From an uncultured Oscillospiraceae bacterium (GTDB lineage: Bacteria > Bacillota > Clostridia > Oscillospirales > Oscillospiraceae): 64,000 bases of DNA. The stretch spans positions 124,001 through 188,000 of the forward strand of contig CAKTOW010000002.1 in NCBI GenBank assembly GCA_934590325.1, written 5' to 3'. Position numbers and translations under genes: made by a program. The notes beneath the pieces were generated by a model that was given only the letters and a program-made list of their open reading frames with translations, was not told the origin of the DNA and ran no database searches. Below, one piece after another: positions 1 through 64,000 of this stretch; the first letter of the stretch is position 1; each line of letters opens with the position of its first letter.

Positions 1-391
1 TGACTACGCCGACCCGGTCTCCGCCGGGCAGATCACCTCGCTGTTCGGCGCCCGCAGCGACCCGCTGGACGCCGACGCCCGGTTCCACTACGGGCTGGAC
101 ATAGCGGGGGAGGAGGGTGCCGTCATCTCCGCCTTTGCCGACGGCACCGTTACCGCCGTGGGCAGCAGCACCGACCTGGGTAAATACGTCACCGTCGCCC
201 ACGACGGCGGCTACTCCACCCTCTACGCCCACTGCGCCCGGGTGACGGCCTCCGACGGCCAGCAGGTGAAAAGGGGAGACCCCATCGCCGAGATGGGCGA
301 TACCGGCCGTGCCACCGGCTTCCACCTGCACTTCGAGCTCCATCAGAACAACACCTACCTGAACCCCATCTACTATGTCACATTCTCCTGA
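1..391 (+). CDS. SpoIVFA-like M23 (LytM) peptidase-domain protein, 5' end outside window
   Basis: The reading frame is open from base 2, so only the C-terminal 129 residues are visible. They form an M23/LytM beta-lytic peptidase domain. The H-x3-D zinc motif (HYGLD, visible residues 29-33) and the terminal HxH motif (HLHFEL, near the end) are both present, with the usual YAHC segment between them. The 3' end overlaps the next gene, a SpoIVFB-type S2P protease, by 17 bases. That pairing is characteristic of the spoIVF operon, where SpoIVFA in the outer forespore membrane holds SpoIVFB inactive until pro-sigma-K is to be cut. I infer the SpoIVFA role from this neighbour. The N-terminal membrane part that would confirm it is missing. 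Unlike a purely structural LytM fold, the zinc ligands look intact. Confidence 0.75.
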   Translation, partial: DYADPVSAGQITSLFGARSDPLDADARFHYGLDIAGEEGAVISAFADGTVTAVGSSTDLGKYVTVAHDGGYSTLYAHCARVTASDGQQVKRGDPIAEMGDTGRATGFHLHFELHQNNTYLNPIYYVTFS

Positions 392-1004
392 AGCCTCTGC
401 CGCCCTCACCGTTTCGCCCTCCGCGCTGGTGCTGCTGGCGGCTTTTTTGCTGTTCTCCCGCTCCTTCACCCTGCCCGCGGCCATCCTGACCGCCGCCCTG
501 TGCCACGAGCTGTCCCACGTGCTGGCACTGCGCCTGCTGGGTGCTCCGCCCCGGCGTCTGACGCTCTCCGCCACCGGCGCAGAGCTGTACGTCCCCGGCC
601 TGGAGCGCCTGTCCTACGGCGGTGAGCTGCTGGCCGTGGCCGCCGGCCCCGCCTGCAATCTCCTGCTGTGGGCGCTGCTGTCCCTGACCGGCATGGAGCC
701 CCTGGCGCCCTTCGCCGGCGCCCACCTTATCCTGGGCGCGCTGAACCTGCTGCCCGTCCGCCCTATGGACGGCGGCCGCCTGCTCTGGCTCCTGACGGCC
801 CTGTGTACCGAGCCCTATACCGCCGACCGCGTAGCATACATTGCCGGTGCCGCCGTTTCCGCGGCGCTGCTGGCGCTATGCCTGTATCTGACGGCCTCCA
901 CCGGCACGGGATTGTTCCTGCTGCCCGGCGCATTGTGGCTGGCCGCAAAAGGGGTCTTGCCAAACGGCGCAAAACCGGATAAAATAAACTGTTACAAGAA
1001 ATAG
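375..1004 (+). CDS. spoIVFB: SpoIVFB-like site-2 (M50) intramembrane metalloprotease
   Basis: This is a 209-residue polytopic membrane protein. It has the zinc motif HELSH at residues 44-48 inside a hydrophobic segment and the third-ligand motif NLLPVRPMDGG around residues 124-134 (Asp132). Together they define the M50/S2P family. At least four hydrophobic stretches are visible. In Bacillus SpoIVFB cuts pro-sigma-K in the mother cell. The gene overlaps the upstream M23-domain gene by 17 bases, so the two are probably translationally coupled. Start is the ATG at 375. It could be a generic M50 protease, but the M23 partner makes SpoIVFB the best reading. Confidence 0.8.
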   Translation: MSHSPEASAALTVSPSALVLLAAFLLFSRSFTLPAAILTAALCHELSHVLALRLLGAPPRRLTLSATGAELYVPGLERLSYGGELLAVAAGPACNLLLWALLSLTGMEPLAPFAGAHLILGALNLLPVRPMDGGRLLWLLTALCTEPYTADRVAYIAGAAVSAALLALCLYLTASTGTGLFLLPGALWLAAKGVLPNGAKPDKINCYKK

Positions 1005-1056
1005 CCCTCCCGCCCGCCGCACAGCGCCGGGGGAGGGGAGAGAAAAGGACTACACC

Positions 1057-2889
1057 ATGGATAAACGACTGGAACGCATCCTGCCCCGCGTACAGAAGCC
1101 CGCCCGCTACGTGGGCGGCGAATACAACGCCATCCTGAAGGACAAGGCGCAGGTGGATACCCGCATTGCCTTCTGCTTCCCGGATACCTACGAGATAGGC
1201 ATGTCCAATCTCGGTATGCGCATTCTCTACGGCGTCATGAACAACATCCCCGGCGTGTGGTGCGAGCGCGTGTTCGCCCCCTGGGGCGACATGGAGGAGG
1301 AGCTGCGGAAGGCGGATATGCCCCTTTTCGCCCTGGAATCCGGCGACCCCATCACCGACTACGACATTGTGGCCTTCTCTGTGGGCTACGAGATGGCCTT
1401 TCCCGCCATCCTGAATATGCTGGACCTGGCGCATATCCCCCTCCACGCCGCCGACCGCACCGGCCTGACCCCGCTGGTCATCGCCGGAGGCACCGCCATG
1501 TACAACGCCGAGCCCCTGGCCGACTTCATCGACCTGGTCAGCCTGGGCGAGGGCGAGGATGTCACCGTGGAGCTCATCGAGCTTCACCGCCGCGCCCGCC
1601 GGGAGGGCTGGAGCAAGCCCGACTTCCTCCGCGCCGCCGCCCGGCTGGACGGCATCTACGTCCCGTCCCTCTACGATGTCACCTACCATGACGACGGCAC
1701 CGTCGCCGCCATCACCCCCAAGGACGGCGCGCCGGCGGTCGTCACCAAGCGCATCGTCCACGACATGGACAAGTCCTATTTCCCGGTGAACACCATCGTC
1801 CCCTCCACGGAGATCGTGCAGGATCGCGTCACTCTGGAGCTGTTCCGCGGCTGCATCCGCGGCTGCCGCTTCTGTCAGGCGGGCTACGTCTACCGCCCGG
1901 TGCGTAACCGCAGCCGCGACCTCTGCGCCGACTATTGCGTCCGCTCCTGCGACGATACCGGCTATCAGGAGGTGACGCTCTCCAGCCTTTCCACCAGCGA
2001 CTACCCTCCGCTGACCGCCCTCTGCGACGAGCTGGAGCCCTTCTGCGACGCCCGCCACGTCAGCCTGTCCCTGCCGTCCCTCCGCGCCGACAACTTCTCC
2101 ATGGATCTCATGCAGCGTCTGGCAAAGGGACGCAAGACCGGTCTGACCTTCGCGCCGGAGGCGGGCACCCAGCGCCTGCGGGACGTCATCAACAAGAACG
2201 TCACGCTGGACGACCTGCTCCACTCCTGCCGCACGGCCTTCGCCGGCGGCTACAGCGCCGTGAAGCTCTACTTCATGCTGGGTCTGCCCACCGAGACCGA
2301 CGAGGACGTCCTGGGCATCGCGGACGTGGCCGCCCGCGTCATGCACGCCTGGCGCGAGAGCGCCCAGAACAAGCAGCGCGGCGTCCGCATCACCGTGTCC
2401 ACCTCCTGGTTCGTGCCCAAGCCCCACACGGCCTTCCAGTGGGAGCCGCAGATCTCCAAGGCGGAGTACGAGCGCCGCGTGGCGCTGCTCCGCGACGCCA
2501 TCAAGACCAAGACCGTCACCTACAACTGGCACGACTCCGACACCAGCTTCCTGGAGGCCGTTCTGGCCCGCGGCGACCGCCGCCTGGGCAAGGTGTTGGA
2601 GACCGCCTGGCGCAAGGGCGCCCATCTGGATGCCTGGGAGGAATACTTCTCCCTTGACCGCTGGCTGCAGGCCTTCGACGAGTGCGGCCTGGACCCCCAT
2701 TTCTACGCCAACCGCACCCGCAGCGAGGACGAGCTCCTCCCGTGGAGCATGATCTCCTCCGGCGTCACCCAGGACTACCTGAAGCGTGAGCGCCATCTGG
2801 CGTATGAGTCCCTCACCACCCCCGACTGCCGCACCCGCTGCAACGGCTGCGGCGCCAACAAACTCGTAGGAGGGAAGTGCGATGTCTAA
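1057..2889 (+). CDS. TIGR03960 family B12-binding-domain radical SAM protein
   Basis: The product has 610 residues. An N-terminal cobalamin-binding-like region (about 1-200) precedes a radical SAM core with the CxxxCxxC cluster at Cys266, Cys270 and Cys273. A C-terminal part ends in a Cys-containing tail (CRTRCNGCG). This is the TIGR03960 family. In many Clostridia it is encoded next to, or fused with, the TIGR03936/DUF2344 protein that follows here and overlaps it by 8 bases. The substrate is not established, and tRNA or ribosome modification is only a guess from its frequent ribosomal-protein neighbours (rplS lies 800 bases downstream). The start ATG follows a GAGAGAAAAGGAC ribosome site. 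Confidence 0.88.
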   Translation: MDKRLERILPRVQKPARYVGGEYNAILKDKAQVDTRIAFCFPDTYEIGMSNLGMRILYGVMNNIPGVWCERVFAPWGDMEEELRKADMPLFALESGDPITDYDIVAFSVGYEMAFPAILNMLDLAHIPLHAADRTGLTPLVIAGGTAMYNAEPLADFIDLVSLGEGEDVTVELIELHRRARREGWSKPDFLRAAARLDGIYVPSLYDVTYHDDGTVAAITPKDGAPAVVTKRIVHDMDKSYFPVNTIVPSTEIVQDRVTLELFRGCIRGCRFCQAGYVYRPVRNRSRDLCADYCVRSCDDTGYQEVTLSSLSTSDYPPLTALCDELEPFCDARHVSLSLPSLRADNFSMDLMQRLAKGRKTGLTFAPEAGTQRLRDVINKNVTLDDLLHSCRTAFAGGYSAVKLYFMLGLPTETDEDVLGIADVAARVMHAWRESAQNKQRGVRITVSTSWFVPKPHTAFQWEPQISKAEYERRVALLRDAIKTKTVTYNWHDSDTSFLEAVLARGDRRLGKVLETAWRKGAHLDAWEEYFSLDRWLQAFDECGLDPHFYANRTRSEDELLPWSMISSGVTQDYLKRERHLAYESLTTPDCRTRCNGCGANKLVGGKCDV

Positions 2890-3544
2890 GCTCCGCCTCT
2901 TGTTCATTAAGGAGGCCCAGGCCTCCTATATCTCCCATCTTGACCTGCTGCGCACGTTCCAGCGCGCCTTCCCCCGCACGGAGCTGGACATCAAGCACTC
3001 CCAGGGCTACCACCCCCATCCCATCATCTCCATCGTCCTGCCCCTGCCCGTGGGCCAGTCCAGCGACTGCGAGCTGCTGGACTTCGAGGTCACCCAGGAC
3101 ACCGACGGCGCCGGCATCGCCGAAAAGCTCAACACCGGTATGCCCTCCGGCCTCCGCGTGCTGGACTGCTACGCCGCCGTCCGCCCCGTCCGTGAGCTGG
3201 CACTCCTCCGCGCCGACGTGACCTTCGAGTACGACAACGGCGTCCCCGACGGCGCAGCCGAAGCGCTCAGCGCCCTGTTCCGCCGGGATACTCTGGTCAT
3301 CCAGAAGCGCACCAAGCGCAAGGACCTGGCCGACGTGGACATCGCCCCCATGATACGGTCCGTTTCCTTTACGGAGGGGGAGGGCGTTGTCACCGGCACC
3401 GTCACCGTTCAGGCGCAGAACCCCGGCCTGAACCCCCAGCTGCTGGAAAAAGCCATCGTCACGCACCTCCCGGCGCTGACGCCTGACTTCACTCGCATCC
3501 GCCGCCGGGAGCTTCTGGACGCCAACGGCAACATTTTCCGTTAA
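2882..3544 (+). CDS. TIGR03936 / DUF2344 radical SAM-associated protein
   Basis: This 220-residue protein begins with the typical segment KLRLLFIKEAQASYISHLDL. The family is either fused to the C-terminus of the preceding radical SAM enzyme or follows it as a separate gene, as here with an 8-base overlap. It carries no Cys cluster of its own, so I infer it is a partner or substrate-recognition subunit. No biochemical role is established to my knowledge. It is the last gene of its operon, because a separate promoter for rplS begins 15 bases after its stop codon. Confidence 0.85.
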   Translation: MSKLRLLFIKEAQASYISHLDLLRTFQRAFPRTELDIKHSQGYHPHPIISIVLPLPVGQSSDCELLDFEVTQDTDGAGIAEKLNTGMPSGLRVLDCYAAVRPVRELALLRADVTFEYDNGVPDGAAEALSALFRRDTLVIQKRTKRKDLADVDIAPMIRSVSFTEGEGVVTGTVTVQAQNPGLNPQLLEKAIVTHLPALTPDFTRIRRRELLDANGNIFR

Positions 3545-3558
3545 AATGCAAAAAGCAC

Positions 3559-3587
3559 TTGCATTTCCCCTCGATCTATGTTATTCT
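3559..3587 (+). promoter_or_regulatory. Sigma-A type promoter of rplS
   Basis: TTGCAT at 3559-3564 and TATTCT at 3582-3587 are separated by 17 bases. The rpmE promoter (42965-42993) has the same -35 and spacer length and a similar upstream run (AAAAAGNNCTTGCATTT). Confidence 0.7.
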
Positions 3588-3603
3588 ATCATGGCGTGAA
3601 AAG

Positions 3604-3660
3604 GGCGGTCCTCTGTCGCCGGTATCCCGAAAAGTGAGCGGATACCGCCAAATGGCGGCA
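3604..3660 (+). promoter_or_regulatory. Structured rplS leader (candidate L19 leader)
   Basis: Between the promoter and the rplS ribosome site the leader can form an 8-bp hairpin, CGGTATCC (3620-3627) with GGATACCG (3640-3647). It can also form a short hairpin, CCGCC AAAT GGCGG (from 3645). The two share bases 3645-3647, so they are mutually exclusive. Firmicutes rplS genes are known to carry an L19 leader RNA. Equating this one with that family is inference. Confidence 0.4.
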
Positions 3661-3690
3661 TGAACACCTATAATTTAGGAGGAATTATCC

Positions 3691-4029
3691 ATGGATCTCA
3701 TCAAAGCATTGAACGAGAAGCAGCTCAAGGAAGTACCCCAGATCCTGGTGGGCGACACTGTTCGCGTCCACGTGAAGGTCAAGGAAGGTGCCCGTGAGCG
3801 CGTGCAGGTCTTCGAGGGCACCGTCATCGCCAAGAAGCACGGCGGCATCGAGGAGACCATCACCGTCCGCCGCCTGTCCTACGGTGTCGGCGTGGAGAAG
3901 GTTTTCCCCGTCCACTCTCCCTCCATCGAGAAGATCGAGACCGTGCGCCACGGCTATGTCCGCCGCGCCAAGCTGTACTACCTGCGTGACCGCGTCGGTA
4001 AGGCAGCCAAGGTCCGCGAGAAGCTGTAA
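3691..4029 (+). CDS. rplS: 50S ribosomal protein L19
   Basis: The protein has 112 residues with canonical L19 content, including [25 protein letters not shown] and [12 protein letters not shown]19 sits at the 30S-50S interface of the ribosome. ATG 3691 follows the ribosome site TAGGAGGAATTATCC. In many bacteria rplS ends the rpsP-rimM-trmD operon. Here rimM-trmD lie 26 kb away, and rplS has its own promoter and terminator ahead of rbgA, the 50S-assembly GTPase. Confidence 0.98.
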
Positions 4030-4046
4030 GCATCGATCAAAAAGAG

Positions 4047-4078
4047 AGCATCCACGCAAGTGGGTGCTTTTCTTTTTT
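4047..4078 (+). terminator. Intrinsic terminator after rplS
   Basis: Stem AGCATCCAC / GTGGGTGCT with a GCAA loop (4047-4068) is followed by TTTTCTTTTTT. Confidence 0.85.
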
Positions 4079-4119
4079 CCGTGAATATGATATACTGCCA
4101 TTGAATCGAGGTGACCCCC

Positions 4120-4989
4120 ATGCAAATCGACAATCTGAGCTGGTTCCCCGGTCACATGACCAAGACCAAGCGCATGATCTCCGCCGAGATCAGGAATATG
4201 GACGCCGTCTGCGAGATCGTGGACGCCCGCATCCCTCTGTCCTCCCGTAACCCGGACGTGGACGAGCTGACCGCAGGCAAGCCCCGTCTTATCGTCCTCA
4301 ACCGCGCCGACCAGGCCGACCCGGCCGAGACCCGCCGCTGGGCCCAGTATTTCCGCGCCCGCGGTTACGCCGTGCTGGAGGCCAACGCCAAGAATGGCGT
4401 GGGCACCGAGAAGTTCTCCGCCGCCGTCCGCGAGCTTTTGCGGGATAAGCTGGCCGCCGCGGCCGCCAAGGGCCAGGTGGGCAAGGTGGTGCGCGTCATG
4501 GTACTGGGCGTCCCCAATGTGGGTAAGTCCACCTTCATCAACAAGGTCGCCCACCGCAAGACCGCCCGCGCCGAGGACCGCCCCGGCGTCACCCGCGCCA
4601 AGCAGTGGGTGCCCGTGGACGCCACGCTGGAGCTGCTGGACACCCCCGGCATCCTTTGGCCCAAGTTCGATGACCCGGAGGTTGGCAAGCGTCTTGCCTT
4701 TACAGGCGCTGTGAAGGATGACGTGTTGGACATCGAGGAGCTGGCCTGCTACCTGATGGACTACCTGTCCGCCCACTACGCCGACACTCTCACCGAGCGG
4801 TATAAGATAGAGGTGGAGCCCGGCGACGCGGGCTACGACCTGCTGGAAAAGGCAGGCCGCAAGCGCGGCTTCCTCATGCGCGGCGCCCAGGTGGACACCG
4901 AGCGCATGGCGCGCATCCTGCTGGATGAGTTCCGCGCCGGCAAGCTGGGCCGCTTTACACTGGAGACGGTGGAGGACTGCGAAGCATGA
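4120..4989 (+). CDS. rbgA: Ribosome biogenesis GTPase RbgA (YlqF)
   Basis: This circularly permuted GTPase of about 289 residues helps late 50S assembly at the membrane or ribosome. The motifs appear in permuted order: the NKxD-type G4 as LNRADQADP, then G1 GVPNVGKSTFIN, then G3 DTPG. The frame is open from a GTG at 4111, but GAGGTG at 4108-4113 is better placed as the ribosome site for ATG 4120, giving MQIDNLSWFPGHM, the usual N-terminus. A TATACT -10 lies at 4091-4096. It overlaps rnhB by 4 bases (ATGA). The order rplS-rbgA-rnhB is the same as in Bacillus. Confidence 0.95.
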   Translation: MQIDNLSWFPGHMTKTKRMISAEIRNMDAVCEIVDARIPLSSRNPDVDELTAGKPRLIVLNRADQADPAETRRWAQYFRARGYAVLEANAKNGVGTEKFSAAVRELLRDKLAAAAAKGQVGKVVRVMVLGVPNVGKSTFINKVAHRKTARAEDRPGVTRAKQWVPVDATLELLDTPGILWPKFDDPEVGKRLAFTGAVKDDVLDIEELACYLMDYLSAHYADTLTERYKIEVEPGDAGYDLLEKAGRKRGFLMRGAQVDTERMARILLDEFRAGKLGRFTLETVEDCEA

Positions 4990-5609
4990 GCGAGACAGCT
5001 GCCCTTTTGACATACGAGCGTCAGGCGCAGGCGGAGGGCTTCGCTCTCGTCTGCGGCGTGGACGAGGCCGGCGCAGGTCCACTCATGGGGCCTGTCTACG
5101 CCGCCGCCGTCATTCTCCCGGAGCACTTCGACCTGCCCGGGCTCAACGACTCCAAGCAGCTCACCGAGAAGAAGCGCGAAGCGCTGTTCCCCATGATACA
5201 GCAGCAGGCGCTGGCCTGGTCGGTGGCCTCTGTCTCCGCTAAGGAGATCGACGACACCGACATCCTCTCCGCCCGTATGAAGGCCATGCAGCTGGCCATT
5301 GACGGACTGTCCCTCCGTCCGGATCTTGCCCTCATCGACGGCAACCGCGACCACGGCCGTACCGCCGCCGTTACCACGCCCCACCGCTGCCTTGTGGGGG
5401 GGGACGGGCTTTCCGCTTCCATCGCCGCCGCCTCCATTCTGGCTAAGGTCAGCCGGGACCGATATGTGGTGGATGTGTTGGATAAGAAGTATCCGGAATA
5501 TCAGTTTGCCAAACACAAGGGCTACGGCACCAAGCTCCACAGGGAGATGTTTGAAAAATATGGTCCTTGTCCGGAGCACCGCATGACATTTCTGAAAAAA
5601 TGGATGTAA
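4986..5609 (+). CDS. rnhB: Ribonuclease HII with an altered GRG motif
   Basis: The 207-residue RNase HII removes ribonucleotides from DNA and RNA from RNA-DNA hybrids. Catalytic acidic residues begin at Asp26-Glu27 in GVDEAG, and the downstream IDGNRD and SILAKVSRDR segments are present. The family's Gly-Arg-Gly motif (normally DEAGRGPLAGPV) reads Gly-Ala-Gly here, with Ala30 in place of Arg and Met in place of the following Ala. The Arg belongs to the loop that recognises the RNA-DNA junction, so activity or specificity may differ. It starts inside the rbgA stop codon (ATGA). Confidence 0.93.
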   Translation: MSETAALLTYERQAQAEGFALVCGVDEAGAGPLMGPVYAAAVILPEHFDLPGLNDSKQLTEKKREALFPMIQQQALAWSVASVSAKEIDDTDILSARMKAMQLAIDGLSLRPDLALIDGNRDHGRTAAVTTPHRCLVGGDGLSASIAAASILAKVSRDRYVVDVLDKKYPEYQFAKHKGYGTKLHREMFEKYGPCPEHRMTFLKKWM

Positions 5610-5640
5610 AGAGGGGCAAGTACCCCGCCAAATAGGCAGA

Positions 5641-5760
5641 AAACACATGGTAAGGTGGACGGAAGGGCTGCCAAAAGTGTCAAAAAGCCGCGTGGTGAAC
5701 TGGACAAAGGGGGTACCGGAAAGGTGACCGAAAGGGTGACCGGTACACTTTACGGAACAG
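5641..5760 (+). repeat. Degenerate 12-bp-type repeat cluster upstream of yraN
   Basis: The stretch between rnhB and yraN contains imperfect repeats of the kind AAAGGTGACC, GAAAGGGTGACC, GGTACACTTTACGG, with inverted matches such as GGTACC. A similar cluster with unit CCAAAAGGGTNN lies before addB (35909-36003). Neither looks coding. Origin and role are unknown. Confidence 0.5.
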
Positions 5761-5782
5761 ACTGGAAAAGGGGGCGTTTGCG

Positions 5783-6142
5783 ATAAGCCGTTCAGAGGGC
5801 ACCTGGGGCGAGGCCCTGGTGGCGGATTGGCTCCGCGAGAATAACTACCGCCTGGCGGCACACAGCTACCGCTGCCGTTTCGGCGAGATCGACCTGATAG
5901 CGTGGGATAAGGACGTCCTCTGCTTCGTGGAGGTCAAGACCCGTACCAACACGGACATGGGTCTGCCCCGGGAATACGTCACGCCGAGCAAACAGGCGCG
6001 TATACGAAAGACCGCGCTTTTCTATCTGGCCTCCAACGACCTGGACTGTCCCGCCCGCTTCGACGTCGCCGAGGTCTACGCCGACGCGCCGGGGGATGAA
6101 AAAAGCGTCCGTATCGTGTATTTGGAGGACGCCTTTCAGTGA
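5783..6142 (+). CDS. yraN: YraN / UPF0102 family endonuclease-like protein, unusual start
   Basis: The conserved UPF0102 core is clear: TWGEALVADWL, then RCRFGEIDLIA and LCFVEVKTRTN, which is a restriction-endonuclease-like fold with acidic active-site residues. The family's N-terminal helix (the TWGEA part) lies upstream of the first ordinary start, GTG 5819. No ATG, GTG or TTG exists in frame between the stop at 5696 and 5819. I place the start at ATA 5783, which has AAGGGGG 8 bases upstream and gives 119 residues, close to family length. CTG 5762 is the other option. Function is unproven in the family, and a DNA-repair or processing role is commonly suggested. Confidence 0.75.
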   Translation: MSRSEGTWGEALVADWLRENNYRLAAHSYRCRFGEIDLIAWDKDVLCFVEVKTRTNTDMGLPREYVTPSKQARIRKTALFYLASNDLDCPARFDVAEVYADAPGDEKSVRIVYLEDAFQ

Positions 6143-6217
6143 GCAAAAACGACCAATAAATGGAAACCTACGGGCAGCGTATCGCGGCCCGCACGACCCT
6201 TGGAAAGGAATATTTTT

Positions 6218-7213
6218 GTGACAGAAATTCGTAATATACCCTATTTTGACGGACATTGTGACACAATTTGGAAGTGTATGCATACCGACTCCACGGCCGC
6301 CCGGGGCGGCAGGGAGGCCGGGCAGACAGACGGAGCCGCGGCCTGCGCTTCCCTGCGGGAAAACGGCGGCCACATCGACCTGCTGCGGGGGCAGCAATAC
6401 AGTAAACGGGCCCAGTTTTTTGCCCTGTTTGACAACGTGCGCAAACTGCCCGAAAACACCGCGTGGACGAAAATTCGTGAAATGCACGACTGGCTGATTT
6501 TCCAGATACAGGAAAATTCTGACCTGGTCACCCTGTGCAGGAACGGGGCGGAGGTGGACGCCGCAGCCGCCCAACATAAGACCGCCGCGCTGCTGAGCAT
6601 CGAGGGTGCGGACCTGATAGATTGCTCCCTGGCCAACTTGGAGACCGCGGCCGCCTGGGGTGTGCGTCTTATCAACCCTGTCTGGAATAACGCAAATATC
6701 CTCTGCGGCTCCTGTGCCCAGGATCCCGACCGCGGCCTGTCCGCGATGGGCTATGAATTTATTGCAAAAATGAATGAATTCGGCCTATATACGGATGTTT
6801 CACACATTTCAGATGCGGCATTCTGGGATGTGCTCCGCTGCGCCAAAGGGCCTGTGGTGGCCTCTCACTCCAACTCCCGCGCTCCCGGACTTTGCCAGCA
6901 TAGGCGAAATCTCACCGACGATATGTTTCGCGCCATCCGCGATACCGGTGGCGTAGTGGGCATCAACCTCTACCGCGAATTTGTGGGCGGCGATACCATG
7001 GACGACCTGGTGGCCCACATCGAACATTTCCTGTCACTTGACGGAGAATCGACAGTTTGCCTTGGCGGCGACATGGACGGCTGCGCCGTCCTCGCTGCCG
7101 GCATGACCGGTGTGGAAAACGTGGCGGAGCTGTACCGCGCGCTGGAAGAAAAGGGGTATCCCCGGCCGCTGCTGGAGGATATTTTCTGGAACAACTGGCG
7201 ACGTATACTGTAA
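6218..7213 (+). CDS. Membrane-dipeptidase family (M19) dipeptidase
   Basis: The product has 331 residues. The metal-binding HxD is at His13/Asp15 (DGHCDTIW). The bridging Glu is in LLSIEGADL, DVSH and ASHSNSRA carry later His ligands, and GGDMDG lies near the end. These are the M19 renal-dipeptidase motifs, so the enzyme probably hydrolyses dipeptides, possibly D-Ala-containing ones. The frame is open from TTG 6200, but AAAGGA at 6204-6209 sits 8 bases before GTG 6218, which I take as the start. It is followed by a metallophosphoesterase gene after 47 bases. It is cytosolic, with no signal peptide seen. Confidence 0.9.
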   Translation: MTEIRNIPYFDGHCDTIWKCMHTDSTAARGGREAGQTDGAAACASLRENGGHIDLLRGQQYSKRAQFFALFDNVRKLPENTAWTKIREMHDWLIFQIQENSDLVTLCRNGAEVDAAAAQHKTAALLSIEGADLIDCSLANLETAAAWGVRLINPVWNNANILCGSCAQDPDRGLSAMGYEFIAKMNEFGLYTDVSHISDAAFWDVLRCAKGPVVASHSNSRAPGLCQHRRNLTDDMFRAIRDTGGVVGINLYREFVGGDTMDDLVAHIEHFLSLDGESTVCLGGDMDGCAVLAAGMTGVENVAELYRALEEKGYPRPLLEDIFWNNWRRIL

Positions 7214-7260
7214 AGCGTATCAACATTACACTAACTGTAAATAAAGGAAGGAGGTGCCGC

Positions 7261-7953
7261 GTGGCACTGTATACCATCGGCGACCTGCACCTGTCGCTGG
7301 GCAGCAACAAGCCCATGGATATTTTTGGGGAGCGCTGGCAGAATTATGTGGAGAAGATAGAGCACGGGTTCGCCCAACTGACGGAAAATGACACCACTGT
7401 GCTGTGCGGCGACCTCAGCTGGGGCATGAGCCTGGAGGAGTCGCTTAACGATTTCCGGTTTATACACGCCCTGCCGGGAAAGAAGATCATCATGAAGGGC
7501 AACCACGACTACTGGTGGAATACGGTGTCCAAAATGCGGAACTTTTTTGACGCAAACGGACTGGATTCCATAGAGATACTGCACAATAACTGTTTTTTTT
7601 ACGGCGAAACGGCACTGTGCGGCACCCGGGGCTGGTTCTACGAGCTGGACAACGAGGGGACGCACAACGGAAAAATGTTGGCAAGAGAGGTGGGAAGACT
7701 GGAAACTTCCCTGAAAATGGCCGGTGAAAGTTGCAAAAAGATATGCTTTCTCCACTATCCGCCGCTGTATCAGGGGTACGAATGCCCGGAGATCATCCGC
7801 CTTTTGAACCTGTACAACGTAAGGGAGTGCTATTTCGGACACCTTCACGGCGCCGCCCAGAAGCGCGTTTTAGCGGGATGTCACTATAATATCGACTTTC
7901 ATCTGGTGGCCGCTGATTTTGTGGATTTCACCCCTATCAAGATCCGCGACTGA
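7261..7953 (+). CDS. Calcineurin-like metallophosphoesterase
   Basis: This 230-residue protein shows the full metallophosphoesterase motif series: GDLHLS (DxH), CGDLSWG (GD), MKGNHDYWW (GNHD), a later His in FLHYPP and GHLHGA (GHxH). The frame extends upstream into the preceding dipeptidase gene, but AAGGAGGTG at 7248-7256 directly before GTG 7261 fixes the start. The substrate cannot be read from sequence. Families of this type act on phosphodiesters or nucleotides. It is probably co-transcribed with the M19 dipeptidase. Confidence 0.9.
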   Translation: MALYTIGDLHLSLGSNKPMDIFGERWQNYVEKIEHGFAQLTENDTTVLCGDLSWGMSLEESLNDFRFIHALPGKKIIMKGNHDYWWNTVSKMRNFFDANGLDSIEILHNNCFFYGETALCGTRGWFYELDNEGTHNGKMLAREVGRLETSLKMAGESCKKICFLHYPPLYQGYECPEIIRLLNLYNVRECYFGHLHGAAQKRVLAGCHYNIDFHLVAADFVDFTPIKIRD

Positions 7954-8115
7954 ATCTGCGACGGAATTGGCGTTTTTTCTTATGGAATTAAATTGAATAA
8001 ATAGGAAAAAAACTTTAAAAAACAGTGGAAATTTCCATTAATATATGGTAACATACTTAATTGCATTGGCGTTGGTAGAGATACAGGTGCCGGTGCGGAA
8101 CGGAGGAAATAACAA

Positions 8116-9561
8116 ATGACTGTGAAAAGCTGCGAGAAACTGGAAAAGAGCAGGGTCGCACTGACCATCGAAACTGGCGCCGAGGAGTTCGAGGCTGCCG
8201 TCAATAAGGCGTATCTGAAGATGCGCGGTAAGATCAACGTACCCGGCTTCCGCGTGGGTAAGGCGCCCCGCAAGATCATCGAGAAGATGTACGGCGCCGA
8301 GGTCTTCTATGAGGAAGCCGTGAATATCCTCCTGCCCGACGCCTATGAGGGCGCCGTGAAGGAGAAGGAACTGAACGTCGTCGGGTATCCCGAGGTGGAG
8401 CTGGAAAGCTGCACCAAGGACGGCGTGGTGTTCAAGTGCACCGTGGCGGTGTACCCCGAGGTGAAGCTGGGCCAGTACAAGGGCCTGGAGGCGCCCAAGG
8501 CTGAGGTCAAGGTGGCCGCTGCCGACGTGAACGCCCGCCTGAAGGAGATGGCCGACCGCAACAGCCGCCTGGTTTCCGTGGAGCGCGCCGTGAAGAAGGG
8601 CGACACCGCCGACATCGATTTCGAGGGCTTTGACAATGGCAAGCCTTTCGACGGCGGCAAGGGCGAGAACTTCGACCTGGAGATCGGCTCCGGCAGCTTC
8701 GTGCCCGGCTTTGAGGATCAGCTCATCGGCATGAAGGCCGGCGAGGAGAAGGACATCGACATCACCTTCCCCGAGAACTACACCCCCGAGCTGGCCGGCA
8801 AGCCTGTGGTCTTCCACGTGAAGGTCAACGAGGTCAAGGTCAAGGAAGTCCCCGCTATGGACGACGAGTTCGCCAAGGACGTGTCCGAGTTCGACACCCT
8901 GAAGGACCTGAAGGCCGACATCAAGAAGAAGCTGACCGCCGAGCGCACCGAGGCCGCCCAGCGCGCCTTTGAGGATGCGCTGATGGCCAAGGTGGCCGAG
9001 GGCGTCGAGGCTGAGATCCCCCACGAGATGGTGGAGCTGCAGGCCGAGCAGATGACCGAGGGCTTCAAGCAGCAGCTGGCCTCCCAGGGCATCCCCTTCG
9101 ACCAGTACCTGAAGATGACCGGCACCACTGAGGCCGACTTCATGCAGCAGGCCTATGGCCCCGCTGAGCAGCAGGTGAAGATGGATCTGGCTGTGAAAGC
9201 CATTATCGACGCCGAGAAGATCGAGGCCACCGACGAGGAGGTCGAGGCCGAGATGAAGAACGTGGCCGAGAAGTACGGCATGGATCTGGACACCGTGAAG
9301 AAGTATCTGCGTCCCGAGGATGTGAAGGAGCAGGTCATCCGCGAAAAGGTCATCAAGGTCGTGGCCGACAGCGCCAAGGCTGTGGCGCCCGCTGAGGTGA
9401 AGGCCGAGCTGGAGGCCGAGGGCGAGATCGTGGAGAAGAAGCCCGCCGCCAAGAAGTCCACCGCTAAGAAGCCCACCAAGAAGGCTGAGGGCGAGGCGGA
9501 GGAGAAGGCTCCCGCCAAGAAGCCCGCCGCCAAGAAGGCGGCCAAGAAGGACGCGGAGTAA
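8116..9561 (+). CDS. tig: Trigger factor with a long Lys/Ala-rich C-terminal tail
   Basis: This 481-residue ribosome-bound chaperone and prolyl isomerase has the ribosome-docking signature GFRVGKAPRK in the N-terminal domain. The FKBP-type domain spans about residues 160-245 (GDTADIDFEGF, GSGSFVPGFEDQL), and the helical substrate-cradle domain follows. The last 45 residues (437-481) are a low-complexity tail containing 15 Lys and 12 Ala, resembling histone-H1-like AAKK repeats and absent from the usual trigger factor of about 430 residues. ATG 8116 follows GGAGG. It is grouped with clpP, clpX and lon as often seen. Confidence 0.96.
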   Translation: MTVKSCEKLEKSRVALTIETGAEEFEAAVNKAYLKMRGKINVPGFRVGKAPRKIIEKMYGAEVFYEEAVNILLPDAYEGAVKEKELNVVGYPEVELESCTKDGVVFKCTVAVYPEVKLGQYKGLEAPKAEVKVAAADVNARLKEMADRNSRLVSVERAVKKGDTADIDFEGFDNGKPFDGGKGENFDLEIGSGSFVPGFEDQLIGMKAGEEKDIDITFPENYTPELAGKPVVFHVKVNEVKVKEVPAMDDEFAKDVSEFDTLKDLKADIKKKLTAERTEAAQRAFEDALMAKVAEGVEAEIPHEMVELQAEQMTEGFKQQLASQGIPFDQYLKMTGTTEADFMQQAYGPAEQQVKMDLAVKAIIDAEKIEATDEEVEAEMKNVAEKYGMDLDTVKKYLRPEDVKEQVIREKVIKVVADSAKAVAPAEVKAELEAEGEIVEKKPAAKKSTAKKPTKKAEGEAEEKAPAKKPAAKKAAKKDAE

Positions 9562-9591
9562 TTCAGCTTTATACGAGAGAGAAAAGCCAAT

Positions 9592-9622
9592 GCGGCGGGG
9601 CGAAAAATATTTGCCCCGCCGC
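9592..9622 (+). terminator. Strong hairpin between tig and clpP (weak or no U-tract)
   Basis: A perfect 10-bp stem, GCGGCGGGGC / GCCCCGCCGC, encloses an 11-base loop. No T run follows, so it may stabilise mRNA or attenuate rather than terminate fully. A TATAAT at 9651-9656 could restart transcription for clpP, but I see no good -35. Confidence 0.45.
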
Positions 9623-9684
9623 TGCGGGCTATAAAGTCACATCAGGTGGGTATAATCACTTATCTTTTGCAGGAGGTATTTTTT

Positions 9685-10266
9685 ATGAGTTTAGTCCCCT
9701 ATGTTGTGGAGCAGACCAATCGCGGCGAGCGTTCCTACGACATCTTCTCCCGCTTGCTCAACGACCGCATCGTGTTCCTGGGCGAAGAGGTGAATGATAC
9801 CACCGCCAGCCTTGTGGTGGCGCAGCTGCTCTATCTGGAGGCGCAGGACCCCGACAAGGATATTCAGATGTATATCAACAGCCCCGGCGGCAGTGTCACC
9901 GCCGGTATGGCCATCTATGACACCATGCAGTACATCAAGTGCGACGTGTCCACCATCTGCATCGGCATGGCCGCCAGCATGGGCGCGTTCCTGCTGTCCA
10001 GCGGCGCCAAGGGCAAGCGCATCGCCCTGCCCAACGCGGAGATCATGATCCACCAGCCCTCCGCCGGTACCCAGGGCAAGGTCACGGACATGGAGATCGA
10101 CGTGGAGCACTTCCTGAAGATCAAGCAGAGACTGAACAAGATCATGGCCGAGAACACCGGCAAGACCCCGGAGCAGATCAAGGTGGATTCCGAGCGCGAC
10201 AACTGGATGATCGCCGAGGAGGCCCGTGAGTACGGTCTGGTGGATAAGGTCATTTACAAGAGGTAA
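9685..10266 (+). CDS. clpP: ATP-dependent Clp protease proteolytic subunit
   Basis: The 193-residue serine peptidase has Ser98 in [11 protein letters not shown] and His123 in MIHQP, and the acidic residue lies further on. These positions match the standard ClpP triad. It forms the tetradecameric chamber that works with ClpX, encoded 6 bases downstream. The frame opens at GTG 9646, but AGGAGG at 9671-9676 places the start at ATG 9685 ([11 protein letters not shown]), the normal family N-terminus. Confidence 0.98.
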
Positions 10267-10272
10267 AGACGA

Positions 10273-11565
10273 ATGGCAGACGATAAGAAGGCGCTGCGCT
10301 GCTCGTTCTGCGGCAAGCCGGAGAACCAGGTGCACCGTATGATACAGGGCCCCGGCGTGCGCATCTGCGACGAGTGTGTGCAGCTGTGTATGTCCATCCT
10401 GGCGGACGGCTATACCGCCGCGGCCGGGGAAGTGGACAGCATGGACGACCTGCCCACGCCCAAGGAGATACACGACGTGCTGGACCAGTACGTCATCGGG
10501 CAGGAGGCGGCCAAGGTGGCGCTGTCCGTGTCCGTGTACAACCACTATAAGCGCATCTATTTCGGCGGCGACGAGGATGTGGAGCTGCAGAAGAGCAATA
10601 TCCTGATGATCGGGCCTACCGGCTCCGGCAAGACATTGTTCGCACAGACGCTGGCGCGGGTGCTGAAGGTGCCCTTTGCCATCGCGGACGCCACCACGCT
10701 GACCGAGGCCGGTTACGTGGGCGACGACGTGGAGAACATCCTGCTGCGGCTGCTGCAGGCGGCGGACTTCGACGTGGAACTGGCGGAGCGGGGCATCATC
10801 TATGTGGACGAGATCGACAAGATCGCCCGCAAGAGCGAGAACACGTCCATCACCCGCGACGTGTCCGGCGAGGGCGTGCAGCAGGCGCTGCTGAAGATAC
10901 TGGAGGGCACCGTGGCCAACGTGCCGCCCCAGGGCGGGCGGAAGCACCCCCACCAGGAGTTCATACAGCTGGATACCAGCAACATCCTGTTCATCTGCGG
11001 CGGCGCCTTCGACGGGCTGGAGAAGATCATCGAGGACCGCGTGGGCAAGCGCAGCATGGGCTTCGAGAACACGGTGCAGAGCAAGAAGGAGCGCAGCACC
11101 GGCGAGCTGTTCCAGCAGGTGCAGCCCCATGACCTGCTGAAGTTCGGCATCATCCCCGAGCTGGTGGGCCGTATGCCGGTGATCACCGCCCTGCAGGGCC
11201 TGACCCGCGACGACCTGGTGCGGATACTCACCGAGCCCAAGAACGCGCTGGTGAAGCAGTATCAGAAGCTGCTGAGCTACGACGGCGTGGAGCTGCACTT
11301 CGACAAGGCAGCGCTGGAGGCGGTGGCCGACACGGCGCTGGAGCGCAACATCGGCGCCCGCGGCCTGCGTGCGGTCATGGAGGGCCTTCTGATCAAGGTG
11401 ATGTACGACATCCCCTCCGATCCCACCATCACCGACGTGACCATCACGCGGGAGTGCGTCACCGAGAAGGCGGAGCCCCAGGTGCTGCGCGACCCGGAGA
11501 AGGTGGCACAGCGTGCAAAATTCAAGACCGGCACGGCGGACAAGCCCGCCGCCCCGGCGTCTTAA
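10273..11565 (+). CDS. clpX: ATP-dependent Clp protease ATP-binding subunit ClpX
   Basis: This 430-residue AAA+ unfoldase has an N-terminal zinc-binding domain with Cys10, Cys13, Cys32 and Cys35. Walker A is GPTGSGKT at residues 114-121, Walker B is in [11 protein letters not shown], and the ClpP-binding loop region and sensor motifs follow. It delivers substrates to ClpP. It is co-transcribed with clpP (6-base gap), and a terminator follows. Confidence 0.98.
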
Positions 11566-11579
11566 CAGAGACTCAGAAG

Positions 11580-11605
11580 GGGAGAGGCTGTGCCTCTCCC
11601 TTTTT
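11580..11605 (+). terminator. Intrinsic terminator after clpX
   Basis: GGGAGAGGC / GCCTCTCCC with a TGT loop is followed by TTTTT. Confidence 0.85.
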
Positions 11606-11643
11606 CCCAACGCCCGCTTTGCGGCGGGAGAAAGGAGCCATAC

Positions 11644-14034
11644 ATGGAAGCGATCACAAGGAATATACCGGTGCTGGCGCTGCGGGGGCTGACGGCCTTT
11701 CCCGGGCAGACGCTGTCCTTTGACGTGGAGCGGGATATATCCATCTTCTCCCTGGACAACGCCATGGAGAACGACCGGCGGCTGCTGGCGGTGACGCAGA
11801 AGGACCTGTCCACGGCGGAGCCGGGGCAGGATGACCTGTACGCCATCGGCACCGTGTGCCACGTGCTGCAGATCATCAAGACCTCCGACACCACGGTGCG
11901 GGTCATCGTGGAGGGCGAGAGCCGGGCGCGGCTGCTGCGCCTGTGGCAGAAGAAGCCCTTCCTGCAGGCGCAGGCGGAGCTGTTGCCGGAGTTGCTCAGC
12001 CGCCATACCGCCCGCAGCGAGGCACTGGTGCGCCGCACCTACGTGCTGTTCGGCGAGTACCGGGAGCTGGCCAACGGGCTGAGCGAGGACTTCGCCGCGG
12101 CGGTGCTGGATTGTGAGGACACCGGGCGGCTGGCCGACCTTATCGCCCAGAATATCACACTGCGGCATCAGGACAGACAGCGGGTGCTGGAGGAGCTGCA
12201 GCCGGACAAGCGTCTGCGCATCGTCAATGACATCCTGACCCACGAGGTGGACGTGATCTCGCTGGAATCCGAGATGGAGCAGAAGGTGCGGCGCCGGGTG
12301 GCACAGGTGCAGAAGGACATGATCCTGCGGGAGCAGGTGAAGGTGCTGCAGCACGAGCTGGGCGACGACGGCGACGAGGAGATCGAGGAGTACACCGCAA
12401 GGATCGAGGCGGCGCGCCTGCCCGAGGAGGTACATAAGAAGCTGACCAAGGAGGTCGAACGGCTGGCCAAACAGCCCTTCGGCAGTGCCGAGGCGTCGGT
12501 GATACGCAACTATCTGGACGTGTGCCTGGAGCTGCCCTGGAACAAGTCCACCCGGGAGCGGGCGGATGTGGTGCAGGCGCGGCGGATACTGGACAGGGAC
12601 CACTACGGACTGGACAAGGTGAAGGAGCGTATCCTGGAGTTCATCGCCGTGCGCCAGCTGAACCCGGACGCGAAGGGGAAGATACTGTGCCTGGTGGGGC
12701 CTCCCGGCGTGGGAAAGACCTCCGTGGCCATGTCCGTGGCCAAGGCTATGAACCGCAAGTGTGCGCGGCTCAGTCTCGGCGGCGTCCGGGACGAGGCGGA
12801 CATCCGCGGCCACCGGAAAACGTATATCGGTGCCATGCCGGGACGCATCATCGAGGCGTTGAACCGTGCGGGCACCATGAACCCGCTGCTGGTGCTGGAC
12901 GAGATCGACAAGCTGGGCAGCGATATGCGGGGCGACCCCGCCGCGGCGCTGCTGGAGGTATTGGACAGTGAGCAGAACGGCGCCTTCCGCGACCATTTTA
13001 TCGAGCTGCCGGTGGATCTGAGCCGCGTCATGTTCATCACCACCGCCAACACCACCTCCACCATCCCCCGTCCGCTGCTGGATCGCATGGAGGTCATCGA
13101 GCTGGGCAGCTACACCGACGAGGAAAAGCTGCACATCGCCCGGGAGCACCTGCTGCCCAAGCAACTGAAAGAGAACGGCATCCGCCGCGGTCAGCTGCAT
13201 CTGGGGGACGAAGCCCTGCGCGCCATCATCACCGACTACACGAAGGAGTCCGGCGTCCGGACGCTGGAGCGTCAGCTTGGCAAACTGTGCCGCCGCGCCG
13301 CGATGCGTTTGGTACAAACGGATGTAAAGCGGATAGACGTTACACCGAAGGACCTGAAGGAGCTGCTGGACACGCCGCCCTACGCCGAGGAACGGGGACG
13401 GAAGACCGACCTGATCGGCGTGGTCAACGGCCTTGCCTGGACAGAGGTGGGCGGCGAGCTGCTGGAGGTGGAGGCCGGCGTCATGGACGGCACCGGCAAG
13501 CTGGAGCTGACCGGCAATCTGGGCCAGGTGATGCAGGAGTCCGTGAAGGCGGCGTACACCTGCCTGCGCAGCCGGGCGAAGGAGCTGGGCATCGCCCCGG
13601 ACTTCTACAAGACCAAGGACATCCACGTACACTTCCCGGAGGGCGCGGTGCCCAAGGACGGGCCCTCCGCCGGTATCGCCATCGCCACGGCCATGCTATC
13701 CGCCCTGACGGGGCGGGCGGTGCGCCACGATGTGGCGATGACCGGCGAGGTGACGCTGCGGGGCAGGGTGCTGCCCATCGGCGGCCTGAGGGAAAAGACC
13801 ATGGCCGCCAAGCGCAGCGGCATCAGGACCGTTATTATTCCCAAGGAAAACCAGAAGGACCTGGCGGACATCGATCCCGCCGTCCGCGAAGCCCTGCGCT
13901 TCGTCACCGCGGAGACAGTGGACGCGGTGTTCGCCCACGCGCTGACATTGCCGAAGAAAGAGGCGGCGGTGGAGCATCTGACCGTGATGGCCGGTACGGC
14001 CATGCAGGAGGTACGCCATGGCGATCAACTTTAA
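11644..14034 (+). CDS. lon: Lon protease (LonA type)
   Basis: The protein has 796 residues. The N-terminal LAN substrate-binding domain ([14 protein letters not shown]) is followed by the AAA+ module with Walker A GPPGVGKT (residues 352-359) and Walker [12 protein letters not shown]. The C-terminal protease domain has the Ser675-Lys718 dyad (DGPSAG and GGLREKT), with the 43-residue spacing expected for LonA. The frame is open from 11590, but AAAGGAG before ATG 11644 gives the normal N-terminus. Its last 17 bases overlap engB. Confidence 0.98.
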
Positions 14035-14611
14035 TAAGGCGGAATTCGTTCTCTCGTCTGTAAAGGCGGAGACCTTTATCCGCGACGGAAAACCGCAGGT
14101 CACCTTTGCCGGGCGCAGCAACGTGGGCAAGTCCTCGGTCATCAACCGGCTGCTGGGGAGGAAGAACTTTGCCCGGGTGGGGGCCACCCCCGGAAAGACC
14201 AGCCAGATCAACTATTTCAGCATCGACGGGAAAATTTACTTCACCGACCTGCCCGGCTACGGCTACGCCAAGGTCTCCAAGGAGGAGCGCGACCGATGGG
14301 GACGGCTGATGGAGCGCTACTTCGCCGAGGAGGGGCTCATCACCCTGGGGGTGCTGATCGTGGACGCGCGGCACAAGCCCACCGCCGACGACGTGACCAT
14401 GTGCGACTGGTTCAAGGGCACCGGCTGCCCGGTGATCGTGGTGGCCAACAAGCTGGACAAACTGAAAAAGAGCGAGATCGAACCCAATCTGGCGCTGATA
14501 CGCCAGACGCTGACGCTGCCGGAGGATGCGCTGCTGATACCCTTTTCCGCGGAGAAGGGCACCGGAAAGGCGGAGCTGCTGGCGGCCATCAGCCAGCTGA
14601 CAGGTAAATAA
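14018..14611 (+). CDS. engB: Ribosome biogenesis GTP-binding protein EngB (YsxC/YihA)
   Basis: This 197-residue TRAFAC GTPase has G1 [12 protein letters not shown], the G3 [12 protein letters not shown] signature and G4 [11 protein letters not shown]. It is needed for 50S subunit assembly and commonly follows lon, as here. ATG 14018 lies inside the end of lon (17-base overlap) with CAGGAGGTACGCC just upstream, implying coupled translation. Confidence 0.97.
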
Positions 14612-14616
14612 AAAGC

Positions 14617-14653
14617 GGAAAAGCAGACGGCGTGCACCGTCTGCTTTTCCTTT
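14617..14653. terminator. Strong terminator between engB and the EamA remnant
   Basis: A perfect 14-bp stem, GGAAAAGCAGACGG / CCGTCTGCTTTTCC, has the loop CGTGCA. The TTTTCC arm gives the U-rich end on the plus strand and AAAAGC reads as TTTT on the minus strand, so it may serve both converging transcripts. Confidence 0.8.
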
Positions 14654-14678
14654 GCGTGGGGAGAGAAAGGGAAGAATA

Positions 14679-14951
14679 TCACGTTTTCGCGGGGGCGTGG
14701 ATGAACTCCGCCAGCATGGCGCCGCCCAGTATCATGGCCGCGCCGACCCAGCGGGCGGGGGTCAGCGCCTCGTGGAGCAGCAGCACGGAGAAGAACACCG
14801 CGCTCAGGGGCTCCAGGTAGCCGCAGACGGAAACGGTCTGCACCGGTAAGGCGCCGATGGAGGAGAAGTACAGCCAGCAGTCGAAGCCGGTGTTCACCAC
14901 GCCCAGCAGCAGGGCGGAGAGGTATTTGATATAGGGTAGTTTTTGTGTCAT
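14679..14951 (-). pseudogene. Internally deleted EamA/DMT-family permease
   Basis: The 90-residue product starts MTQKLPYIKYLSALLLG, which looks like the N-terminus of an EamA (drug/metabolite) transporter. It jumps directly to the C-terminal segment (SIGALPVQTVSVCGYLEPLS, LLLHEALTPARWVGAAMI) that normally lies some 200 residues later. Only about three of ten membrane helices remain, so I read this as an in-frame internal deletion and a non-functional transporter. A minus-strand promoter, TTTACG - 17 - TATAAT, ends near 14990. A truncated LysR gene lies divergently upstream, the usual regulator arrangement. Confidence 0.65.
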
Positions 14952-15067
14952 AGGAGGGCTCCGTATATTTCTGCAGATTGACACCATTATAATATAGTGC
15001 TATCCTTGCGTAAAGAGAGAATTTCGTAAAACAGCCTTGCAGATATTGCAACACAGGAGGGGAGAGC

Positions 15068-15205
15068 ATGGAGACAGAAAAATGCCGCACGCTGCTGCGG
15101 GCCGTGGAGAGGGGCTCCATCACCCCGGCGGCGGAGCGGTTCTTTGGCTATCTGCCGGTGCGAAAAGATGATAAAATTTTTTCAGTATTGCAGAAAAATT
15201 TTTAG
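15068..15205 (+). pseudogene. Truncated LysR-type regulator (N-terminal HTH start only)
   Basis: An ATG with CAGGAGGGGAG upstream opens a 45-residue frame beginning METEKCRTLLRAVERGSITP, AAERFFGYLPV. This matches the first helices of a LysR DNA-binding domain (the G-S-I/F-T-x-A-A pattern). The frame then runs into unrelated AT-rich sequence and stops. Most of the helix-turn-helix and the whole effector domain are missing. It is divergent from the deleted EamA gene, so both look like remnants of one regulator-transporter pair. Confidence 0.6.
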
Positions 15206-15225
15206 GAAAAATGCAAAATAGGGGC

Positions 15226-15254
15226 TGTTAATTGTCCTAAACGTATGGTATAAT
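15226..15254 (+). promoter_or_regulatory. Probable pckA promoter
   Basis: A perfect TATAAT at 15249-15254 has only a weak -35 (TGTTAA, 15226-15231) at 17 bases. Confidence 0.5.
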
Positions 15255-15323
15255 TTCTTTCAAGCAAGCAACGCGGCGCGCTGTGCGCCCGCGGTGACAT
15301 TTTCAAACAGGAGGTTTTGCAAA

Positions 15324-16889
<1,566 letters not shown>

Positions 16890-16892
16890 CTG

Positions 16893-16940
16893 AAAAGCAA
16901 AAACGAGTGCCCCGGATGGGGCACTTGTTTTTTGCTTTTG
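16893..16940. terminator. Terminator after pckA
   Basis: A long stem built on GTGCCCC GGAT GGGGCAC (16907-16924) extends through AAAAGCAAAAA / TTTTTTGCTTTT on both sides, so it can act on either strand. Confidence 0.85.
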
Positions 16941-16947
16941 AAAGAAT

Positions 16948-16973
16948 CTCCCGGCATGGCCGGGAGATTTTTT
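16948..16973 (+). terminator. Second hairpin terminator between pckA and the threonine aldolase gene
   Basis: CTCCCGGC ATG GCCGGGAG is followed by ATTTTTT. Confidence 0.8.
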
Positions 16974-17034
16974 AATGATATTTAAGGTGCATTTCAGCTA
17001 CCTGGGGTATGCTTATCTCACAACAGGGGAGCGC

Positions 17035-18075
17035 TTACTTCTTCAGGGCGTTGACCGCGGCGCGGAGGGCGTCCACGTTCTCCTGCTTCGTGGCCCAGCT
17101 GGCGCAGAAGCGCACGCCGGAGTGCGTTTCGTCCACCCGCTCCCAGTACTCATAGCCGAAGTTCTTGCCGATCTCGGTCAGCTCGGTGTCCAACATGATG
17201 GGGTACTGCTGGTTGGTGGGGGAGTCGAACAGCAGGGGATAGCCCGCGGACACGAAGATGTCCCGGATCTGATGGGCCATCTCGATGGCGTGGCGGGAGA
17301 TCTTAAAGTACAGGTCGTCGGTGAACAGCGCGTCGAACTGGACGCCCAGCAGACGGCCCTTGGCCATGCGGCCGCCGCGCTGCTTCATGATGAAGCGGAA
17401 GTCCTTTTTCAGGGCCTCGCTCATGATGACCACGGCCTCGCCGAACAGGGCGCCCACCTTGGTGCCGCCGATGTAGAACACGTCGCACAGGTGCGCGAAC
17501 TCCGGCAGGGTCATGTCGCTCTCGTCGGCCATGAGACCGTAGCCCAGACGGGCGCCGTCGATGAACAGGGGCAGACCGTAGTGTTTGCAGGTGTCATACA
17601 GCTCGGTCAGCTCCGCCTTGGTGTACAGGGTGCCGCCCTCGGTGGGGTGAGAGATGTACACCATGCCCGGCTGGACGATGTGCTCGGAGGACTCGTCGTT
17701 GCGGTGCCACTCCACGTAGTCCCGCACCTGCTGCGCGGTGATCTTGCCGTTGCTGGTGGGCAGGGTGATGACCTTATGCCCGGTGGACTCGATGGCGCCG
17801 GCCTCGTGGCAGTTGATGTGGCCGCTGACAGCGCTGATGACGCCCTGCCAGGGGCGCAGGATGGCGGCGATGACGGTGGTGTTGGTCTGGGTGCCGCCCA
17901 CCAGGAAATGCACGTCGGCATCAGGAGCCTGGCAGGCCGCCTTGATCTTCTCCCGTGCGGCGGCGCAGTATTCGTCCTCGCCGTAGCCCACGGTCTGCAC
18001 CATGTTGGTCTCGTTGAGCCGGGCCATCAGGGCAGGGTGTGCGCCCTCCAGATAATCGCTGTTGAAGTAGATCAT
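17035..18075 (-). CDS. ltaE: Low-specificity threonine aldolase / beta-eliminating lyase family PLP enzyme
   Basis: The 346-residue PLP enzyme is fold type I, with the cofactor lysine in GGTKVGALFG. Other marks are VGGTQTNT, SGHINCHEAGAIE and FIDGARLGYG, the pattern of threonine aldolases (Gly plus acetaldehyde from Thr). The Beta_elim_lyase family also contains tryptophanase-like enzymes, so the substrate is probable rather than certain. The start ATG follows AAAGGAGAACC on the minus strand. It is monocistronic and convergent with pckA. Confidence 0.85.
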   Translation of the reverse strand: MIYFNSDYLEGAHPALMARLNETNMVQTVGYGEDEYCAAAREKIKAACQAPDADVHFLVGGTQTNTTVIAAILRPWQGVISAVSGHINCHEAGAIESTGHKVITLPTSNGKITAQQVRDYVEWHRNDESSEHIVQPGMVYISHPTEGGTLYTKAELTELYDTCKHYGLPLFIDGARLGYGLMADESDMTLPEFAHLCDVFYIGGTKVGALFGEAVVIMSEALKKDFRFIMKQRGGRMAKGRLLGVQFDALFTDDLYFKISRHAIEMAHQIRDIFVSAGYPLLFDSPTNQQYPIMLDTELTEIGKNFGYEYWERVDETHSGVRFCASWATKQENVDALRAAVNALKK

Positions 18076-18145
18076 AGTGGTTCTCCTTTTTCTTTAGTGG
18101 AACGGAGCGGGGTGCCCCATCGTCTATACAGCAGACAGTACATCC

Positions 18146-18174
18146 ATTGTAATCCCTTGTTTCTCAGAAGTAAA
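18146..18174 (-). promoter_or_regulatory. Promoter of the threonine aldolase gene
   Basis: Read on the minus strand, TTTACT (18174-18169), a 17-base spacer and TACAAT (18151-18146). Confidence 0.55.
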
Positions 18175-18214
18175 GAGAAACTGTTACAATTTCATTACAG
18201 CTTGTCCACATCCC

Positions 18215-18243
18215 TTGCAATGAACGAAAAAACCTGTTACAAT
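18215..18243 (+). promoter_or_regulatory. Promoter of the sortase B gene
   Basis: TTGCAA (18215-18220), a 17-base spacer and TACAAT (18238-18243), 25 bases before the start codon. Confidence 0.6.
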
Positions 18244-18268
18244 ACCTGACGACAAGGAGGCGTGTACC

Positions 18269-19177
18269 ATGAACGATGCACCCAAGAGATCCAGATTACA
18301 GCAGGATCAGCCTGCCGAACAGCATAACGGCAGCCGCAGACGCAGAAGAAACAAGAAGAGCAGCAAGACCCTCTACTACGCCATTTTGGTGGTGCTGGTG
18401 GGCGTGCTGGTGTTCTCGTCCGTAAAGATCATCTCCTACGTGAAGGACCAGAAGGACGCAGAGAACTCCCAGACCAATATCAGCAACGACTTCACCCGCC
18501 CCGATACCAGCGGTGATAATACCGCCGACAACACCTCCGGCGATACCCCGGACGGCGAGAAGAAGGACGAGGTCAAGAAGGATCCCGATCCCGAGAGCAT
18601 CATCGTTGACTTCGATAAGCTGCAGGCCCAGTATCCCGATGTGGTGGGCTATGTGTACAGCGCCAACACCGTGCTGCAGTACGCCATTGTGCAGACCATG
18701 GAGGCCGGAGACACCGGCAACGTGGGCGAGTACTACCTGTACCGCGACATCGGCGGCAACGCCAATAAGAACGGCACCGTGTTCCTGGATTACAAGTGCA
18801 GCTCCGACTTCACTTCGCACAACAACATCATCTACGGCCACAACATGAAGACCGGCCTGATGTTTGCGTCCCTGATGAACTATAAGAGCCAGAGCTACTA
18901 CGAGGCGCATCCCTACTTCTATCTGTACACCCCCAGCCAGACCTACAAGGTCAACCTGTTCGCCGGCTGCATCATGGAGCATGACGCGGACGTCTACTCC
19001 ACCTCTCTCAGCGAGAGCTACCTGCAGGAGTGCATCAACAACTCCACCTTCAAGTCCAGCTACGGCGTGCCTACCGGCAACATCCTGACCCTGAGCACCT
19101 GTGACTACGACTTCGACAACGCCCGCTACGTGGTCATGGGCGAGCTGGTACCCGTGAAGAACCCCGCCGAGAGCTGA
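18269..19177 (+). CDS. srtB: Class B sortase
   Basis: The 302-residue protein has a basic N-terminus (RRRRRNKK), one membrane helix at about residues 35-55, an acidic Asn/Asp/Thr-rich linker and a C-terminal sortase domain. Catalytic residues are His191 in YGHNM, Cys278 in TLSTC and Arg286 in ARYVVMGEL, matching SrtB. It would sit outside the membrane and attach surface proteins to peptidoglycan. In C. difficile the single SrtB uses (S/P)PxTG signals. The ubiquitin-domain surface protein in this window ends with SPKTF, so it is a conceivable substrate. It is monocistronic, with promoter and terminator. Confidence 0.93.
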   Translation: MNDAPKRSRLQQDQPAEQHNGSRRRRRNKKSSKTLYYAILVVLVGVLVFSSVKIISYVKDQKDAENSQTNISNDFTRPDTSGDNTADNTSGDTPDGEKKDEVKKDPDPESIIVDFDKLQAQYPDVVGYVYSANTVLQYAIVQTMEAGDTGNVGEYYLYRDIGGNANKNGTVFLDYKCSSDFTSHNNIIYGHNMKTGLMFASLMNYKSQSYYEAHPYFYLYTPSQTYKVNLFAGCIMEHDADVYSTSLSESYLQECINNSTFKSSYGVPTGNILTLSTCDYDFDNARYVVMGELVPVKNPAES

Positions 19178-19200
19178 TAGACCCCAACGATACGAACGAA

Positions 19201-19229
19201 AGCACCGTCCGAAAGGGCGGTGCTTTTTC
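19201..19229 (+). terminator. Terminator after srtB
   Basis: AGCACCGTCC GAAA GGGCGGTGCT is followed by TTTT. Confidence 0.85.
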
Positions 19230-19279
19230 CTGTATTTTCCACCACCGGGGCCCGCCGCGGGTGGGGGAACACCCCGGTG

Positions 19280-19522
19280 GTGTTCCCCATGATGGGCAGC
19301 CGCGGATTCATCGTGGAGATGGACGACTTCGGCAGCGGTTATTCCTCCCTGAACGCGCTGAAGGACATCGACATCGACAAGCTGAAGCTGGATATGCGCT
19401 TTCTGTCCGGCGAGAGCAGCGAGAAGGGGCGCATCATCGTCCGGTACATCATCGGCATGGGGCAGGCGCTGCGCCTGCCTATCATCGCCGAGGGGGTGGA
19501 GACCCTGGAGCAGGCGGCCTAA
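19280..19522 (+). pseudogene. EAL-domain (c-di-GMP phosphodiesterase) remnant
   Basis: The translation contains the conserved EAL-domain core DDFGSGYSSLNALKDI, then DKLKLDMRFL and PIIAEGVETLEQA, and stops at TAA 19520-19522. The N-terminal EAL/ECR motifs and the C-terminal GYYF-KP segment are absent. The fragment begins right behind the srtB terminator with no credible start or ribosome site. It is a decayed piece of a phosphodiesterase or GGDEF-EAL gene and too short to fold as an EAL barrel. Confidence 0.75.
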
Positions 19523-19547
19523 GGCGGTGCCTGTTATGCGTCTGTTA

Positions 19548-19856
19548 TTATGCCTCCCAGCCGAAGCGCTTCATGTCCACGCGCCCGTCCGGGCGCAGCG
19601 TCACGCCCTCGGCCGACAGACGCTCCGCCTGCTCGGGGAAGTGGGGTGTCAGCCGCCCGGCGTGGTTCACCACCCGGTGGCAGGGGTACGCGCCGTAGAA
19701 TTCCGCCATGCTGAGGGCCTTTCCCACCAGCCGGGCGTTCTTCTCCCGGCCGATGAGCCGGGCAATCTGCCCGTAGGAGGCCACCCGGCCGGGCGGTATC
19801 TCCTCCACCACCGACAGGATCTCGTAGACCAGCCCGTCGTCCAGCATTTTGCCCAT
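19548..19856 (-). CDS. MGMT-family (O6-alkylguanine transferase DNA-binding domain only) protein
   Basis: The 102-residue protein consists solely of the MGMT DNA-binding/active-site domain: PPGRVASYGQIA (recognition helix region) and YPCHRVVNHAG with the alkyl-acceptor Cys in PCHR. Alkyltransferase-like proteins of this size usually have Trp or Ala there. Keeping the Cys suggests either true single-domain methyltransferase activity or a lesion-sensing role. The start ATG at 19856 follows AGGAGGGCTCT. It lies 37 bases downstream of the exonuclease III gene on the same strand, suggesting a small repair operon. Confidence 0.85.
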   Translation of the reverse strand: MGKMLDDGLVYEILSVVEEIPPGRVASYGQIARLIGREKNARLVGKALSMAEFYGAYPCHRVVNHAGRLTPHFPEQAERLSAEGVTLRPDGRVDMKRFGWEA

Positions 19857-19893
19857 AGAGCCCTCCTGACAACGTGTGTAATGCGGATATGCT

Positions 19894-20664
19894 TTACAGT
19901 ATTTCCGCGGTTTCTTCCAGCTCCAGCACCACCGGGCAGTGGTCGCTGCCGGTGATCTCAGGCCATATATCGGCGTTCTTCACTCGGGGCATCAGCCGCG
20001 ATGACACGATGAAGTAGTCGATGCGCCATCCCGCGTTGTTTTCGCGCGCGTGGAAGCGGTAGCTCCACCAGGAGTAGGCCCCGGTGCGCTCCGGATACAG
20101 GGCGCGGAAGGTGTCCACGAATCCGCTGGACAGCAGCTGCGTCATCTTCTCCCGCTCCTCATCGGAGAAGCCGGGGTTCATCCGGTTGGACTTGGGGTTT
20201 TTCAGGTCGATCTCCTGGTGGGCCACGTTCAGGTCGCCGCAGTAGACCACCGGCTTCACCGCGTCCAGCGCCAGCAGGTAGTCCCGCAGATCGTCCTCCC
20301 ACTCCATGCGGTAGTCCAGCCGCGCCAGCTGGTCCTTGGAGTTGGGGGTGTAGCAGCACACCAGCCAGAAGTCCTCGAACTCCGCCGTGATGACCCGCCC
20401 CTCGTGCCGGTGGATGTCCTCACCGAAGTCGTAGGTCACCGAAAGCGGCTGCCGCCGGGTGAACACGGCAGTGCCAGAGTACCCGGCCTTGTCCGCGCTG
20501 TTCCAGAACCAGTGGTAGCCCGGCAGGTCGAACTGCGCCTGTTCCGGGCGCATTTTTGTCTCCTGCAGGCAGATGATGTCCGCGTCCGCAAGGGCGCAGA
20601 AGTCCAGAAAGCCCTTGCCGAGGCAGGAGCGCAGCCCGTTGACGTTCCATGAGATCAGACGCAT
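19894..20664 (-). CDS. xth: Exodeoxyribonuclease III
   Basis: This 256-residue AP endonuclease/3'-exonuclease of the EEP superfamily has motifs WNVNGLR, LQETK (metal-binding Glu), YCGDLNVAH (Asp/Asn) and the C-terminal GSDHCPV with the catalytic His. The frame extends upstream to 20871, but GGAGGAAC 6 bases before ATG 20664 and the canonical MRLISWNVNG start decide it. It acts in base-excision repair and is probably co-transcribed with the MGMT-like gene. Confidence 0.96.
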   Translation of the reverse strand: MRLISWNVNGLRSCLGKGFLDFCALADADIICLQETKMRPEQAQFDLPGYHWFWNSADKAGYSGTAVFTRRQPLSVTYDFGEDIHRHEGRVITAEFEDFWLVCCYTPNSKDQLARLDYRMEWEDDLRDYLLALDAVKPVVYCGDLNVAHQEIDLKNPKSNRMNPGFSDEEREKMTQLLSSGFVDTFRALYPERTGAYSWWSYRFHARENNAGWRIDYFIVSSRLMPRVKNADIWPEITGSDHCPVVLELEETAEIL

Positions 20665-20722
20665 AGGTATGTTCCTCCGCTGTTTTTCCCCAGCATACCA
20701 CATTTCATGGCGGGGTACAACA

Positions 20723-20750
20723 AAAACCTCCGGCTGCGCCGGAGGTTTTG
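20723..20750. terminator. Bidirectional hairpin between guaA and xth
   Basis: AAAACCTCCGGC TGC GCCGGAGGTTTT, symmetric on both strands. Confidence 0.7.
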
Positions 20751-20781
20751 GCGTATTGGTGGGAATCGGGTGCCGTATAGA

Positions 20782-20811
20782 AAAGGCGGGCGGACATTCG
20801 TCCGCCCGCCT
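20782..20811 (-). terminator. Terminator after guaA
   Basis: On the minus strand an 11-bp stem, GGCGGGCGGAC / GTCCGCCCGCC with a GAAT loop, is followed by TTTTC. Confidence 0.8.
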
Positions 20812-20822
20812 TTGGGGGTGTG

Positions 20823-22352
20823 TTATTCCCACTCCACCGTTGCAGGCGGCTTGGAGGTCACGTCGTAGCAAATGCGGTTGATGTGCTTCACCTCGCCCAC
20901 GATGCGGCCGGAGACCTTGTCCAGCAGCTCGTAGGGCAGGCGGGACCAGGTGGCGGTCATGAAGTCCTGGGACTGCACGGCGCGCAGGGCCAGGGTGTAG
21001 TCATAGGTGCGCTCGTCGCCCATGACGCCCACGCTGCGCAGGTCGGTCAGTACGGCGAAGAACTGGCTGGTGGTGCGGTCCAGGCCCGCCAGGCGCATCT
21101 CCTCGCGGAAGATGGCGTCGGCGTCCCGCAGGATGGCCAGCTTGTCCTCCGTCACCTCGCCGATGACGCGGATGGCCAGGCCGGGGCCGGGGAAGGGCTG
21201 GCGCCACACCAGCTCGTCGGGCAGGCCCAACTCGGTGCCCAGCCTGCGCACCTCGTCCTTGAACAGACGGCGCAGTGGCTCCACGATCTCCTTGAAATCC
21301 ACGCAGTCGGGCAGGCCGCCCACGTTGTGGTGGCTCTTGATGACCACGCTCTCGCCGCCCAGGCCGGACTCCACCACGTCGGGGTAGATAGTGCCCTGGG
21401 CCAGGAAGTCCACGGCACCGATCTTCTTGGCCTCTTCCTCGAACACGCGGATGAACTCCTCACCGATGATCTTGCGCTTGCGCTCCGGCTCGGTGACGCC
21501 GGCCAGCTTGGTCAGGAACCGCTCGCCGGCGTTGACGCGGCGCACGTCCACGTGGAACTGGTGCTTCATCACCTGCTCCACCTGGTCGCCCTCATCCTTG
21601 CGCAGCAGGCCGTGATCCACGAAGATGCACGTCAGCTGGTTGCCCACGGCGCGCTGCAGCAGCGCGGCGGCCACGGAGCTGTCCACGCCGCCGGACAGCG
21701 CCAGCAGCACGCGGCCGCTGCCGATCTGGCGGCGGCACTCGGCCACGGCCTCGTCCAGATAGGACGCCATGGTCCACTCGGCGGTAAAGCCGCAGATGCG
21801 GTACAGGAAGTTCTCCAGCACCTGGGTGCCGTACACCGTGTGCAGCACCTCCGGGTGGAACTGCACGCCGTACAGCTTCTTCTCTGCGTTCTCCACGGCG
21901 GCAAAGCCGCAGCCCGCGGTGGTGGCCACCACCCGGAAGCCCGGGGCGATGCGCTCCACCTCCACGCCGTGGCTCATCCAGCAGACGGAGGTCTCCGGCA
22001 CGTTGTCGAACAGGGGGGAGGCGGTGTGGGTCAGCTCGATCTTGCCGTACTCGCGGGTCTCGGCCTTGCGGCACTGGCCGCCCAGCAGCTGCATCATCAG
22101 CTGCTGCCCGTAGCAGATACCCAGCACGGGGATGCCCATTTCAAACAGTGCCTTGTCCACCATGGGGGCGTTGGGCTCGAACACGGTGGCGGGGCCGCCG
22201 GTGAGGATCAGCGCGTCCGGCGCGAAGGCGCGGATGTCCTCCATTTTCAGACGATAGGACTTGATCTCACAGTATACGCCGCACTCACGGACGCGGCGCG
22301 CCACCAGCAGGTTGTACTGCCCGCCGAAGTCCAGCACTAAGACTTTTTTCAT
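20823..22352 (-). CDS. guaA: GMP synthase (glutamine-hydrolysing)
   Basis: The 509-residue enzyme aminates XMP to GMP. The class I glutamine amidotransferase domain comes first (nucleophile Cys in LGICYGQQ; His and Glu in QFHPEV). The ATP-pyrophosphatase domain with the P-loop [11 protein letters not shown] follows. The C-terminal dimerisation domain ends with the typical KPPATVEWE. Its ATG is one base after the xpt stop, so xpt-guaA form one purine salvage/synthesis operon. Confidence 0.98.
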
Positions 22353-22353
22353 G

Positions 22354-22932
22354 TCAGGAGCCCTCCCGGAAGCGGATGTGATGCTCGTCGGCCTCGTCGA
22401 TGATGGCGAGGGAGTGGATGGGATACCCGTCCCGGCGCAGGCTGTCGCCGCCGTCCTGGAAGCCCTTCTCCACCGCCACGCCGATGCCCATCAGCTGGGC
22501 GCCGGCCTTGTTCACGATGTCGATAAGGCCCCGCATGGCGTAGCCCTTGGCCATGAAGTCGTCGATGATCAGCACCTTGTCGTCCTTGGAGATCCAGTCC
22601 TGGCTCACCAGCAGCGTGACTTTTTTCTTATACGTATAAGAAAAAATATCACTCTGGTACAGACCACCCTCGATGTTGTCGCTCTTGGCCTTCTTGGCAA
22701 AGACCATGGGAACGCCATACCTCTCGGCGCAGATCGTAGCCAACGCGATACCGCTGGCCTCTGCGGTGAGCACCATAGTGATTTCCTTCGTGTCAAAATA
22801 CTTGGCAAACTCGTCTGCCATGTCCCGCATCAGCGCCGTATCGACGCGATGGTTCAGAAAACCGTCCACCTTGATGATGTTGCCGGGCAGGACGCGGCCC
22901 TCCTTCTGAATACGATCCTTCAGCTGCTGCAT
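22354..22932 (-). CDS. xpt: Xanthine phosphoribosyltransferase
   Basis: The 192-residue PRTase converts xanthine plus PRPP to XMP, which is the substrate of GuaA encoded directly downstream. The PRPP motif is [14 protein letters not shown], and [11 protein letters not shown] and [10 protein letters not shown] are also typical of Xpt. A GTG at 22941 is in frame, but ATG 22932 (MQQLKDRI) has better spacing from GAGGAAG. I searched the 150-base leader for a purine riboswitch and did not find the conserved core, so control differs from Bacillus xpt. Confidence 0.95.
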
Positions 22933-23088
22933 GACCACCACTTCCTCTCAAAAAGTTATTGTAGAATTTGTGATATAAGTATCCCCACTATAACTGATTT
23001 TGCGGGGAAAAGCGACAGGGAAAAACAGAGAACTATCCACGGGGCAAATGCGGTTTTTTGTGGGTTTTACCGGGGAAAACGGTACCGG

Positions 23089-23985
23089 TTATCCCTTCGA
23101 TAAGCTGTCCTTCACAAACGCCGTGAACCGCTCGGCGGCGGCGGACTGGGGCACGTCGCTGAGCAGGCACATGTCCACGCTGCGGGCGGGGATGTCGAAG
23201 GCGGTCTTCAGCTTACGCAGGCGTCCGCTCTCCAGGTCCTTCCGCACGAATTCCTCCGTGACGCCCGCCACGCCGAAGCCGATGGCCGCCAGATCCACCA
23301 GCAGGCTCCGCGCCCCCAGCTCGATCTCCGGGTTCAGCTTCAGCCCGTTCTGCAGGAAGAAACGCTCCAGATACAGGCGGCTGGAGGCCTTGCGCTCCAG
23401 CAGGATCAGCGGGAACGCGGCGATCTCCTCCAGCGTATAGGTGTGGTCAAAGTCGCAGGGGTAGTCCGCCCCCGCCACAAAGATGGCGTGGGTGTCGAAG
23501 CAGGGGAAGATGTGCAGGGAGGAGGTGTCCGTGGGCGTGCTGGCGAAGGCGATGTCCACCTTGCCGGAGCGCAGCAGACCCAGCACCTTGTGGCTGCGGC
23601 CGGAGATGATCTGGATGTGGATGGCCGGGTGCCGCTTGTGGAACTCGTCCAGATAGGGCAGCAGGAACTGGCTGGTGACGGTGTCGCTGGCGCCGATGGT
23701 CAGCTGGCCCATCTGCAGCTCGCGGGTCTGGCTGAGCTTTTCCTCGCCGGTCTCCAGCAGGCCCATGGCGCTGCGGACATACTCATACAGCATCTGGCCC
23801 TCGGCGGTCAGGGACACGCCCCGGGAGTTCCGGGCGAAGAGCCGGGTCTGCAGGTCGCGCTCCAGCTGCTTGATGGACTGGCTGACGGCGGACTGGGAGA
23901 TATACAGCGCCTGGGCCGCGGCGGTGATGTTGCCCACCTCGGCGACCTCCTTGAACACACGGTACAGTTCCAGCTTAACGGACAT
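23089..23985 (-). CDS. LysR-family transcriptional regulator
   Basis: The 298-residue protein has an N-terminal winged helix-turn-helix (NITAAAQALYISQSAVSQSI, residues about 19-38) and a LysR substrate-binding domain beginning near residue 90 (LTIGASDTVTSQFLLPYLDE). It lies upstream of xpt-guaA on the same strand with a gap of about 156 bases, so it could regulate or merely precede that operon. The effector is unknown. GTATGCGCCTCC on the plus strand gives the AGGAGGC ribosome site. Confidence 0.93.
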   Translation of the reverse strand: MSVKLELYRVFKEVAEVGNITAAAQALYISQSAVSQSIKQLERDLQTRLFARNSRGVSLTAEGQMLYEYVRSAMGLLETGEEKLSQTRELQMGQLTIGASDTVTSQFLLPYLDEFHKRHPAIHIQIISGRSHKVLGLLRSGKVDIAFASTPTDTSSLHIFPCFDTHAIFVAGADYPCDFDHTYTLEEIAAFPLILLERKASSRLYLERFFLQNGLKLNPEIELGARSLLVDLAAIGFGVAGVTEEFVRKDLESGRLRKLKTAFDIPARSVDMCLLSDVPQSAAAERFTAFVKDSLSKG

Positions 23986-24041
23986 AGGTATGCGCCTCCT
24001 ATTAGTTGCGGTGATATTTACGCCGCGGAATATCTGATGTG

Positions 24042-24069
24042 ATTATACCAAAAAATCCGCCGAATACAA
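24042..24069 (-). promoter_or_regulatory. Promoter of the LysR gene
   Basis: On the minus strand TTGTAT, a 16-base spacer and TATAAT (24047-24042). It is divergent from the promoter at 24101-24129, so the two face away from each other with about 30 bases between. Confidence 0.6.
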
Positions 24070-24100
24070 GGGGAAAATGTGTTTCCGGCGGCTTTTTTCC

Positions 24101-24129
24101 TTGCATACGGCGGCGGGGTGTGGTAGAAT
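24101..24129 (+). promoter_or_regulatory. Promoter of the small membrane protein gene at 24158
   Basis: TTGCAT, a 17-base spacer and TAGAAT. Confidence 0.65.
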
Positions 24130-24157
24130 CGAATCTGTTGAGAAAAGGAGAGAGCCT

Positions 24158-24703
24158 ATGAACCGACTGAAAGATCTATGGGGCGGGCAGGACGCGGTGA
24201 ACCGCATCGCCTTCATTGCCGCCATCGCCGCCTTTATCTGGTGCATCATTGAGGGACACGGCCTGTACGGCGTGGTGTTCGCGGTGGTCATCCTGTTCCT
24301 GATCATCAGCCGCCAGAGCCAGAGGGAAAAGCGCTTTGGCCGCCTGTACGGCACGCTGTATTTCCCTATGCCTGACGGCGAACTGGTGCCCCGCGCCTTT
24401 GAGCAGGTGAAGAACGAGTACGTCCACGGCGAGCAGGGCAAGTACGCCGGTCGCCCCGTGGAGCTGCGGTTCCCCTGGTGGTATCTGAACACCGACGGCG
24501 ACATCGACACCGGCTTCGGCCTGACCATCCGGATCAAGGACAACGCCGAGCTGGCCGCCGAGGCCAAGGCCATGCGCCGCGGGGACTTCGTCCGCGTGGT
24601 GGGCACGCTGGTGGCCGAGCGCCGCGACTTTTTCTACATCGGCAAGCTGGAGGAACTGCAGCGCATTTCCGAAAAAGAGCTGTTTCCTCTGAAAAATCAA
24701 TAA
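24158..24703 (+). CDS. Conserved hypothetical membrane protein, 181 aa
   Basis: ATG 24158 follows AAAGGAGAGAGCCT. Two hydrophobic segments at about residues 17-32 (NRIAFIAAIAAFIWCII) and 38-52 anchor the N-terminus. The rest is a soluble, charged domain of about 125 residues with RFGRLYGTLYFPMPDG, GRPVELRFPWWYLNTDGDI and a stretch repeating AERRDFFYIGKLEEL. I do not recognise the family. It is followed 27 bases later by pduL and may share its transcript. Confidence 0.75.
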   Translation: MNRLKDLWGGQDAVNRIAFIAAIAAFIWCIIEGHGLYGVVFAVVILFLIISRQSQREKRFGRLYGTLYFPMPDGELVPRAFEQVKNEYVHGEQGKYAGRPVELRFPWWYLNTDGDIDTGFGLTIRIKDNAELAAEAKAMRRGDFVRVVGTLVAERRDFFYIGKLEELQRISEKELFPLKNQ

Positions 24704-24730
24704 ACGCACAACACAAAGGAGAGTATTACC

Positions 24731-25294
24731 ATGAGCTTTATGATCGAGACTTCCGCCCGTCACATCCACCTGACCCAGGAGACCGTGGAGAAGCTGTTCG
24801 GCAAGGGCTATGAGCTGACCATCCGCAAGCCCCTGTCCTATCCCGGCCAGTACGCCTGCAACGAGCGTCTGACCATCGTCGGACCCAAGAAGGAGATGGC
24901 CAACGTGTCCATCCTGGGCCCCACCCGCAAGGCCGACCAGGTGGAGGTCTCCGCCACCGACGCCCGCACCCTGGGCATCGACGCGCCTATCCGCGAGAGC
25001 GGCGACGTGAAGGGCTCCGGCGCCTGTAAGCTGATCGGGCCTGCCGGCGAGGTGGAGCTGTCCGAGGGCGTCATCGTGGCCAAGCGCCACCTGCACGTCA
25101 CCGAGGAGGACGCCGCCGCCATGGGCATCAAGAACGGCGAGATCATCAAGGTCGCCTGCGGCGGCGAGGGCCGTAAGCTGATCTTCGACGACGTGGTCGT
25201 CCGCGTCAATGTGGGCGGCGCCACCACCATGCACATCGATACCGACGAGTCCCAGGCCGCCAACGGCCCCACCGTGGGCGAGCTGGTCCGCTGA
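24731..25294 (+). CDS. pduL: Phosphate propanoyl/acetyltransferase PduL
   Basis: This 187-residue phosphotransacylase interconverts acyl-CoA and acyl-phosphate. The metal-ligand histidines lie in ARHIHLT near the N-terminus and KRHLHVTEED in the second half, giving the two PduL half-domains. It lacks an obvious microcompartment-targeting extension. No other pdu genes are nearby, so it probably serves acetate or propionate formation in the cytosol in place of Pta. ATG 24731 has AAAGGAGAG upstream. Confidence 0.93.
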   Translation: MSFMIETSARHIHLTQETVEKLFGKGYELTIRKPLSYPGQYACNERLTIVGPKKEMANVSILGPTRKADQVEVSATDARTLGIDAPIRESGDVKGSGACKLIGPAGEVELSEGVIVAKRHLHVTEEDAAAMGIKNGEIIKVACGGEGRKLIFDDVVVRVNVGGATTMHIDTDESQAANGPTVGELVR

Positions 25295-25303
25295 CAAGCG
25301 CAT

Positions 25304-25337
25304 AAAAAATGACCACCCGGTGGGTGGTCATTTTTTT
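25304..25337. terminator. Bidirectional terminator between pduL and the lipoprotein gene
   Basis: AAAAAATGACCACCC / GGGTGGTCATTTTTTT serves the converging pduL and DUF4097-type genes. Confidence 0.9.
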
Positions 25338-25343
25338 GCTCAT

Positions 25344-26186
25344 TTACCGCACCGTCAGCAGCTCCACACTGCCGCTGACCGTCTGGAACTCCCACGCCGC
25401 GTCCTTCACCGTGGTGAAGGTCACGTCGCCGCTGAGCTTGCCGCTGGTGGTCTTGAACTCCACAGGCAGGGGAGAGGGCAGCGCGCTCAGATCGCGCAGC
25501 TGCATGACGATGTTCCCGCTGCTGGTCTCCGCATCTACCTCGGCCGGGAGAATGTCCAGCGTCAGGTCGATGGCACCGCTCACGCTGTCCGCTTCCAGCT
25601 TCTGTGTGCGGACGCTGCCGTCGATGTTTCCGCTGGTGGTGGACAGGGAGATCTCCCCGGCATTGGCCGCGTAGACGCTGACCGTGCCGCTGACCGAGGT
25701 CACGTCCAGCTCATTCAGCGTCAGCGTGTCCTCGTCCGTCAGGTCCACGGATACCCCGGCGCTGACGGTATCGATCTCCAGTTCATACAGAACGAGACTG
25801 CGCGGCAGCTTTACGGTCAGTATCTTTTCCTCTGCCGCACTTATCAGCTGCGGCTGGGAGCGCACGTCCAGCGTGCTGTCGTCCTCGTCCACCCGCCACT
25901 CCATGGGCACGCTCACCGCGCCGCCGTCGGCCAGTGTCTCGGAAAGCTCGATGCCCTCGCCGTCGTACAGCTCCACATTCACCTGCCCGCTGATCCATTC
26001 GATGTCGATGGAGCGGAAGCCGTTCAGCTGCGTCACCGTGGCCGCCCCGACGGTATAGCCCGTGTCCGGGGTATAGGCGGTCTGTCCGTCCGTCTGCGTC
26101 CCGTCTGTCTGCCGGTGTCCGCAGCCCGCCAGCACCGCCAGCGCGCACAGCAGCAGTATCAGCGCCGGCGCCAGAAATTTCTTCAT
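25344..26186 (-). CDS. DUF4097-type putative lipoprotein
   Basis: The 280-residue protein has a lipoprotein signal peptide with lipobox LAGC and Cys22. The mature part has repeated beta-strand segments separated by SG/VSG motifs (VSAGVSVDLTDEDTL, VTSVSGTVSVYAANAG, TTSGNIDGSVRTQ, DSVSGAIDLTL), the beta-helix-like pattern of DUF4097. It would be anchored outside the membrane, and its function is unknown. It starts 16 bases after nrdG on the same strand, so it may be co-transcribed, a curious partner for a reductase activase. Confidence 0.85.
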   Translation of the reverse strand: MKKFLAPALILLLCALAVLAGCGHRQTDGTQTDGQTAYTPDTGYTVGAATVTQLNGFRSIDIEWISGQVNVELYDGEGIELSETLADGGAVSVPMEWRVDEDDSTLDVRSQPQLISAAEEKILTVKLPRSLVLYELEIDTVSAGVSVDLTDEDTLTLNELDVTSVSGTVSVYAANAGEISLSTTSGNIDGSVRTQKLEADSVSGAIDLTLDILPAEVDAETSSGNIVMQLRDLSALPSPLPVEFKTTSGKLSGDVTFTTVKDAAWEFQTVSGSVELLTVR

Positions 26187-26202
26187 ACCGCACCTCCTTG
26201 TG

Positions 26203-26736
26203 CTATCGTCTTAACTTGTCCCAAATGGCGATCGTCCCGGTCTCTCTTGTCTTATTCATGTCGATGACCCGCTGGTTGCGGCTGCCGCGGAACTGCAGCG
26301 ATATGTCCTTCAGCTCCTTCACGAACCGCCCGTCCACCAGCACGTCGATGCACGAGAGCACCGCGTCCGTGACCTCGCACCGGGGATAGCTCCCCTGGAC
26401 CAGCAGCTCGTCGTCCAGCCGGAAGCCGGTGAAGCACCATATCGTCTTGTCCGGATACCGCTCACGTATCTCGCGCAGCAGCGGCAGCAGCTCACGCTGG
26501 TTCCGCGGCTCGAAGGGCTCTCCGCCCAGCACCGTCAGCCCGTTGACGAAGGGCTTGTCCAGCTCCGCGAATATCTCCGCCTTCGTGTCCTCCGTGAATT
26601 CCTTACCGAAATCGAAGTCCCACGTCTGGGGCTGGAAGCAGTCCGGACAGCGGTTGGTGCAGCCCGACACGAACAGCGTCACCCGCACGCCGGTACCGTT
26701 GGCGATATCGCATTTTTTCAGTTCACCGTAATGCAT
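26203..26736 (-). CDS. nrdG: Anaerobic ribonucleotide reductase activating protein
   Basis: This 177-residue radical SAM activase installs the glycyl radical on NrdD. The 4Fe-4S cluster motif is Cys26-x3-Cys30-x2-Cys33 (CTNRCPDC). The SAM-binding GGEP is present in VLGGEPFEP. The frame extends to 26772, but AGGAGG 7 bases before ATG 26736 decides the start. A minus-strand -10 (TATACT, 26764-26759) suggests transcription independent of nrdD, which has its own terminator. Confidence 0.96.
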   Translation of the reverse strand: MHYGELKKCDIANGTGVRVTLFVSGCTNRCPDCFQPQTWDFDFGKEFTEDTKAEIFAELDKPFVNGLTVLGGEPFEPRNQRELLPLLREIRERYPDKTIWCFTGFRLDDELLVQGSYPRCEVTDAVLSCIDVLVDGRFVKELKDISLQFRGSRNQRVIDMNKTRETGTIAIWDKLRR

Positions 26737-26795
26737 GGAACGACCTCCTGTGATGGTGAGTATAACACCCAAAGGTTAAAATAACATTAAAATCC

Positions 26796-26830
26796 GAAAA
26801 AAGCACAGGGCGGGCATTCCGCCCGCCCTG
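26796..26830 (-). terminator. Terminator after nrdD
   Basis: On the minus strand CAGGGCGGGC GGAAT GCCCGCCCTG is followed by TGCTTTTTT. Confidence 0.8.
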
Positions 26831-26844
26831 TTGGGCAATGTTTC

Positions 26845-29019
26845 TTACAGATGAAGCACGCGGTCCTTGATCTCCTGCGTACGCCCCTGGTTCCAGAACT
26901 GGGTGCCGATGTAGCCGCAGGTGCGCCGGGCCACATTCATCTTGTCCTGGTCGGTGTTGCCGCACTGGGGGCACTTCCAGATCAGCTTGCCGTCCTCCTC
27001 GACCACTTCGATCTCGCCGTCCCAGCCGCACACCTGGCAGTAGTCGCTCTTGGTGTTCAGCTCGGCGTAGATGATGTGGTCGTAGATGAACTTCATGACC
27101 TCCAGCACCGCGTCCAGGTTGTTCTGCATGTCCGGCACTTCCACATAGCTGATGGCGCCGCCGGGGGACAGGTGCTGGAACTGGGCCTCGAACTCCAGCT
27201 TCTTGAAGGCGTCGATGGGCTCCGTCACGTGGACGTGGTAGCTGTTGGTGATGTATCCCTTGTCCGTGATTCCCTCGATGACGCCGAAGCGCTTCTGCAG
27301 GCACTTGGCGAACTTGTAGGTGGTGGACTCCAGCGGCGTGCCGTACAGGGAGAAGTCGATGTTGTGCTGCGCCTTCCAGGTCTTGCAGGCGGCATTGAGC
27401 CGGTGCATGATCTCCAGCGCGAAGGGGGTGGCGCTGGGGTCGGTGTGGCTCTTGCCGGTCATGTACTTCACGCACTCGTACAGGCCTGCGTAGCCCAGGG
27501 AGATGGTGGAATACCCGCCGTACAGCAGCTTGTCGATGGGCTCGCCCTTCTTCAGCCGCGCGCAGGCGCCGTACTGCCACAGGATGGGTGCCGCGTCGGA
27601 CAGGGTGCCCTTCAGCCGCTCGTGGCGGCACAGCAGCGCCCGGTGGCACAGCTCCATGCGCTCGTCAAAGATGCGCCAGAACTTCTCGATGTTCCCTCCG
27701 GAGCTCAGGGCGATGTCCGGCAGGTTCACGGTGACCACGCCCTGGTTGAAGCGTCCGTAGTACTTGGGCTGGCCGTTCTCGTCCACATAGGGGGTCAGGA
27801 AGCTGCGGCAGCCCATGCAGGGATAGCAATGGCCGTTGCCGTTCTTGTCCACCTTCAGCTCCAGCATCTTTTTCTCGCTGATATAGTCGGGCACCATGCG
27901 CTTGGCGGTGCACTTGGCCGCCAGCTTCGTCAGCTCCCAGTACTTGCTGCCCTCCCGGATGTTGTCCTCTTCCAGCACGTAGATCAGCTTGGGGAAGGCG
28001 GGGGTGACCCACACGCCCTTCTCGTTCTTCACGCCCTGGTACCGCTGCAGCAGGGTCTCCTCAATGATCAGGGCCAGGTCGTCCTTCTCCTGCTGGTTCT
28101 TGGCCTCGCCCAGGTACATGAACACCGTCACGAAGGGGGCTTGTCCGTTGGTGGTCAGCAGCGTCACCACCTGATACTGGATGGTCTGCACGCCGCGCCG
28201 GATCTCCTCCCGCAGCCGCTTTTCGGCGATGGAGTTGATCTGATCCTCCGTCACCGCCACGCCCACCGTGTCGAACTCGTCCCTGACGCTGGCGCGGATC
28301 TTGTCCCGGCTCACCTGCACGAAGGGAGCCAGATGGGTCAGGGAGATGGACTGCCCGCCGTACTGGTTGCTGGCCACCTGCGCCACGATCTGGGTGGCGA
28401 TGTTGCAGGCGGTGGCGAAGCTGTGGGGCTTTTCGATCAGCGTCCCGGTGATGACAGTGCCGTTTTGCAGCATATCCTCCAGATTCACCAGATCGCAGTT
28501 GTGCATGTGCTGTGCGTAGTAATCGCTGTCGTGGAAGTGGATGATGCCCTCCCGGTGCGCCTCCACAATATCCTGCGGCAGCAGTATGCGCTCGCTGAGG
28601 TCGCGGCTGACCTCGCCGGCCATATAGTCCCGCTGGGTGGAGTTCACTACAGGGTTCTTGTTGGAGTTCTCCTGCTTGGCCTCCTCATTGTTGCACTCGA
28701 TGAGGGAGAGGATCTTATCATCCGTGGTGTTGGACTTACGCACCAGGGAGCGGGTGTACCGGTAGGTGATGTAGTGCTTGGCCACCTCGAAGGCACCGTG
28801 GGCCATGATGTAATGCTCCACCATGTCCTGTATCTCCTCCACGGTGGGGGCGCGGTTCATCTTCTGGCACTGCAGCTCCACGGATTCCGCGATCCGCTGG
28901 ATCTGCACCGGCGTCATCCGGTCTACCTCCTCCACGGACTCGTTGGCTTTGGTGATGGCGATAATGATCTTGGTGATGTCGAAGCCCACCTCGGCGCCGT
29001 TTCTCTTGATGATTTTCAT
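26845..29019 (-). CDS. nrdD: Anaerobic (class III) ribonucleoside-triphosphate reductase
   Basis: The 724-residue glycyl-radical enzyme makes dNTPs without oxygen. An ATP-cone lies at the N-terminus (MKIIKRNGAEVGFDITKI). The catalytic barrel follows. The zinc site CQVCGWDGE and CPQCGN is present, and the glycyl-radical loop RRTCGYIG lies near the end (Gly702 is the likely radical site). The gene has its own promoter with an NrdR box in the spacer, and nrdG follows after a terminator. Presence without an aerobic partner in this window fits strict anaerobiosis. Confidence 0.98.
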   Translation of the reverse strand: MKIIKRNGAEVGFDITKIIIAITKANESVEEVDRMTPVQIQRIAESVELQCQKMNRAPTVEEIQDMVEHYIMAHGAFEVAKHYITYRYTRSLVRKSNTTDDKILSLIECNNEEAKQENSNKNPVVNSTQRDYMAGEVSRDLSERILLPQDIVEAHREGIIHFHDSDYYAQHMHNCDLVNLEDMLQNGTVITGTLIEKPHSFATACNIATQIVAQVASNQYGGQSISLTHLAPFVQVSRDKIRASVRDEFDTVGVAVTEDQINSIAEKRLREEIRRGVQTIQYQVVTLLTTNGQAPFVTVFMYLGEAKNQQEKDDLALIIEETLLQRYQGVKNEKGVWVTPAFPKLIYVLEEDNIREGSKYWELTKLAAKCTAKRMVPDYISEKKMLELKVDKNGNGHCYPCMGCRSFLTPYVDENGQPKYYGRFNQGVVTVNLPDIALSSGGNIEKFWRIFDERMELCHRALLCRHERLKGTLSDAAPILWQYGACARLKKGEPIDKLLYGGYSTISLGYAGLYECVKYMTGKSHTDPSATPFALEIMHRLNAACKTWKAQHNIDFSLYGTPLESTTYKFAKCLQKRFGVIEGITDKGYITNSYHVHVTEPIDAFKKLEFEAQFQHLSPGGAISYVEVPDMQNNLDAVLEVMKFIYDHIIYAELNTKSDYCQVCGWDGEIEVVEEDGKLIWKCPQCGNTDQDKMNVARRTCGYIGTQFWNQGRTQEIKDRVLHL

Positions 29020-29086
29020 GGGAACTCCTCCTTATGATCTATCTCCACTGGTCCCGCACCGGGGACAGCGTAAGTCGTGTATTGAC

Positions 29087-29115
29087 ATAATACACTATAT
29101 CTTGTGCTGTTGCAA
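29087..29115 (-). promoter_or_regulatory. nrdD promoter with an NrdR box between -35 and -10
   Basis: On the minus strand TTGCAA (29115-29110), a 17-base spacer and TATTAT (29092-29087). Bases 29092-29107 read ACACTATATCTTGTGC on the plus strand. This matches the NrdR consensus aCaCwAtATaTwGtgt at all but two positions and fills the spacer. Confidence 0.75.
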
Positions 29116-29188
29116 GACCGTAAAACCAAAATATAGGCCCGCTCTCTGCCAAAATATTCCGCCTGTTTTTGTGCAAAACGCCAAAATC

Positions 29189-29204
29189 ACACAAGATATA
29201 GTAC
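29189..29204. promoter_or_regulatory. Second NrdR-like box upstream of nrdD
   Basis: ACACAAGATATAGTAC is nearly the reverse complement of the first box (CACAAGATATAGT shared) and lies 97 bases further upstream, centre to centre. Confidence 0.6.
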
Positions 29205-29376
29205 TCTAACCGCCGTGCCGTGCCACTAAATGTAGTGCCGCGGCCGCCATATCCTGTATAAAACGGAAAACCCGCCGCTAAGACAGGCGGCAGGCAAAAT
29301 CTTCCATTGCGTCATGCACCAAAATATGGTATACTGAATCGAATATAATTTACTATCGTCGAAAGGAGGGTCAGCC
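29205..29376. other. Intergenic remainder between nrdD and the 29377 gene
   Basis: The 357-base gap holds the nrdD promoter and NrdR boxes at one end and a plus-strand promoter at the other. Between them only an imperfect CCGCC / GGCGG hairpin (near 29270-29290) is visible. Confidence 0.4.
29307..29335 (+). promoter_or_regulatory. Promoter of the 29377-trmD operon
   Basis: TTGCGT, a 17-base spacer and TATACT. Confidence 0.65.
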
Positions 29377-29703
29377 ATGCGCGGCGATACCCGCTCCCTG
29401 ATACACGGCATCATCAATCTGCTGGTACCGTTTTTTATCTACGACCTGGCCTCGCTGCTGGTGGGCGCCATCACAGCGGCTAACTATAACCCCTGGCTGT
29501 CCTTCTGGCCCATGACCATCCTGCTGTGGCTGCCCTTCGTGTCCGACGCAGTCTGCGTGGTGGTGGCCGCCGTGCGGTTCCGCCGCCGGGGCCGCACCCG
29601 TGCGCTGCTGGGGCTGATATTCTCTCTGGGCGGCGCGGCGCTGTACTATATGCTGCGCTTCCAGATGCACTTCACACTGTCACAGCTGAAGAATTTCTTA
29701 TGA
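29377..29703 (+). CDS. Small membrane protein, 108 aa, unknown
   Basis: ATG 29377 follows AAAGGAGGGTCAGCC. Three hydrophobic stretches are visible: about residues 10-33 (INLLVPFFIYDLASLLVGAI), 44-64 (PMTILLWLPFVSDAVCVVVA) and 75-92. A basic RFRRRGRTR loop lies between the last two, predicting a three-helix integral membrane protein. No family recognised. It precedes rimM by 15 bases and should be co-transcribed with rimM-trmD. Confidence 0.75.
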   Translation: MRGDTRSLIHGIINLLVPFFIYDLASLLVGAITAANYNPWLSFWPMTILLWLPFVSDAVCVVVAAVRFRRRGRTRALLGLIFSLGGAALYYMLRFQMHFTLSQLKNFL

Positions 29704-29718
29704 TAGGGAGGGCGTCCC

Positions 29719-30228
29719 ATGCGTCCTGAGTTTATCACCGTGGGCACTGTCGTCAACGCCCACGGCATCCGCGGCGAGGTCAAGGTGAACCCCAGCGGCT
29801 TCGACCCGGAGTTTATCGCCGGATTCAAAACACTGTATATCGGCGGGCAGGCCGTGCAGGTCAGGGCCGCCCGTGTCCACAAGTCCACTGTGCTCTTGGC
29901 GCTGCCGGGGGTGGACACTATGGACGATGCCCTGGCCCTGAAGGGCAAGGCCGTGGCCATCCGCCGCACCGATGCCAGACTGCCCAAGGGGCAGTATTTC
30001 GACGCGGAGCTGGAGGGCTGCACCGTCCTGGACGATGCCACCGGTGAGGAACTGGGCAAGCTGGACAAGGTGCTGCACTATCCTGCCCACAAGGTCTATC
30101 AGGTCCGCGGCGGCGCACACGAGTACCTTATCCCCGCGGTGCCGGAGGTGTTCATCGCCGCCATCGACCCGGAGGCGGAGACCATCCGCGTACACATGAT
30201 GAAAGGACTGGCCACCGATGAAAATTGA
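29719..30228 (+). CDS. rimM: 16S rRNA processing protein RimM
   Basis: The 169-residue protein assists maturation of the 30S head. It has the N-terminal beta-barrel start ITVGTVVNAHGIRGEVKVNP and the C-terminal PRC-barrel with YLIPAVPEVF. It overlaps trmD by 11 bases, the classic rimM-trmD pair. The rpsP and rplS genes usually in this operon are not adjacent. Confidence 0.96.
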   Translation: MRPEFITVGTVVNAHGIRGEVKVNPSGFDPEFIAGFKTLYIGGQAVQVRAARVHKSTVLLALPGVDTMDDALALKGKAVAIRRTDARLPKGQYFDAELEGCTVLDDATGEELGKLDKVLHYPAHKVYQVRGGAHEYLIPAVPEVFIAAIDPEAETIRVHMMKGLATDEN

Positions 30229-31000
30229 CATCATGACCCTGTTCCCCGATGCGGTGGAAGCGATGATGGGCTCATCCATCATCGGCCGCGCCCGGGAGCG
30301 GGGCTTTGTCACCATCCGCACCCATCAGATACGGGAGTACACCACCAACAAGCAGATGCAGGTGGACGACTATCCCTACGGCGGCGGCCGCGGCGCGGTG
30401 ATGCAGGCCGACCCCCTGTACCGCTGCTGGCAGCATATCTGCGACGAGGCGGGGGAGAGGGTGCACACCATCTATATGTCCCCCTGCGGCCGGGTGCTGA
30501 CCCAGCAGGTGGCCCGTGAGCTGAAGGCGCAGTATGACCGTCTTATCCTGGTCTGCGGCCACTATGAGGGCGTGGACCAGCGCTTTCTGGACGAGTGCGT
30601 GGACGAGGAGATCTCCATGGGCGACTTTGTCCTCACCGGAGGGGAGATACCCGCCATGGCACTGGCGGATTGCCTGTGCCGTATGGTGCCCGGCGTCCTG
30701 CCGGAGGAGAGCTGCTACACCGACGAGAGCCACTGGAACGGCCTGCTGGAGTACCCCCAGTACTCCCGCCCGGAGGAGTGGCACGGCCGCAAGGTGCCGG
30801 AGGTACTGCTCAGCGGCCACCACGGCAACGTGGCCGACTGGCGCACCAAGGAGAGCTACAAGCGCACCATGGCCCGCCGTCCCGACCTGTGGGAGAGATT
30901 CGACCTGACCCAGGTGCACAGCCGCCACGACAAAAAGGTGCTGGCCGCCGCTCTGGCGGAATACGAACAGGAGCAGGGGAGTGCCGCCGAAACGGAATAA
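30218..31000 (+). CDS. trmD: tRNA (guanine-N1-)-methyltransferase TrmD
   Basis: The 260-residue SPOUT methyltransferase makes m1G37 in tRNA. N-terminal DIMTLFPDAVE, the trefoil-knot SAM-binding region LVCGHYEGVDQRF and SMGDFVLTGGE, and the linker with catalytic Asp are present. ATG 30218 lies inside the end of rimM. A terminator follows immediately rather than rplS. Confidence 0.98.
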   Translation: MKIDIMTLFPDAVEAMMGSSIIGRARERGFVTIRTHQIREYTTNKQMQVDDYPYGGGRGAVMQADPLYRCWQHICDEAGERVHTIYMSPCGRVLTQQVARELKAQYDRLILVCGHYEGVDQRFLDECVDEEISMGDFVLTGGEIPAMALADCLCRMVPGVLPEESCYTDESHWNGLLEYPQYSRPEEWHGRKVPEVLLSGHHGNVADWRTKESYKRTMARRPDLWERFDLTQVHSRHDKKVLAAALAEYEQEQGSAAETE

Positions 31001-31037
31001 AAGCGGAGAGGGCTTTTGCCCTCTCCGCTTTTATTTT
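30999..31037. terminator. Terminator after trmD
   Basis: A 15-bp stem, AAAAGCGGAGAGGGC / GCCCTCTCCGCTTTT with a TTTT loop, is followed by ATTTT. Confidence 0.9.
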
Positions 31038-31089
31038 CGGATAATTTGGCTATTATGTCAGAAAAACGACACTTATTCCAAATTCGTTA

Positions 31090-31118
31090 TTGTAGTTCGT
31101 CCAAAAATCCGCTATAAT
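31090..31118 (+). promoter_or_regulatory. Promoter of the ene-reductase gene
   Basis: TTGTAG, a 17-base spacer and TATAAT. Confidence 0.6.
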
Positions 31119-31166
31119 ACAAGAGTAAAACCGGCAGTATGCTGAAAATATGAGGAGGAACACCGA

Positions 31167-33227
31167 ATGAACGAGAAATACAGCGCGCTGTTTACCCCCT
31201 GGAAGATCGGCAACGTGGAGATCAAGAACCGTATCGTGCAGCCCTCTATGGGCGGTACGTCCCTGTTCGGCTGGCTGGAGCCCTGTCACTTCGACAAGGA
31301 GGCCGCCTACCACATCCTGAACCGCGCCCAGAACAACGTGGGTCTGGTGCTGCCGGGAATGCAGTGCGTCCGCGACACCATGGGCGGCCGCTGGCTCTAT
31401 CAGAACAAGAAGATGTTCAAGGAGCTGGCCGACTGGATGCCCGAGTTCCACAAGACCGGCTCCAAGCTGTTCGTGCAGCTGTCCGCCGGTATGGGCCGCT
31501 CCATGGCCATCAACGACATCATGGTCAAGATGCTGCAGAACAAGGCCTTCGGCGCCGTGGGCAAGCCCTTCCTGAACGTGGATTACATCACCGCCTCCGC
31601 CTCCGCCACGCCCAACCGCTGGTATCCGGAGTGCAAGTCCCGCCCCTTGACCGTGGAGGAGATCCACGAGATGGTGGACGCCTTTGCCAAGACCGCCAAG
31701 CTCCTGCAGGATGCCGGTGTGGACGGCGTGGAGATCCACGCGGTGCACGAGGGCTATCTGCTGGACCAGTTCACCCTGGCCAACATGAACTACCGTACCG
31801 ATGAGTACGGCGGCTCCTTCGAGAACCGCTATCGCTTCGCCGTTGAGATCGTCCAGGCCATCAAGGCCGTCTGCGGCAAGGACTTCCCCGTGGCCCTGCG
31901 CTACTCCGTGGTGTCCAAGACCAAGGGCTTCGGCCAGGGCGCCGTCCCCGGCGAGGAGTTCGTGGAGTTCGGCCGCGACATGCCCGAGTCCGAGAAGGCC
32001 ATCAAGTACCTGGAGGATGCCGGCTACGACATGTTCGACTGCGACAACGGCACCTACGACGCCTGGTACTGGGCGCATCCCCCGGTCTACATGCCCGAGA
32101 ACTGCAACCTCACCGAGGTGGAGCACATCAAGAACTTCACCACCAAGCCTGTGGTCTGCGCCGGTAAGATGAACCCCGAGAAGGCCGCCGAGGAGATTGC
32201 CGCCGGCCGTCTGGACGCCGTGGGCATCGCCCGCCAGAACCTGGTGGACCCCGAGTGGGTCAACAAGATCCTGGAGGACCGGGTGGAGGACATCAAACCC
32301 TGCATCAACTGTCATAACGCCTGCTTCAGCTTCAACAAGTCCAAGAGCACGCCCAATATGCAGCCCATGGATGATTCCCTGCACCTGGCCCGCTGCGCCC
32401 TGACCCCCAGCACCATGCAGCACAACAAGTACAAGATCGTCCCCACCCGCAAGCCCAAGAAGGTCGCCATCATCGGCGGCGGTATCGGCGGCATGGAGTG
32501 CGCCCTGGTGCTCAAGCAGCGCGGCCACACCCCCGTTATCTTCGAAAAGACCAATGAGCTGGGCGGCCTGTACATCACCGCCTCCGCCATGAGCTTCAAG
32601 GAGGCCGACAAGGCGCTGCTGCGCTGGTACGAGCGTGAGCTGAAGAAGAATGACATCGAAGTCCGCTTCAACATGGAGATCAACGCGCCCGCCACCCTGC
32701 GCCGTGAGTTCGACGAGATCATCGTCTGCACCGGCTCCCACCCCAAGACCCTGCCGGTCAAGGGCTTCAACAAGACCATCAACTTCACCCAGCTGCTGCT
32801 GAACCAGGTGGACGCCGGCGACCGCATCGTGTTCTTCGGCGGCGGCCAGTCCTCCTGTGAGGCCGCCTATGAGATGGTCCTCCAGGGCAAGCACCCCATC
32901 ATCGTGGAGTACGCCGACGACCTGATCGCCACCCCCGGCACCTGCCTGGCCAACGCATCCTTCCTCCGCGAGATGCTGGCGTTCAAGAAGGTGCCCATCT
33001 ACCTGAACTCCACCATCACCGAGATCGGCGACGGCTTCGTCATCGTCAAGGAGAAGGACGGCACTGAGATCCGCATCGAGTGCGACAGCGTGGTCAACGG
33101 CATCGGCTTCGTGCCAGCGCCCATCGCCGCCGATGACCACAAGGTCTACCGTGTCGGCACCTGCGAGAAGTGGGGCAACCTGCGCAATGTCATCTGGGGC
33201 GCCTGGGACGTCTGCATGCACATCTGA
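31167..33227 (+). CDS. OYE-family Fe-S flavoprotein ene-reductase (2-enoate reductase / BaiCD-like)
   Basis: The 686-residue protein has the two-domain architecture of 2-enoate and 2,4-dienoyl-CoA reductases. The FMN-binding TIM barrel spans about 1-370 (NRIVQPSMGG, VHEGYLLDQF, RTDEYGGSFENR). A 4Fe-4S motif CINCHNAC follows, and then a Rossmann FAD/NAD(P) domain starting VAIIGGGIGGME. The fourth cluster Cys (in ARC) comes 23 residues after the third, rather than the usual 11-12. These enzymes reduce activated C=C bonds (enoates, steroids, bilirubin) in gut anaerobes. The substrate cannot be assigned. It is monocistronic with its own promoter and terminator. Confidence 0.85.
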   Translation: MNEKYSALFTPWKIGNVEIKNRIVQPSMGGTSLFGWLEPCHFDKEAAYHILNRAQNNVGLVLPGMQCVRDTMGGRWLYQNKKMFKELADWMPEFHKTGSKLFVQLSAGMGRSMAINDIMVKMLQNKAFGAVGKPFLNVDYITASASATPNRWYPECKSRPLTVEEIHEMVDAFAKTAKLLQDAGVDGVEIHAVHEGYLLDQFTLANMNYRTDEYGGSFENRYRFAVEIVQAIKAVCGKDFPVALRYSVVSKTKGFGQGAVPGEEFVEFGRDMPESEKAIKYLEDAGYDMFDCDNGTYDAWYWAHPPVYMPENCNLTEVEHIKNFTTKPVVCAGKMNPEKAAEEIAAGRLDAVGIARQNLVDPEWVNKILEDRVEDIKPCINCHNACFSFNKSKSTPNMQPMDDSLHLARCALTPSTMQHNKYKIVPTRKPKKVAIIGGGIGGMECALVLKQRGHTPVIFEKTNELGGLYITASAMSFKEADKALLRWYERELKKNDIEVRFNMEINAPATLRREFDEIIVCTGSHPKTLPVKGFNKTINFTQLLLNQVDAGDRIVFFGGGQSSCEAAYEMVLQGKHPIIVEYADDLIATPGTCLANASFLREMLAFKKVPIYLNSTITEIGDGFVIVKEKDGTEIRIECDSVVNGIGFVPAPIAADDHKVYRVGTCEKWGNLRNVIWGAWDVCMHI

Positions 33228-33235
33228 GAATAGGC

Positions 33236-33269
33236 AAAAAAAGAAAGCCCGAAAGGGCTTTCTTTTTTT
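33236..33269. terminator. Bidirectional terminator between the ene-reductase and ubiquitin-domain genes
   Basis: AAAAAAAGAAAGCCC GAAA GGGCTTTCTTTTTTT. Confidence 0.9.
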
Positions 33270-33271
33270 GC

Positions 33272-34987
33272 TCACTGCTTCTTCCGGTTTACATACGCCA
33301 TCCCGGCCAGGGACAGCGCCGCGCTCACGGCGTAGATGCCCACGCCCGGGTCGAAGGTCTTGGGGGAGCCCTTCTTGTTCTCGTCGGTCTTACCGGTCTC
33401 GGTGGTGACGCTGTTGTAGTAGTACCGGGGCGCCGCCTCCCACTTGGCATACAGGGTGACGCTCTCCGTCACGGGCTTGGTAAAGTCGTAGGCCGCGGTG
33501 CACGCCTCGTCTGTGTACCAGCCCACAAGGGTATACCCGGCTCTGCTGACAGTGGGTGCGGTGACAGGCGTGTTGGCGTATTTCTGATTTGGTACAGCCG
33601 TACCGCCGTTGGTCTCAAATGCCACCGTATAGAATGTACCTTCCACACTTCCGTTATAGGTCCCGCCGCTGATCCTTCCGGCTTCTTCGTTCGTCACATT
33701 TCCGTTGAACGTTCCGCCGCTGATGGTGCCGATATGGGAAGGTGTCCCCAAATCGCACTCACCGCTATTTTTGACGCTGCCGTTGAACGTTCCGCCCTTG
33801 ATAGTCCCCTCGTAATTATCGACCGCCCCGTTGAACTGCCCGTCCTCGATCACGCCGCTGTTCCGCACTTTACCGTTGAAGGTGCCGCCGATGATGGTGC
33901 CGTTGCTGTTTACTACATTTCCGTCGAAGGTGCCGCCCGCGACGACAGCGGTGTAATGTTGATCCGGTGAAATAAGCATCGCGCCCGAGGAAGCATAGCT
34001 GCCCCCGGCTTTGCAGTCCGTGACGACGGCGCTGCCGCTGATGCTCATCTGGCGGACGCTGCAGATGCCGCCGCCATGTCCGGTGGCGGTGCAGCTGCGG
34101 ATGGTGCCGCCGGTCATGGTGAAGTCACCGTGGTTGGCTACACCGCCGCCGCTGTAGAACTCATCGGTAGCCACGCACCCTACGATGCTGCCGCCCTCCA
34201 TAGTGAAGCGGCCAAGTGTTTTGGCCTCATTTTTGTCGGCCACGTGCACACCGCCGCCTTGCTTGGCCCCGCAGCCTACGATGCTGCCGCCCTGCATCAC
34301 GAGCTCCGCGCCGGGACAGACGTACACACCGCCGCCGTCATTATAACCGGCATTTCCGCCGGTGATGATACCGCCGCGGACGGTCTCTCCACCGCCGGAC
34401 TCCTGCAGGCTCCACAGGTCATTGGTAGCATTGAACTTGTGTATGGCGGCGGGGTGGCTGTCCACCAGCGTCAGCGTGCCGCTCTCTACCTTGATAACAC
34501 TGCCGCTGCCGGTCAAATTCAGCACGAACCCGTTCAGGTCCAGCGTCACGTCGCCCTGAATGACCAGCGTCTGCGTCAGGTTCACGTTATTGCACAGGTA
34601 ATACTCTCCCGCTGTCAGGGTCGTTTTTTCGGTTAGCTCGATTGCAATACCAGTTGCGCTTTCTTCGGTCAATCTTACCCCGTTGGGTACACCTTTTTCT
34701 TCGGAAGCCACCAGCAGGGTGCTCTTTTTTGGGATGTTGTAGTCCCCCAGTGTGCGGCCATCCTTTAAAAATTTCCCGCCGTAGTAAAGAAACTGCTTGT
34801 CGACAGGGATGGATGCTTTATCCCACACCTTTTGCTTTACATTGTCGATAGAGTCCCCGGACTCCACCTCCAGTTCGATGGTCGTACCGGAGGGCAGCTC
34901 CGCAAAAAGGGTCATGCCCCACGCCGCGGTACACAGCGCCGCCGCTGCGCAGACGGCCAGCGCCAGAGTGATGATCGTTTTTTTCAT
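33272..34987 (-). CDS. Secreted, probably wall-anchored surface protein with an N-terminal ubiquitin-like domain
   Basis: The 571-residue protein starts at ATG 34987 (a GTG at 34993 is also in frame; AAGGGA suits the ATG). Residues 1-24 are a signal peptide. Residues 25-93 align without gaps to eukaryotic ubiquitin (IELEVESGD, NVKQKVWDK, DGRTLGDYNIPKKSTL), conserving Lys27, 29, 33, 48 and 63 (ubiquitin numbering) but not the RGG tail or Ile44. Then come beta-helix-like GG-rich segments (about 115-335), a run of GGTFNG-type repeats (about 340-450), an InlB/Listeria-Bacteroides repeat (about 453-517) and the sorting signal SPKTF (541-545) with a membrane helix and RKKQ end. It lies 14 bases after a TetR gene on the same strand. 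Function unknown; host interaction is an inference. Confidence 0.88.
   Translation of the reverse strand: MKKTIITLALAVCAAAALCTAAWGMTLFAELPSGTTIELEVESGDSIDNVKQKVWDKASIPVDKQFLYYGGKFLKDGRTLGDYNIPKKSTLLVASEEKGVPNGVRLTEESATGIAIELTEKTTLTAGEYYLCNNVNLTQTLVIQGDVTLDLNGFVLNLTGSGSVIKVESGTLTLVDSHPAAIHKFNATNDLWSLQESGGGETVRGGIITGGNAGYNDGGGVYVCPGAELVMQGGSIVGCGAKQGGGVHVADKNEAKTLGRFTMEGGSIVGCVATDEFYSGGGVANHGDFTMTGGTIRSCTATGHGGGICSVRQMSISGSAVVTDCKAGGSYASSGAMLISPDQHYTAVVAGGTFDGNVVNSNGTIIGGTFNGKVRNSGVIEDGQFNGAVDNYEGTIKGGTFNGSVKNSGECDLGTPSHIGTISGGTFNGNVTNEEAGRISGGTYNGSVEGTFYTVAFETNGGTAVPNQKYANTPVTAPTVSRAGYTLVGWYTDEACTAAYDFTKPVTESVTLYAKWEAAPRYYYNSVTTETGKTDENKKGSPKTFDPGVGIYAVSAALSLAGMAYVNRKKQ
33655..33945 (-). repeat. 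In-frame DNA repeats coding the GGTFNG units
   Basis: Near-identical blocks such as CCGTTGAACGTTCCGCC recur about every 50-70 bases within the surface-protein gene. They encode successive GGTFNG-V-N units of varied spacing. Confidence 0.7.
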
Positions 34988-35001
34988 CCGCACCGTTCCC
35001 T

Positions 35002-35685
35002 TTATTCCAGCGTAAAGTCGAAGTGCATGGCCAGCTCCCGGAACAGCGTCTCCATCACCTGCTGCGAGATGGCGCGGATGTCCATGCCCGCGATAAAGGC
35101 CAGCACCTGCCGCAGTTCCTCCTCCGGCACCTTATAGCCGCGCAGGCTCAGGGTCAGGAAGCTCTCCAGCTTCTTCTCCAGCGTGAAGGTCTCGTCGCAC
35201 TTCCGCGCCATATAGCCACGCATCAGCCCCGCCGACCCGATCTCCAGCGCGTAGAAGTCCTCCGCCGTCAGCTCCGGCTGGTATGCGCCGAAAATGCTGT
35301 ACAGCTCCTTGGCGGTCTGCCGGTAGATGTACTCCACCGCCTCCTCGTGGGTGTAGGCCTCGATGTATATCTCCCGCAGGTTCTCGTTCAGCTCCGTCAG
35401 CGTCATCTGTATGGCGGTCTCCACCGCGTAGACGAACACCGGCGGCAGCTTTTCCCCGGCGTTTTTCCGCGCCATGTCGAACTGCGTCCCGAACATGAAC
35501 GCCACCAGCTCCGTCAGCACGCCGTCCTTGGCCCGGAAGATGTTCTGGAAGCTGCTGTTGGACACCTCCGCCTTCTGTACGATCTCGGCCACGGTGGTCT
35601 TTTTGTAGCCCTGCTCCAGGAACAGCTTCACGCACACGGTCAGTATACGCCGCTTGGTGGGCAGACTTGCACTTGTCAGCGCCAT
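35002..35685 (-). CDS. TetR/AcrR-family transcriptional regulator
   Basis: The 227-residue protein has an N-terminal TetR helix-turn-helix (TTVAEIVQKAEVSNSSFQNI, about residues 30-49) and an all-helical ligand/dimerisation domain containing YAVETAIQMTLTELNENLREI. The gene precedes the ubiquitin-domain protein with 14 bases between stop and start, so the two form one transcript. A palindromic site at its own promoter suggests autoregulation and hence control of the surface protein. The ligand is unknown. Confidence 0.92.
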   Translation of the reverse strand: MALTSASLPTKRRILTVCVKLFLEQGYKKTTVAEIVQKAEVSNSSFQNIFRAKDGVLTELVAFMFGTQFDMARKNAGEKLPPVFVYAVETAIQMTLTELNENLREIYIEAYTHEEAVEYIYRQTAKELYSIFGAYQPELTAEDFYALEIGSAGLMRGYMARKCDETFTLEKKLESFLTLSLRGYKVPEEELRQVLAFIAGMDIRAISQQVMETLFRELAMHFDFTLE

Positions 35686-35773
35686 TGCCGATGCCTCCTT
35701 TCAAATGTTCGCCCCCCTGACAGGGAGGCGGCAGCAAAAACGGTAACGGAGAAACAGACCTCCGTCCCGCCGC

Positions 35774-35797
35774 GGCACCATATATGGCACCTGTGCC
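35774..35797. promoter_or_regulatory. Candidate TetR operator at the transcription start
   Basis: GGCACC ATATAT GGCACCTGTGCC contains the perfect palindrome CCATATATGG (35778-35787) and the inverted repeat GGCAC-CT-GTGCC (35786-35797), immediately downstream of the tetR -10. Confidence 0.5.
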
Positions 35798-35798
35798 A

Positions 35799-35827
35799 AG
35801 TATAGCAGATGCACCCTGTTTCTGCAA
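35799..35827 (-). promoter_or_regulatory. Promoter of the tetR-ubiquitin-domain operon
   Basis: On the minus strand TTGCAG (35827-35822), a 17-base spacer and TATACT (35804-35799). Confidence 0.7.
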
Positions 35828-35908
35828 GCCCTTTTTCGTGAAAAACCACCCGCCATTCATGCTTTGTCTCTGTCTGCCGCCATCCCTGCGGCCGCCGGGA
35901 GGTGTGAC

Positions 35909-36003
35909 TTTACCGGTACAGTCACCGATAGGGTAACCAATTGTGCCAAAAAAGCAAAAGGTGACCTTACCAAAAGGGTAGCCAAAAGGGTCACCGTTCC
36001 GTC
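35909..36003 (+). repeat. Degenerate repeat cluster upstream of addB
   Basis: Imperfect copies of CCAAAAGGGTNN (for example CCAAAAGGGTAG, CCAAAAGGGTCA, GATAGGGTAACC) occur beside an inverted ACCGGTA element. It resembles the cluster at 5641-5760. The rest of the 398-base gap between tetR and addB holds the tetR promoter and a TATACT -10 near 36049. Confidence 0.5.
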
Positions 36004-36083
36004 AAATTTTTCGCATTTTTGACTTCCAAATACCGGCGCGATACGCTATACTGATAGAGATATATTCAGCAGGAGGTGACGCT

Positions 36084-39000
36084 GTGGAACTGCATATCCT
36101 TACCGGCCGCGCCGGTGCCGGCAAGAGCCGTAAAGTGCTGGAAACCATTGCGGCACAACGCTTTCATCGTCCGCAGGTGCTGCTTGTTCCCGAGCACGCC
36201 ACCCATGAGGCGGAGCTGGATCTCTGCCGCGCCCTGGGTGATACCGCCAGCCGCGACGCCGAGGTCCTCAGTTTTCAGAGCCTTGCCACCCGCGTGCTGT
36301 CACAAACCGGAGGACTATCCGATATTACGTTAGATAATGGTGGAAAAATACTGACAATGCGCCGTGCGCTGCAGGAGGTTTCGTCGTTTCTGACAGTGTT
36401 TGCCCGTCCCTCTCAGCGCCCTGCCTTCCTGCGGGAGCTGGTGTCACTGGCAGACGAATTCTACGCCTACCGCATCCCGCCAGCCCTTCTGCTGCAACGG
36501 GTACAGGACATTCCTGGCGCCGCGGGCGACAAGCTGCGCTCCACTGCGCTGTTGTTCGCGGCCTACGATACGCGGCTCCATGGAGGCGATTTTGATGCCC
36601 GTTCGAAAGTACAGAAACTGTGCGATTCTCTGCCGGATTCTGGATATTTGGCGGGAAAAGATTTGTATATTGACGGATTCTCCTATTTCAACCGCACGGA
36701 GGAGGATATACTCGCCGCCGCCTTGAAGCAGGCGCACAGCGTCACCGTCACCCTCCTGGGTGACGACAGCGACCCCCAACTGTTCCAGAACGCCGTCCGA
36801 CAGCGCCACAGATTACAGAAGCTGGCAAAAGAGTGCGGCTGCAGCTGTGAAGTGCAGAACCTTGTCAGCAATTCGGACACGGCGCTGTCCCATCTTGAAA
36901 AGCACTTCTTCGGCGCGGACGAGCCCTGGCAAGGGGACGCGTCGCCCATCGCGCTGTACCAGGCGCATACTGCCTATTCCGAGGTGGAATATGTCTCCGC
37001 CCAGCTGCGAAAGCTGGCGCAGAACGGCGTCCGCTGGCGGGATATGGCCGTGGCCGCCCGCAATATGGACGTCTACGGCCCGCTGCTGGAGGCCGTGTTC
37101 CGCCGCGATGAGATCCCCGCCTACATCAGCCGCCGCAGCGACATTCTGGAGCAGCCCGTCCTGACGCTGCTCCTGTCCGCCGTGGACGCCGTCACAGGCG
37201 GCTTTGAGTACGAGGACGTGTTCCGCTGCCTGAAGACTGGCATGACCGACCTGACGGCGGAGGAATGCGACCTGCTGGAGAATTACGCCATCCGCTGGGA
37301 GATACGGGGCAATATGTGGCTCCGCGACACGGACTGGACGGCCGACCCGGACGGCTACAGCGGTGAAATGACCGCCTACCGCAGGAATGAGTTGGCGGAG
37401 ATCAACCGCCTGCGGCGGAAGGTCCGTGCGCTGTTTTTGCCCCTGAGCGAGGGGATGAAAGCCAATAAAACCGTTAGGGGTAAGGCAGAAACGCTTTACA
37501 GATTTGCTGAGGATGCCGGTACACCGGAGATACTGCAGCGGCGGCAGAAGGAACTGCTGGATGCCGGGCAGGCACAGGCAGCGGAGGAATACGCTCAGAT
37601 ATGGCATATCTTTTGCAATGTGCTGGATCAGTTTGTGGAGCTGCTGGGCGACACGGAGGTGGACGGCGAGGAATTTGCCCGGCTGCTGCGGCTGACGCTG
37701 AGCCAGTATGCCGTGGCCACCATACCCGCCACGCTGGACCAGGTGAAGGTCAGCCCGCTGACGCGCAACGACCGCCACACGGTAAAGCACCTGTTCCTGC
37801 TGGGCGCCAATGACCACGTGCTGCCCACGGTGGAGAAGGCCACCGGTATACTGGACGAGCAGGAGCGGGAGGTGCTGCAGCAGCAGGGCATCCTGCTGTC
37901 GGACGCCACCTTCGACCCGCTGAGCAGCGAGCTGCAGAACATCTACGCCGCGCTGGCGCAGCCCACGGAGACGCTGACGGTGTCCTGGTGCGTGGGCGAC
38001 GAGGCGGGAGCGAAGCTGCTGCCGTCTTTTGTAGTGGAGCGCATCCGCAAGCTGTTCCCCCAGGTGGCGGTGCGGCGGGAGGACGGCGCGTACCGGTGCG
38101 AGCTGCCCGCGGCGGCACTGGCTCTGGCGGGGCAGAGGCCCTACGGCGCCCTGTGGCGCTACTTTGCGGAAAATGGCGAAGCCCCTGCGCTGGAACGGAT
38201 GGCGGCCGCGCGCTCCATGGGACGGGGACGGCTGTCGCCCCAGGCGGTGCGCAGCCTGTATGGCAGCACCATGGCTATGTCCGCTTCGCGGCTGGACAGG
38301 GTGAAAAGCTGCCATTTCGGCTACTTCATGGAATACGGTCTGCGGGCCAAGGAGCGGACGCGGGCGGACTTCCAAGCGCCGGAGATCGGTACATTTATAC
38401 ACTATCTGCTGGAGAACGTCCTGAAGGATGTGGAGCGGCAGGGTATCCGGCCGGAGCGCCCGACGCTGGCGGCCATGGTGCGGCGGTATACGAAGGAGTA
38501 TGCCGCCACGGTCATTGACGGCTACGGCGAGAAGTCGGCGCGGTTCCGCTATCTGTTCTCGCGGCTGCGGGAAACGGCGCTGGCCATCGTGGAGAATGTG
38601 CTGGACGAGCTGGATAACTCGGATTTCCGGCCCATAGCCTTTGAACTGGGCTTCGGCGGCAGGAACGGCGAGCTGCCCGCCATCACTGTGACGGCGGGGG
38701 ATACCACGCTGTCCGTCACCGGAAAGGTGGACAGGGTGGACGGCTGGCTGAAGGACGGGAAGCTGTACCTGCGGGTGGTGGACTACAAGACGGGGAAAAA
38801 GACCTTCGACCTGGCGGACGTGCGGTATGGTCTGGGCATACAGATGCTGCTGTATCTGTTCGCCCTGCGGCGGTACGGCGGCGCCTATTTCGGCGCGCAG
38901 GTGGAGCCGGCGGGCGTACTGTATCTGCCGGCGCGGGACGTGATCAAGCGGGCGGATAGGGCCATACCGCCGGAGAAGCTGACGGCGCTGCTGCAGAACG

Positions 39001-39395
39001 AGCTGCGGCGGACGGGCATGGTGCTGTCCGACCCGAAGGTGCTGACCGCCATGGAGCACAGCGCGCTGGAATCGCCCTGCTATCTGCCTATCGCGGTGCG
39101 GAAGGACGGCTCGGTCAGCGGTTTGGCCGCCGGTGTGCTGGCGGACACGGCGCAGATGGGGAAGATGGGCCGATACGTGGACAACCTGCTGCGCCGGGTG
39201 GCGCAGGAGCTGGGCAGCGGCAATATCGACGCAGATCCCTGCAGCCGGGGGCCGCAGGAGAACGTGTGCGACTGGTGCCCCTTTGCCTCCGCCTGCTGGT
39301 TCGACGAGAAGCGGGACAAGCCGCATTATCTGCAGAAGACCACCCAGGAGGAGTTCTGGGCGCTGGTGGACGAGGAGGTGGAACGCCGTGGCTGA
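36084..39395 (+). CDS. addB: ATP-dependent helicase/deoxyribonuclease subunit B
   Basis: The 1103-residue subunit of the AddAB (RecBCD-like) end-processing nuclease has an N-terminal P-loop, GRAGAGKS, and a C-terminal RecB-type nuclease domain with VVDYKTGKK. The Fe-S cluster cysteines are one in SCHFGYFMEYGL and three in VCDWCPFASAC. The central helicase-like region lacks most motor motifs, as is normal for AddB. GTG 36084 has AGGAGGTGAC upstream. Its stop overlaps the addA start by 8 bases. Confidence 0.96.
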   Translation: MELHILTGRAGAGKSRKVLETIAAQRFHRPQVLLVPEHATHEAELDLCRALGDTASRDAEVLSFQSLATRVLSQTGGLSDITLDNGGKILTMRRALQEVSSFLTVFARPSQRPAFLRELVSLADEFYAYRIPPALLLQRVQDIPGAAGDKLRSTALLFAAYDTRLHGGDFDARSKVQKLCDSLPDSGYLAGKDLYIDGFSYFNRTEEDILAAALKQAHSVTVTLLGDDSDPQLFQNAVRQRHRLQKLAKECGCSCEVQNLVSNSDTALSHLEKHFFGADEPWQGDASPIALYQAHTAYSEVEYVSAQLRKLAQNGVRWRDMAVAARNMDVYGPLLEAVFRRDEIPAYISRRSDILEQPVLTLLLSAVDAVTGGFEYEDVFRCLKTGMTDLTAEECDLLENYAIRWEIRGNMWLRDTDWTADPDGYSGEMTAYRRNELAEINRLRRKVRALFLPLSEGMKANKTVRGKAETLYRFAEDAGTPEILQRRQKELLDAGQAQAAEEYAQIWHIFCNVLDQFVELLGDTEVDGEEFARLLRLTLSQYAVATIPATLDQVKVSPLTRNDRHTVKHLFLLGANDHVLPTVEKATGILDEQEREVLQQQGILLSDATFDPLSSELQNIYAALAQPTETLTVSWCVGDEAGAKLLPSFVVERIRKLFPQVAVRREDGAYRCELPAAALALAGQRPYGALWRYFAENGEAPALERMAAARSMGRGRLSPQAVRSLYGSTMAMSASRLDRVKSCHFGYFMEYGLRAKERTRADFQAPEIGTFIHYLLENVLKDVERQGIRPERPTLAAMVRRYTKEYAATVIDGYGEKSARFRYLFSRLRETALAIVENVLDELDNSDFRPIAFELGFGGRNGELPAITVTAGDTTLSVTGKVDRVDGWLKDGKLYLRVVDYKTGKKTFDLADVRYGLGIQMLLYLFALRRYGGAYFGAQVEPAGVLYLPARDVIKRADRAIPPEKLTALLQNELRRTGMVLSDPKVLTAMEHSALESPCYLPIAVRKDGSVSGLAAGVLADTAQMGKMGRYVDNLLRRVAQELGSGNIDADPCSRGPQENVCDWCPFASACWFDEKRDKPHYLQKTTQEEFWALVDEEVERRG

Positions 39396-42300
39396 CATAC
39401 AGTTGACGCCCCAGCAGCTGGGAGCGGTGGAGGATCGCGGCGGGAGCCTCTTGGTGTCTGCCGCTGCGGGCTCCGGTAAGACGAAGGTGCTGGTGGAGCG
39501 TGTGTTCGCCTATCTGCGGGAGGAACGCTGCAATATCGATGATTTCCTGATCATCACATTTACCCGCGCGGCGGCGGCGGAGCTGCGGAGCAAGTTGGCC
39601 GCGGAGCTGGCGCGCAGGGTGGCGGAGGAGCCGGAGAATGAGTACCTGCGCCGCCAGATGTTCCGGGTGTACCAGGCGGACATCAAGACGGTGGACGGTT
39701 TCTGCGCCGCGCTGCTGCGGGAGCATGTGCATCTTCTGGAGCCGGTGGACGGGCGGAGCCTGACGCCGGACTTCCGGATACTGGACGAGTCCGAAGCGGA
39801 CCTGCTGAAGGACAGGGCGCTGGAACAGGCGTTGGAGCACTTCTATCAGCGCATAGAGCAGGGAGACGAGGGCTGCGGGCTGCTGGCGGCGACCTTCGGC
39901 TTCGGACGGGACGACCGGGCGCTGGCATCGCTGGTGCCGGAGGTACACGGTAAGCTGCAGAGCCACCCGTATCCGGACAAGTGGCTGGAGAAGGCGGCGG
40001 AGGGCTGGCGGCACCTTCCGGACCGGCTGGCGGACAGCGCATACGGACGGACGATCATGGACGATACCGTGCGCCGCGCCCTGTACTGGGCGGGGCGGCT
40101 GGAGCGCGCCGTGAAGGACATGGAGGGCTGTCAGCCGGTATATGACGGTTACGCCGACCGGTTCCTGGAAACGGCGGGGCAGCTGCGGGAATACGAGGCG
40201 GCCGCCCGCGAGGGCTGGGACGCCATGGGGCGTGTGGAGCCGGGATTCCGGAAGCTGGGCGCGGTGCGGGGCGAGGAAAACGCCGACTGCAGGACCGCGG
40301 CCAAGGCGGTATGGGACAAGTGCAAGGCGGCGGTGAAAAAGCTGACCGCGCCCTATCAGACGGCGGAGAACGAGCTGCTGGACGATCTGCGCGCCATCGC
40401 TCCGGCTATGGAGGCGCTGCTGGCGCTGACGGAGGACTTTGACCACCGGTTCCGCGCGGAGAAGGTACGGCGCAACGCCATGGATTTCTCCGACCAGGAG
40501 CATTACGCCGTGCAGCTGCTGTCCGGGGAGGACGGCACGCCCACGGAGCTGGGGGAGCAGGTGTCCCGCCGGTACCGGGAGATCATGGTGGACGAATACC
40601 AGGACACCAACGAGGTGCAGAACTGCATCTTCCGGGCGGTGTCACGGCAGGGGGAGAACATCTTCGCTGTGGGCGACGTGAAGCAGAGCATCTACCGGTT
40701 CCGCCTGGCGGAGCCGGGGATATTCCTGGAAAAATACCGCACCTACACCGACGCGGACAAGGCTGCGCCGGGACAGCCGCGGCGGCGGGTGCTCAGCCGG
40801 AATTTCCGCTCACGGCGAGAGGTGCTGGACGCTGCGAACTTCGTGTTCGCCGCCATCATGTCCCGGGAGATGGGGGAGCTGGACTATACGGAGGAGCAGT
40901 ACCTGCACTTCGGCGCGGCGTACTATCCCAACGCGCCGGAGCGGGAGACGGAGTTCCACTATCTCTGTGTGGAGGACACATCCGAGCAGCGGTTCGACAG
41001 GGCCGAGGCGGAGGCGCGGTTCGTGGCGCGGCGCATACGGCGGCTGCTGGACGAGAAATTCCCAGTCCGGGGCGCGGACGGGCAGCTGCGGCCGGTGGAG
41101 CCGGAGGACATCGTGGTGCTGATGCGCTCGCCCAGCGCGCGGCTGGCCGGACTGACCGCCGCGCTGGAGCGGGAGGGCATCCCCTGTGACGGTGGGGAGA
41201 GCGACGACTTTTTCTCCGCCATGGAGGTGGCGGTGGTGCTGTCGCTGCTGGAGATCGTGGACAATCCGCGGCAGGACGTGCCGCTGATCGCGGTGCTGCG
41301 CTCGCCGCTGGTGGGCATGAGCGCTGACCGGCTGGCGGAGATACGGGCGCTGCAGCCGGAGGGAGACTACTACGAGGCGCTGTGCCGGGACGAGAGCGAG
41401 GACACGCAGGCGTTCCTGGCACTGCTGCGTGAGCTGCGGCAGGCCAGCCGGGAGATGGCGGCGGACAAGCTGCTGTGGTACTGCTACGACCGGTGCAGGG
41501 TGGAGGCTATCTTCGGCGCCATGGAGGACGGCGCGCAGCGGCAGGCGCGGCTGACGGCGCTGTACGACTACGTGCGGCGGCTGGTGCAGGGCGGCAAGAC
41601 GGGGCTTTTCGACTGCGTGAGCCATATACGGCGGCTGCTGGAGAATTACGACGCACCGGCCATCAGCGCCGCCAAAGCGGCGGGGGGCGTGCGCATCATG
41701 AGCGTACACAGGTCCAAGGGACTGGAATTCCCGGTGGTGGTGCTGGCGGACCTGAACCGCAGCTTCAACCGGCAGGATCTGGACCGCCCGGTGCTGGTGC
41801 ACCCGCAGCTGGGCGTAGGCGCAGAGCGGGTGGAGGTAGAACGGCGGATACGTTACGACACCGTGTCCAAATCCGCGCTGGCACTGACGCTGGAGCGGGA
41901 GGCGAAGGCGGAGGAGCTGCGGATACTGTACGTCGCCATGACCCGCGCCCAGGAGAAGCTCATCATGGTGTGCTCGCGGAAGAATCCGGAGCGGCATCTG
42001 CGGGAGCTGGCGGCACTGACGGAGCTGCCGGTGCCGCCGGAGGCGGTGTCCGACGCCAACTGCCCAGGCGACTGGCTGCTGCTGGCGCTGCTGAATACAT
42101 ATCAGGCGGCGGAGCTGCACAGCTATGCCGCCGTGTGTTCCACGGAACTGACAGAGGCGCCGGCGGGGCTAACGGTGCACCTGCACTGTATCGACGGGCA
42201 GGAGGACGAGCGCGTGGAGGACGGTGTGCAGGAGAGCGCGGAGGCGCCCGACCCGCAGCCGGACGTGGCGGCGCTGGCGTTCGTATACGACCACGGCGCG

Positions 42301-42948
42301 GCCACGGTCACGCCCTCCAAGGTGACGGCCACCCAGTTGAAGGGGCGCGCCATCGACGAGGAGATCGCTGAAGGGGCGCTGCCCCGACGGCGGGAGAGCG
42401 CGCCGGAGCGGCCGCGGTTCCTGCAGGAAAAGCACGGGCTCACCGGCGCAGAGCGGGGCACGGCCATGCATTTGGTAATGCAGTTCCTGCCGCTGGACAC
42501 ACCGGCGGAGCTGGACGCGGTGGCGGAGGTCATCGACGGTCTGCGGCAGCGGCGGCTGCTGACGGCGGAGCAGGCGGCGGCGCTGGACATACCGGCATTG
42601 GTGCGGTTTTTACGCTCGCCGCTGGCGCGGCGGATACGTACCGCACCGCAGGTGTGGCGGGAGTACCGCTTCGCGCTGCTGACGGACGCGGGGATCTACG
42701 ATGGCGACGCAGCGGGAGAGGAGATGCTGCTGCAGGGCGTAGCGGACTGCGTATTTGCAACAGAAAGCGGTCTGACGGTGGTGGACTTCAAGACCGATCG
42801 GGTGACGGCGGACGAGGTACCGCAGCGGGCGGAGGTCTATCGGCTGCAGCTGGACGCCTACGCCGGGGCGCTGTCGCGGATACTGGAACGGCCGGTGACG
42901 GAGCGGATATTGTACTTCTTTGCCTGCGACGAGGAAATTTATTTGTGA
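39388..42948 (+). CDS. addA: ATP-dependent helicase/nuclease subunit A
   Basis: The 1186-residue UvrD-type helicase-nuclease has Walker A SAAAGSGKT, motif Ia TFTRAAAAEL, Walker B MVDEYQDTN, motif V/VI VHRSKGLEFP and YVAMTRAQEKL. The C-terminal RecB nuclease domain has VVDFKTDRV. With AddB it processes double-strand breaks for recombination. Start is GTG 39388 (MADIQLTPQQ) within the addB end, with GAGGAGGTGG upstream. The frame itself stays open back to 39133. Confidence 0.97.
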   Translation: MADIQLTPQQLGAVEDRGGSLLVSAAAGSGKTKVLVERVFAYLREERCNIDDFLIITFTRAAAAELRSKLAAELARRVAEEPENEYLRRQMFRVYQADIKTVDGFCAALLREHVHLLEPVDGRSLTPDFRILDESEADLLKDRALEQALEHFYQRIEQGDEGCGLLAATFGFGRDDRALASLVPEVHGKLQSHPYPDKWLEKAAEGWRHLPDRLADSAYGRTIMDDTVRRALYWAGRLERAVKDMEGCQPVYDGYADRFLETAGQLREYEAAAREGWDAMGRVEPGFRKLGAVRGEENADCRTAAKAVWDKCKAAVKKLTAPYQTAENELLDDLRAIAPAMEALLALTEDFDHRFRAEKVRRNAMDFSDQEHYAVQLLSGEDGTPTELGEQVSRRYREIMVDEYQDTNEVQNCIFRAVSRQGENIFAVGDVKQSIYRFRLAEPGIFLEKYRTYTDADKAAPGQPRRRVLSRNFRSRREVLDAANFVFAAIMSREMGELDYTEEQYLHFGAAYYPNAPERETEFHYLCVEDTSEQRFDRAEAEARFVARRIRRLLDEKFPVRGADGQLRPVEPEDIVVLMRSPSARLAGLTAALEREGIPCDGGESDDFFSAMEVAVVLSLLEIVDNPRQDVPLIAVLRSPLVGMSADRLAEIRALQPEGDYYEALCRDESEDTQAFLALLRELRQASREMAADKLLWYCYDRCRVEAIFGAMEDGAQRQARLTALYDYVRRLVQGGKTGLFDCVSHIRRLLENYDAPAISAAKAAGGVRIMSVHRSKGLEFPVVVLADLNRSFNRQDLDRPVLVHPQLGVGAERVEVERRIRYDTVSKSALALTLEREAKAEELRILYVAMTRAQEKLIMVCSRKNPERHLRELAALTELPVPPEAVSDANCPGDWLLLALLNTYQAAELHSYAAVCSTELTEAPAGLTVHLHCIDGQEDERVEDGVQESAEAPDPQPDVAALAFVYDHGAATVTPSKVTATQLKGRAIDEEIAEGALPRRRESAPERPRFLQEKHGLTGAERGTAMHLVMQFLPLDTPAELDAVAEVIDGLRQRRLLTAEQAAALDIPALVRFLRSPLARRIRTAPQVWREYRFALLTDAGIYDGDAAGEEMLLQGVADCVFATESGLTVVDFKTDRVTADEVPQRAEVYRLQLDAYAGALSRILERPVTERILYFFACDEEIYL

Positions 42949-42964
42949 AAATAGCGAAAAGTGC

Positions 42965-42993
42965 TTGCATTTGCCGGGAGAGTGTGCTATTAT
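42965..42993 (+). promoter_or_regulatory. Promoter of rpmE
   Basis: TTGCAT, a 17-base spacer and TATTAT. A small GCGGC ACA GCCGC hairpin follows in the leader (about 43006-43018). Confidence 0.75.
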
Positions 42994-43055
42994 CATAGTT
43001 GCGTTTGCGGCACAGCCGCGGCGACGAGTGAACCAGAAAGGGGTGAACAAGAGCA

Positions 43056-43259
43056 ATGAAGGAAGGAATCCATCCCAATTATCAGCAGACTACTATTAAA
43101 TGCGCCTGCGGTAATGTGATTGAGACAGGTTCTACGAAGAAGGATATTCGCGTGGAAGTCTGCTCTAAGTGTCACCCCTTCTTCACCGGCAAGCAGAAGC
43201 TGGTGGATACCGGCGGACGTGTTGCCAAGTTCAACAAGCGTTTCGGCCTGGACAAGTAA
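43056..43259 (+). CDS. rpmE: 50S ribosomal protein L31, zinc-binding form
   Basis: The 67-residue L31 has four zinc-ligand Cys (CAC near residue 16-18 and CSKC near 36-39), marking the C+ type. It begins [10 protein letters not shown] as usual. ATG 43056 follows AAAGGGGTGAAC. It is transcribed from its own promoter and ended by a terminator. Confidence 0.97.
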
Positions 43260-43273
43260 GGACACATCACATA

Positions 43274-43309
43274 CGAAGCTCGTACCGATGGTGCGGGCTT
43301 CGTTTTTTT
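43274..43309 (+). terminator. Terminator after rpmE
   Basis: The hairpin CGAAGCTCGTACC GAT GGTGCGGGCTTCG is followed by TTTTTTT. Confidence 0.85.
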
Positions 43310-43311
43310 GT

Positions 43312-43340
43312 TTTACTTTTGGTGCAGGAACGCTTATAAT
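43312..43340 (+). promoter_or_regulatory. Probable hflX promoter
   Basis: TATAAT at 43335-43340 has a poor -35 (TTTACT, 43312-43317) at 17 bases, 30 bases ahead of the start codon. Confidence 0.5.
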
Positions 43341-43369
43341 AGAGAAAAACGTGACCGAGAGGGTTATCT

Positions 43370-44677
43370 ATGGAACGAAAGACCATTGAAGAAAACAAGA
43401 ACGGCGTGCGGGACTACGCGGTGCTGGTGGGGCTGCGGTCCCCGGTGCTGGGCAGCGACAGCGCCGACGAGGAAAGCCTGGCGGAGCTCAGTGCGCTGGT
43501 GGAGACAGCGGGCGCGGAGTCCGTGGGCGTGATATTGCAGAGCAGGGAGAAGCCCGACCCCCACAGCTTTATCGGCGAGGGCAAGGTGGAGGAGGTCAGG
43601 CGCATGGTGGAGAACAGCGAGGCCACCATGGTGATCTTCGACAACGACTTGTCGCCATCCCAGATCCGCGTGCTGACGGAGCTGTGCGGCGTGCAGGTGC
43701 TGGACCGCAGCGGGCTCATTCTGGACATCTTCGCCCAGCGGGCGCGGACGAAGGAGGGCTGCCTGCAGGTGGAACTGGCGCAGTACCAGTATCTGCTGCC
43801 CCGGCTGATCGGTATGTGGTCGCATCTGGAGCGGCAGGGCGGCACCGGCGGCTCGCCCATCGGCACGAAGGGCCCCGGCGAGACCCAGCTGGAGACCGAC
43901 CGGCGGCACATCCGGCGGAAGATCGACAAGCTGAAGGAGGAACTGGAGGAGGTGCGGCGCGTCCGCGCCACCCAGCGGCAGCGGCGGCAGAAGAACGAGA
44001 TACCGGTGGTGGCGATCGTGGGCTATACCAACGCGGGAAAATCCACGCTGCTGAACGCCATCACCGGCGCGGGGATACCGGCCAATAACCGGCTATTCGA
44101 CACGCTGGACACCACCACGCGGCTGCTGACCGTCAGCGACACGCTGGACGTGGTCATCTCCGACACGGTGGGCTTTATCCGCAAGCTGCCCCATCAGCTG
44201 GTGGAGGCCTTCAAGGCCACGCTGGAGGAGCTGGAATACGCCGACCTGCTGCTGCACGTCATCGATGCCAGCAATCCCGAGTGGCAGGAGCAGGCGCGTA
44301 TCGTGGATGATCTTATCCGTGAGCTGGGTGCCGACGGTATCCCCTGCATCCGGGTATACAACAAGTCCGACCTGGCCTTCGCCTTCCAGCGGGACAAGGA
44401 GGGGGACGCGGTATCCGTGTCCGCCAAGACCGGCGAGGGGCTGGACAGACTGCTGGTGGCCATCGACAAGAAGCTGGACAAGGGCACGAAGCGGGTGACG
44501 CTGCACCTGCCCTACGACAAGGCGGGGGCGCTGGACAGCCTGTACCGCGAGGCCAAGGTGGAGTCCGTGGAATACGGCGAAACGGTGGACGTGGTGGCGG
44601 TGTGTACGCCTCGCGTCATCGGCCAGCTGAAGGACTATATCGAGGGCTGGACGGAGCCGAAGGAGGACTGGGAATGA
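43370..44677 (+). CDS. hflX: Ribosome-associated GTPase HflX
   Basis: The 435-residue GTPase has the HflX N-terminal domain (PHSFIGEGKVEE, ending in the GKGPGETQLETDRR-type motif written GTKGPGETQLETDRRH here), a coiled linker rich in Arg/Glu, then the G domain: G1 GYTNAGKSTLLN, G3 DTVGFIRKLPHQ, G4 YNKSDL. HflX splits stalled ribosomes under stress. Its stop overlaps the next start (ATGA). Confidence 0.97.
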   Translation: MERKTIEENKNGVRDYAVLVGLRSPVLGSDSADEESLAELSALVETAGAESVGVILQSREKPDPHSFIGEGKVEEVRRMVENSEATMVIFDNDLSPSQIRVLTELCGVQVLDRSGLILDIFAQRARTKEGCLQVELAQYQYLLPRLIGMWSHLERQGGTGGSPIGTKGPGETQLETDRRHIRRKIDKLKEELEEVRRVRATQRQRRQKNEIPVVAIVGYTNAGKSTLLNAITGAGIPANNRLFDTLDTTTRLLTVSDTLDVVISDTVGFIRKLPHQLVEAFKATLEELEYADLLLHVIDASNPEWQEQARIVDDLIRELGADGIPCIRVYNKSDLAFAFQRDKEGDAVSVSAKTGEGLDRLLVAIDKKLDKGTKRVTLHLPYDKAGALDSLYREAKVESVEYGETVDVVAVCTPRVIGQLKDYIEGWTEPKEDWE

Positions 44678-45306
44678 GCGATTTCCGCGTACCCTGCGGC
44701 GCGGCGGAGACAGAGTTCACCGAGAAGCGGTCGCGGTTCATCGGGCACCTGCTGCCGGTGGAGACAGAGGAGCAGGCCCGTGAGTTCATCGCGCAGATGA
44801 AGAAGAAATACTACGACGCCCGGCACAACTGCTGGTGCTATCTTATCGGCAGCGACATCCTGCGCTACGGCGACGACGGTGAGCCTCAGGGCACGGCGGG
44901 ACAGCCCATGCTGAACGTGTTCCGGCGGAAGAACGTGACCAATGTGGTGTGCGTGGTGACGCGGTACTTCGGCGGTATCCTGCTGGGTGCGGGAGGGCTG
45001 ACGCGGGCGTATTCCAAAAGTGCCCGGGACGCGCTGGCGGCGGCCGGTGTGGCGGAGATGGGACTGTGGGCCACGGCGGACATCCCGTGTCCGTATCCGC
45101 TGTTCGAGCGGGTGCGGGGCGAGGTGACGGCGCTGGGCGGCACTGTGGACAACGCCGATTACGGCGCGGATATACGGCTGACGGTCTCGCTGCCGGCGGA
45201 GCAGACGGCGGCGCTGCAAGTGCGGCTGACGGAGTTGTCCGCGGGGGGTATCGCTATGACCGTGACGGCGGAGGAATACCGGCCCGGCCCGCGGATGGAA
45301 ATATGA
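44674..45306 (+). CDS. YigZ / IMPACT family protein
   Basis: The 210-residue protein has the UPF0029 (IMPACT) N-terminal domain (KRSRFIGHLLPV, ARHNCWCYLIG, GEPQGTAGQPML, RYFGGILLGAGGLTRAYS) and a C-terminal DUF1949 domain. The family has been linked to translation or proline-dipeptide functions without a settled role. ATG 44674 overlaps the hflX stop by 4 bases. Confidence 0.93.
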   Translation: MSDFRVPCGAAETEFTEKRSRFIGHLLPVETEEQAREFIAQMKKKYYDARHNCWCYLIGSDILRYGDDGEPQGTAGQPMLNVFRRKNVTNVVCVVTRYFGGILLGAGGLTRAYSKSARDALAAAGVAEMGLWATADIPCPYPLFERVRGEVTALGGTVDNADYGADIRLTVSLPAEQTAALQVRLTELSAGGIAMTVTAEEYRPGPRMEI

Positions 45307-45312
45307 GAGAGA

Positions 45313-45339
45313 AGAGGACGCTGACGGCGTCCTCTTTTT
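45313..45339 (+). terminator. Terminator after the YigZ gene
   Basis: AGAGGACGC / GCGTCCTCT is followed by TTTTTC. Confidence 0.8.
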
Positions 45340-45406
45340 CTGCCTGCCGCCGCACAGGGAGGGGCATAGCGGCATAGAATGGCATGAGTACAAAGGAGGT
45401 GCCACA

Positions 45407-45661
45407 ATGGAGGAGTATCTTATCACCGCGCGCTCCGTGACCCATGCCCAGCGCATGGCACAGCTGCTGGAGCGGCGGGGACTGCGGGCGGCTGTGGCCC
45501 GCGCGCCTATGGGATTGACAGGGAAGGGCTGCGGCTACGTGCTGCGGCTGCGGGGACGGACGCACACGGAGGCGGCGCTGCGGCTGCTGCGCGAGACGGG
45601 ATTCGCGCCCGCACAGGTGTTTCGCCGTCGGGACGACGGCTATGACGAGGTGACGATATGA
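45407..45661 (+). CDS. DUF3343 protein (putative Se/S-carrier-like)
   Basis: This 84-residue protein begins MEEYLITARSVTHAQRMAQL and has the conserved KGCGYVLRL segment with a single candidate carrier Cys. DUF3343 proteins typically sit beside a class V aminotransferase of the TIGR01977 family, as here with a 4-base overlap, and have been proposed to carry sulfur or selenium released by that partner. ATG 45407 follows AAAGGAGGTGCCACA. Confidence 0.85.
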   Translation: MEEYLITARSVTHAQRMAQLLERRGLRAAVARAPMGLTGKGCGYVLRLRGRTHTEAALRLLRETGFAPAQVFRRRDDGYDEVTI

Positions 45662-46779
45662 TCTACTTTGACGCGGGAGCCACCACATTACAGAAGCCGG
45701 AGACTGTGGCGCAGGCCATGTACCGGGCGGTGTCCGGCCTGTCCTCGCCGGGACGGGGGAGCTATCCCGCCACGCGGGCGGCGGAGGAGACCGACCTGCG
45801 GTGCCGCATGCTGGCGGCGGAGATGTTCGGCGTGGCCGACCCGGAGCGGGTGGTGTTCACATCCTGCGCCACCCACGGACTGAATATCGCCATCCGGACG
45901 CTGGTAAAGCCGGGGAGCCGGGTGGTGATCTCCGGGTACGAGCACAACGCCGTTACCCGGCCGCTGCACGCCATCCCCGGTGTAGAGATCGTGGTGGCGG
46001 ACGCGCCGCTTTTCGACGGGGACGAGATGGTGCGGCAGTTCGCCGCCGCACTGGCGCAGCCGGTGGACGCGGTGATCTGCACCCATGTATCTAATGTGTT
46101 CGGCTTCCGCCTGCCGGTGGAGCGCATCGCGGCGCTGTGCCGGGAAAAGGGTGTGCCCTTTATGCTGGACGCCTCCCAGTCTGCGGGGATGCTGCCGGTG
46201 GATATGGCGGCCCTGGGTGCGGCGTTCATCGCCATGCCGGGGCACAAGGGTCTGTACGGCCCCCAGGGGACGGGGCTGCTGCTGTGCGGTATGGAGCCGT
46301 CGCCCCTGATGCAGGGCGGCACCGGGTCACAGTCCATTCTGCAGGATATGCCCGCTGAGCTGCCCGACCGGCTGGAGCCGGGCACCCACAATATGCCGGG
46401 CATCGCGGGGCTGGCGGAGGGCCTGCGGTTCGTGAAGATCCGGGGCGTGGGGACCATCGCCGACCACGAGCGGCGGCTGGCGCGGCGGTGCGCGGAGCAG
46501 CTGGGAAACATACCCGGCGTGGAGGTGTTTTACACGCCCGACGACGGGGCGCAGACCGGTGTGCTGAGCTTTCGCGCGGCGGGGAAGGACTGCGAAGAGC
46601 TGGGGGAGGCACTGGCGTCACGCGGCGTGGCGGTGCGCGCGGGACTGCACTGTGCGCCGCTGGCGCACCGCACGGCGGGGACCCTGGACACCGGCACGGT
46701 GCGGTGCAGCTTTTCCGCCTTCAACACGACGGCACAGGTGGACGGATTCGCCCGTATCATGCGGCAGATCGTTCGTTAA
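45658..46779 (+). CDS. Cysteine desulfurase-like aminotransferase class V (TIGR01977 type)
   Basis: The 373-residue PLP enzyme is SufS/CsdA-related. It shows MIYFDAGATTLQKP at the start, TSCATHGLNIA, HVSNVFG, the PLP lysine in MPGHKGLYGPQGTG, and a Cys-containing loop RAGLHCAPLAH near the end (likely the persulfide/selenide acceptor Cys). It probably releases sulfur or selenium from Cys or Sec and passes it to the overlapping DUF3343 gene product. Confidence 0.88.
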   Translation: MIYFDAGATTLQKPETVAQAMYRAVSGLSSPGRGSYPATRAAEETDLRCRMLAAEMFGVADPERVVFTSCATHGLNIAIRTLVKPGSRVVISGYEHNAVTRPLHAIPGVEIVVADAPLFDGDEMVRQFAAALAQPVDAVICTHVSNVFGFRLPVERIAALCREKGVPFMLDASQSAGMLPVDMAALGAAFIAMPGHKGLYGPQGTGLLLCGMEPSPLMQGGTGSQSILQDMPAELPDRLEPGTHNMPGIAGLAEGLRFVKIRGVGTIADHERRLARRCAEQLGNIPGVEVFYTPDDGAQTGVLSFRAAGKDCEELGEALASRGVAVRAGLHCAPLAHRTAGTLDTGTVRCSFSAFNTTAQVDGFARIMRQIVR

Positions 46780-46807
46780 ACTGCAAAACTATTCACATAA
46801 TTTTTTG

Positions 46808-46836
46808 TTGCATTTTCCCAATATTTTTTATATAAT
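46808..46836 (+). promoter_or_regulatory. Promoter of the cdaA operon
   Basis: TTGCAT, a 17-base spacer and a perfect TATAAT, one of the best promoters in the window. It lies in a short AT-rich gap. Confidence 0.8.
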
Positions 46837-46889
46837 GTTAGTATCTATGAGTATGCAAATTTTGTACCCGATGCAGGAAGGGTGACAAC

Positions 46890-47786
46890 ATGGAAAAGGT
46901 ACTGGCATTACTGGAGAATATTGGGAATTACTTATTGCTGATACGGGTGTCTGACGTGCTGGACATCGCCATTATCGCGTTCCTCGTCTATAATCTTCTG
47001 CGCATGGTGAAGAGCACCCGCGCGGAGAATATACTTCGGGGCGTGGTGGCGTTCCTGGTGGTGCTGGGACTGGCGGATATACTGCAGCTGAACGCCATCT
47101 CCTACATCATGAAGAACCTGGTGCAGGTGGGCATTCTGGCCATCATTGTCCTGTTCCAGCCGGAGATACGGCAGATACTGGAGAAGGTGGGCAGCCGCAA
47201 CATCAAGATGCTGCGGGTGTTCAACGACCCCAAGCAGCAGTCGGAGCTGGACACGGCCATCGACCAGACGGTGGTGGCCTGCAGCGAGATGTCCCAGAGC
47301 AAGACCGGCGTGCTGATCGTGTTCGAGAGGAACATCCGGCTGGACGACATGGTGCGCAGCGGCACCACGCTGGACGCGGCGGTGTCTTCGGAGTTGCTGA
47401 AGAACATCTTCTTCGTGAAGGCGCCCATGCATGACGGCGCGGTGATCATCCGCCACGGGCGGATACTGGGCGCGGGCTGCATGCTGCCCCTGAGCAAAAA
47501 CGTGAACCTGAGCCGCGACCTGGGCATGCGCCACCGGGCGGGCATAGGTATGAGCGAGAACTCCGACGCGGTGGTGGTCATCGTATCCGAGGAGACCGGC
47601 TCCATCTCCGTGGCCATCGGCGGCATGCTGAAGCGCCACCTGAAGCCGGAGACACTGAACAAGCTGCTGCGCAACGAATTGATGCCGCAGGAGGACGAGG
47701 TGGAGGACAAGCCCCGCCACAGTCTGATCGACCTGCTGGCGGCCAGGAGAAAGGGGGAGCGCGACGATGTCGGAATGGACCTCTGA
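46890..47786 (+). CDS. cdaA: Diadenylate cyclase CdaA
   Basis: The 298-residue membrane enzyme makes c-di-AMP from two ATP. It has three N-terminal membrane helices (residues about 10-95) and a DAC domain with the catalytic motifs MHDGAVIIR (DGA) and MRHRAGIGMSE (RHR). c-di-AMP controls K+ and osmolyte balance and wall stress. It overlaps its regulator cdaR by 20 bases. Confidence 0.97.
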   Translation: MEKVLALLENIGNYLLLIRVSDVLDIAIIAFLVYNLLRMVKSTRAENILRGVVAFLVVLGLADILQLNAISYIMKNLVQVGILAIIVLFQPEIRQILEKVGSRNIKMLRVFNDPKQQSELDTAIDQTVVACSEMSQSKTGVLIVFERNIRLDDMVRSGTTLDAAVSSELLKNIFFVKAPMHDGAVIIRHGRILGAGCMLPLSKNVNLSRDLGMRHRAGIGMSENSDAVVVIVSEETGSISVAIGGMLKRHLKPETLNKLLRNELMPQEDEVEDKPRHSLIDLLAARRKGERDDVGMDL

Positions 47787-49113
47787 TCGGGAAGTGAACA
47801 CCAACGAAAAGGAGCGCAAGCCACGGTTCAACCGCAGCAAGACGCTGCGGGTCATCATCTCCATCCTGGTGGCGGTGGCCCTGTGGGTGTACGTGGACGT
47901 GGAGAAGGCGCCGGAGCGGACGAAGACCATCCGGGACATCCCGGTGGAGTTCTCCGGTGAGAACACCACGCTGGCGGACAAGAACCTGATGCTCCTGTCC
48001 GGCTACGACACCACCATCGACCTGACGATACGCGGCCCCAAGCGGGAACTGGTGAAGATCGACAGCAGCAATGTCCGTGTCATCGCCAGCACGTCCGGTA
48101 TCGACTCGGTGGGCGTGCACCAGCTGGATTGGACCATCAGCCTGCCCGACGGCGTCACGCGGGCCAACGTCAGTGTGGAGAAGGCCAGCCTTAGCCAGAT
48201 CACCGTGACGGTGGGCGAGCTGTATACAAAGGAAGTACAGGTGAAGTGCGAGGTCATCGGTGAGGTGGCTGAGGGCTACTTCGCCGGCGATGTGGTGCTG
48301 GACCCCGAGGTGCTGATCCTGCGGGCACAGCGGGACGACCTGCTGAACGTGGACTGCGCTAAGCTGACGGTGGACATCAGCGGTGCCACGCGCTCTGTGG
48401 TGCAGACCGTGGACGTGGAGCTGTACGACTATGACGGCAAGCTGGTGGAGAACAGCAATATCCGCACCAATGCCAGCCTGATCCAGGCGAAGGTGCCTGT
48501 GCTGACCACCAAGGAGGTGGAGCTTGCCATGGAGTTCGAGGGTGTGCCCGGTGCGGCGCTGGACAGCATCACCTGTGACATTACCCCCAAGACCGTGCGT
48601 CTGAATGGCGAGGCGGACGTGCTGGCCTCTATCGACAAGCTGGTGCTGGCCACGCTGCATGTGGACGACCTGGCGCTGCATCAGCAGAACAGCTATGTGG
48701 TCACGCCGCCGGACGGCACCTGGCTGGTGAACGGCAATGAGGTGGCCACGGTGGACATCACGCTGGATGGCATCAGCGAGACAACGGTCACGGTCACCGA
48801 TGTAACGTACAACCGGATGCCCGCGGGGATGTACGCCATCCTGCCCGACGGCGGGTTGACGGTGCGGCTGTGGGGCCTCAGCGAAGAGATCGAGGCCATC
48901 ACCGCCGAGAACCTGCGGGTGACGGCGGATATGAGCGCCGTCACCGGACTGGGGCCGGTCACGGTACCGGTGACCGTTACCATCAGCGGATTCAATGACG
49001 TGACGGTGCGCGGCACCTACGAACTGACGGTGACCGTCACCGATGTACCGCCGCAGACCACGCCGGACGAGCCGGCGGAGCCCGCCAACGGGACGGAAGA
49101 GCCGGCGGCATGA
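47767..49113 (+). CDS. cdaR: YbbR-domain protein CdaR, regulator of CdaA
   Basis: The 448-residue protein has one N-terminal membrane helix (TLRVIISILVAVALWVYV, about residues 21-38). Extracellular YbbR repeats follow (each about 80-90 residues with VEFSGENTTLADKN and PVLTTKEVELAMEFEG-type starts). A Pro/Glu/Ala-rich tail ends the protein. It modulates CdaA activity across the membrane. It overlaps cdaA by 20 bases. Confidence 0.93.
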   Translation: MSEWTSDREVNTNEKERKPRFNRSKTLRVIISILVAVALWVYVDVEKAPERTKTIRDIPVEFSGENTTLADKNLMLLSGYDTTIDLTIRGPKRELVKIDSSNVRVIASTSGIDSVGVHQLDWTISLPDGVTRANVSVEKASLSQITVTVGELYTKEVQVKCEVIGEVAEGYFAGDVVLDPEVLILRAQRDDLLNVDCAKLTVDISGATRSVVQTVDVELYDYDGKLVENSNIRTNASLIQAKVPVLTTKEVELAMEFEGVPGAALDSITCDITPKTVRLNGEADVLASIDKLVLATLHVDDLALHQQNSYVVTPPDGTWLVNGNEVATVDITLDGISETTVTVTDVTYNRMPAGMYAILPDGGLTVRLWGLSEEIEAITAENLRVTADMSAVTGLGPVTVPVTVTISGFNDVTVRGTYELTVTVTDVPPQTTPDEPAEPANGTEEPAA

Positions 49114-49122
49114 GGTGAGACT

Positions 49123-49527
49123 ATGACACAGATAGCAACAGTAGAAAAACTCCTGCCCGGCGGGTATGCGGAGATATCGGTGCCCCGGAAGAGCGCCTGC
49201 GGTCACGACTGTGAGGAGTGCGCCGGGTGCGGTATGACCGGCGCGGCCATCAAAGCGCGGGCCAAGAACGAGCCCAACGCCCAGCCCGGCGAAAAAGTGG
49301 TGGTGGAGAGCAGCACCAAAAAGCTTCTGGGTGTGGTGGCGCTGGTGTATGTGCTGCCGGTGGTAGGGTTCCTGCTGGGGTATTTCCTTAGTGAGGGGCT
49401 GTCCGAGAGCTGGCGCTACGGCATTGCCGTGGCCGCCGCCGTGCTGGCGTTCCTGCCCAGCGTGGCCTACGACCGCCATGCCCGCAAAAAGGAGCTGCTG
49501 ACCTACACCATCCTGCGGGTGTTCTGA
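49123..49527 (+). CDS. RseC/MucC-like SoxR-reducing-system protein
   Basis: The 134-residue protein has an N-terminal Cys cluster (ACGHDCEECAGCG, residues about 25-37) and two membrane helices (LLGVVALVYVLPVVGFLLGY and YGIAVAAAVLAFLPSVAY). This is the RseC/MucC family, associated in other bacteria with Rnf/Rsx electron transport and SoxR reduction. Here no rnf genes are adjacent. The RBS overlaps the cdaR stop. Confidence 0.85.
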   Translation: MTQIATVEKLLPGGYAEISVPRKSACGHDCEECAGCGMTGAAIKARAKNEPNAQPGEKVVVESSTKKLLGVVALVYVLPVVGFLLGYFLSEGLSESWRYGIAVAAAVLAFLPSVAYDRHARKKELLTYTILRVF

Positions 49528-49530
49528 GCC

Positions 49531-50430
49531 GTGTTCGGCTATGTGCGTCCCTCCGACGATCGGTTGTCGGAGAGGGACAGGGATGCCTTCCGCGCCGCCT
49601 ACTGCGGCCTGTGCCACACGCTGGGGCGGCGGTACGGGCTGGCGGGGAGGATGATCCTCAACTACGACCTGACGTTCCTGGCTATGGTGCTGTCGGACGG
49701 GGCGGGTGAGACCTGCCTGCGGCGCTGCGCCGTGCATCTCATACGCAGACGCTGCTGCGCCGCCAATGACCCGGCGCTGGACATGGCGGCGGACATGAGC
49801 GTGATACTGACCTACTGGCAGCTGCGGGACGGCGTGGCCGACCACGGCTTCTGGCGCGGACTAAAGTATCGGCTGGCGTCGGCGCTGCTTCGCCCGGCCT
49901 ATCGCAGGGCGCGGGAGCGGCTGCCGCAGTTCGACCGGGGGACCAGGGAGCATCTGGACGCGCTGGCGGCGCTGGAGCGGGAGAGCTGTCCGTCGCTGGA
50001 CGCCCCGGCGGACGCTTTTGCGTCGCTGCTGGCGCTGGCGGCTGACGGGATACAGGAGCCTGCGCGGCGTCGGGTGACGCAGCAACTGCTGTATCATCTG
50101 GGCCGCTGGGTGTATCTGGTGGACGCGGCGGATGACCTGAAGGACGACCTACGCAGCGACAGCTATAACCCGCTGGCGCTGCGGTATACGCCGCAGAATG
50201 GGGCGCTGACCGAGGCGGACAGGCAGTCCCTGGCCGCTACGTTGGACGGCTCTGTCCGAGCAATGGCGGCGGCCTTCGAGCTGCTGGAAGAAACGAACTA
50301 TACACCAGTCCTCCGCACTATCGTGTACGAGGGACTGTACGCCGTGGGTGCGGCTGTGCTGAACGGCACGTTCCGCAAGCGGCAAAAACGGAAAGAACCT
50401 ATACGAAAGGCGGACACGGACCATGCGTGA
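49531..50430 (+). CDS. DUF5685 family protein
   Basis: The 299-residue protein begins MFGYVRPSDDRLSERDRDAF, followed by AAYCGLCHTLGRRYG and NYDLTFLAMVL, which I recognise as DUF5685. The conserved YCGLCH motif suggests metal or redox Cys, and LVDAADDLKDD resembles the Asp-rich patch of isoprenoid-type helical folds. No function established. GTG 49531 is 3 bases after the preceding stop, and its end overlaps the DnaJ-domain gene by 8 bases. Confidence 0.85.
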   Translation: MFGYVRPSDDRLSERDRDAFRAAYCGLCHTLGRRYGLAGRMILNYDLTFLAMVLSDGAGETCLRRCAVHLIRRRCCAANDPALDMAADMSVILTYWQLRDGVADHGFWRGLKYRLASALLRPAYRRARERLPQFDRGTREHLDALAALERESCPSLDAPADAFASLLALAADGIQEPARRRVTQQLLYHLGRWVYLVDAADDLKDDLRSDSYNPLALRYTPQNGALTEADRQSLAATLDGSVRAMAAAFELLEETNYTPVLRTIVYEGLYAVGAAVLNGTFRKRQKRKEPIRKADTDHA

Positions 50431-51064
50431 TCCCTACCAGGTGTTGGGTGTGCCCAGCACAGCCACAGATGAAGAAGTAAAGAAGGCGTACCGTGATCTG
50501 GCGCGGAAGTACCATCCGGACAACTACCATGACAACCCGCTGGCCGACCTGGCGCAGGAGCGCATGAAGGAGATCAACGAGGCCTACGAGGCGGTGCAGT
50601 CACAGCGGAAGGCGGCGCGCAGCGCCGGGTACAGCGGCGGCAGCGGCTATGGCGGCAGCTATCAGTCTGCGTACCAGGGCGGGTATCAGAGCGCCTATCA
50701 GGGCGGGAGCCGGTACCAGCGCATCCGCATGGCCATCTCACAGGGCGACCTGAACATGGCCGAGGAGCTGCTGAACGCCTGCACCGACCACGATGCCGAG
50801 TGGAATTTCCTCAAGGGCGCCGTGTGTTATCGCCGGGGCTGGCTGGACGAGGCGCGGCGGTACTATCAGATCGCCGTCACCATGGCGCCGGACAACTCGG
50901 AGTACCAGCGGGCGCTGGATATTCTGGAGGGACGCGGCACGGCCTATCGCCCTGACGGGTATGGTAATGTGACCACCGGCACCTGCGGAAACAGCGACTG
51001 TCTGCGCCTGTGCGGCGCCACGCTGTGCTGCAACGCGCTGGGCGTGCCCGTTTGCTTCTGCTGA
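50423..51064 (+). CDS. DnaJ-domain protein with TPR-like region and Cys-rich tail
   Basis: The 213-residue protein has an N-terminal J domain (DPYQVLGVPSTATDEE, HPD present in RKYHPDN), a Gly/Ser/Tyr-rich linker with repeated GGYQSAYQGG, two TPR-like helical hairpins (NMAEELLNACTDHD; AWNFLKGAV-type) and a C-terminal Cys cluster of seven Cys in about 25 residues (CGNSDCLRLCGATLCC). It is not a full DnaJ. It probably recruits DnaK to a specific client or site. It overlaps DUF5685. Confidence 0.88.
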   Translation: MRDPYQVLGVPSTATDEEVKKAYRDLARKYHPDNYHDNPLADLAQERMKEINEAYEAVQSQRKAARSAGYSGGSGYGGSYQSAYQGGYQSAYQGGSRYQRIRMAISQGDLNMAEELLNACTDHDAEWNFLKGAVCYRRGWLDEARRYYQIAVTMAPDNSEYQRALDILEGRGTAYRPDGYGNVTTGTCGNSDCLRLCGATLCCNALGVPVCFC

Positions 51065-51074
51065 ATTTGTACAC

Positions 51075-51096
51075 AACAGGGGAGGGTTTCCCTGTT
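51075..51096 (+). terminator. Weak hairpin before yicC
   Basis: AACAGGG / CCCTGTT is not followed by a T-run, so it is uncertain as a terminator. Confidence 0.3.
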
Positions 51097-51121
51097 CTAC
51101 TAAAATGAAGGAGTTGATCCC

Positions 51122-52000
51122 GTGGTCAAGAGTATGACCGGTTACGGCCGCGCCCGCGAGATGCGCAGCGGCAGAGATATCACCGTGGAGGTGCGTTCCG
51201 TCAACAACCGCTATCTGGACTGCACCGTGAAAATGCCCCGCGCCTATATCTTCGCAGAGGATGCCATCAAGACCCGCGTACAGCAGGCCATCTCCCGCGG
51301 CAAGGTGGATGTGTTCGTCACCATTGACACCTCCGCCGCCGACGTGGCGGTGGTGCAGGTGAATGAGGGGCTGGCCAAGGGGTACTATGACGCCCTGATG
51401 CAGCTGAAGAACACCTTTGCCCTGCCCGGCGACATCTCGCCGGAGGTTCTGGCGAAGTTCCCCGACGTGCTGACCGTCACTAAGGCGGAGGAGGACGTAG
51501 AGGCCATCGCCGCCGATATATGCGCTGTACTGGACGACGCGCTGGCGGCCTACAACGCCATGCGGGCCGTGGAGGGCGAAAAGCTGACGCAGGACGTCAG
51601 CGCCCGCGTGGACACCATCGAGGCCACCGTGGGCAAGGTGGAGGAGCAGTCGCCCCAGACTGTGGCTGCCTACCGCCAGAGGCTGGAAACCAAGATGCAG
51701 GAGGTGCTGCAGTCCACCACCATCGACGAGGGTCGTATCCTCACCGAGGCAGCCATCTTCGCTGACAAGGTGGCCGTGGACGAGGAGACCGTCCGTCTGC
51801 GCAGCCACATCGCTCAGCTGAGGGATATGCTCCGCAGCGGCGAGCCTGTGGGGCGCAAGCTGGACTTCCTTATCCAGGAGGTCAACCGCGAGTGCAACAC
51901 CATCGGCTCTAAGTGCAACGACCTGAACATCGCCCGCGACGTGGTGAACATGAAGGCCGAGGTGGAGAAGATCCGCGAGCAGGTACAGAATATGGAGTAA
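51122..52000 (+). CDS. yicC: YicC/YloC family endoribonuclease
   Basis: The 292-residue protein begins [14 protein letters not shown] and [11 protein letters not shown], the YicC N-terminal motif. Its C-terminal DUF1732 domain ends in [15 protein letters not shown]. YicC proteins have been reported to act in RNA cleavage. GTG 51122 has AAGGAG 8 bases upstream. It is first in the yicC-remA-gmk-rpoZ-priA run. Confidence 0.95.
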
Positions 52001-52010
52001 GGAGGCCGGT

Positions 52011-52274
52011 ATGCAGTTTATCAACATCGGCTTCGGCAACCTGGTCTCCGCCCAGCGGCTCATCGCCGTGGTCAGTCCCGACTCCGCCCCGGTGAAGCGG
52101 CTGGTGCAGGAGTCCCGGGACCGGGGAATGCTCATTGACGCCACCTACGGCAGAAAGACGGCCTCCGTGCTGATCATGGACAGCGACCACGTGGTGCTGT
52201 CCGCCCTGGCGGCGGAGCGTCTGGCGCCCCGGCTGGGCATGACCGTGGAGGAATTGACAGAGGAGGAAGAATAA
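52011..52274 (+). CDS. remA: RemA-like (DUF370) DNA-binding protein
   Basis: The 87-residue protein has [35 protein letters not shown] and [10 protein letters not shown], nearly canonical for RemA, the Bacillus biofilm/matrix and osmoprotection regulator. It sits between yicC and gmk, exactly as in many Firmicutes. Confidence 0.93.
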
Positions 52275-52277
52275 GCC

Positions 52278-52880
52278 TTGCATAAGATAGGAAAGACATT
52301 TATCGTTTCCGGACCCTCTGGTGTGGGCAAGAGCACGGTGCTGCACGCGCTGTTCCAGGGACGGGACGACCTGTATTTCTCCGTTTCCGCCACCACCCGC
52401 ACTCCGCGGGAGGGGGAGCAGGACGGGGTGGACTACCACTTCATACAGGCGGACGAGTTCCGCGACATGATCGCCGCAGACGCATTTCTGGAGTACGCGG
52501 AGTACGTGGGCAACTTTTACGGCACGCCCAAGATGTATGTGGACGACGCCATGGCGCGGGGCAAGGACGTGATACTGGACATCGAGCGGCAGGGTGCCGT
52601 GCAGGTGTGCGCCAAGCGGCCGGAGACTGTGCGCATCTTCATCGCGCCGCCCAGCTGGGAGGAATTGGAGCGCCGTCTTACCGCCCGCGGCACCGACACG
52701 CCGGAGAAGGTGCAGAAGCGCCTGATCCGCGCCCAGGTGGAACTGGAGATGGCAGGGGACTACGACTATTTTGTGGTCAACGACACGGTGGAGAACGCCG
52801 TCAATGAGATACGCGCCATCATGTGCGCCGAGCACTGCAAGCCCGCTGAGCGGATGGGCTCCATCCTCAATGAGAAGTGA
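52278..52880 (+). CDS. gmk: Guanylate kinase
   Basis: The 200-residue kinase phosphorylates GMP to GDP. The P-loop is SGPSGVGKST, and the GMP-binding SVSATTRTPREGE and DYHFI, VILDIERQGA follow. The start is TTG 52278 with AGGAGGAAGA 7 bases upstream. No ATG or GTG in frame lies nearby before the P-loop. Confidence 0.97.
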   Translation: MHKIGKTFIVSGPSGVGKSTVLHALFQGRDDLYFSVSATTRTPREGEQDGVDYHFIQADEFRDMIAADAFLEYAEYVGNFYGTPKMYVDDAMARGKDVILDIERQGAVQVCAKRPETVRIFIAPPSWEELERRLTARGTDTPEKVQKRLIRAQVELEMAGDYDYFVVNDTVENAVNEIRAIMCAEHCKPAERMGSILNEK

Positions 52881-52938
52881 GTGAACGCGGCGCAGCCGCG
52901 TATCGGAAATATATGTAAAACGAAAGGAAATGATCGTT

Positions 52939-53154
52939 ATGTCTATGCTGTATCCCGCTATGAACAAGCTGACCGAGTATATCCCCAACCGCTATATGAT
53001 GGTGAATGTGGTGGCGCGCCGCGCCCGCCAGATCGCCGCCGAGGCGGAGGTCAACAGCGAGCATCTGACGGAAAAGCCCGTGACGCTGGCAATTGCCGAG
53101 GTGGCGGAGGGCAAGTACGTCAGCGACCCCGTGATCGAGGAAGACGAAGCCTGA
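52939..53154 (+). CDS. rpoZ: RNA polymerase omega subunit
   Basis: The 71-residue protein begins MSMLYPAMNKLTEYIPNRYM, with VVARRARQIAAEAE typical of omega. ATG 52939 is preferred over 52930 because AAAGGA (52923-52928) is only one base before the latter. A small ACGCGGC GCA GCCGCGT hairpin lies just upstream (52884-52900). Confidence 0.93.
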   Translation: MSMLYPAMNKLTEYIPNRYMMVNVVARRARQIAAEAEVNSEHLTEKPVTLAIAEVAEGKYVSDPVIEEDEA

Positions 53155-53155
53155 G

Positions 53156-55567
53156 ATGGCGACCGTCGCTAAAGTGGCTGTACAGGCAGCCACTTATGCC
53201 ATAGACAAAGCCTATGACTATCTGGTGCCGGAGACGCTGGAGGCTCAAGTGGGCTGCCGTGTGCTGGTTCCCTTCGGCAGAGGGAACCGTCTCAGCGAGG
53301 CGGTGATCCTGTCCCAGCGGCAGGAGGTGCCGGACAAGCCCTTGAAGGCGGTGCGCTCCCTGCTGGACGAGGAGCCGATCCTCACGGAGCGGGAGCTGCG
53401 GCTGGTGCTGTGGATGACGCGGCGGTACTTCTGCACGTTCTATGACGCGCTGCACACCGTTCTGCCCGCCGCCGTGTGGTATCACTACCGCGAGAAGTGG
53501 ACGCTGGTGCAGCCGCCGTTGGAGCCCACCCGGCAGGAGACGGCGGTGTGCCGCCTTCTGGAGGACGGGCCGCTGACCACGGACAAGCTGCGGCAGGCGC
53601 TGGGCGACGATGTGGAGCCCATGCTGCGCCGCATGGCCAGGTCCGGCGCGCTGCGCTGCGAAAAAGAGCAGCGGCGCAAGGTGCAGGACAAGGTGGTGTT
53701 GTTCGTCCGCCTGGCGGTCTCCGGTGAGGAAGCGCTGGCGCTGGCCGGCAAGTCTGCGCGGCGCAGGGAAGCTGTGCAGTTTCTGACGCAGAACGGCGAG
53801 ACCGCCATGCACGATCTGCTGTACTTTACCGGTATATCCCGGCAGACGGTCAACGCCCTGGAAAGGCTGGGCGCGGTGACCTATCGGGAGCAGGAGGAGT
53901 ACCGTATCTCGCAGAAACAGTACGCTGTAAAGGCAGTACCATTGACACTGAACGACCAGCAGCAGCACGTGTGTGACGCACTGCTGGGGCAGATATGCGC
54001 CGGCGAGGCCGGTGTGACGCTGCTGCGGGGCGTTACCGGCAGCGGCAAGACCGTGGTGTATATCCGCCTGGCGCAGGAGCTGCTGCGACTGGGCAAGTCG
54101 GTGATGATACTGGTGCCGGAGATCGCGCTGACGCCCCAGATGATGGCGCGGTTCACCGCCTATTTCGGCCATGAGGTGGCGCTGCTGCACAGCGGCCTGC
54201 GGATGACCGAGCGGTACGACCAGTTCAAGCGTCTGCGCCGGGGCGAGGCACATATCGTGCTGGGGACCCGGTCAGCAGTGTTCGCACCGCTGGAAGACCT
54301 GGGACTGATCATCGTGGACGAGGAGCAGGAGGGCTCGTACCAGTCGGAAAACGCGCCCTGCTACCACGCCCGTGACATTGCAAAATACCGCTGCGCGCTG
54401 GAGGGCGCGCGGCTGCTCTTGGGCTCCGCCACCCCGACGGTGGAGACCTTCTACCACGCGCAGCAGGGGGATTACGACCTGCTGGAGCTGACGGAGCGGT
54501 ACAACCGGCAGGCGCTGCCGCGGGTGGTGACCGCCGACCTGCGGGAGGAGCTGCGGGCAGGACACAGCACCATCATTAGCCGTCCGCTGCAGGAGGAACT
54601 GACGAAGAATATCGCCGCCGGGGAGCAGAGCATTCTGTTCCTGAACCGCCGGGGCAGCAGCCGTCAGCTGTTGTGTCCCCAGTGCGGCTACGTGCCGGAG
54701 TGCCCCCGCTGCAGCGTATACCTGACATACCACAGCGCTAACGACCGCGTGATGTGCCACTACTGCGGATACTCACAGCGGGCGCCCCAGCGGTGCCCGG
54801 AGTGCGGCGGAACGCTGAAGCACATCGGCTTCGGTACCCAGCGCGTGGAGGAGGAGCTGCGTGAGCTGTTTCCCGGTACGGAGGTGCTGCGCATGGACGC
54901 CGACACCGTGTCCGTAGGACACGAGGCGCTGCTGCGGGAATTCGAGCAGCGGCGCATACCCATACTGCTGGGTACCCAGATGGTGGCCAAGGGGCTGGAT
55001 TTTGAGAATGTGACGTTGGTAGGCGTGCTCAGTGCGGACCTGTCCCTGTACGTGGACAACTACCGCGCCGCCGAGCGTACCTTCAACCTGCTGACGCAGG
55101 TGGTGGGACGCGCGGGGCGGGGCGAAAAGGCCGGGCGCGCCGTCATACAGACCTATACCCCGGCCAACGACGTGATACAGGCCGCCGCGGCGCAGGACTA
55201 CGACCGGTTTTACGGCGCGGAGGTGTCCCTGCGGAAGCTGCGCAGTGACCCGCCATTTGCCGACCAGTTTACCATTACCGTCACCGGGCAGGAGGAAACG
55301 CCTGTCCGTCAGGCTATCGAGCTGCTGCGGCAGGGCATCGACACGGCGGTGAGAAAGCCGCCCTACGATGCCATGGGGCTGCAGGTCATCGGCCCGGCGC
55401 CGGCGCCGGTGGTGAAGGTCAACGGCATCTACCGCTACCGCCTGATGGTGCTGGGACAGAACACGACCCCGGTGCGGGAACTGCTGGCGGGCTTTATGCG
55501 CGCCTTTACACAACGAAGCGAGAACCGCCGCCTGCACATCTACACAGACTGCGACAGGATGGATTAA
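53156..55567 (+). CDS. priA: Primosomal protein N' (replication restart helicase)
   Basis: The 803-residue superfamily 2 helicase reloads the replisome at stalled forks. It has the N-terminal DNA-binding domain, Walker A GVTGSGKT, IIVDEEQEGSYQ (motif II variant), and paired CxxC zinc motifs (CPQCGYVPECPRC, CHYCGYSQRAPQRCPECGG). It starts one base after the rpoZ stop. Confidence 0.97.
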   Translation: MATVAKVAVQAATYAIDKAYDYLVPETLEAQVGCRVLVPFGRGNRLSEAVILSQRQEVPDKPLKAVRSLLDEEPILTERELRLVLWMTRRYFCTFYDALHTVLPAAVWYHYREKWTLVQPPLEPTRQETAVCRLLEDGPLTTDKLRQALGDDVEPMLRRMARSGALRCEKEQRRKVQDKVVLFVRLAVSGEEALALAGKSARRREAVQFLTQNGETAMHDLLYFTGISRQTVNALERLGAVTYREQEEYRISQKQYAVKAVPLTLNDQQQHVCDALLGQICAGEAGVTLLRGVTGSGKTVVYIRLAQELLRLGKSVMILVPEIALTPQMMARFTAYFGHEVALLHSGLRMTERYDQFKRLRRGEAHIVLGTRSAVFAPLEDLGLIIVDEEQEGSYQSENAPCYHARDIAKYRCALEGARLLLGSATPTVETFYHAQQGDYDLLELTERYNRQALPRVVTADLREELRAGHSTIISRPLQEELTKNIAAGEQSILFLNRRGSSRQLLCPQCGYVPECPRCSVYLTYHSANDRVMCHYCGYSQRAPQRCPECGGTLKHIGFGTQRVEEELRELFPGTEVLRMDADTVSVGHEALLREFEQRRIPILLGTQMVAKGLDFENVTLVGVLSADLSLYVDNYRAAERTFNLLTQVVGRAGRGEKAGRAVIQTYTPANDVIQAAAAQDYDRFYGAEVSLRKLRSDPPFADQFTITVTGQEETPVRQAIELLRQGIDTAVRKPPYDAMGLQVIGPAPAPVVKVNGIYRYRLMVLGQNTTPVRELLAGFMRAFTQRSENRRLHIYTDCDRMD

Positions 55568-55591
55568 TCTGAGGATAAAGAGGTAATTACT

Positions 55592-56116
55592 ATGGCTTTA
55601 CGGAAGATCGCCCTGCAGGGCGAGGAATGTTTGGAGAAGGTCTGCCGCCCTGTTACCGATTTCAACAGCCGTCTGCATACTCTGCTGGACGATATGGCCG
55701 ACACGCTGGAGGAGTCCGGCGGCGTGGGTCTGGCCGCGCCCCAGGTGGGCGTGCTGCGCCGCGCCTGCGTGGTGCTGGACGAGGACGATCAGCTGATCGA
55801 GCTCATCAATCCGGAAATCATCCGGACCGAGGGGGAGCAGACCGGCCTGGAGGGCTGCTTGAGCGTCCCCGGAAAATACGGCGTGGTCACGCGCCCCGAG
55901 GTGGTGCGCGTCCGCGCACAGGATCGGGACGGCAACTGGTTCGAGGTGGAGGACGAGGGGCTGACCGCCCGGTGCTTCTGCCACGAGATCGAGCATCTGG
56001 ACGGCCATCTGTTCGTGGAGCACACCGACCATCTGATGGAGGGTGAGGAGCTGCAAAGATGGCTGGAGGAGCACGCCGACGAGTACGAGATCGAGGAAAA
56101 CGAGGACGGAGAATAA
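55592..56116 (+). CDS. def: Peptide deformylase
   Basis: The 174-residue metalloenzyme removes N-formyl groups from nascent proteins. The motifs are GVGLAAPQVG, EGCLSVPGKYG (metal Cys) and CHEIEHLDGHLF (HExxH). The third motif usually begins QHEIDHL, and here a Cys replaces the Gln. Its stop shares one base with the fmt start (TAATG). Confidence 0.96.
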   Translation: MALRKIALQGEECLEKVCRPVTDFNSRLHTLLDDMADTLEESGGVGLAAPQVGVLRRACVVLDEDDQLIELINPEIIRTEGEQTGLEGCLSVPGKYGVVTRPEVVRVRAQDRDGNWFEVEDEGLTARCFCHEIEHLDGHLFVEHTDHLMEGEELQRWLEEHADEYEIEENEDGE

Positions 56117-57036
56117 TGCGTATACTGTTCATGGGCACGCCGGATTTCGCCGTGGCGTCCCTCAAGCGGCTGGTGGAGGACGGGCACGAGGTCTGCGGCG
56201 TCTTTACCCAGCCGGATAAACCGAAAAACCGCGGAATGAAGCTTATCGCACCGCCTGTAAAGGAATATGCGTTGACACAGGATATACCGGTGTACCAGCC
56301 CTTGAAGATGAAGGACGGCACCGCGCTGGAGCTGGTGCGCTCCCTGAATCCGGAGCTTATCGTGGTGGCGGCCTATGGCCGCATCCTGCCGGAGGACATT
56401 CTGAACACGCCGAAGTATGGCTCCATTAATGTCCATTCCTCTATTCTGCCCAAGTACCGCGGCGCAGCGCCCATCAACTGGGCGATACTCAACGGCGACG
56501 CGGTGACGGGCGTTTCCATCATGTATATGGCCAAGGAACTGGACGCGGGCGATGTGATACTGTGCAAGGAAACGGCCATCGACCCGGACGAGGACGCCGT
56601 GGCGCTGACGGCGCGGCTGGCGGAGCTGGGCGCAGAGGCGCTGAGCGAGGCCATCGTGCAGATTGAGAGCGGCACCGCGCACCGGACGGTGCAGGATCAT
56701 GCTGCGCATACCTACGCGCCCATGCTGGATAAAAGCCTGTCGCCGCTGGACTTTTCCAAGACGGCGCGGCAGCTGCACGATCAGGTGCGGGGTCTGGTAC
56801 CCTGGCCCGGCGCCACTATGGTGCTGGCGGGGAAGCCGGTGAAGGTACACCGCACCGCCGTGGGGGAGGAGACCTCCGCCCCGGCGGGGAGCGTTGTCAC
56901 GGCGGATAAGACGGGTCTGGCCATCGCCTGCGGCGACGGCCGGTGCCTGCAAATCTTAGAGTTACAGGGTGAGGGCGGCAAGCGCATGGCGGCGGCGGAT
57001 TATCTGCGCGGCCATCCGGTGCCGCTGGGGCTGTGA
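56116..57036 (+). CDS. fmt: Methionyl-tRNA formyltransferase
   Basis: The 306-residue protein begins MRILFMGTPDFAVASLKRLV. It carries the formyl-THF site with INVHSSILPKYRGAAPINW and MYMAKELDAGDV. The C-terminal OB-like domain binds initiator tRNA. ATG 56116 overlaps the def stop by one base. The def-fmt-rsmB order is standard. Confidence 0.97.
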   Translation: MRILFMGTPDFAVASLKRLVEDGHEVCGVFTQPDKPKNRGMKLIAPPVKEYALTQDIPVYQPLKMKDGTALELVRSLNPELIVVAAYGRILPEDILNTPKYGSINVHSSILPKYRGAAPINWAILNGDAVTGVSIMYMAKELDAGDVILCKETAIDPDEDAVALTARLAELGAEALSEAIVQIESGTAHRTVQDHAAHTYAPMLDKSLSPLDFSKTARQLHDQVRGLVPWPGATMVLAGKPVKVHRTAVGEETSAPAGSVVTADKTGLAIACGDGRCLQILELQGEGGKRMAAADYLRGHPVPLGL

Positions 57037-58352
57037 CGCCCCGCGACGCCGCGCTGGAGGCTCTGCTGCAAATGGAGCGCAGGGGCGCGTGGTCTGACGG
57101 CAGCTTGAAGCGCATTACGGCGCAGGCAGGGCTGGACGGGCGCGACGCGGCGCTGTGTACGCGGCTGACCTACGGCGTGGTGCAGAATCGGACGCTGCTG
57201 GATCACTACATCGACAGCTGGTGCAGCCAGAGGGCAGTGCGGTTGGAGCCGGTGGTGGCCGGTGTGCTGCGGCTGGGCATCTATCAGATATTGTTCATGG
57301 ATAAGGTACCCGACCGGGCGGCCGTCCACGAAACGGTGGAGCTGGTGAAGCGGCACGGCAAGAGCCGCGCCGCGGGGATAGTAAACGCCGTGCTGCGGAA
57401 ATGTGCGGCAAGTAAAAACGCTTTACCGCCGCTGCCGCACAAGGGCGCGGCGGAACGACTGACCGTGCAGTACAGCCACCCCAGGTGGCTGGTAGAGCGG
57501 CTGACGGCGCTGGTGGGCGAGCAGGAGACAGAGGCTTTCCTGCGTCTGGACAACAAGCCGGTGCCTACGGCCATACAGACCAACACGCTGAAGACCACAC
57601 CTGACGCGCTGGCGGAAGAGCTGCGCGCGGCAGGCGTCGAACTGCGGGTGCACCCGTGGTTGGAGGGATGCTTTGAGGTGACCGGCACCGGTGATCTGGA
57701 GCGCCTGCCCGCCTTTGCGGAAGGGCGCTGCACGGTGCAGGATGCAGCGGCGCGGCTGGCGGCGATGGTGACGGGGGCGCGGAAGGGCGACCGGGTGCTG
57801 GACGTATGCGCCGCGCCGGGGGGAAAGTCCTTCGCCATGGCGATGCAGATGGAGGATCAGGGGGAGATACGCTCCTGCGACATCCATCCCCACAAATTGA
57901 AGCTGATCGAGAGCGGTGCGGCGCGGCTGGGCATTACCTCCGTGCGGACGGCTCTTGCCGACGGGCGGGAACGCCACGCGGCATGGACGGGACAGGCGGA
58001 TGTGGTGCTGGCGGACGTGCCCTGCTCCGGGCTGGGCATTATCCGAAAGAAGCCGGACATACGCTGGAAGGATCCCGCGCCGCTGGCGCAGCTGCCGCCC
58101 ATACAGAGCGCCATCCTGGACAATGCGGCCGGGTATGTACGTCCCGGCGGCGTGCTGGTGTACTCCACCTGCACGGTGCTTCCGGAGGAAAACAGCGGCG
58201 TGGCGGAGACATTTCTGGCCGCGCACCCGGAATTTACGAAAGAGGAATTTACCCTGCCGGGCATCGGCAAATGTGACGGCGACGTGACGCTGTGGCCGCA
58301 AAGACACGGCACAGACGGCTTTTACATCTGCCGCATGCGGCGCAGGGGATAA
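57033..58352 (+). CDS. rsmB: 16S rRNA (cytosine-967-C5)-methyltransferase
   Basis: The 439-residue enzyme has an N-terminal NusB-like RNA-binding domain and a C-terminal Rossmann methyltransferase with SAM motif VLDVCAAPGGKSFAM, catalytic VPCSGLGIIRKKPDIRW and YSTCTV. GTG 57033 overlaps the fmt stop (GTGA). Confidence 0.95.
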   Translation: MTPRDAALEALLQMERRGAWSDGSLKRITAQAGLDGRDAALCTRLTYGVVQNRTLLDHYIDSWCSQRAVRLEPVVAGVLRLGIYQILFMDKVPDRAAVHETVELVKRHGKSRAAGIVNAVLRKCAASKNALPPLPHKGAAERLTVQYSHPRWLVERLTALVGEQETEAFLRLDNKPVPTAIQTNTLKTTPDALAEELRAAGVELRVHPWLEGCFEVTGTGDLERLPAFAEGRCTVQDAAARLAAMVTGARKGDRVLDVCAAPGGKSFAMAMQMEDQGEIRSCDIHPHKLKLIESGAARLGITSVRTALADGRERHAAWTGQADVVLADVPCSGLGIIRKKPDIRWKDPAPLAQLPPIQSAILDNAAGYVRPGGVLVYSTCTVLPEENSGVAETFLAAHPEFTKEEFTLPGIGKCDGDVTLWPQRHGTDGFYICRMRRRG

Positions 58353-58369
58353 CAGCAGGGAGCGAGACT

Positions 58370-59401
58370 ATGACCGACATCAAATCCATGACCGAGAGCG
58401 AGTTGACCTCCTTTTTCAGGGGAATGGGCCAGCCGGGATTCCGGGCGCGGCAGGTGTTCACCTGGCTGCACCGGGGCGTTCGCTCCTTCGACGAGATGAC
58501 AGACCTCTCCAAGCCGCTGCGCGCACAGCTGGCGGAGACATGCTGCATCACCGCGCCTACGGTGGCGCGAAAGCAGACGTCCAGACTGGACGGCACCATC
58601 AAGTACCTGTGGGAGCTGGCCGACGGCAACTGTATCGAGACCGTTCTGATGCAGTACCACCACGGCAACACCGTGTGCATCTCGTCCCAGGTGGGCTGCC
58701 GCATGGGCTGTGCCTTCTGTGCCAGCACCATCGCGGGAAAGGTGCGGGATCTGCGCCCCTCGGAGCTGCTGGATCAGGTGCTTTTCACCCAGCTGGACAG
58801 CGGACTGCCCGTGTCCAACATCGTGCTGATGGGCATTGGCGAGCCGCTGGACAACATGGACAACGTGCTGCGGTTTCTGGAGCTGGTAAACAGCCCCAAC
58901 GGGCTGAACATCGGTATGCGGCACATCAGCCTGTCCACCTGCGGCGTGGTGCCGGGGATCGACGCGCTGGCGGAGAAGCAGCTGCAGCTGACGCTGTCGG
59001 TGTCGCTCCACGCGCCGGACAGCGAGACGCGGAGCCGCATTATGCCGGTGAACCGCGCGTATGATGTGGAGACGCTGTTTGCCGCCTGCCACCGGTATTT
59101 CCAGAAGACCGGGCGGCGGATCAGCTTTGAATATGCCATGATCGACGGCGTAAACGACCATGATTGGCAGGCAGAGCTGATCGCAAGGAAGCTGAAGGGT
59201 ATGCCGGGGCACGTAAATCTGATTCCGCTGAACGACGTGGTGGAGAGCCCCTACAAGCCCAGCAAACGGGTGGGAGCCTTCCAGCAGAAGCTGGAAAGCC
59301 TCGGCGTGACCGCCACCGTCCGCAGGAGCCTCGGCGGGGACATTGACGCGTCCTGCGGGCAGCTGAGACGGAAAGAAATGATGGAAAAAGGACAACTGTA
59401 A
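58370..59401 (+). CDS. rlmN: Dual-specificity 23S rRNA/tRNA A2 methyltransferase RlmN
   Basis: The 343-residue radical SAM enzyme methylates A2503 of 23S rRNA and A37 of some tRNAs. The cluster motif is CRMGCAFC. SNIVLMGIGEPLDNMDN and the mobile C-terminal Cys region (DIDASCGQL) are present. ATG 58370 (MTDIKSMTESEL) has GGGAGCGAG upstream. Confidence 0.97.
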   Translation: MTDIKSMTESELTSFFRGMGQPGFRARQVFTWLHRGVRSFDEMTDLSKPLRAQLAETCCITAPTVARKQTSRLDGTIKYLWELADGNCIETVLMQYHHGNTVCISSQVGCRMGCAFCASTIAGKVRDLRPSELLDQVLFTQLDSGLPVSNIVLMGIGEPLDNMDNVLRFLELVNSPNGLNIGMRHISLSTCGVVPGIDALAEKQLQLTLSVSLHAPDSETRSRIMPVNRAYDVETLFAACHRYFQKTGRRISFEYAMIDGVNDHDWQAELIARKLKGMPGHVNLIPLNDVVESPYKPSKRVGAFQQKLESLGVTATVRRSLGGDIDASCGQLRRKEMMEKGQL

Positions 59402-59438
59402 TGGTATAAACCTTTACAGGGCAAAAGGATGTGATAAC

Positions 59439-60179
59439 GTGAAAATGTGGGGTATCACCAACACCGGTCTGGTGCGTAGTGAGAACCAGGACGCCTATGC
59501 GGTGTTCGAGACGGGGGTATTTCATGGGGCGGTGGTCTGCGACGGCATGGGCGGCACCAGCGGCGGACAGGTGGCAAGTGCCATCGCTGTCTCACGCTTT
59601 GAAAAGGAGCTGTGCGCCGCCCTGCGGGACGACATGACCGTTGAGCAGGTGCGCCAGGCCATGCTCAGTGCCATCGCCTGCGCCAACGACGACATTCGGC
59701 AGGAGGCGGCGCGAAACAGCGACTATCAGCACATGGGGACGACCCTCGTGTGCGCGGTGACGACGCCGGAATGGGCGATGATCGGCAATATCGGCGACAG
59801 CCGTGCCTACCACATTACGGCGGAGGGGATATTCCAGATCTCGCGGGATCATTCGGTGGTGGAGAGTATGGTGGCGAAGGGCGATCTGACGCCGTTGGAG
59901 GCGCGGACGCACCCCAACCGCAACCTTATCACGAGGGCACTGGGTCCGGACATCCACGCCAAGGCGGATACCTTTGAGCTGACATGGCACAGGGACGAGT
60001 TCCTGCTGCTGTGCTCCGACGGGCTGGTGAACACCGTATCGGATCAGGAGATGCTCTTTGAGGTGCTCCACGACGGGGACGTGAACGAGTGTCTCGACCA
60101 CATGCTGCAAATATCGCTTCAGCGCGGCGCACCGGACAATATCACGGCGGTGCTGCTGCTGAACGGGGAAGGGAGATGA
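59439..60179 (+). CDS. prpC: PP2C-family Ser/Thr phosphatase (PrpC/Stp)
   Basis: The 246-residue metal-dependent phosphatase has the motifs VRSENQDAYAVF, CDGMGGTSGG (metal Asp), IGNIGDSRAY and LLLCSDGLVN. It reverses PrkC phosphorylation and lies 4 bases upstream of prkC. GTG 59439 follows AAAAGGATGTGATAAC. Confidence 0.95.
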   Translation: MKMWGITNTGLVRSENQDAYAVFETGVFHGAVVCDGMGGTSGGQVASAIAVSRFEKELCAALRDDMTVEQVRQAMLSAIACANDDIRQEAARNSDYQHMGTTLVCAVTTPEWAMIGNIGDSRAYHITAEGIFQISRDHSVVESMVAKGDLTPLEARTHPNRNLITRALGPDIHAKADTFELTWHRDEFLLLCSDGLVNTVSDQEMLFEVLHDGDVNECLDHMLQISLQRGAPDNITAVLLLNGEGR

Positions 60180-60183
60180 CCAC

Positions 60184-62145
60184 ATGGATCAGTACATCGG
60201 AAAAATGCTGGACGACCGCTATGAGATACTGGAGCTGATCGGCTCCGGCGGCATGGCGAACGTCTATAAGGCACGGTGCCACCGGCTCAACCGCCTTGTG
60301 GCCATCAAGATATTGAAAAGCGATCTGGCGGACAACGCCGATTTCCGCCGCCGGTTCCACGACGAGTCCCAGGCGGTGGCACAGCTGAGCCACGCCAACA
60401 TCGTGTCGGTCTACGACGTGTCCACCAACCCGGATTTGGAGTACATCGTCATGGAGCTGATTGACGGCATTACGCTGAAGCAGTACATGGAGCGGCGCGG
60501 ACGCATGGACTGGCGGGAGTCGCTGCATTTCATCACGCAGATCATGCGGGGACTGAGCCACGCCCACAGCCGCGGTATCATCCACCGGGACATCAAGCCC
60601 CAGAACATCATGGTGCTGCGGGACGGAAGCGTGAAGGTGGCCGATTTCGGCATCGCGTGCCTGGCCAATGCGGGCCAGACGCTGACCCAGGAGGCGCTGG
60701 GCTCGGTGCACTATATCTCACCGGAGCAGGCGAGGGGTGACCGCATCGATGCCCGCTCGGACATCTATTCCGCCGGTGTGGTGCTGTATGAGATGCTCAC
60801 CGGACGTCTGCCCTTCGAGGGCGACAGCGCTGTGTCCGTGGCCATCCAGCACCTGAGCTCCGTGCCCCTAGCGCCCCGTGACATCGACCCCAGTATCCCG
60901 GAGCCGCTGGAGCTGATATGCATGAAGGCGATGAACAGCGACCCCAACAAGCGGTACGCCTCGGCGGACGCCATGATCGAGGACCTGGAGAAGTTCCGCC
61001 GGGATCCCTCCGTGGATATGGACTATATCCGGCAGGAGCTGTCGGCACCCGCCGCCACCAGCGAGCCCACCATGCCCATTCCCACGGCGCAGGTGGCCTC
61101 CGCCGTGAAGAAGCACACGGGAGAGCTGCGCAGAGAAGAAACAGACGAGGACGACGAGTCGCCCCGCATGGACAAGAAGTCCATCGGCATCATCGCGGGT
61201 ATCTTCGCCGCGGCGGTACTGCTGGTGATACTGCTGTTCAAGCTGATACTGGGCGATTTCGGCCCCGCGGGCAGCAATAAGAGTTACCCCGTGCCGGATG
61301 TTCGCGGCAAGACCGTGGAAGAGGCACAGGAAATGGATGGTGTCAAGGACATCTTCCACATCGAGGTGCTGGGCACACGGGTGACTTCCGACTATGAGCC
61401 GGGACAGATCGTGGAGCAGGACCCCGCGGCGGGACGCACCAGGAAGAGCAACCTGTTCATCCAAGTCTACGTGGCGGAGGCACCGGCACAGGTACTGATG
61501 AAGGACCTGGTGGGCATGGAGTACCGGCAGGCGCGGGTGTTCCTGACCGACCTGGGCCTGAACCTGAAGATCGAGAGCAGGGAGGAGTCCTCCGACAAAT
61601 ATGGTGCCAACGCGGTCATCCGCACGGAACCGGCGGCGGACGAGCCGCTGACCGCCGGGCAAACCGTGGTCATCTATTACAGCACCGGACCGGAGTCGGT
61701 GACGGTGCCTACGTTCACCGGACAGGACATCGCCAACGCGGTGAAGAATGCCCAGGACCTGGGCCTTACCGTGGGCGAGATCACCTATGACGCCTTTAAC
61801 TTCGCGCCTCAGGGTCAGGTGATCGAACAGAGCATCGAGCCCACCAGCGAGGTGCCCGGCGGTACGAAGATCAACTTCACGGTCAGCGGCACCAGGAACG
61901 GCGGCGACGCCGAGATGTCCAAAGTGGTGGAATTCAGTATGCCAACAGACATGGAGGGGATGCTGAAGGTGGAGTTCGAGCAGGACGGCGCCATCCTGGA
62001 CAGCCAGTATCTCAGCGCGTCACTGGGTAAGGTGACCTACACCTTTACCGGTAAGGCCGGGACTACCTCGTATGTGTGCGCGTACTTTACCAGCCTGAAT
62101 ACGGAAGCCACCAAGGTCAGCGCCATCCAGGAGATAAGCTTTTGA
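60184..62145 (+). CDS. prkC: PASTA-domain Ser/Thr protein kinase PrkC
   Basis: The 653-residue protein has an N-terminal Hanks-type kinase with GSGGMANVYKA (P-loop), VAIKILK, HRDIKPQN (catalytic loop) and DFGIA. One membrane helix lies at about residues 338-358 (SIGIIAGIFAAAVLLVILLF). Three extracellular PASTA repeats follow (starting PVPDVRGKTVEEA, VLMKDLVGMEYRQA and VTVPTFTGQDIANA) with a C-terminal extension. It senses muropeptides and regulates germination and wall growth. Its stop overlaps the rsgA start (TTGA). Confidence 0.97.
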   Translation: MDQYIGKMLDDRYEILELIGSGGMANVYKARCHRLNRLVAIKILKSDLADNADFRRRFHDESQAVAQLSHANIVSVYDVSTNPDLEYIVMELIDGITLKQYMERRGRMDWRESLHFITQIMRGLSHAHSRGIIHRDIKPQNIMVLRDGSVKVADFGIACLANAGQTLTQEALGSVHYISPEQARGDRIDARSDIYSAGVVLYEMLTGRLPFEGDSAVSVAIQHLSSVPLAPRDIDPSIPEPLELICMKAMNSDPNKRYASADAMIEDLEKFRRDPSVDMDYIRQELSAPAATSEPTMPIPTAQVASAVKKHTGELRREETDEDDESPRMDKKSIGIIAGIFAAAVLLVILLFKLILGDFGPAGSNKSYPVPDVRGKTVEEAQEMDGVKDIFHIEVLGTRVTSDYEPGQIVEQDPAAGRTRKSNLFIQVYVAEAPAQVLMKDLVGMEYRQARVFLTDLGLNLKIESREESSDKYGANAVIRTEPAADEPLTAGQTVVIYYSTGPESVTVPTFTGQDIANAVKNAQDLGLTVGEITYDAFNFAPQGQVIEQSIEPTSEVPGGTKINFTVSGTRNGGDAEMSKVVEFSMPTDMEGMLKVEFEQDGAILDSQYLSASLGKVTYTFTGKAGTTSYVCAYFTSLNTEATKVSAIQEISF

Positions 62146-63023
62146 GCCGGGGGCGTATTGAGAAGGCCCTCAGCGGGTTCTATTACGTGAATACCGGGAC
62201 GGAAACGCTCCAGTGCCGCGCGCGGGGAAAATTCCGCCGGGAAGGGCTCAGCCCGCTGGTAGGCGACTGGGTACAGGTGCGGGAGCTGGGCGGCGGCGAG
62301 GGCTTTGTGGAGTCCGTGGAGCCGCGGAGGAACGTGTTCTCCCGCCCGGCCGCGGCCAACATCGACCAGCTGGTGATACTGGCCTCTGCGGCCATCCCGG
62401 TGACGGAGCCGTATCTGATCGACCGCATAGCGGCCATCGCCGCGCTGAAGGGCTGCGATGTGCTGGTGTGCCTGAACAAGTGCGACCTTGACCCGGCGGA
62501 GGAACTGTACGGCATATACAGCCGTTCGGCCATCCCGGTGCTGCGCATAAGCGCCGAGAATGGTGAGGGGCTGAACGCGCTGCGGCAGGCCATCGACGGG
62601 AAGCTGAACGCCTTCACCGGCAACTCCGGCGTGGGAAAGTCCAGCGTGCTGAATGCGCTACTGCCGGAGCTGCATCTGCCGGTGGGGGAGGTCAGCAAGG
62701 CGTTGGGACGCGGACGGCACACCACCCGCCATGTGGAGCTTTTCCCGCTGGGCGGTGGGACGTACGTGATCGACACGCCGGGCTTTTCCTCTTTTGATAC
62801 GGAGGAGATGGACCTGGAGCTGAAGCAGCACCTGCCGGAGACCTTCCCCGAGTTCGCCCCTTATGTGGGCGAGTGCCGGTTCACCGGCTGCACCCACACC
62901 AAAGAGAAGGGCTGCCGTGTACTGCAGGCGGTGAAGGACGGCGACATTCCCATCAGCCGCCACAAGAGCTACCTGCGGCTGTTTGACGAGTTGAAGGACG
63001 TGCAGGCATGGCAGAAGAAGTGA
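62142..63023 (+). CDS. rsgA: Small-subunit biogenesis GTPase RsgA (CpgA)
   Basis: The 293-residue circularly permuted GTPase for 30S maturation has an N-terminal OB fold, G4 CLNKCDL, G1 GNSGVGKSSVL, G3 DTPGFSSF and the zinc finger CRFTGCTHTKEKGC. The start is TTG 62142, 7 bases after CAGGAGA and overlapping the prkC stop; no ATG or GTG fits. The prpC-prkC-rsgA order is as in Bacillus. Confidence 0.96.
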   Translation: MSRGRIEKALSGFYYVNTGTETLQCRARGKFRREGLSPLVGDWVQVRELGGGEGFVESVEPRRNVFSRPAAANIDQLVILASAAIPVTEPYLIDRIAAIAALKGCDVLVCLNKCDLDPAEELYGIYSRSAIPVLRISAENGEGLNALRQAIDGKLNAFTGNSGVGKSSVLNALLPELHLPVGEVSKALGRGRHTTRHVELFPLGGGTYVIDTPGFSSFDTEEMDLELKQHLPETFPEFAPYVGECRFTGCTHTKEKGCRVLQAVKDGDIPISRHKSYLRLFDELKDVQAWQKK

Positions 63024-63032
63024 ATATGTGAA

Positions 63033-63058
63033 AGCACCCGCTGCGGCGGGTGCTTTTT
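63033..63058 (+). terminator. Terminator after rsgA
   Basis: AGCACCCGC TGCG GCGGGTGCT is followed by TTTT. Confidence 0.85.
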
Positions 63059-63118
63059 CTGTGGAGGACGCACCCGCGCGGCACCGGCTCATATACTGGA
63101 ACAGGGGAGGGATATACC

Positions 63119-63277
63119 GTGAGGAGAGGAGGCGGCTGCTGTTTTCTGGGGATATGTTCGCTGGCGCTGGGTCTGGGCATCCTGATCGCCGCCGTGTTCC
63201 CGGTGGGGTGCCTGATGTTCCTGGTGGCGTTCTTACTGATCGCCTGCGGCATCGCGTGTGTAAGGGATAGGAGGTAA
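63119..63277 (+). CDS. Small membrane protein, 52 aa
   Basis: GTG 63119 follows GGGGAGGGATATACC. The product is almost entirely hydrophobic, with two helices (CCFLGICSLALGLGILIAAV and GCLMFLVAFLLIACGIA) separated by a short loop and ending CVRDRR. It is Cys-rich (six Cys in 52 residues). No family recognised. It sits between rsgA and the SpoVM-like gene, so a sporulation link is possible but unproven. Confidence 0.6.
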   Translation: MRRGGGCCFLGICSLALGLGILIAAVFPVGCLMFLVAFLLIACGIACVRDRR

Positions 63278-63281
63278 GTGT

Positions 63282-63356
63282 ATGAAGATCATCGTCTGGC
63301 GCGCGCCCAAGGGGATGCGCGGGCTGCTGCGCCGTCTGTTCGGCATCCGGGAATAA
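63282..63356 (+). CDS. spoVM: SpoVM-like micropeptide, 24 aa
   Basis: An optimal AGGAGG (63269-63274) precedes ATG 63282 and a 24-residue frame beginning MKIIVWRAPKGMRG, then LLRRLFGIRE. Length, the early Pro-Lys and the amphipathic Arg/Leu helix ending in G match SpoVM, the peptide that marks the forespore membrane for coat assembly. In Bacillus spoVM lies downstream of prpC-prkC-rsgA, as here. Confidence 0.7.
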   Translation: MKIIVWRAPKGMRGLLRRLFGIRE

Positions 63357-63413
63357 CCGGGGAGGCCCTCGCATACAATGGCAGCAAACCATGGAAATGT
63401 GAGGGCTGAAACA

Positions 63414-64000
63414 ATGGAATGTGGCTTGCAATGGAAGGACATCACCTGCTGGGACGATGTGCCCCGGCTGACACTGACCCATGAGGAAAATCTGGAAACG
63501 GCCATCGCGGACTACTGCCCGGACATGGGGCGCGTGGTGGAGACCTGCGGCCAGCTGTGCCTGCGCTCGGTGACGGCGCAGGGCGGCGGTGTGGAGCTGC
63601 AGGGCACCGTGCGGGTGACAGTGCTGTACACATCAGAGGAAAGCGTTGGGCTACGGAGTCTGACGCAGAACGTGCCGTTCACCTGTGGGGCGGAGAACCG
63701 CCTGCTGGCGGGCTGCCAGGTACTGTGGGCCACGGGCAGACTGCTGCTGTGCGAGGCGCAGGCACTGACACCCCGGCGTCTGGCGCTGCGCATCATGCCG
63801 GAGTGGACGGTGTGCGGCTATAAGTGCGGCACGGTGCGGCTGTGCACCGGGGCGGACGAGGACCCTGCCCTGCGGCTGCGGCGGCAGGAGCGGGAGCTGT
63901 CCCTGACCTGCGCTGTGGCGGAACGGGAGTGCTCCGTCACCGGGGAGGCAGCGGTAGCGGCGGGTCAGCCGGTACCGGAAGACCTGCTGGCCTATCGGCT
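63414..64000 (+). CDS. SPOCS (DUF3794)-domain protein, 3' end outside window
   Basis: About 195 residues are visible before the window ends. The sequence YCPDMGRVVETCGQLCLRSV, then GVELQGTVRVTVLYTSEESV, NVPFTCGAE and a second similar segment fit the SPOCS/DUF3794 domain found in SipL and related spore-coat morphogenesis proteins. ATG 63414 has GAGGG 7 bases upstream; an in-frame ATG at 63378 is possible. Its place next to the SpoVM-like gene supports a spore role, since SipL partners SpoIVA, which SpoVM recruits. Codon use is like its neighbours. Confidence 0.75.
   Translation, partial: MECGLQWKDITCWDDVPRLTLTHEENLETAIADYCPDMGRVVETCGQLCLRSVTAQGGGVELQGTVRVTVLYTSEESVGLRSLTQNVPFTCGAENRLLAGCQVLWATGRLLLCEAQALTPRRLALRIMPEWTVCGYKCGTVRLCTGADEDPALRLRRQERELSLTCAVAERECSVTGEAAVAAGQPVPEDLLAYR

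Follow-up and report, generated by a model that had tools for sequence, protein, structure and literature searches.

A ubiquitin-fold domain directly behind the predicted signal peptide of a putative wall-anchored bacterial protein

Only one experimentally studied secreted bacterial ubiquitin was found in print, BfUbb of Bacteroides fragilis, and of the experimentally tested proteins it comes closest in kind to the one described here. Its similarity to ubiquitin reportedly begins where the signal sequence ends, and 13 of the 40 B. fragilis strains tested are inhibited by it, demonstrating action of an exported ubiquitin on other bacteria (PMC5705921). BfUbb is also reported to carry a C-terminal Cys, and Cys-ended BfUbb can trap E1 in vitro (PMC3352274). 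A search by title and start of abstract, with supplements and most subscription journals outside its range, returned no paper describing surface proteins such as those below. A later report is said to deal with the target of BfUbb in sensitive strains. Sequence similarity to ubiquitin is already recorded in databases, where some NCBI records bear the name "ubiquitin-like protein" (P0304, P0327, P0350).

The window, meaning the whole 64-kb stretch of DNA analyzed, encodes a 571-residue protein whose N-terminal region resembles ubiquitin. The features that bear on it are as follows.

35002..35685, minus strand: TetR-family regulator directly upstream of the ubiquitin-like gene (PF00440, E 9.1e-8)
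34997..35001, minus strand: AGGGA, possible ribosome-binding site of the ubiquitin-like gene, proposed from the sequence
33272-34987, minus strand: ubiquitin-like gene, ATG at 34987, stop at 33272, 571 amino acids
34916..34987, minus strand: predicted signal peptide, residues 1-24 (MKKTIITLALAVCAAAALCTAAWG), read from the sequence, presumed cleavage after AWG
34688..34915, minus strand: residues 25-100, ubiquitin-like domain, aligned gap-free with ubiquitin positions 1-76
33638..34327, minus strand: residues 221-450, Gly-rich repeats predicted by the whole-ORF model to form a beta-helix-like stalk
33443..33631, minus strand: Listeria-Bacteroides repeat PF09479, residues 453-515 (Pfam E 1.7e-17)
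33275..33367, minus strand: residues 541-571, with the sorting-like motif SPKTFD, then a hydrophobic stretch and a basic tail, from the sequence
18269..19177, plus strand: sortase gene (PF04203, E 4e-9), candidate anchoring enzyme, putatively linked to this substrate

A GTG at 34993 is likewise in frame with the ORF. The signal peptide is a prediction made by eye, and a hydrophobic N-terminus is common to the window protein and its relatives. At the presumed signal-peptidase site AWG is followed by MTLF, which would place the signal peptide directly before ubiquitin residue 1. The initial annotation had noted a Met just behind the predicted signal peptide; this is residue 25 (codon 34915-34913, within 34712-34915, which encodes residues 25-92), and the same placement is found in other bacteria. 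The stalk is modeled as short strands in series, with pLDDT mostly 64-97 in the whole-ORF prediction, and PF13229, a beta-helix family, is precomputed for P0004, a relative of the window protein. At the C-terminus, SPKTFD stands where LPXTG is expected in sortase substrates, followed by a hydrophobic stretch and NRKKQ; SPKTFD occurs within the last 45 residues of 113 of the 120 listed window-family relatives.

The ubiquitin-like domain reported in the initial annotation is real. In a gapless alignment with human ubiquitin the two are identical at 38/67, 38/72 and 39/76 positions, whereas 100,000 shuffles of the domain gave at most 17/67. A profile search and a fold prediction had been named as possible refutations; the former returned a significant PF00240 match (58.3 bits against a curated cut-off of 25.4, E 6.7e-16), and the latter the ubiquitin beta-grasp fold, with a domain model at pLDDT 90 that superposes on 1ubq at 1.0 Å over 76 residues. 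A phmmer search with residues 25-91 against PDB sequences gave 350 distinct matches at E <= 0.01, the best of those listed being ubiquitins at 61 bits per unit. No ThiS or MoaD family appeared at E <= 0.1 in a Pfam scan of the window protein. The annotation's view that the likeness exceeds both chance and the ThiS/MoaD level thus stands, a chance match being rejected by the PF00240 score, the phmmer matches and the shuffling, and an ordinary ThiS/MoaD-type protein by the lack of any such family at that threshold.

Judged from its residues, the domain is not a conjugatable ubiquitin, because it has no Gly-Gly tail, lacks the L8/I44/H68/V70 patch and carries Glu at position 72. Ubiquitin positions 71-76 read SEEKGV, with no Gly75-Gly76, and the polypeptide continues past them; the four patch residues are P/Y/L/A; and Glu replaces Arg72, a residue with a role in E1 choice. 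Of 72 positions compared with human ubiquitin, 34 differ. The domain contains no Cys, so the E1 trapping by BfUbb does not carry over to it. The absence of Gly75-Gly76 and of Cys, together with Glu72 and the P/Y/L/A patch, weakens the BfUbb-like, host-directed role that the initial annotation had held plausible.

A protein search with window residues 22-105 (threshold E <= 1e-3) matched 855 proteins, and each of the 120 listed has one ubiquitin domain. Counting the window protein (n = 121), N-terminal blocks and stalks in this family combine as MKK/GYND in 41, MKR/REHS in 24, MKR/GYND in 26 and MKK/REHS in 1; both N-terminal types are thus shuffled with both stalk types. A search with a Lachnospiraceae-type domain matched 3892 proteins, of which 92 of the 120 listed have a single ubiquitin and 28 several. 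A search with the L002 domain gave 7955 matches, and because all 120 listed are multi-ubiquitin proteins, that list serves only as a source of eukaryotic references. The L006-type proteins (P0264-P0362) form a large family in which ubiquitin is combined with LRR_5 or choline-binding-like repeats and is most variable on its I44 face.

Short-pattern scans added seven further loci from genomes and one from virus contigs, in Clostridia, Verrucomicrobia, Fibrobacter, Faecalibacillus and Lachnospiraceae; the relatives span several bacterial phyla. Because those scans relied on short patterns, whole genomes were also scanned with PF00240, counting genomes above the cut-off, seed genome included. Positives numbered 5 of 391 genomes in the class of G001, 3 of 198 in the class of G005, 10 of 126 in the Fibrobacter class (that of G004), 1 of 113 in the class of G003, 4 of 197 in the family of G007, 5 of 150 in the family of G006 and 1 of 28 in the order of G017; by these Pfam scans, 1-3% of genomes in the sampled Clostridia sets carry such proteins. 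None of the 14 control genomes in each scan scored above the cut-off. No window-type protein was found in the genome-contig scan, whose seven loci are all of other types, or in the 391 sampled genomes. One Verrucomicrobia record, with an NIOZ-UU title, encodes an 828-residue protein with N-terminal ubiquitin (L003:9893-12379); this title is not a gut one, and the class is therefore not confined to animal guts.

For comparisons of layout we kept 29 bacterial domains of about 33 (loci L001-L043 plus the second copy of L018, with the window separate). Left out were repeated loci, near-identical Fibrobacter copies (L028, L030, L034), weak second matches (L019, L035, L005), and five loci that scored under the cut-off (L022, L023, L039, L044, L045); P0063 and P0064 were included in the counts of face entropy and pre-domain residues. 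Directly ahead of ubiquitin position 1, at the presumed signal-peptidase site, 28 of the 29 domains have Ala; 27 have Met as position 1, and 26 show both. All 92 listed single-ubiquitin proteins of the Lachnospiraceae-type search have Met after Ala, this Met being residue 26 in 87 of them, and sortase-type motifs are found in 69; choline-binding-like PF19127 and LRR_5 are partner domains in that list. Anchors of other kinds are the SLH domains of L019 and L036 and, with a score under its cut-off, a type IX secretion tail of L004. In L002 and L010 a sortase gene adjoins the ubiquitin gene, the L002 proteins carrying NPKTFD. Because the placement of Ala before position 1 recurs with differing surface anchors, export of the ubiquitin fold to the surface looks like the common thread. 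The exact mature end at position 1 is not kept even within the window family, as 45 of the 120 listed near relatives carry five extra residues ahead of the domain. Gly-Gly is kept in 2 of the 29 relatives, L019 and L027, where an intact LRLRGG end precedes the remaining protein (1495-1722 in each); a deubiquitinase cut there is therefore possible in principle.

The tree of eukaryotic and bacterial members proposed in the initial annotation was built, and it places bacterial domains beside different eukaryotic ubiquitins. Trees were made on 73 columns, the first with five eukaryotic references and the second with twelve named references from proteins of the L002- and Lachnospiraceae-type searches plus two references from outside those searches. 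With five references, Entamoeba groups with L010, L040, L041 and one L018 copy (97/93), and Trichomonas with L026, L021 and L038 (100/97), L038 being a long branch; with twelve, the same two groups receive 86/88 and 100/96. In the second tree the window group is nested, together with Mastigamoeba and Pelomyxa, in a larger set (support 91/74, unstarred), and the Mastigamoeba ubiquitin, identical at 41/72 positions, is the eukaryotic sequence nearest to the window domain by tree path. The hypothesis that all bacterial rows form one clade is rejected at p-AU 0.00035 in the five-reference tree and at p-AU 1.3e-54 in the twelve-reference tree, or 0.03 there once the two references from outside the searches are removed. 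The L010 domain scores 141 bits against PDB 4gsw, which we take to be Entamoeba ubiquitin, and 129 bits against the next single ubiquitin.

Because relatives stand beside Entamoeba-, Trichomonas- and Archamoebae-type ubiquitins and a single bacterial clade is rejected, several captures from eukaryotes are likely; with so short a signal and so few eukaryotes sampled, the captures are put no higher than likely, and the donor protists are only suggested. At L018, two tandem genes (1240-1794 and 1791-2381, minus strand, 4 bp overlap) each encode a signal peptide and a ubiquitin. Since one of the two domains groups with Entamoeba-type ubiquitin and the other with L020, in different parts of the tree, the arrangement suggests two separate origins side by side. 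The window domain is low in GC at 50.9%, below which none of 596 windows from 25 genes of the 64-kb stretch falls, while its GC3 is reached or undercut by 11 of the 596. The low GC fits acquisition, but is given little weight because GC3 is likewise 0.59 in a second stretch of this gene.

The ubiquitin-like ATG lies 14 bp behind the stop of the TetR gene, and this gap, together with the preceding AGGGA, makes a single transcript for the two genes likely. A TetR gene also stands in front at L007, L008 and L042, and these loci and the window at first suggested a ubiquitin-specific operon. That idea is weakened by the loci of homologues of the window TetR, 16 of which were examined of 30 returned, with downstream genes judged by eye. 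An apparently secreted protein follows TetR in 12 of the 16 (L046, L067, L048, L068, L069, L050, L073, L051, L052, L053, L070, L075) and none does in the other four (L072, L047, L049, L074); a BLAST comparison of the ubiquitin-like protein with the 16 loci (E <= 1e-3) gave no match. The regulators of L007 and L042 show no detectable likeness to the window TetR, and no relatives of the latter were found in viral contigs. In G007 (L046, L067, L072) and other genomes, TetR is mostly followed by a large, apparently secreted protein free of ubiquitin, a general TetR-plus-surface-protein layout.

The window is otherwise ordinary bacterial chromosome with 62.5% GC, encoding Lon, ClpX, trigger factor, PEPCK, GMP synthase and anaerobic ribonucleotide reductase, as well as RimM, TrmD, AddB/AddA-type nucleases, HflX, diadenylate cyclase, PriA, RsmB, RlmN, a PASTA kinase and RsgA. 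Searches of phage and defense libraries gave no match. Downstream of the ubiquitin-like gene, a 740-aa ORF (31053-33275, minus strand) looks like a shadow ORF, because no family matches it and the facing strand holds a gene for an FMN-dependent oxidoreductase (31167-33227, plus strand).

Variability across the domain singles out one surface. In 41 distinct domains of the window family, mean entropy is 0.12 on the I44 face (12 positions), 0.60 on the other surface (43 positions) and 0.21 in the core, using assumed position lists for face and core; the face is less variable than the other surface at permutation P 0.0037, uncorrected for kinship. In 62 distinct domains of the LRR-type family, the corresponding values, likewise uncorrected for kinship, are 1.67, 0.84 and 0.23, with P 0.9996 for lower face entropy. 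The I44 face is thus the least variable surface in the window family, where it is constant although its key residues have all changed, and the most variable in the LRR-type family; for this latter reason constraint on it is not general. Because the frozen face of one family and the restless face of the other both single it out, we infer a binding tip, although the restless face can also mean relaxed constraint.

At a probability of about 55%, our main reading is that a captured eukaryotic ubiquitin, placed as a ubiquitin-fold domain behind the signal peptide of a predicted wall-anchored protein, serves as an exposed binding tip and not as a tag. Export and signal-peptide cleavage would leave ubiquitin residue 1 as the mature N-terminus, sortase would anchor the C-terminus, and the TetR gene in front would provide control, while the face centered on position 44 would bind a protein of some other cell. 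With the classical patch of ubiquitin replaced, the expected partner is not an ordinary ubiquitin receptor. More tentatively, at somewhat under even odds, mostly gut-dwelling bacteria may have captured ubiquitins of anaerobic protists (Entamoeba-, Trichomonas- and Mastigamoeba-like) independently and more than once, set them behind a signal peptide so as to expose residue 1 as the mature end, mounted them on varied stalks and rebuilt the Ile44 face as a contact face for new partners.

A contact-dependent weapon against other bacteria, the wall-tethered counterpart of the secreted toxin BfUbb, seems to us unlikely, but is the strongest of the alternatives. BfUbb is reported to have the same start right behind the signal sequence and to inhibit 13/40 strains (PMC5705921), and the shuffled N-terminal blocks and stalks of the window family are such as occur in arms races; the window protein, however, is no free 76-residue protein, having 571 residues with a stalk and an anchor-like tail, and its domain departs from human ubiquitin at those 34/72 positions. 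It is rather improbable that the fold is a mere stable N-terminal cap that aids export or shields the stalk and has no partner. Almost every domain retains the core residues and the D58-Y59 segment, whereas surfaces drift, and like stalks and the TetR-plus-surface-protein layout occur without ubiquitin, as such a cap would allow; against it, the same fold was likely captured repeatedly and one face is the least variable surface in the window family. Least probable by a little is ubiquitin mimicry towards eukaryotic cells, host or gut protist, by receptor engagement or E1 block: 13 of the 29 bacterial relatives keep L8, I44, H68 and V70 together, several are nearly identical to protist-type ubiquitins, and extracellular ubiquitin is reported to have receptor-mediated effects (PMC10892293), but the window domain has patch, Arg72 and Gly-Gly all replaced and no Cys of the BfUbb kind, and a scan of window genes revealed no injection system.

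Ubiquitin is an emblem of eukaryotic cells, and here its fold forms the outermost predicted domain of a large and diverse class of bacterial surface proteins. This raises testable questions: which partners ubiquitin has outside eukaryotic cells, why it was taken repeatedly, and whether bacteria and gut protists meet through it.

Compared with ubiquitin itself (PF00240, 1ubq), the window domain is alike in its gapless 38/72 identity and its predicted fold within 1.0 Å, and differs as a predicted exported part of a larger protein, with Gly-Gly missing and patch and R72 replaced. It shares with BfUbb (PMC3352274, PMC5705921) its bacterial origin, a signal peptide, here predicted, that ends just ahead of ubiquitin residue 1, and the absence of Gly-Gly; BfUbb, however, consists of 76 residues as a free protein, ends in Cys and is known to act against strains, whereas the 571-residue window protein is fused to a stalk and an anchor-like tail and has no Cys in the domain. 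The records named "ubiquitin-like protein" (P0304, P0327, P0350) are similar in their signal peptide, single ubiquitin domain and surface-protein partners, and differ in their stalks (LRR_5, choline-binding-like, FN3) and in branching separately in the domain tree; their name implies no function. Adhesins that are sortase-anchored and bear Listeria-Bacteroides repeats resemble the window protein in signal peptide, stalk, PF09479 and a C-terminal motif, here only sorting-like, with hydrophobic tail; what sets the window protein apart from them is SPKTFD in place of LPXTG and, at its N-terminus, the ubiquitin-like domain.
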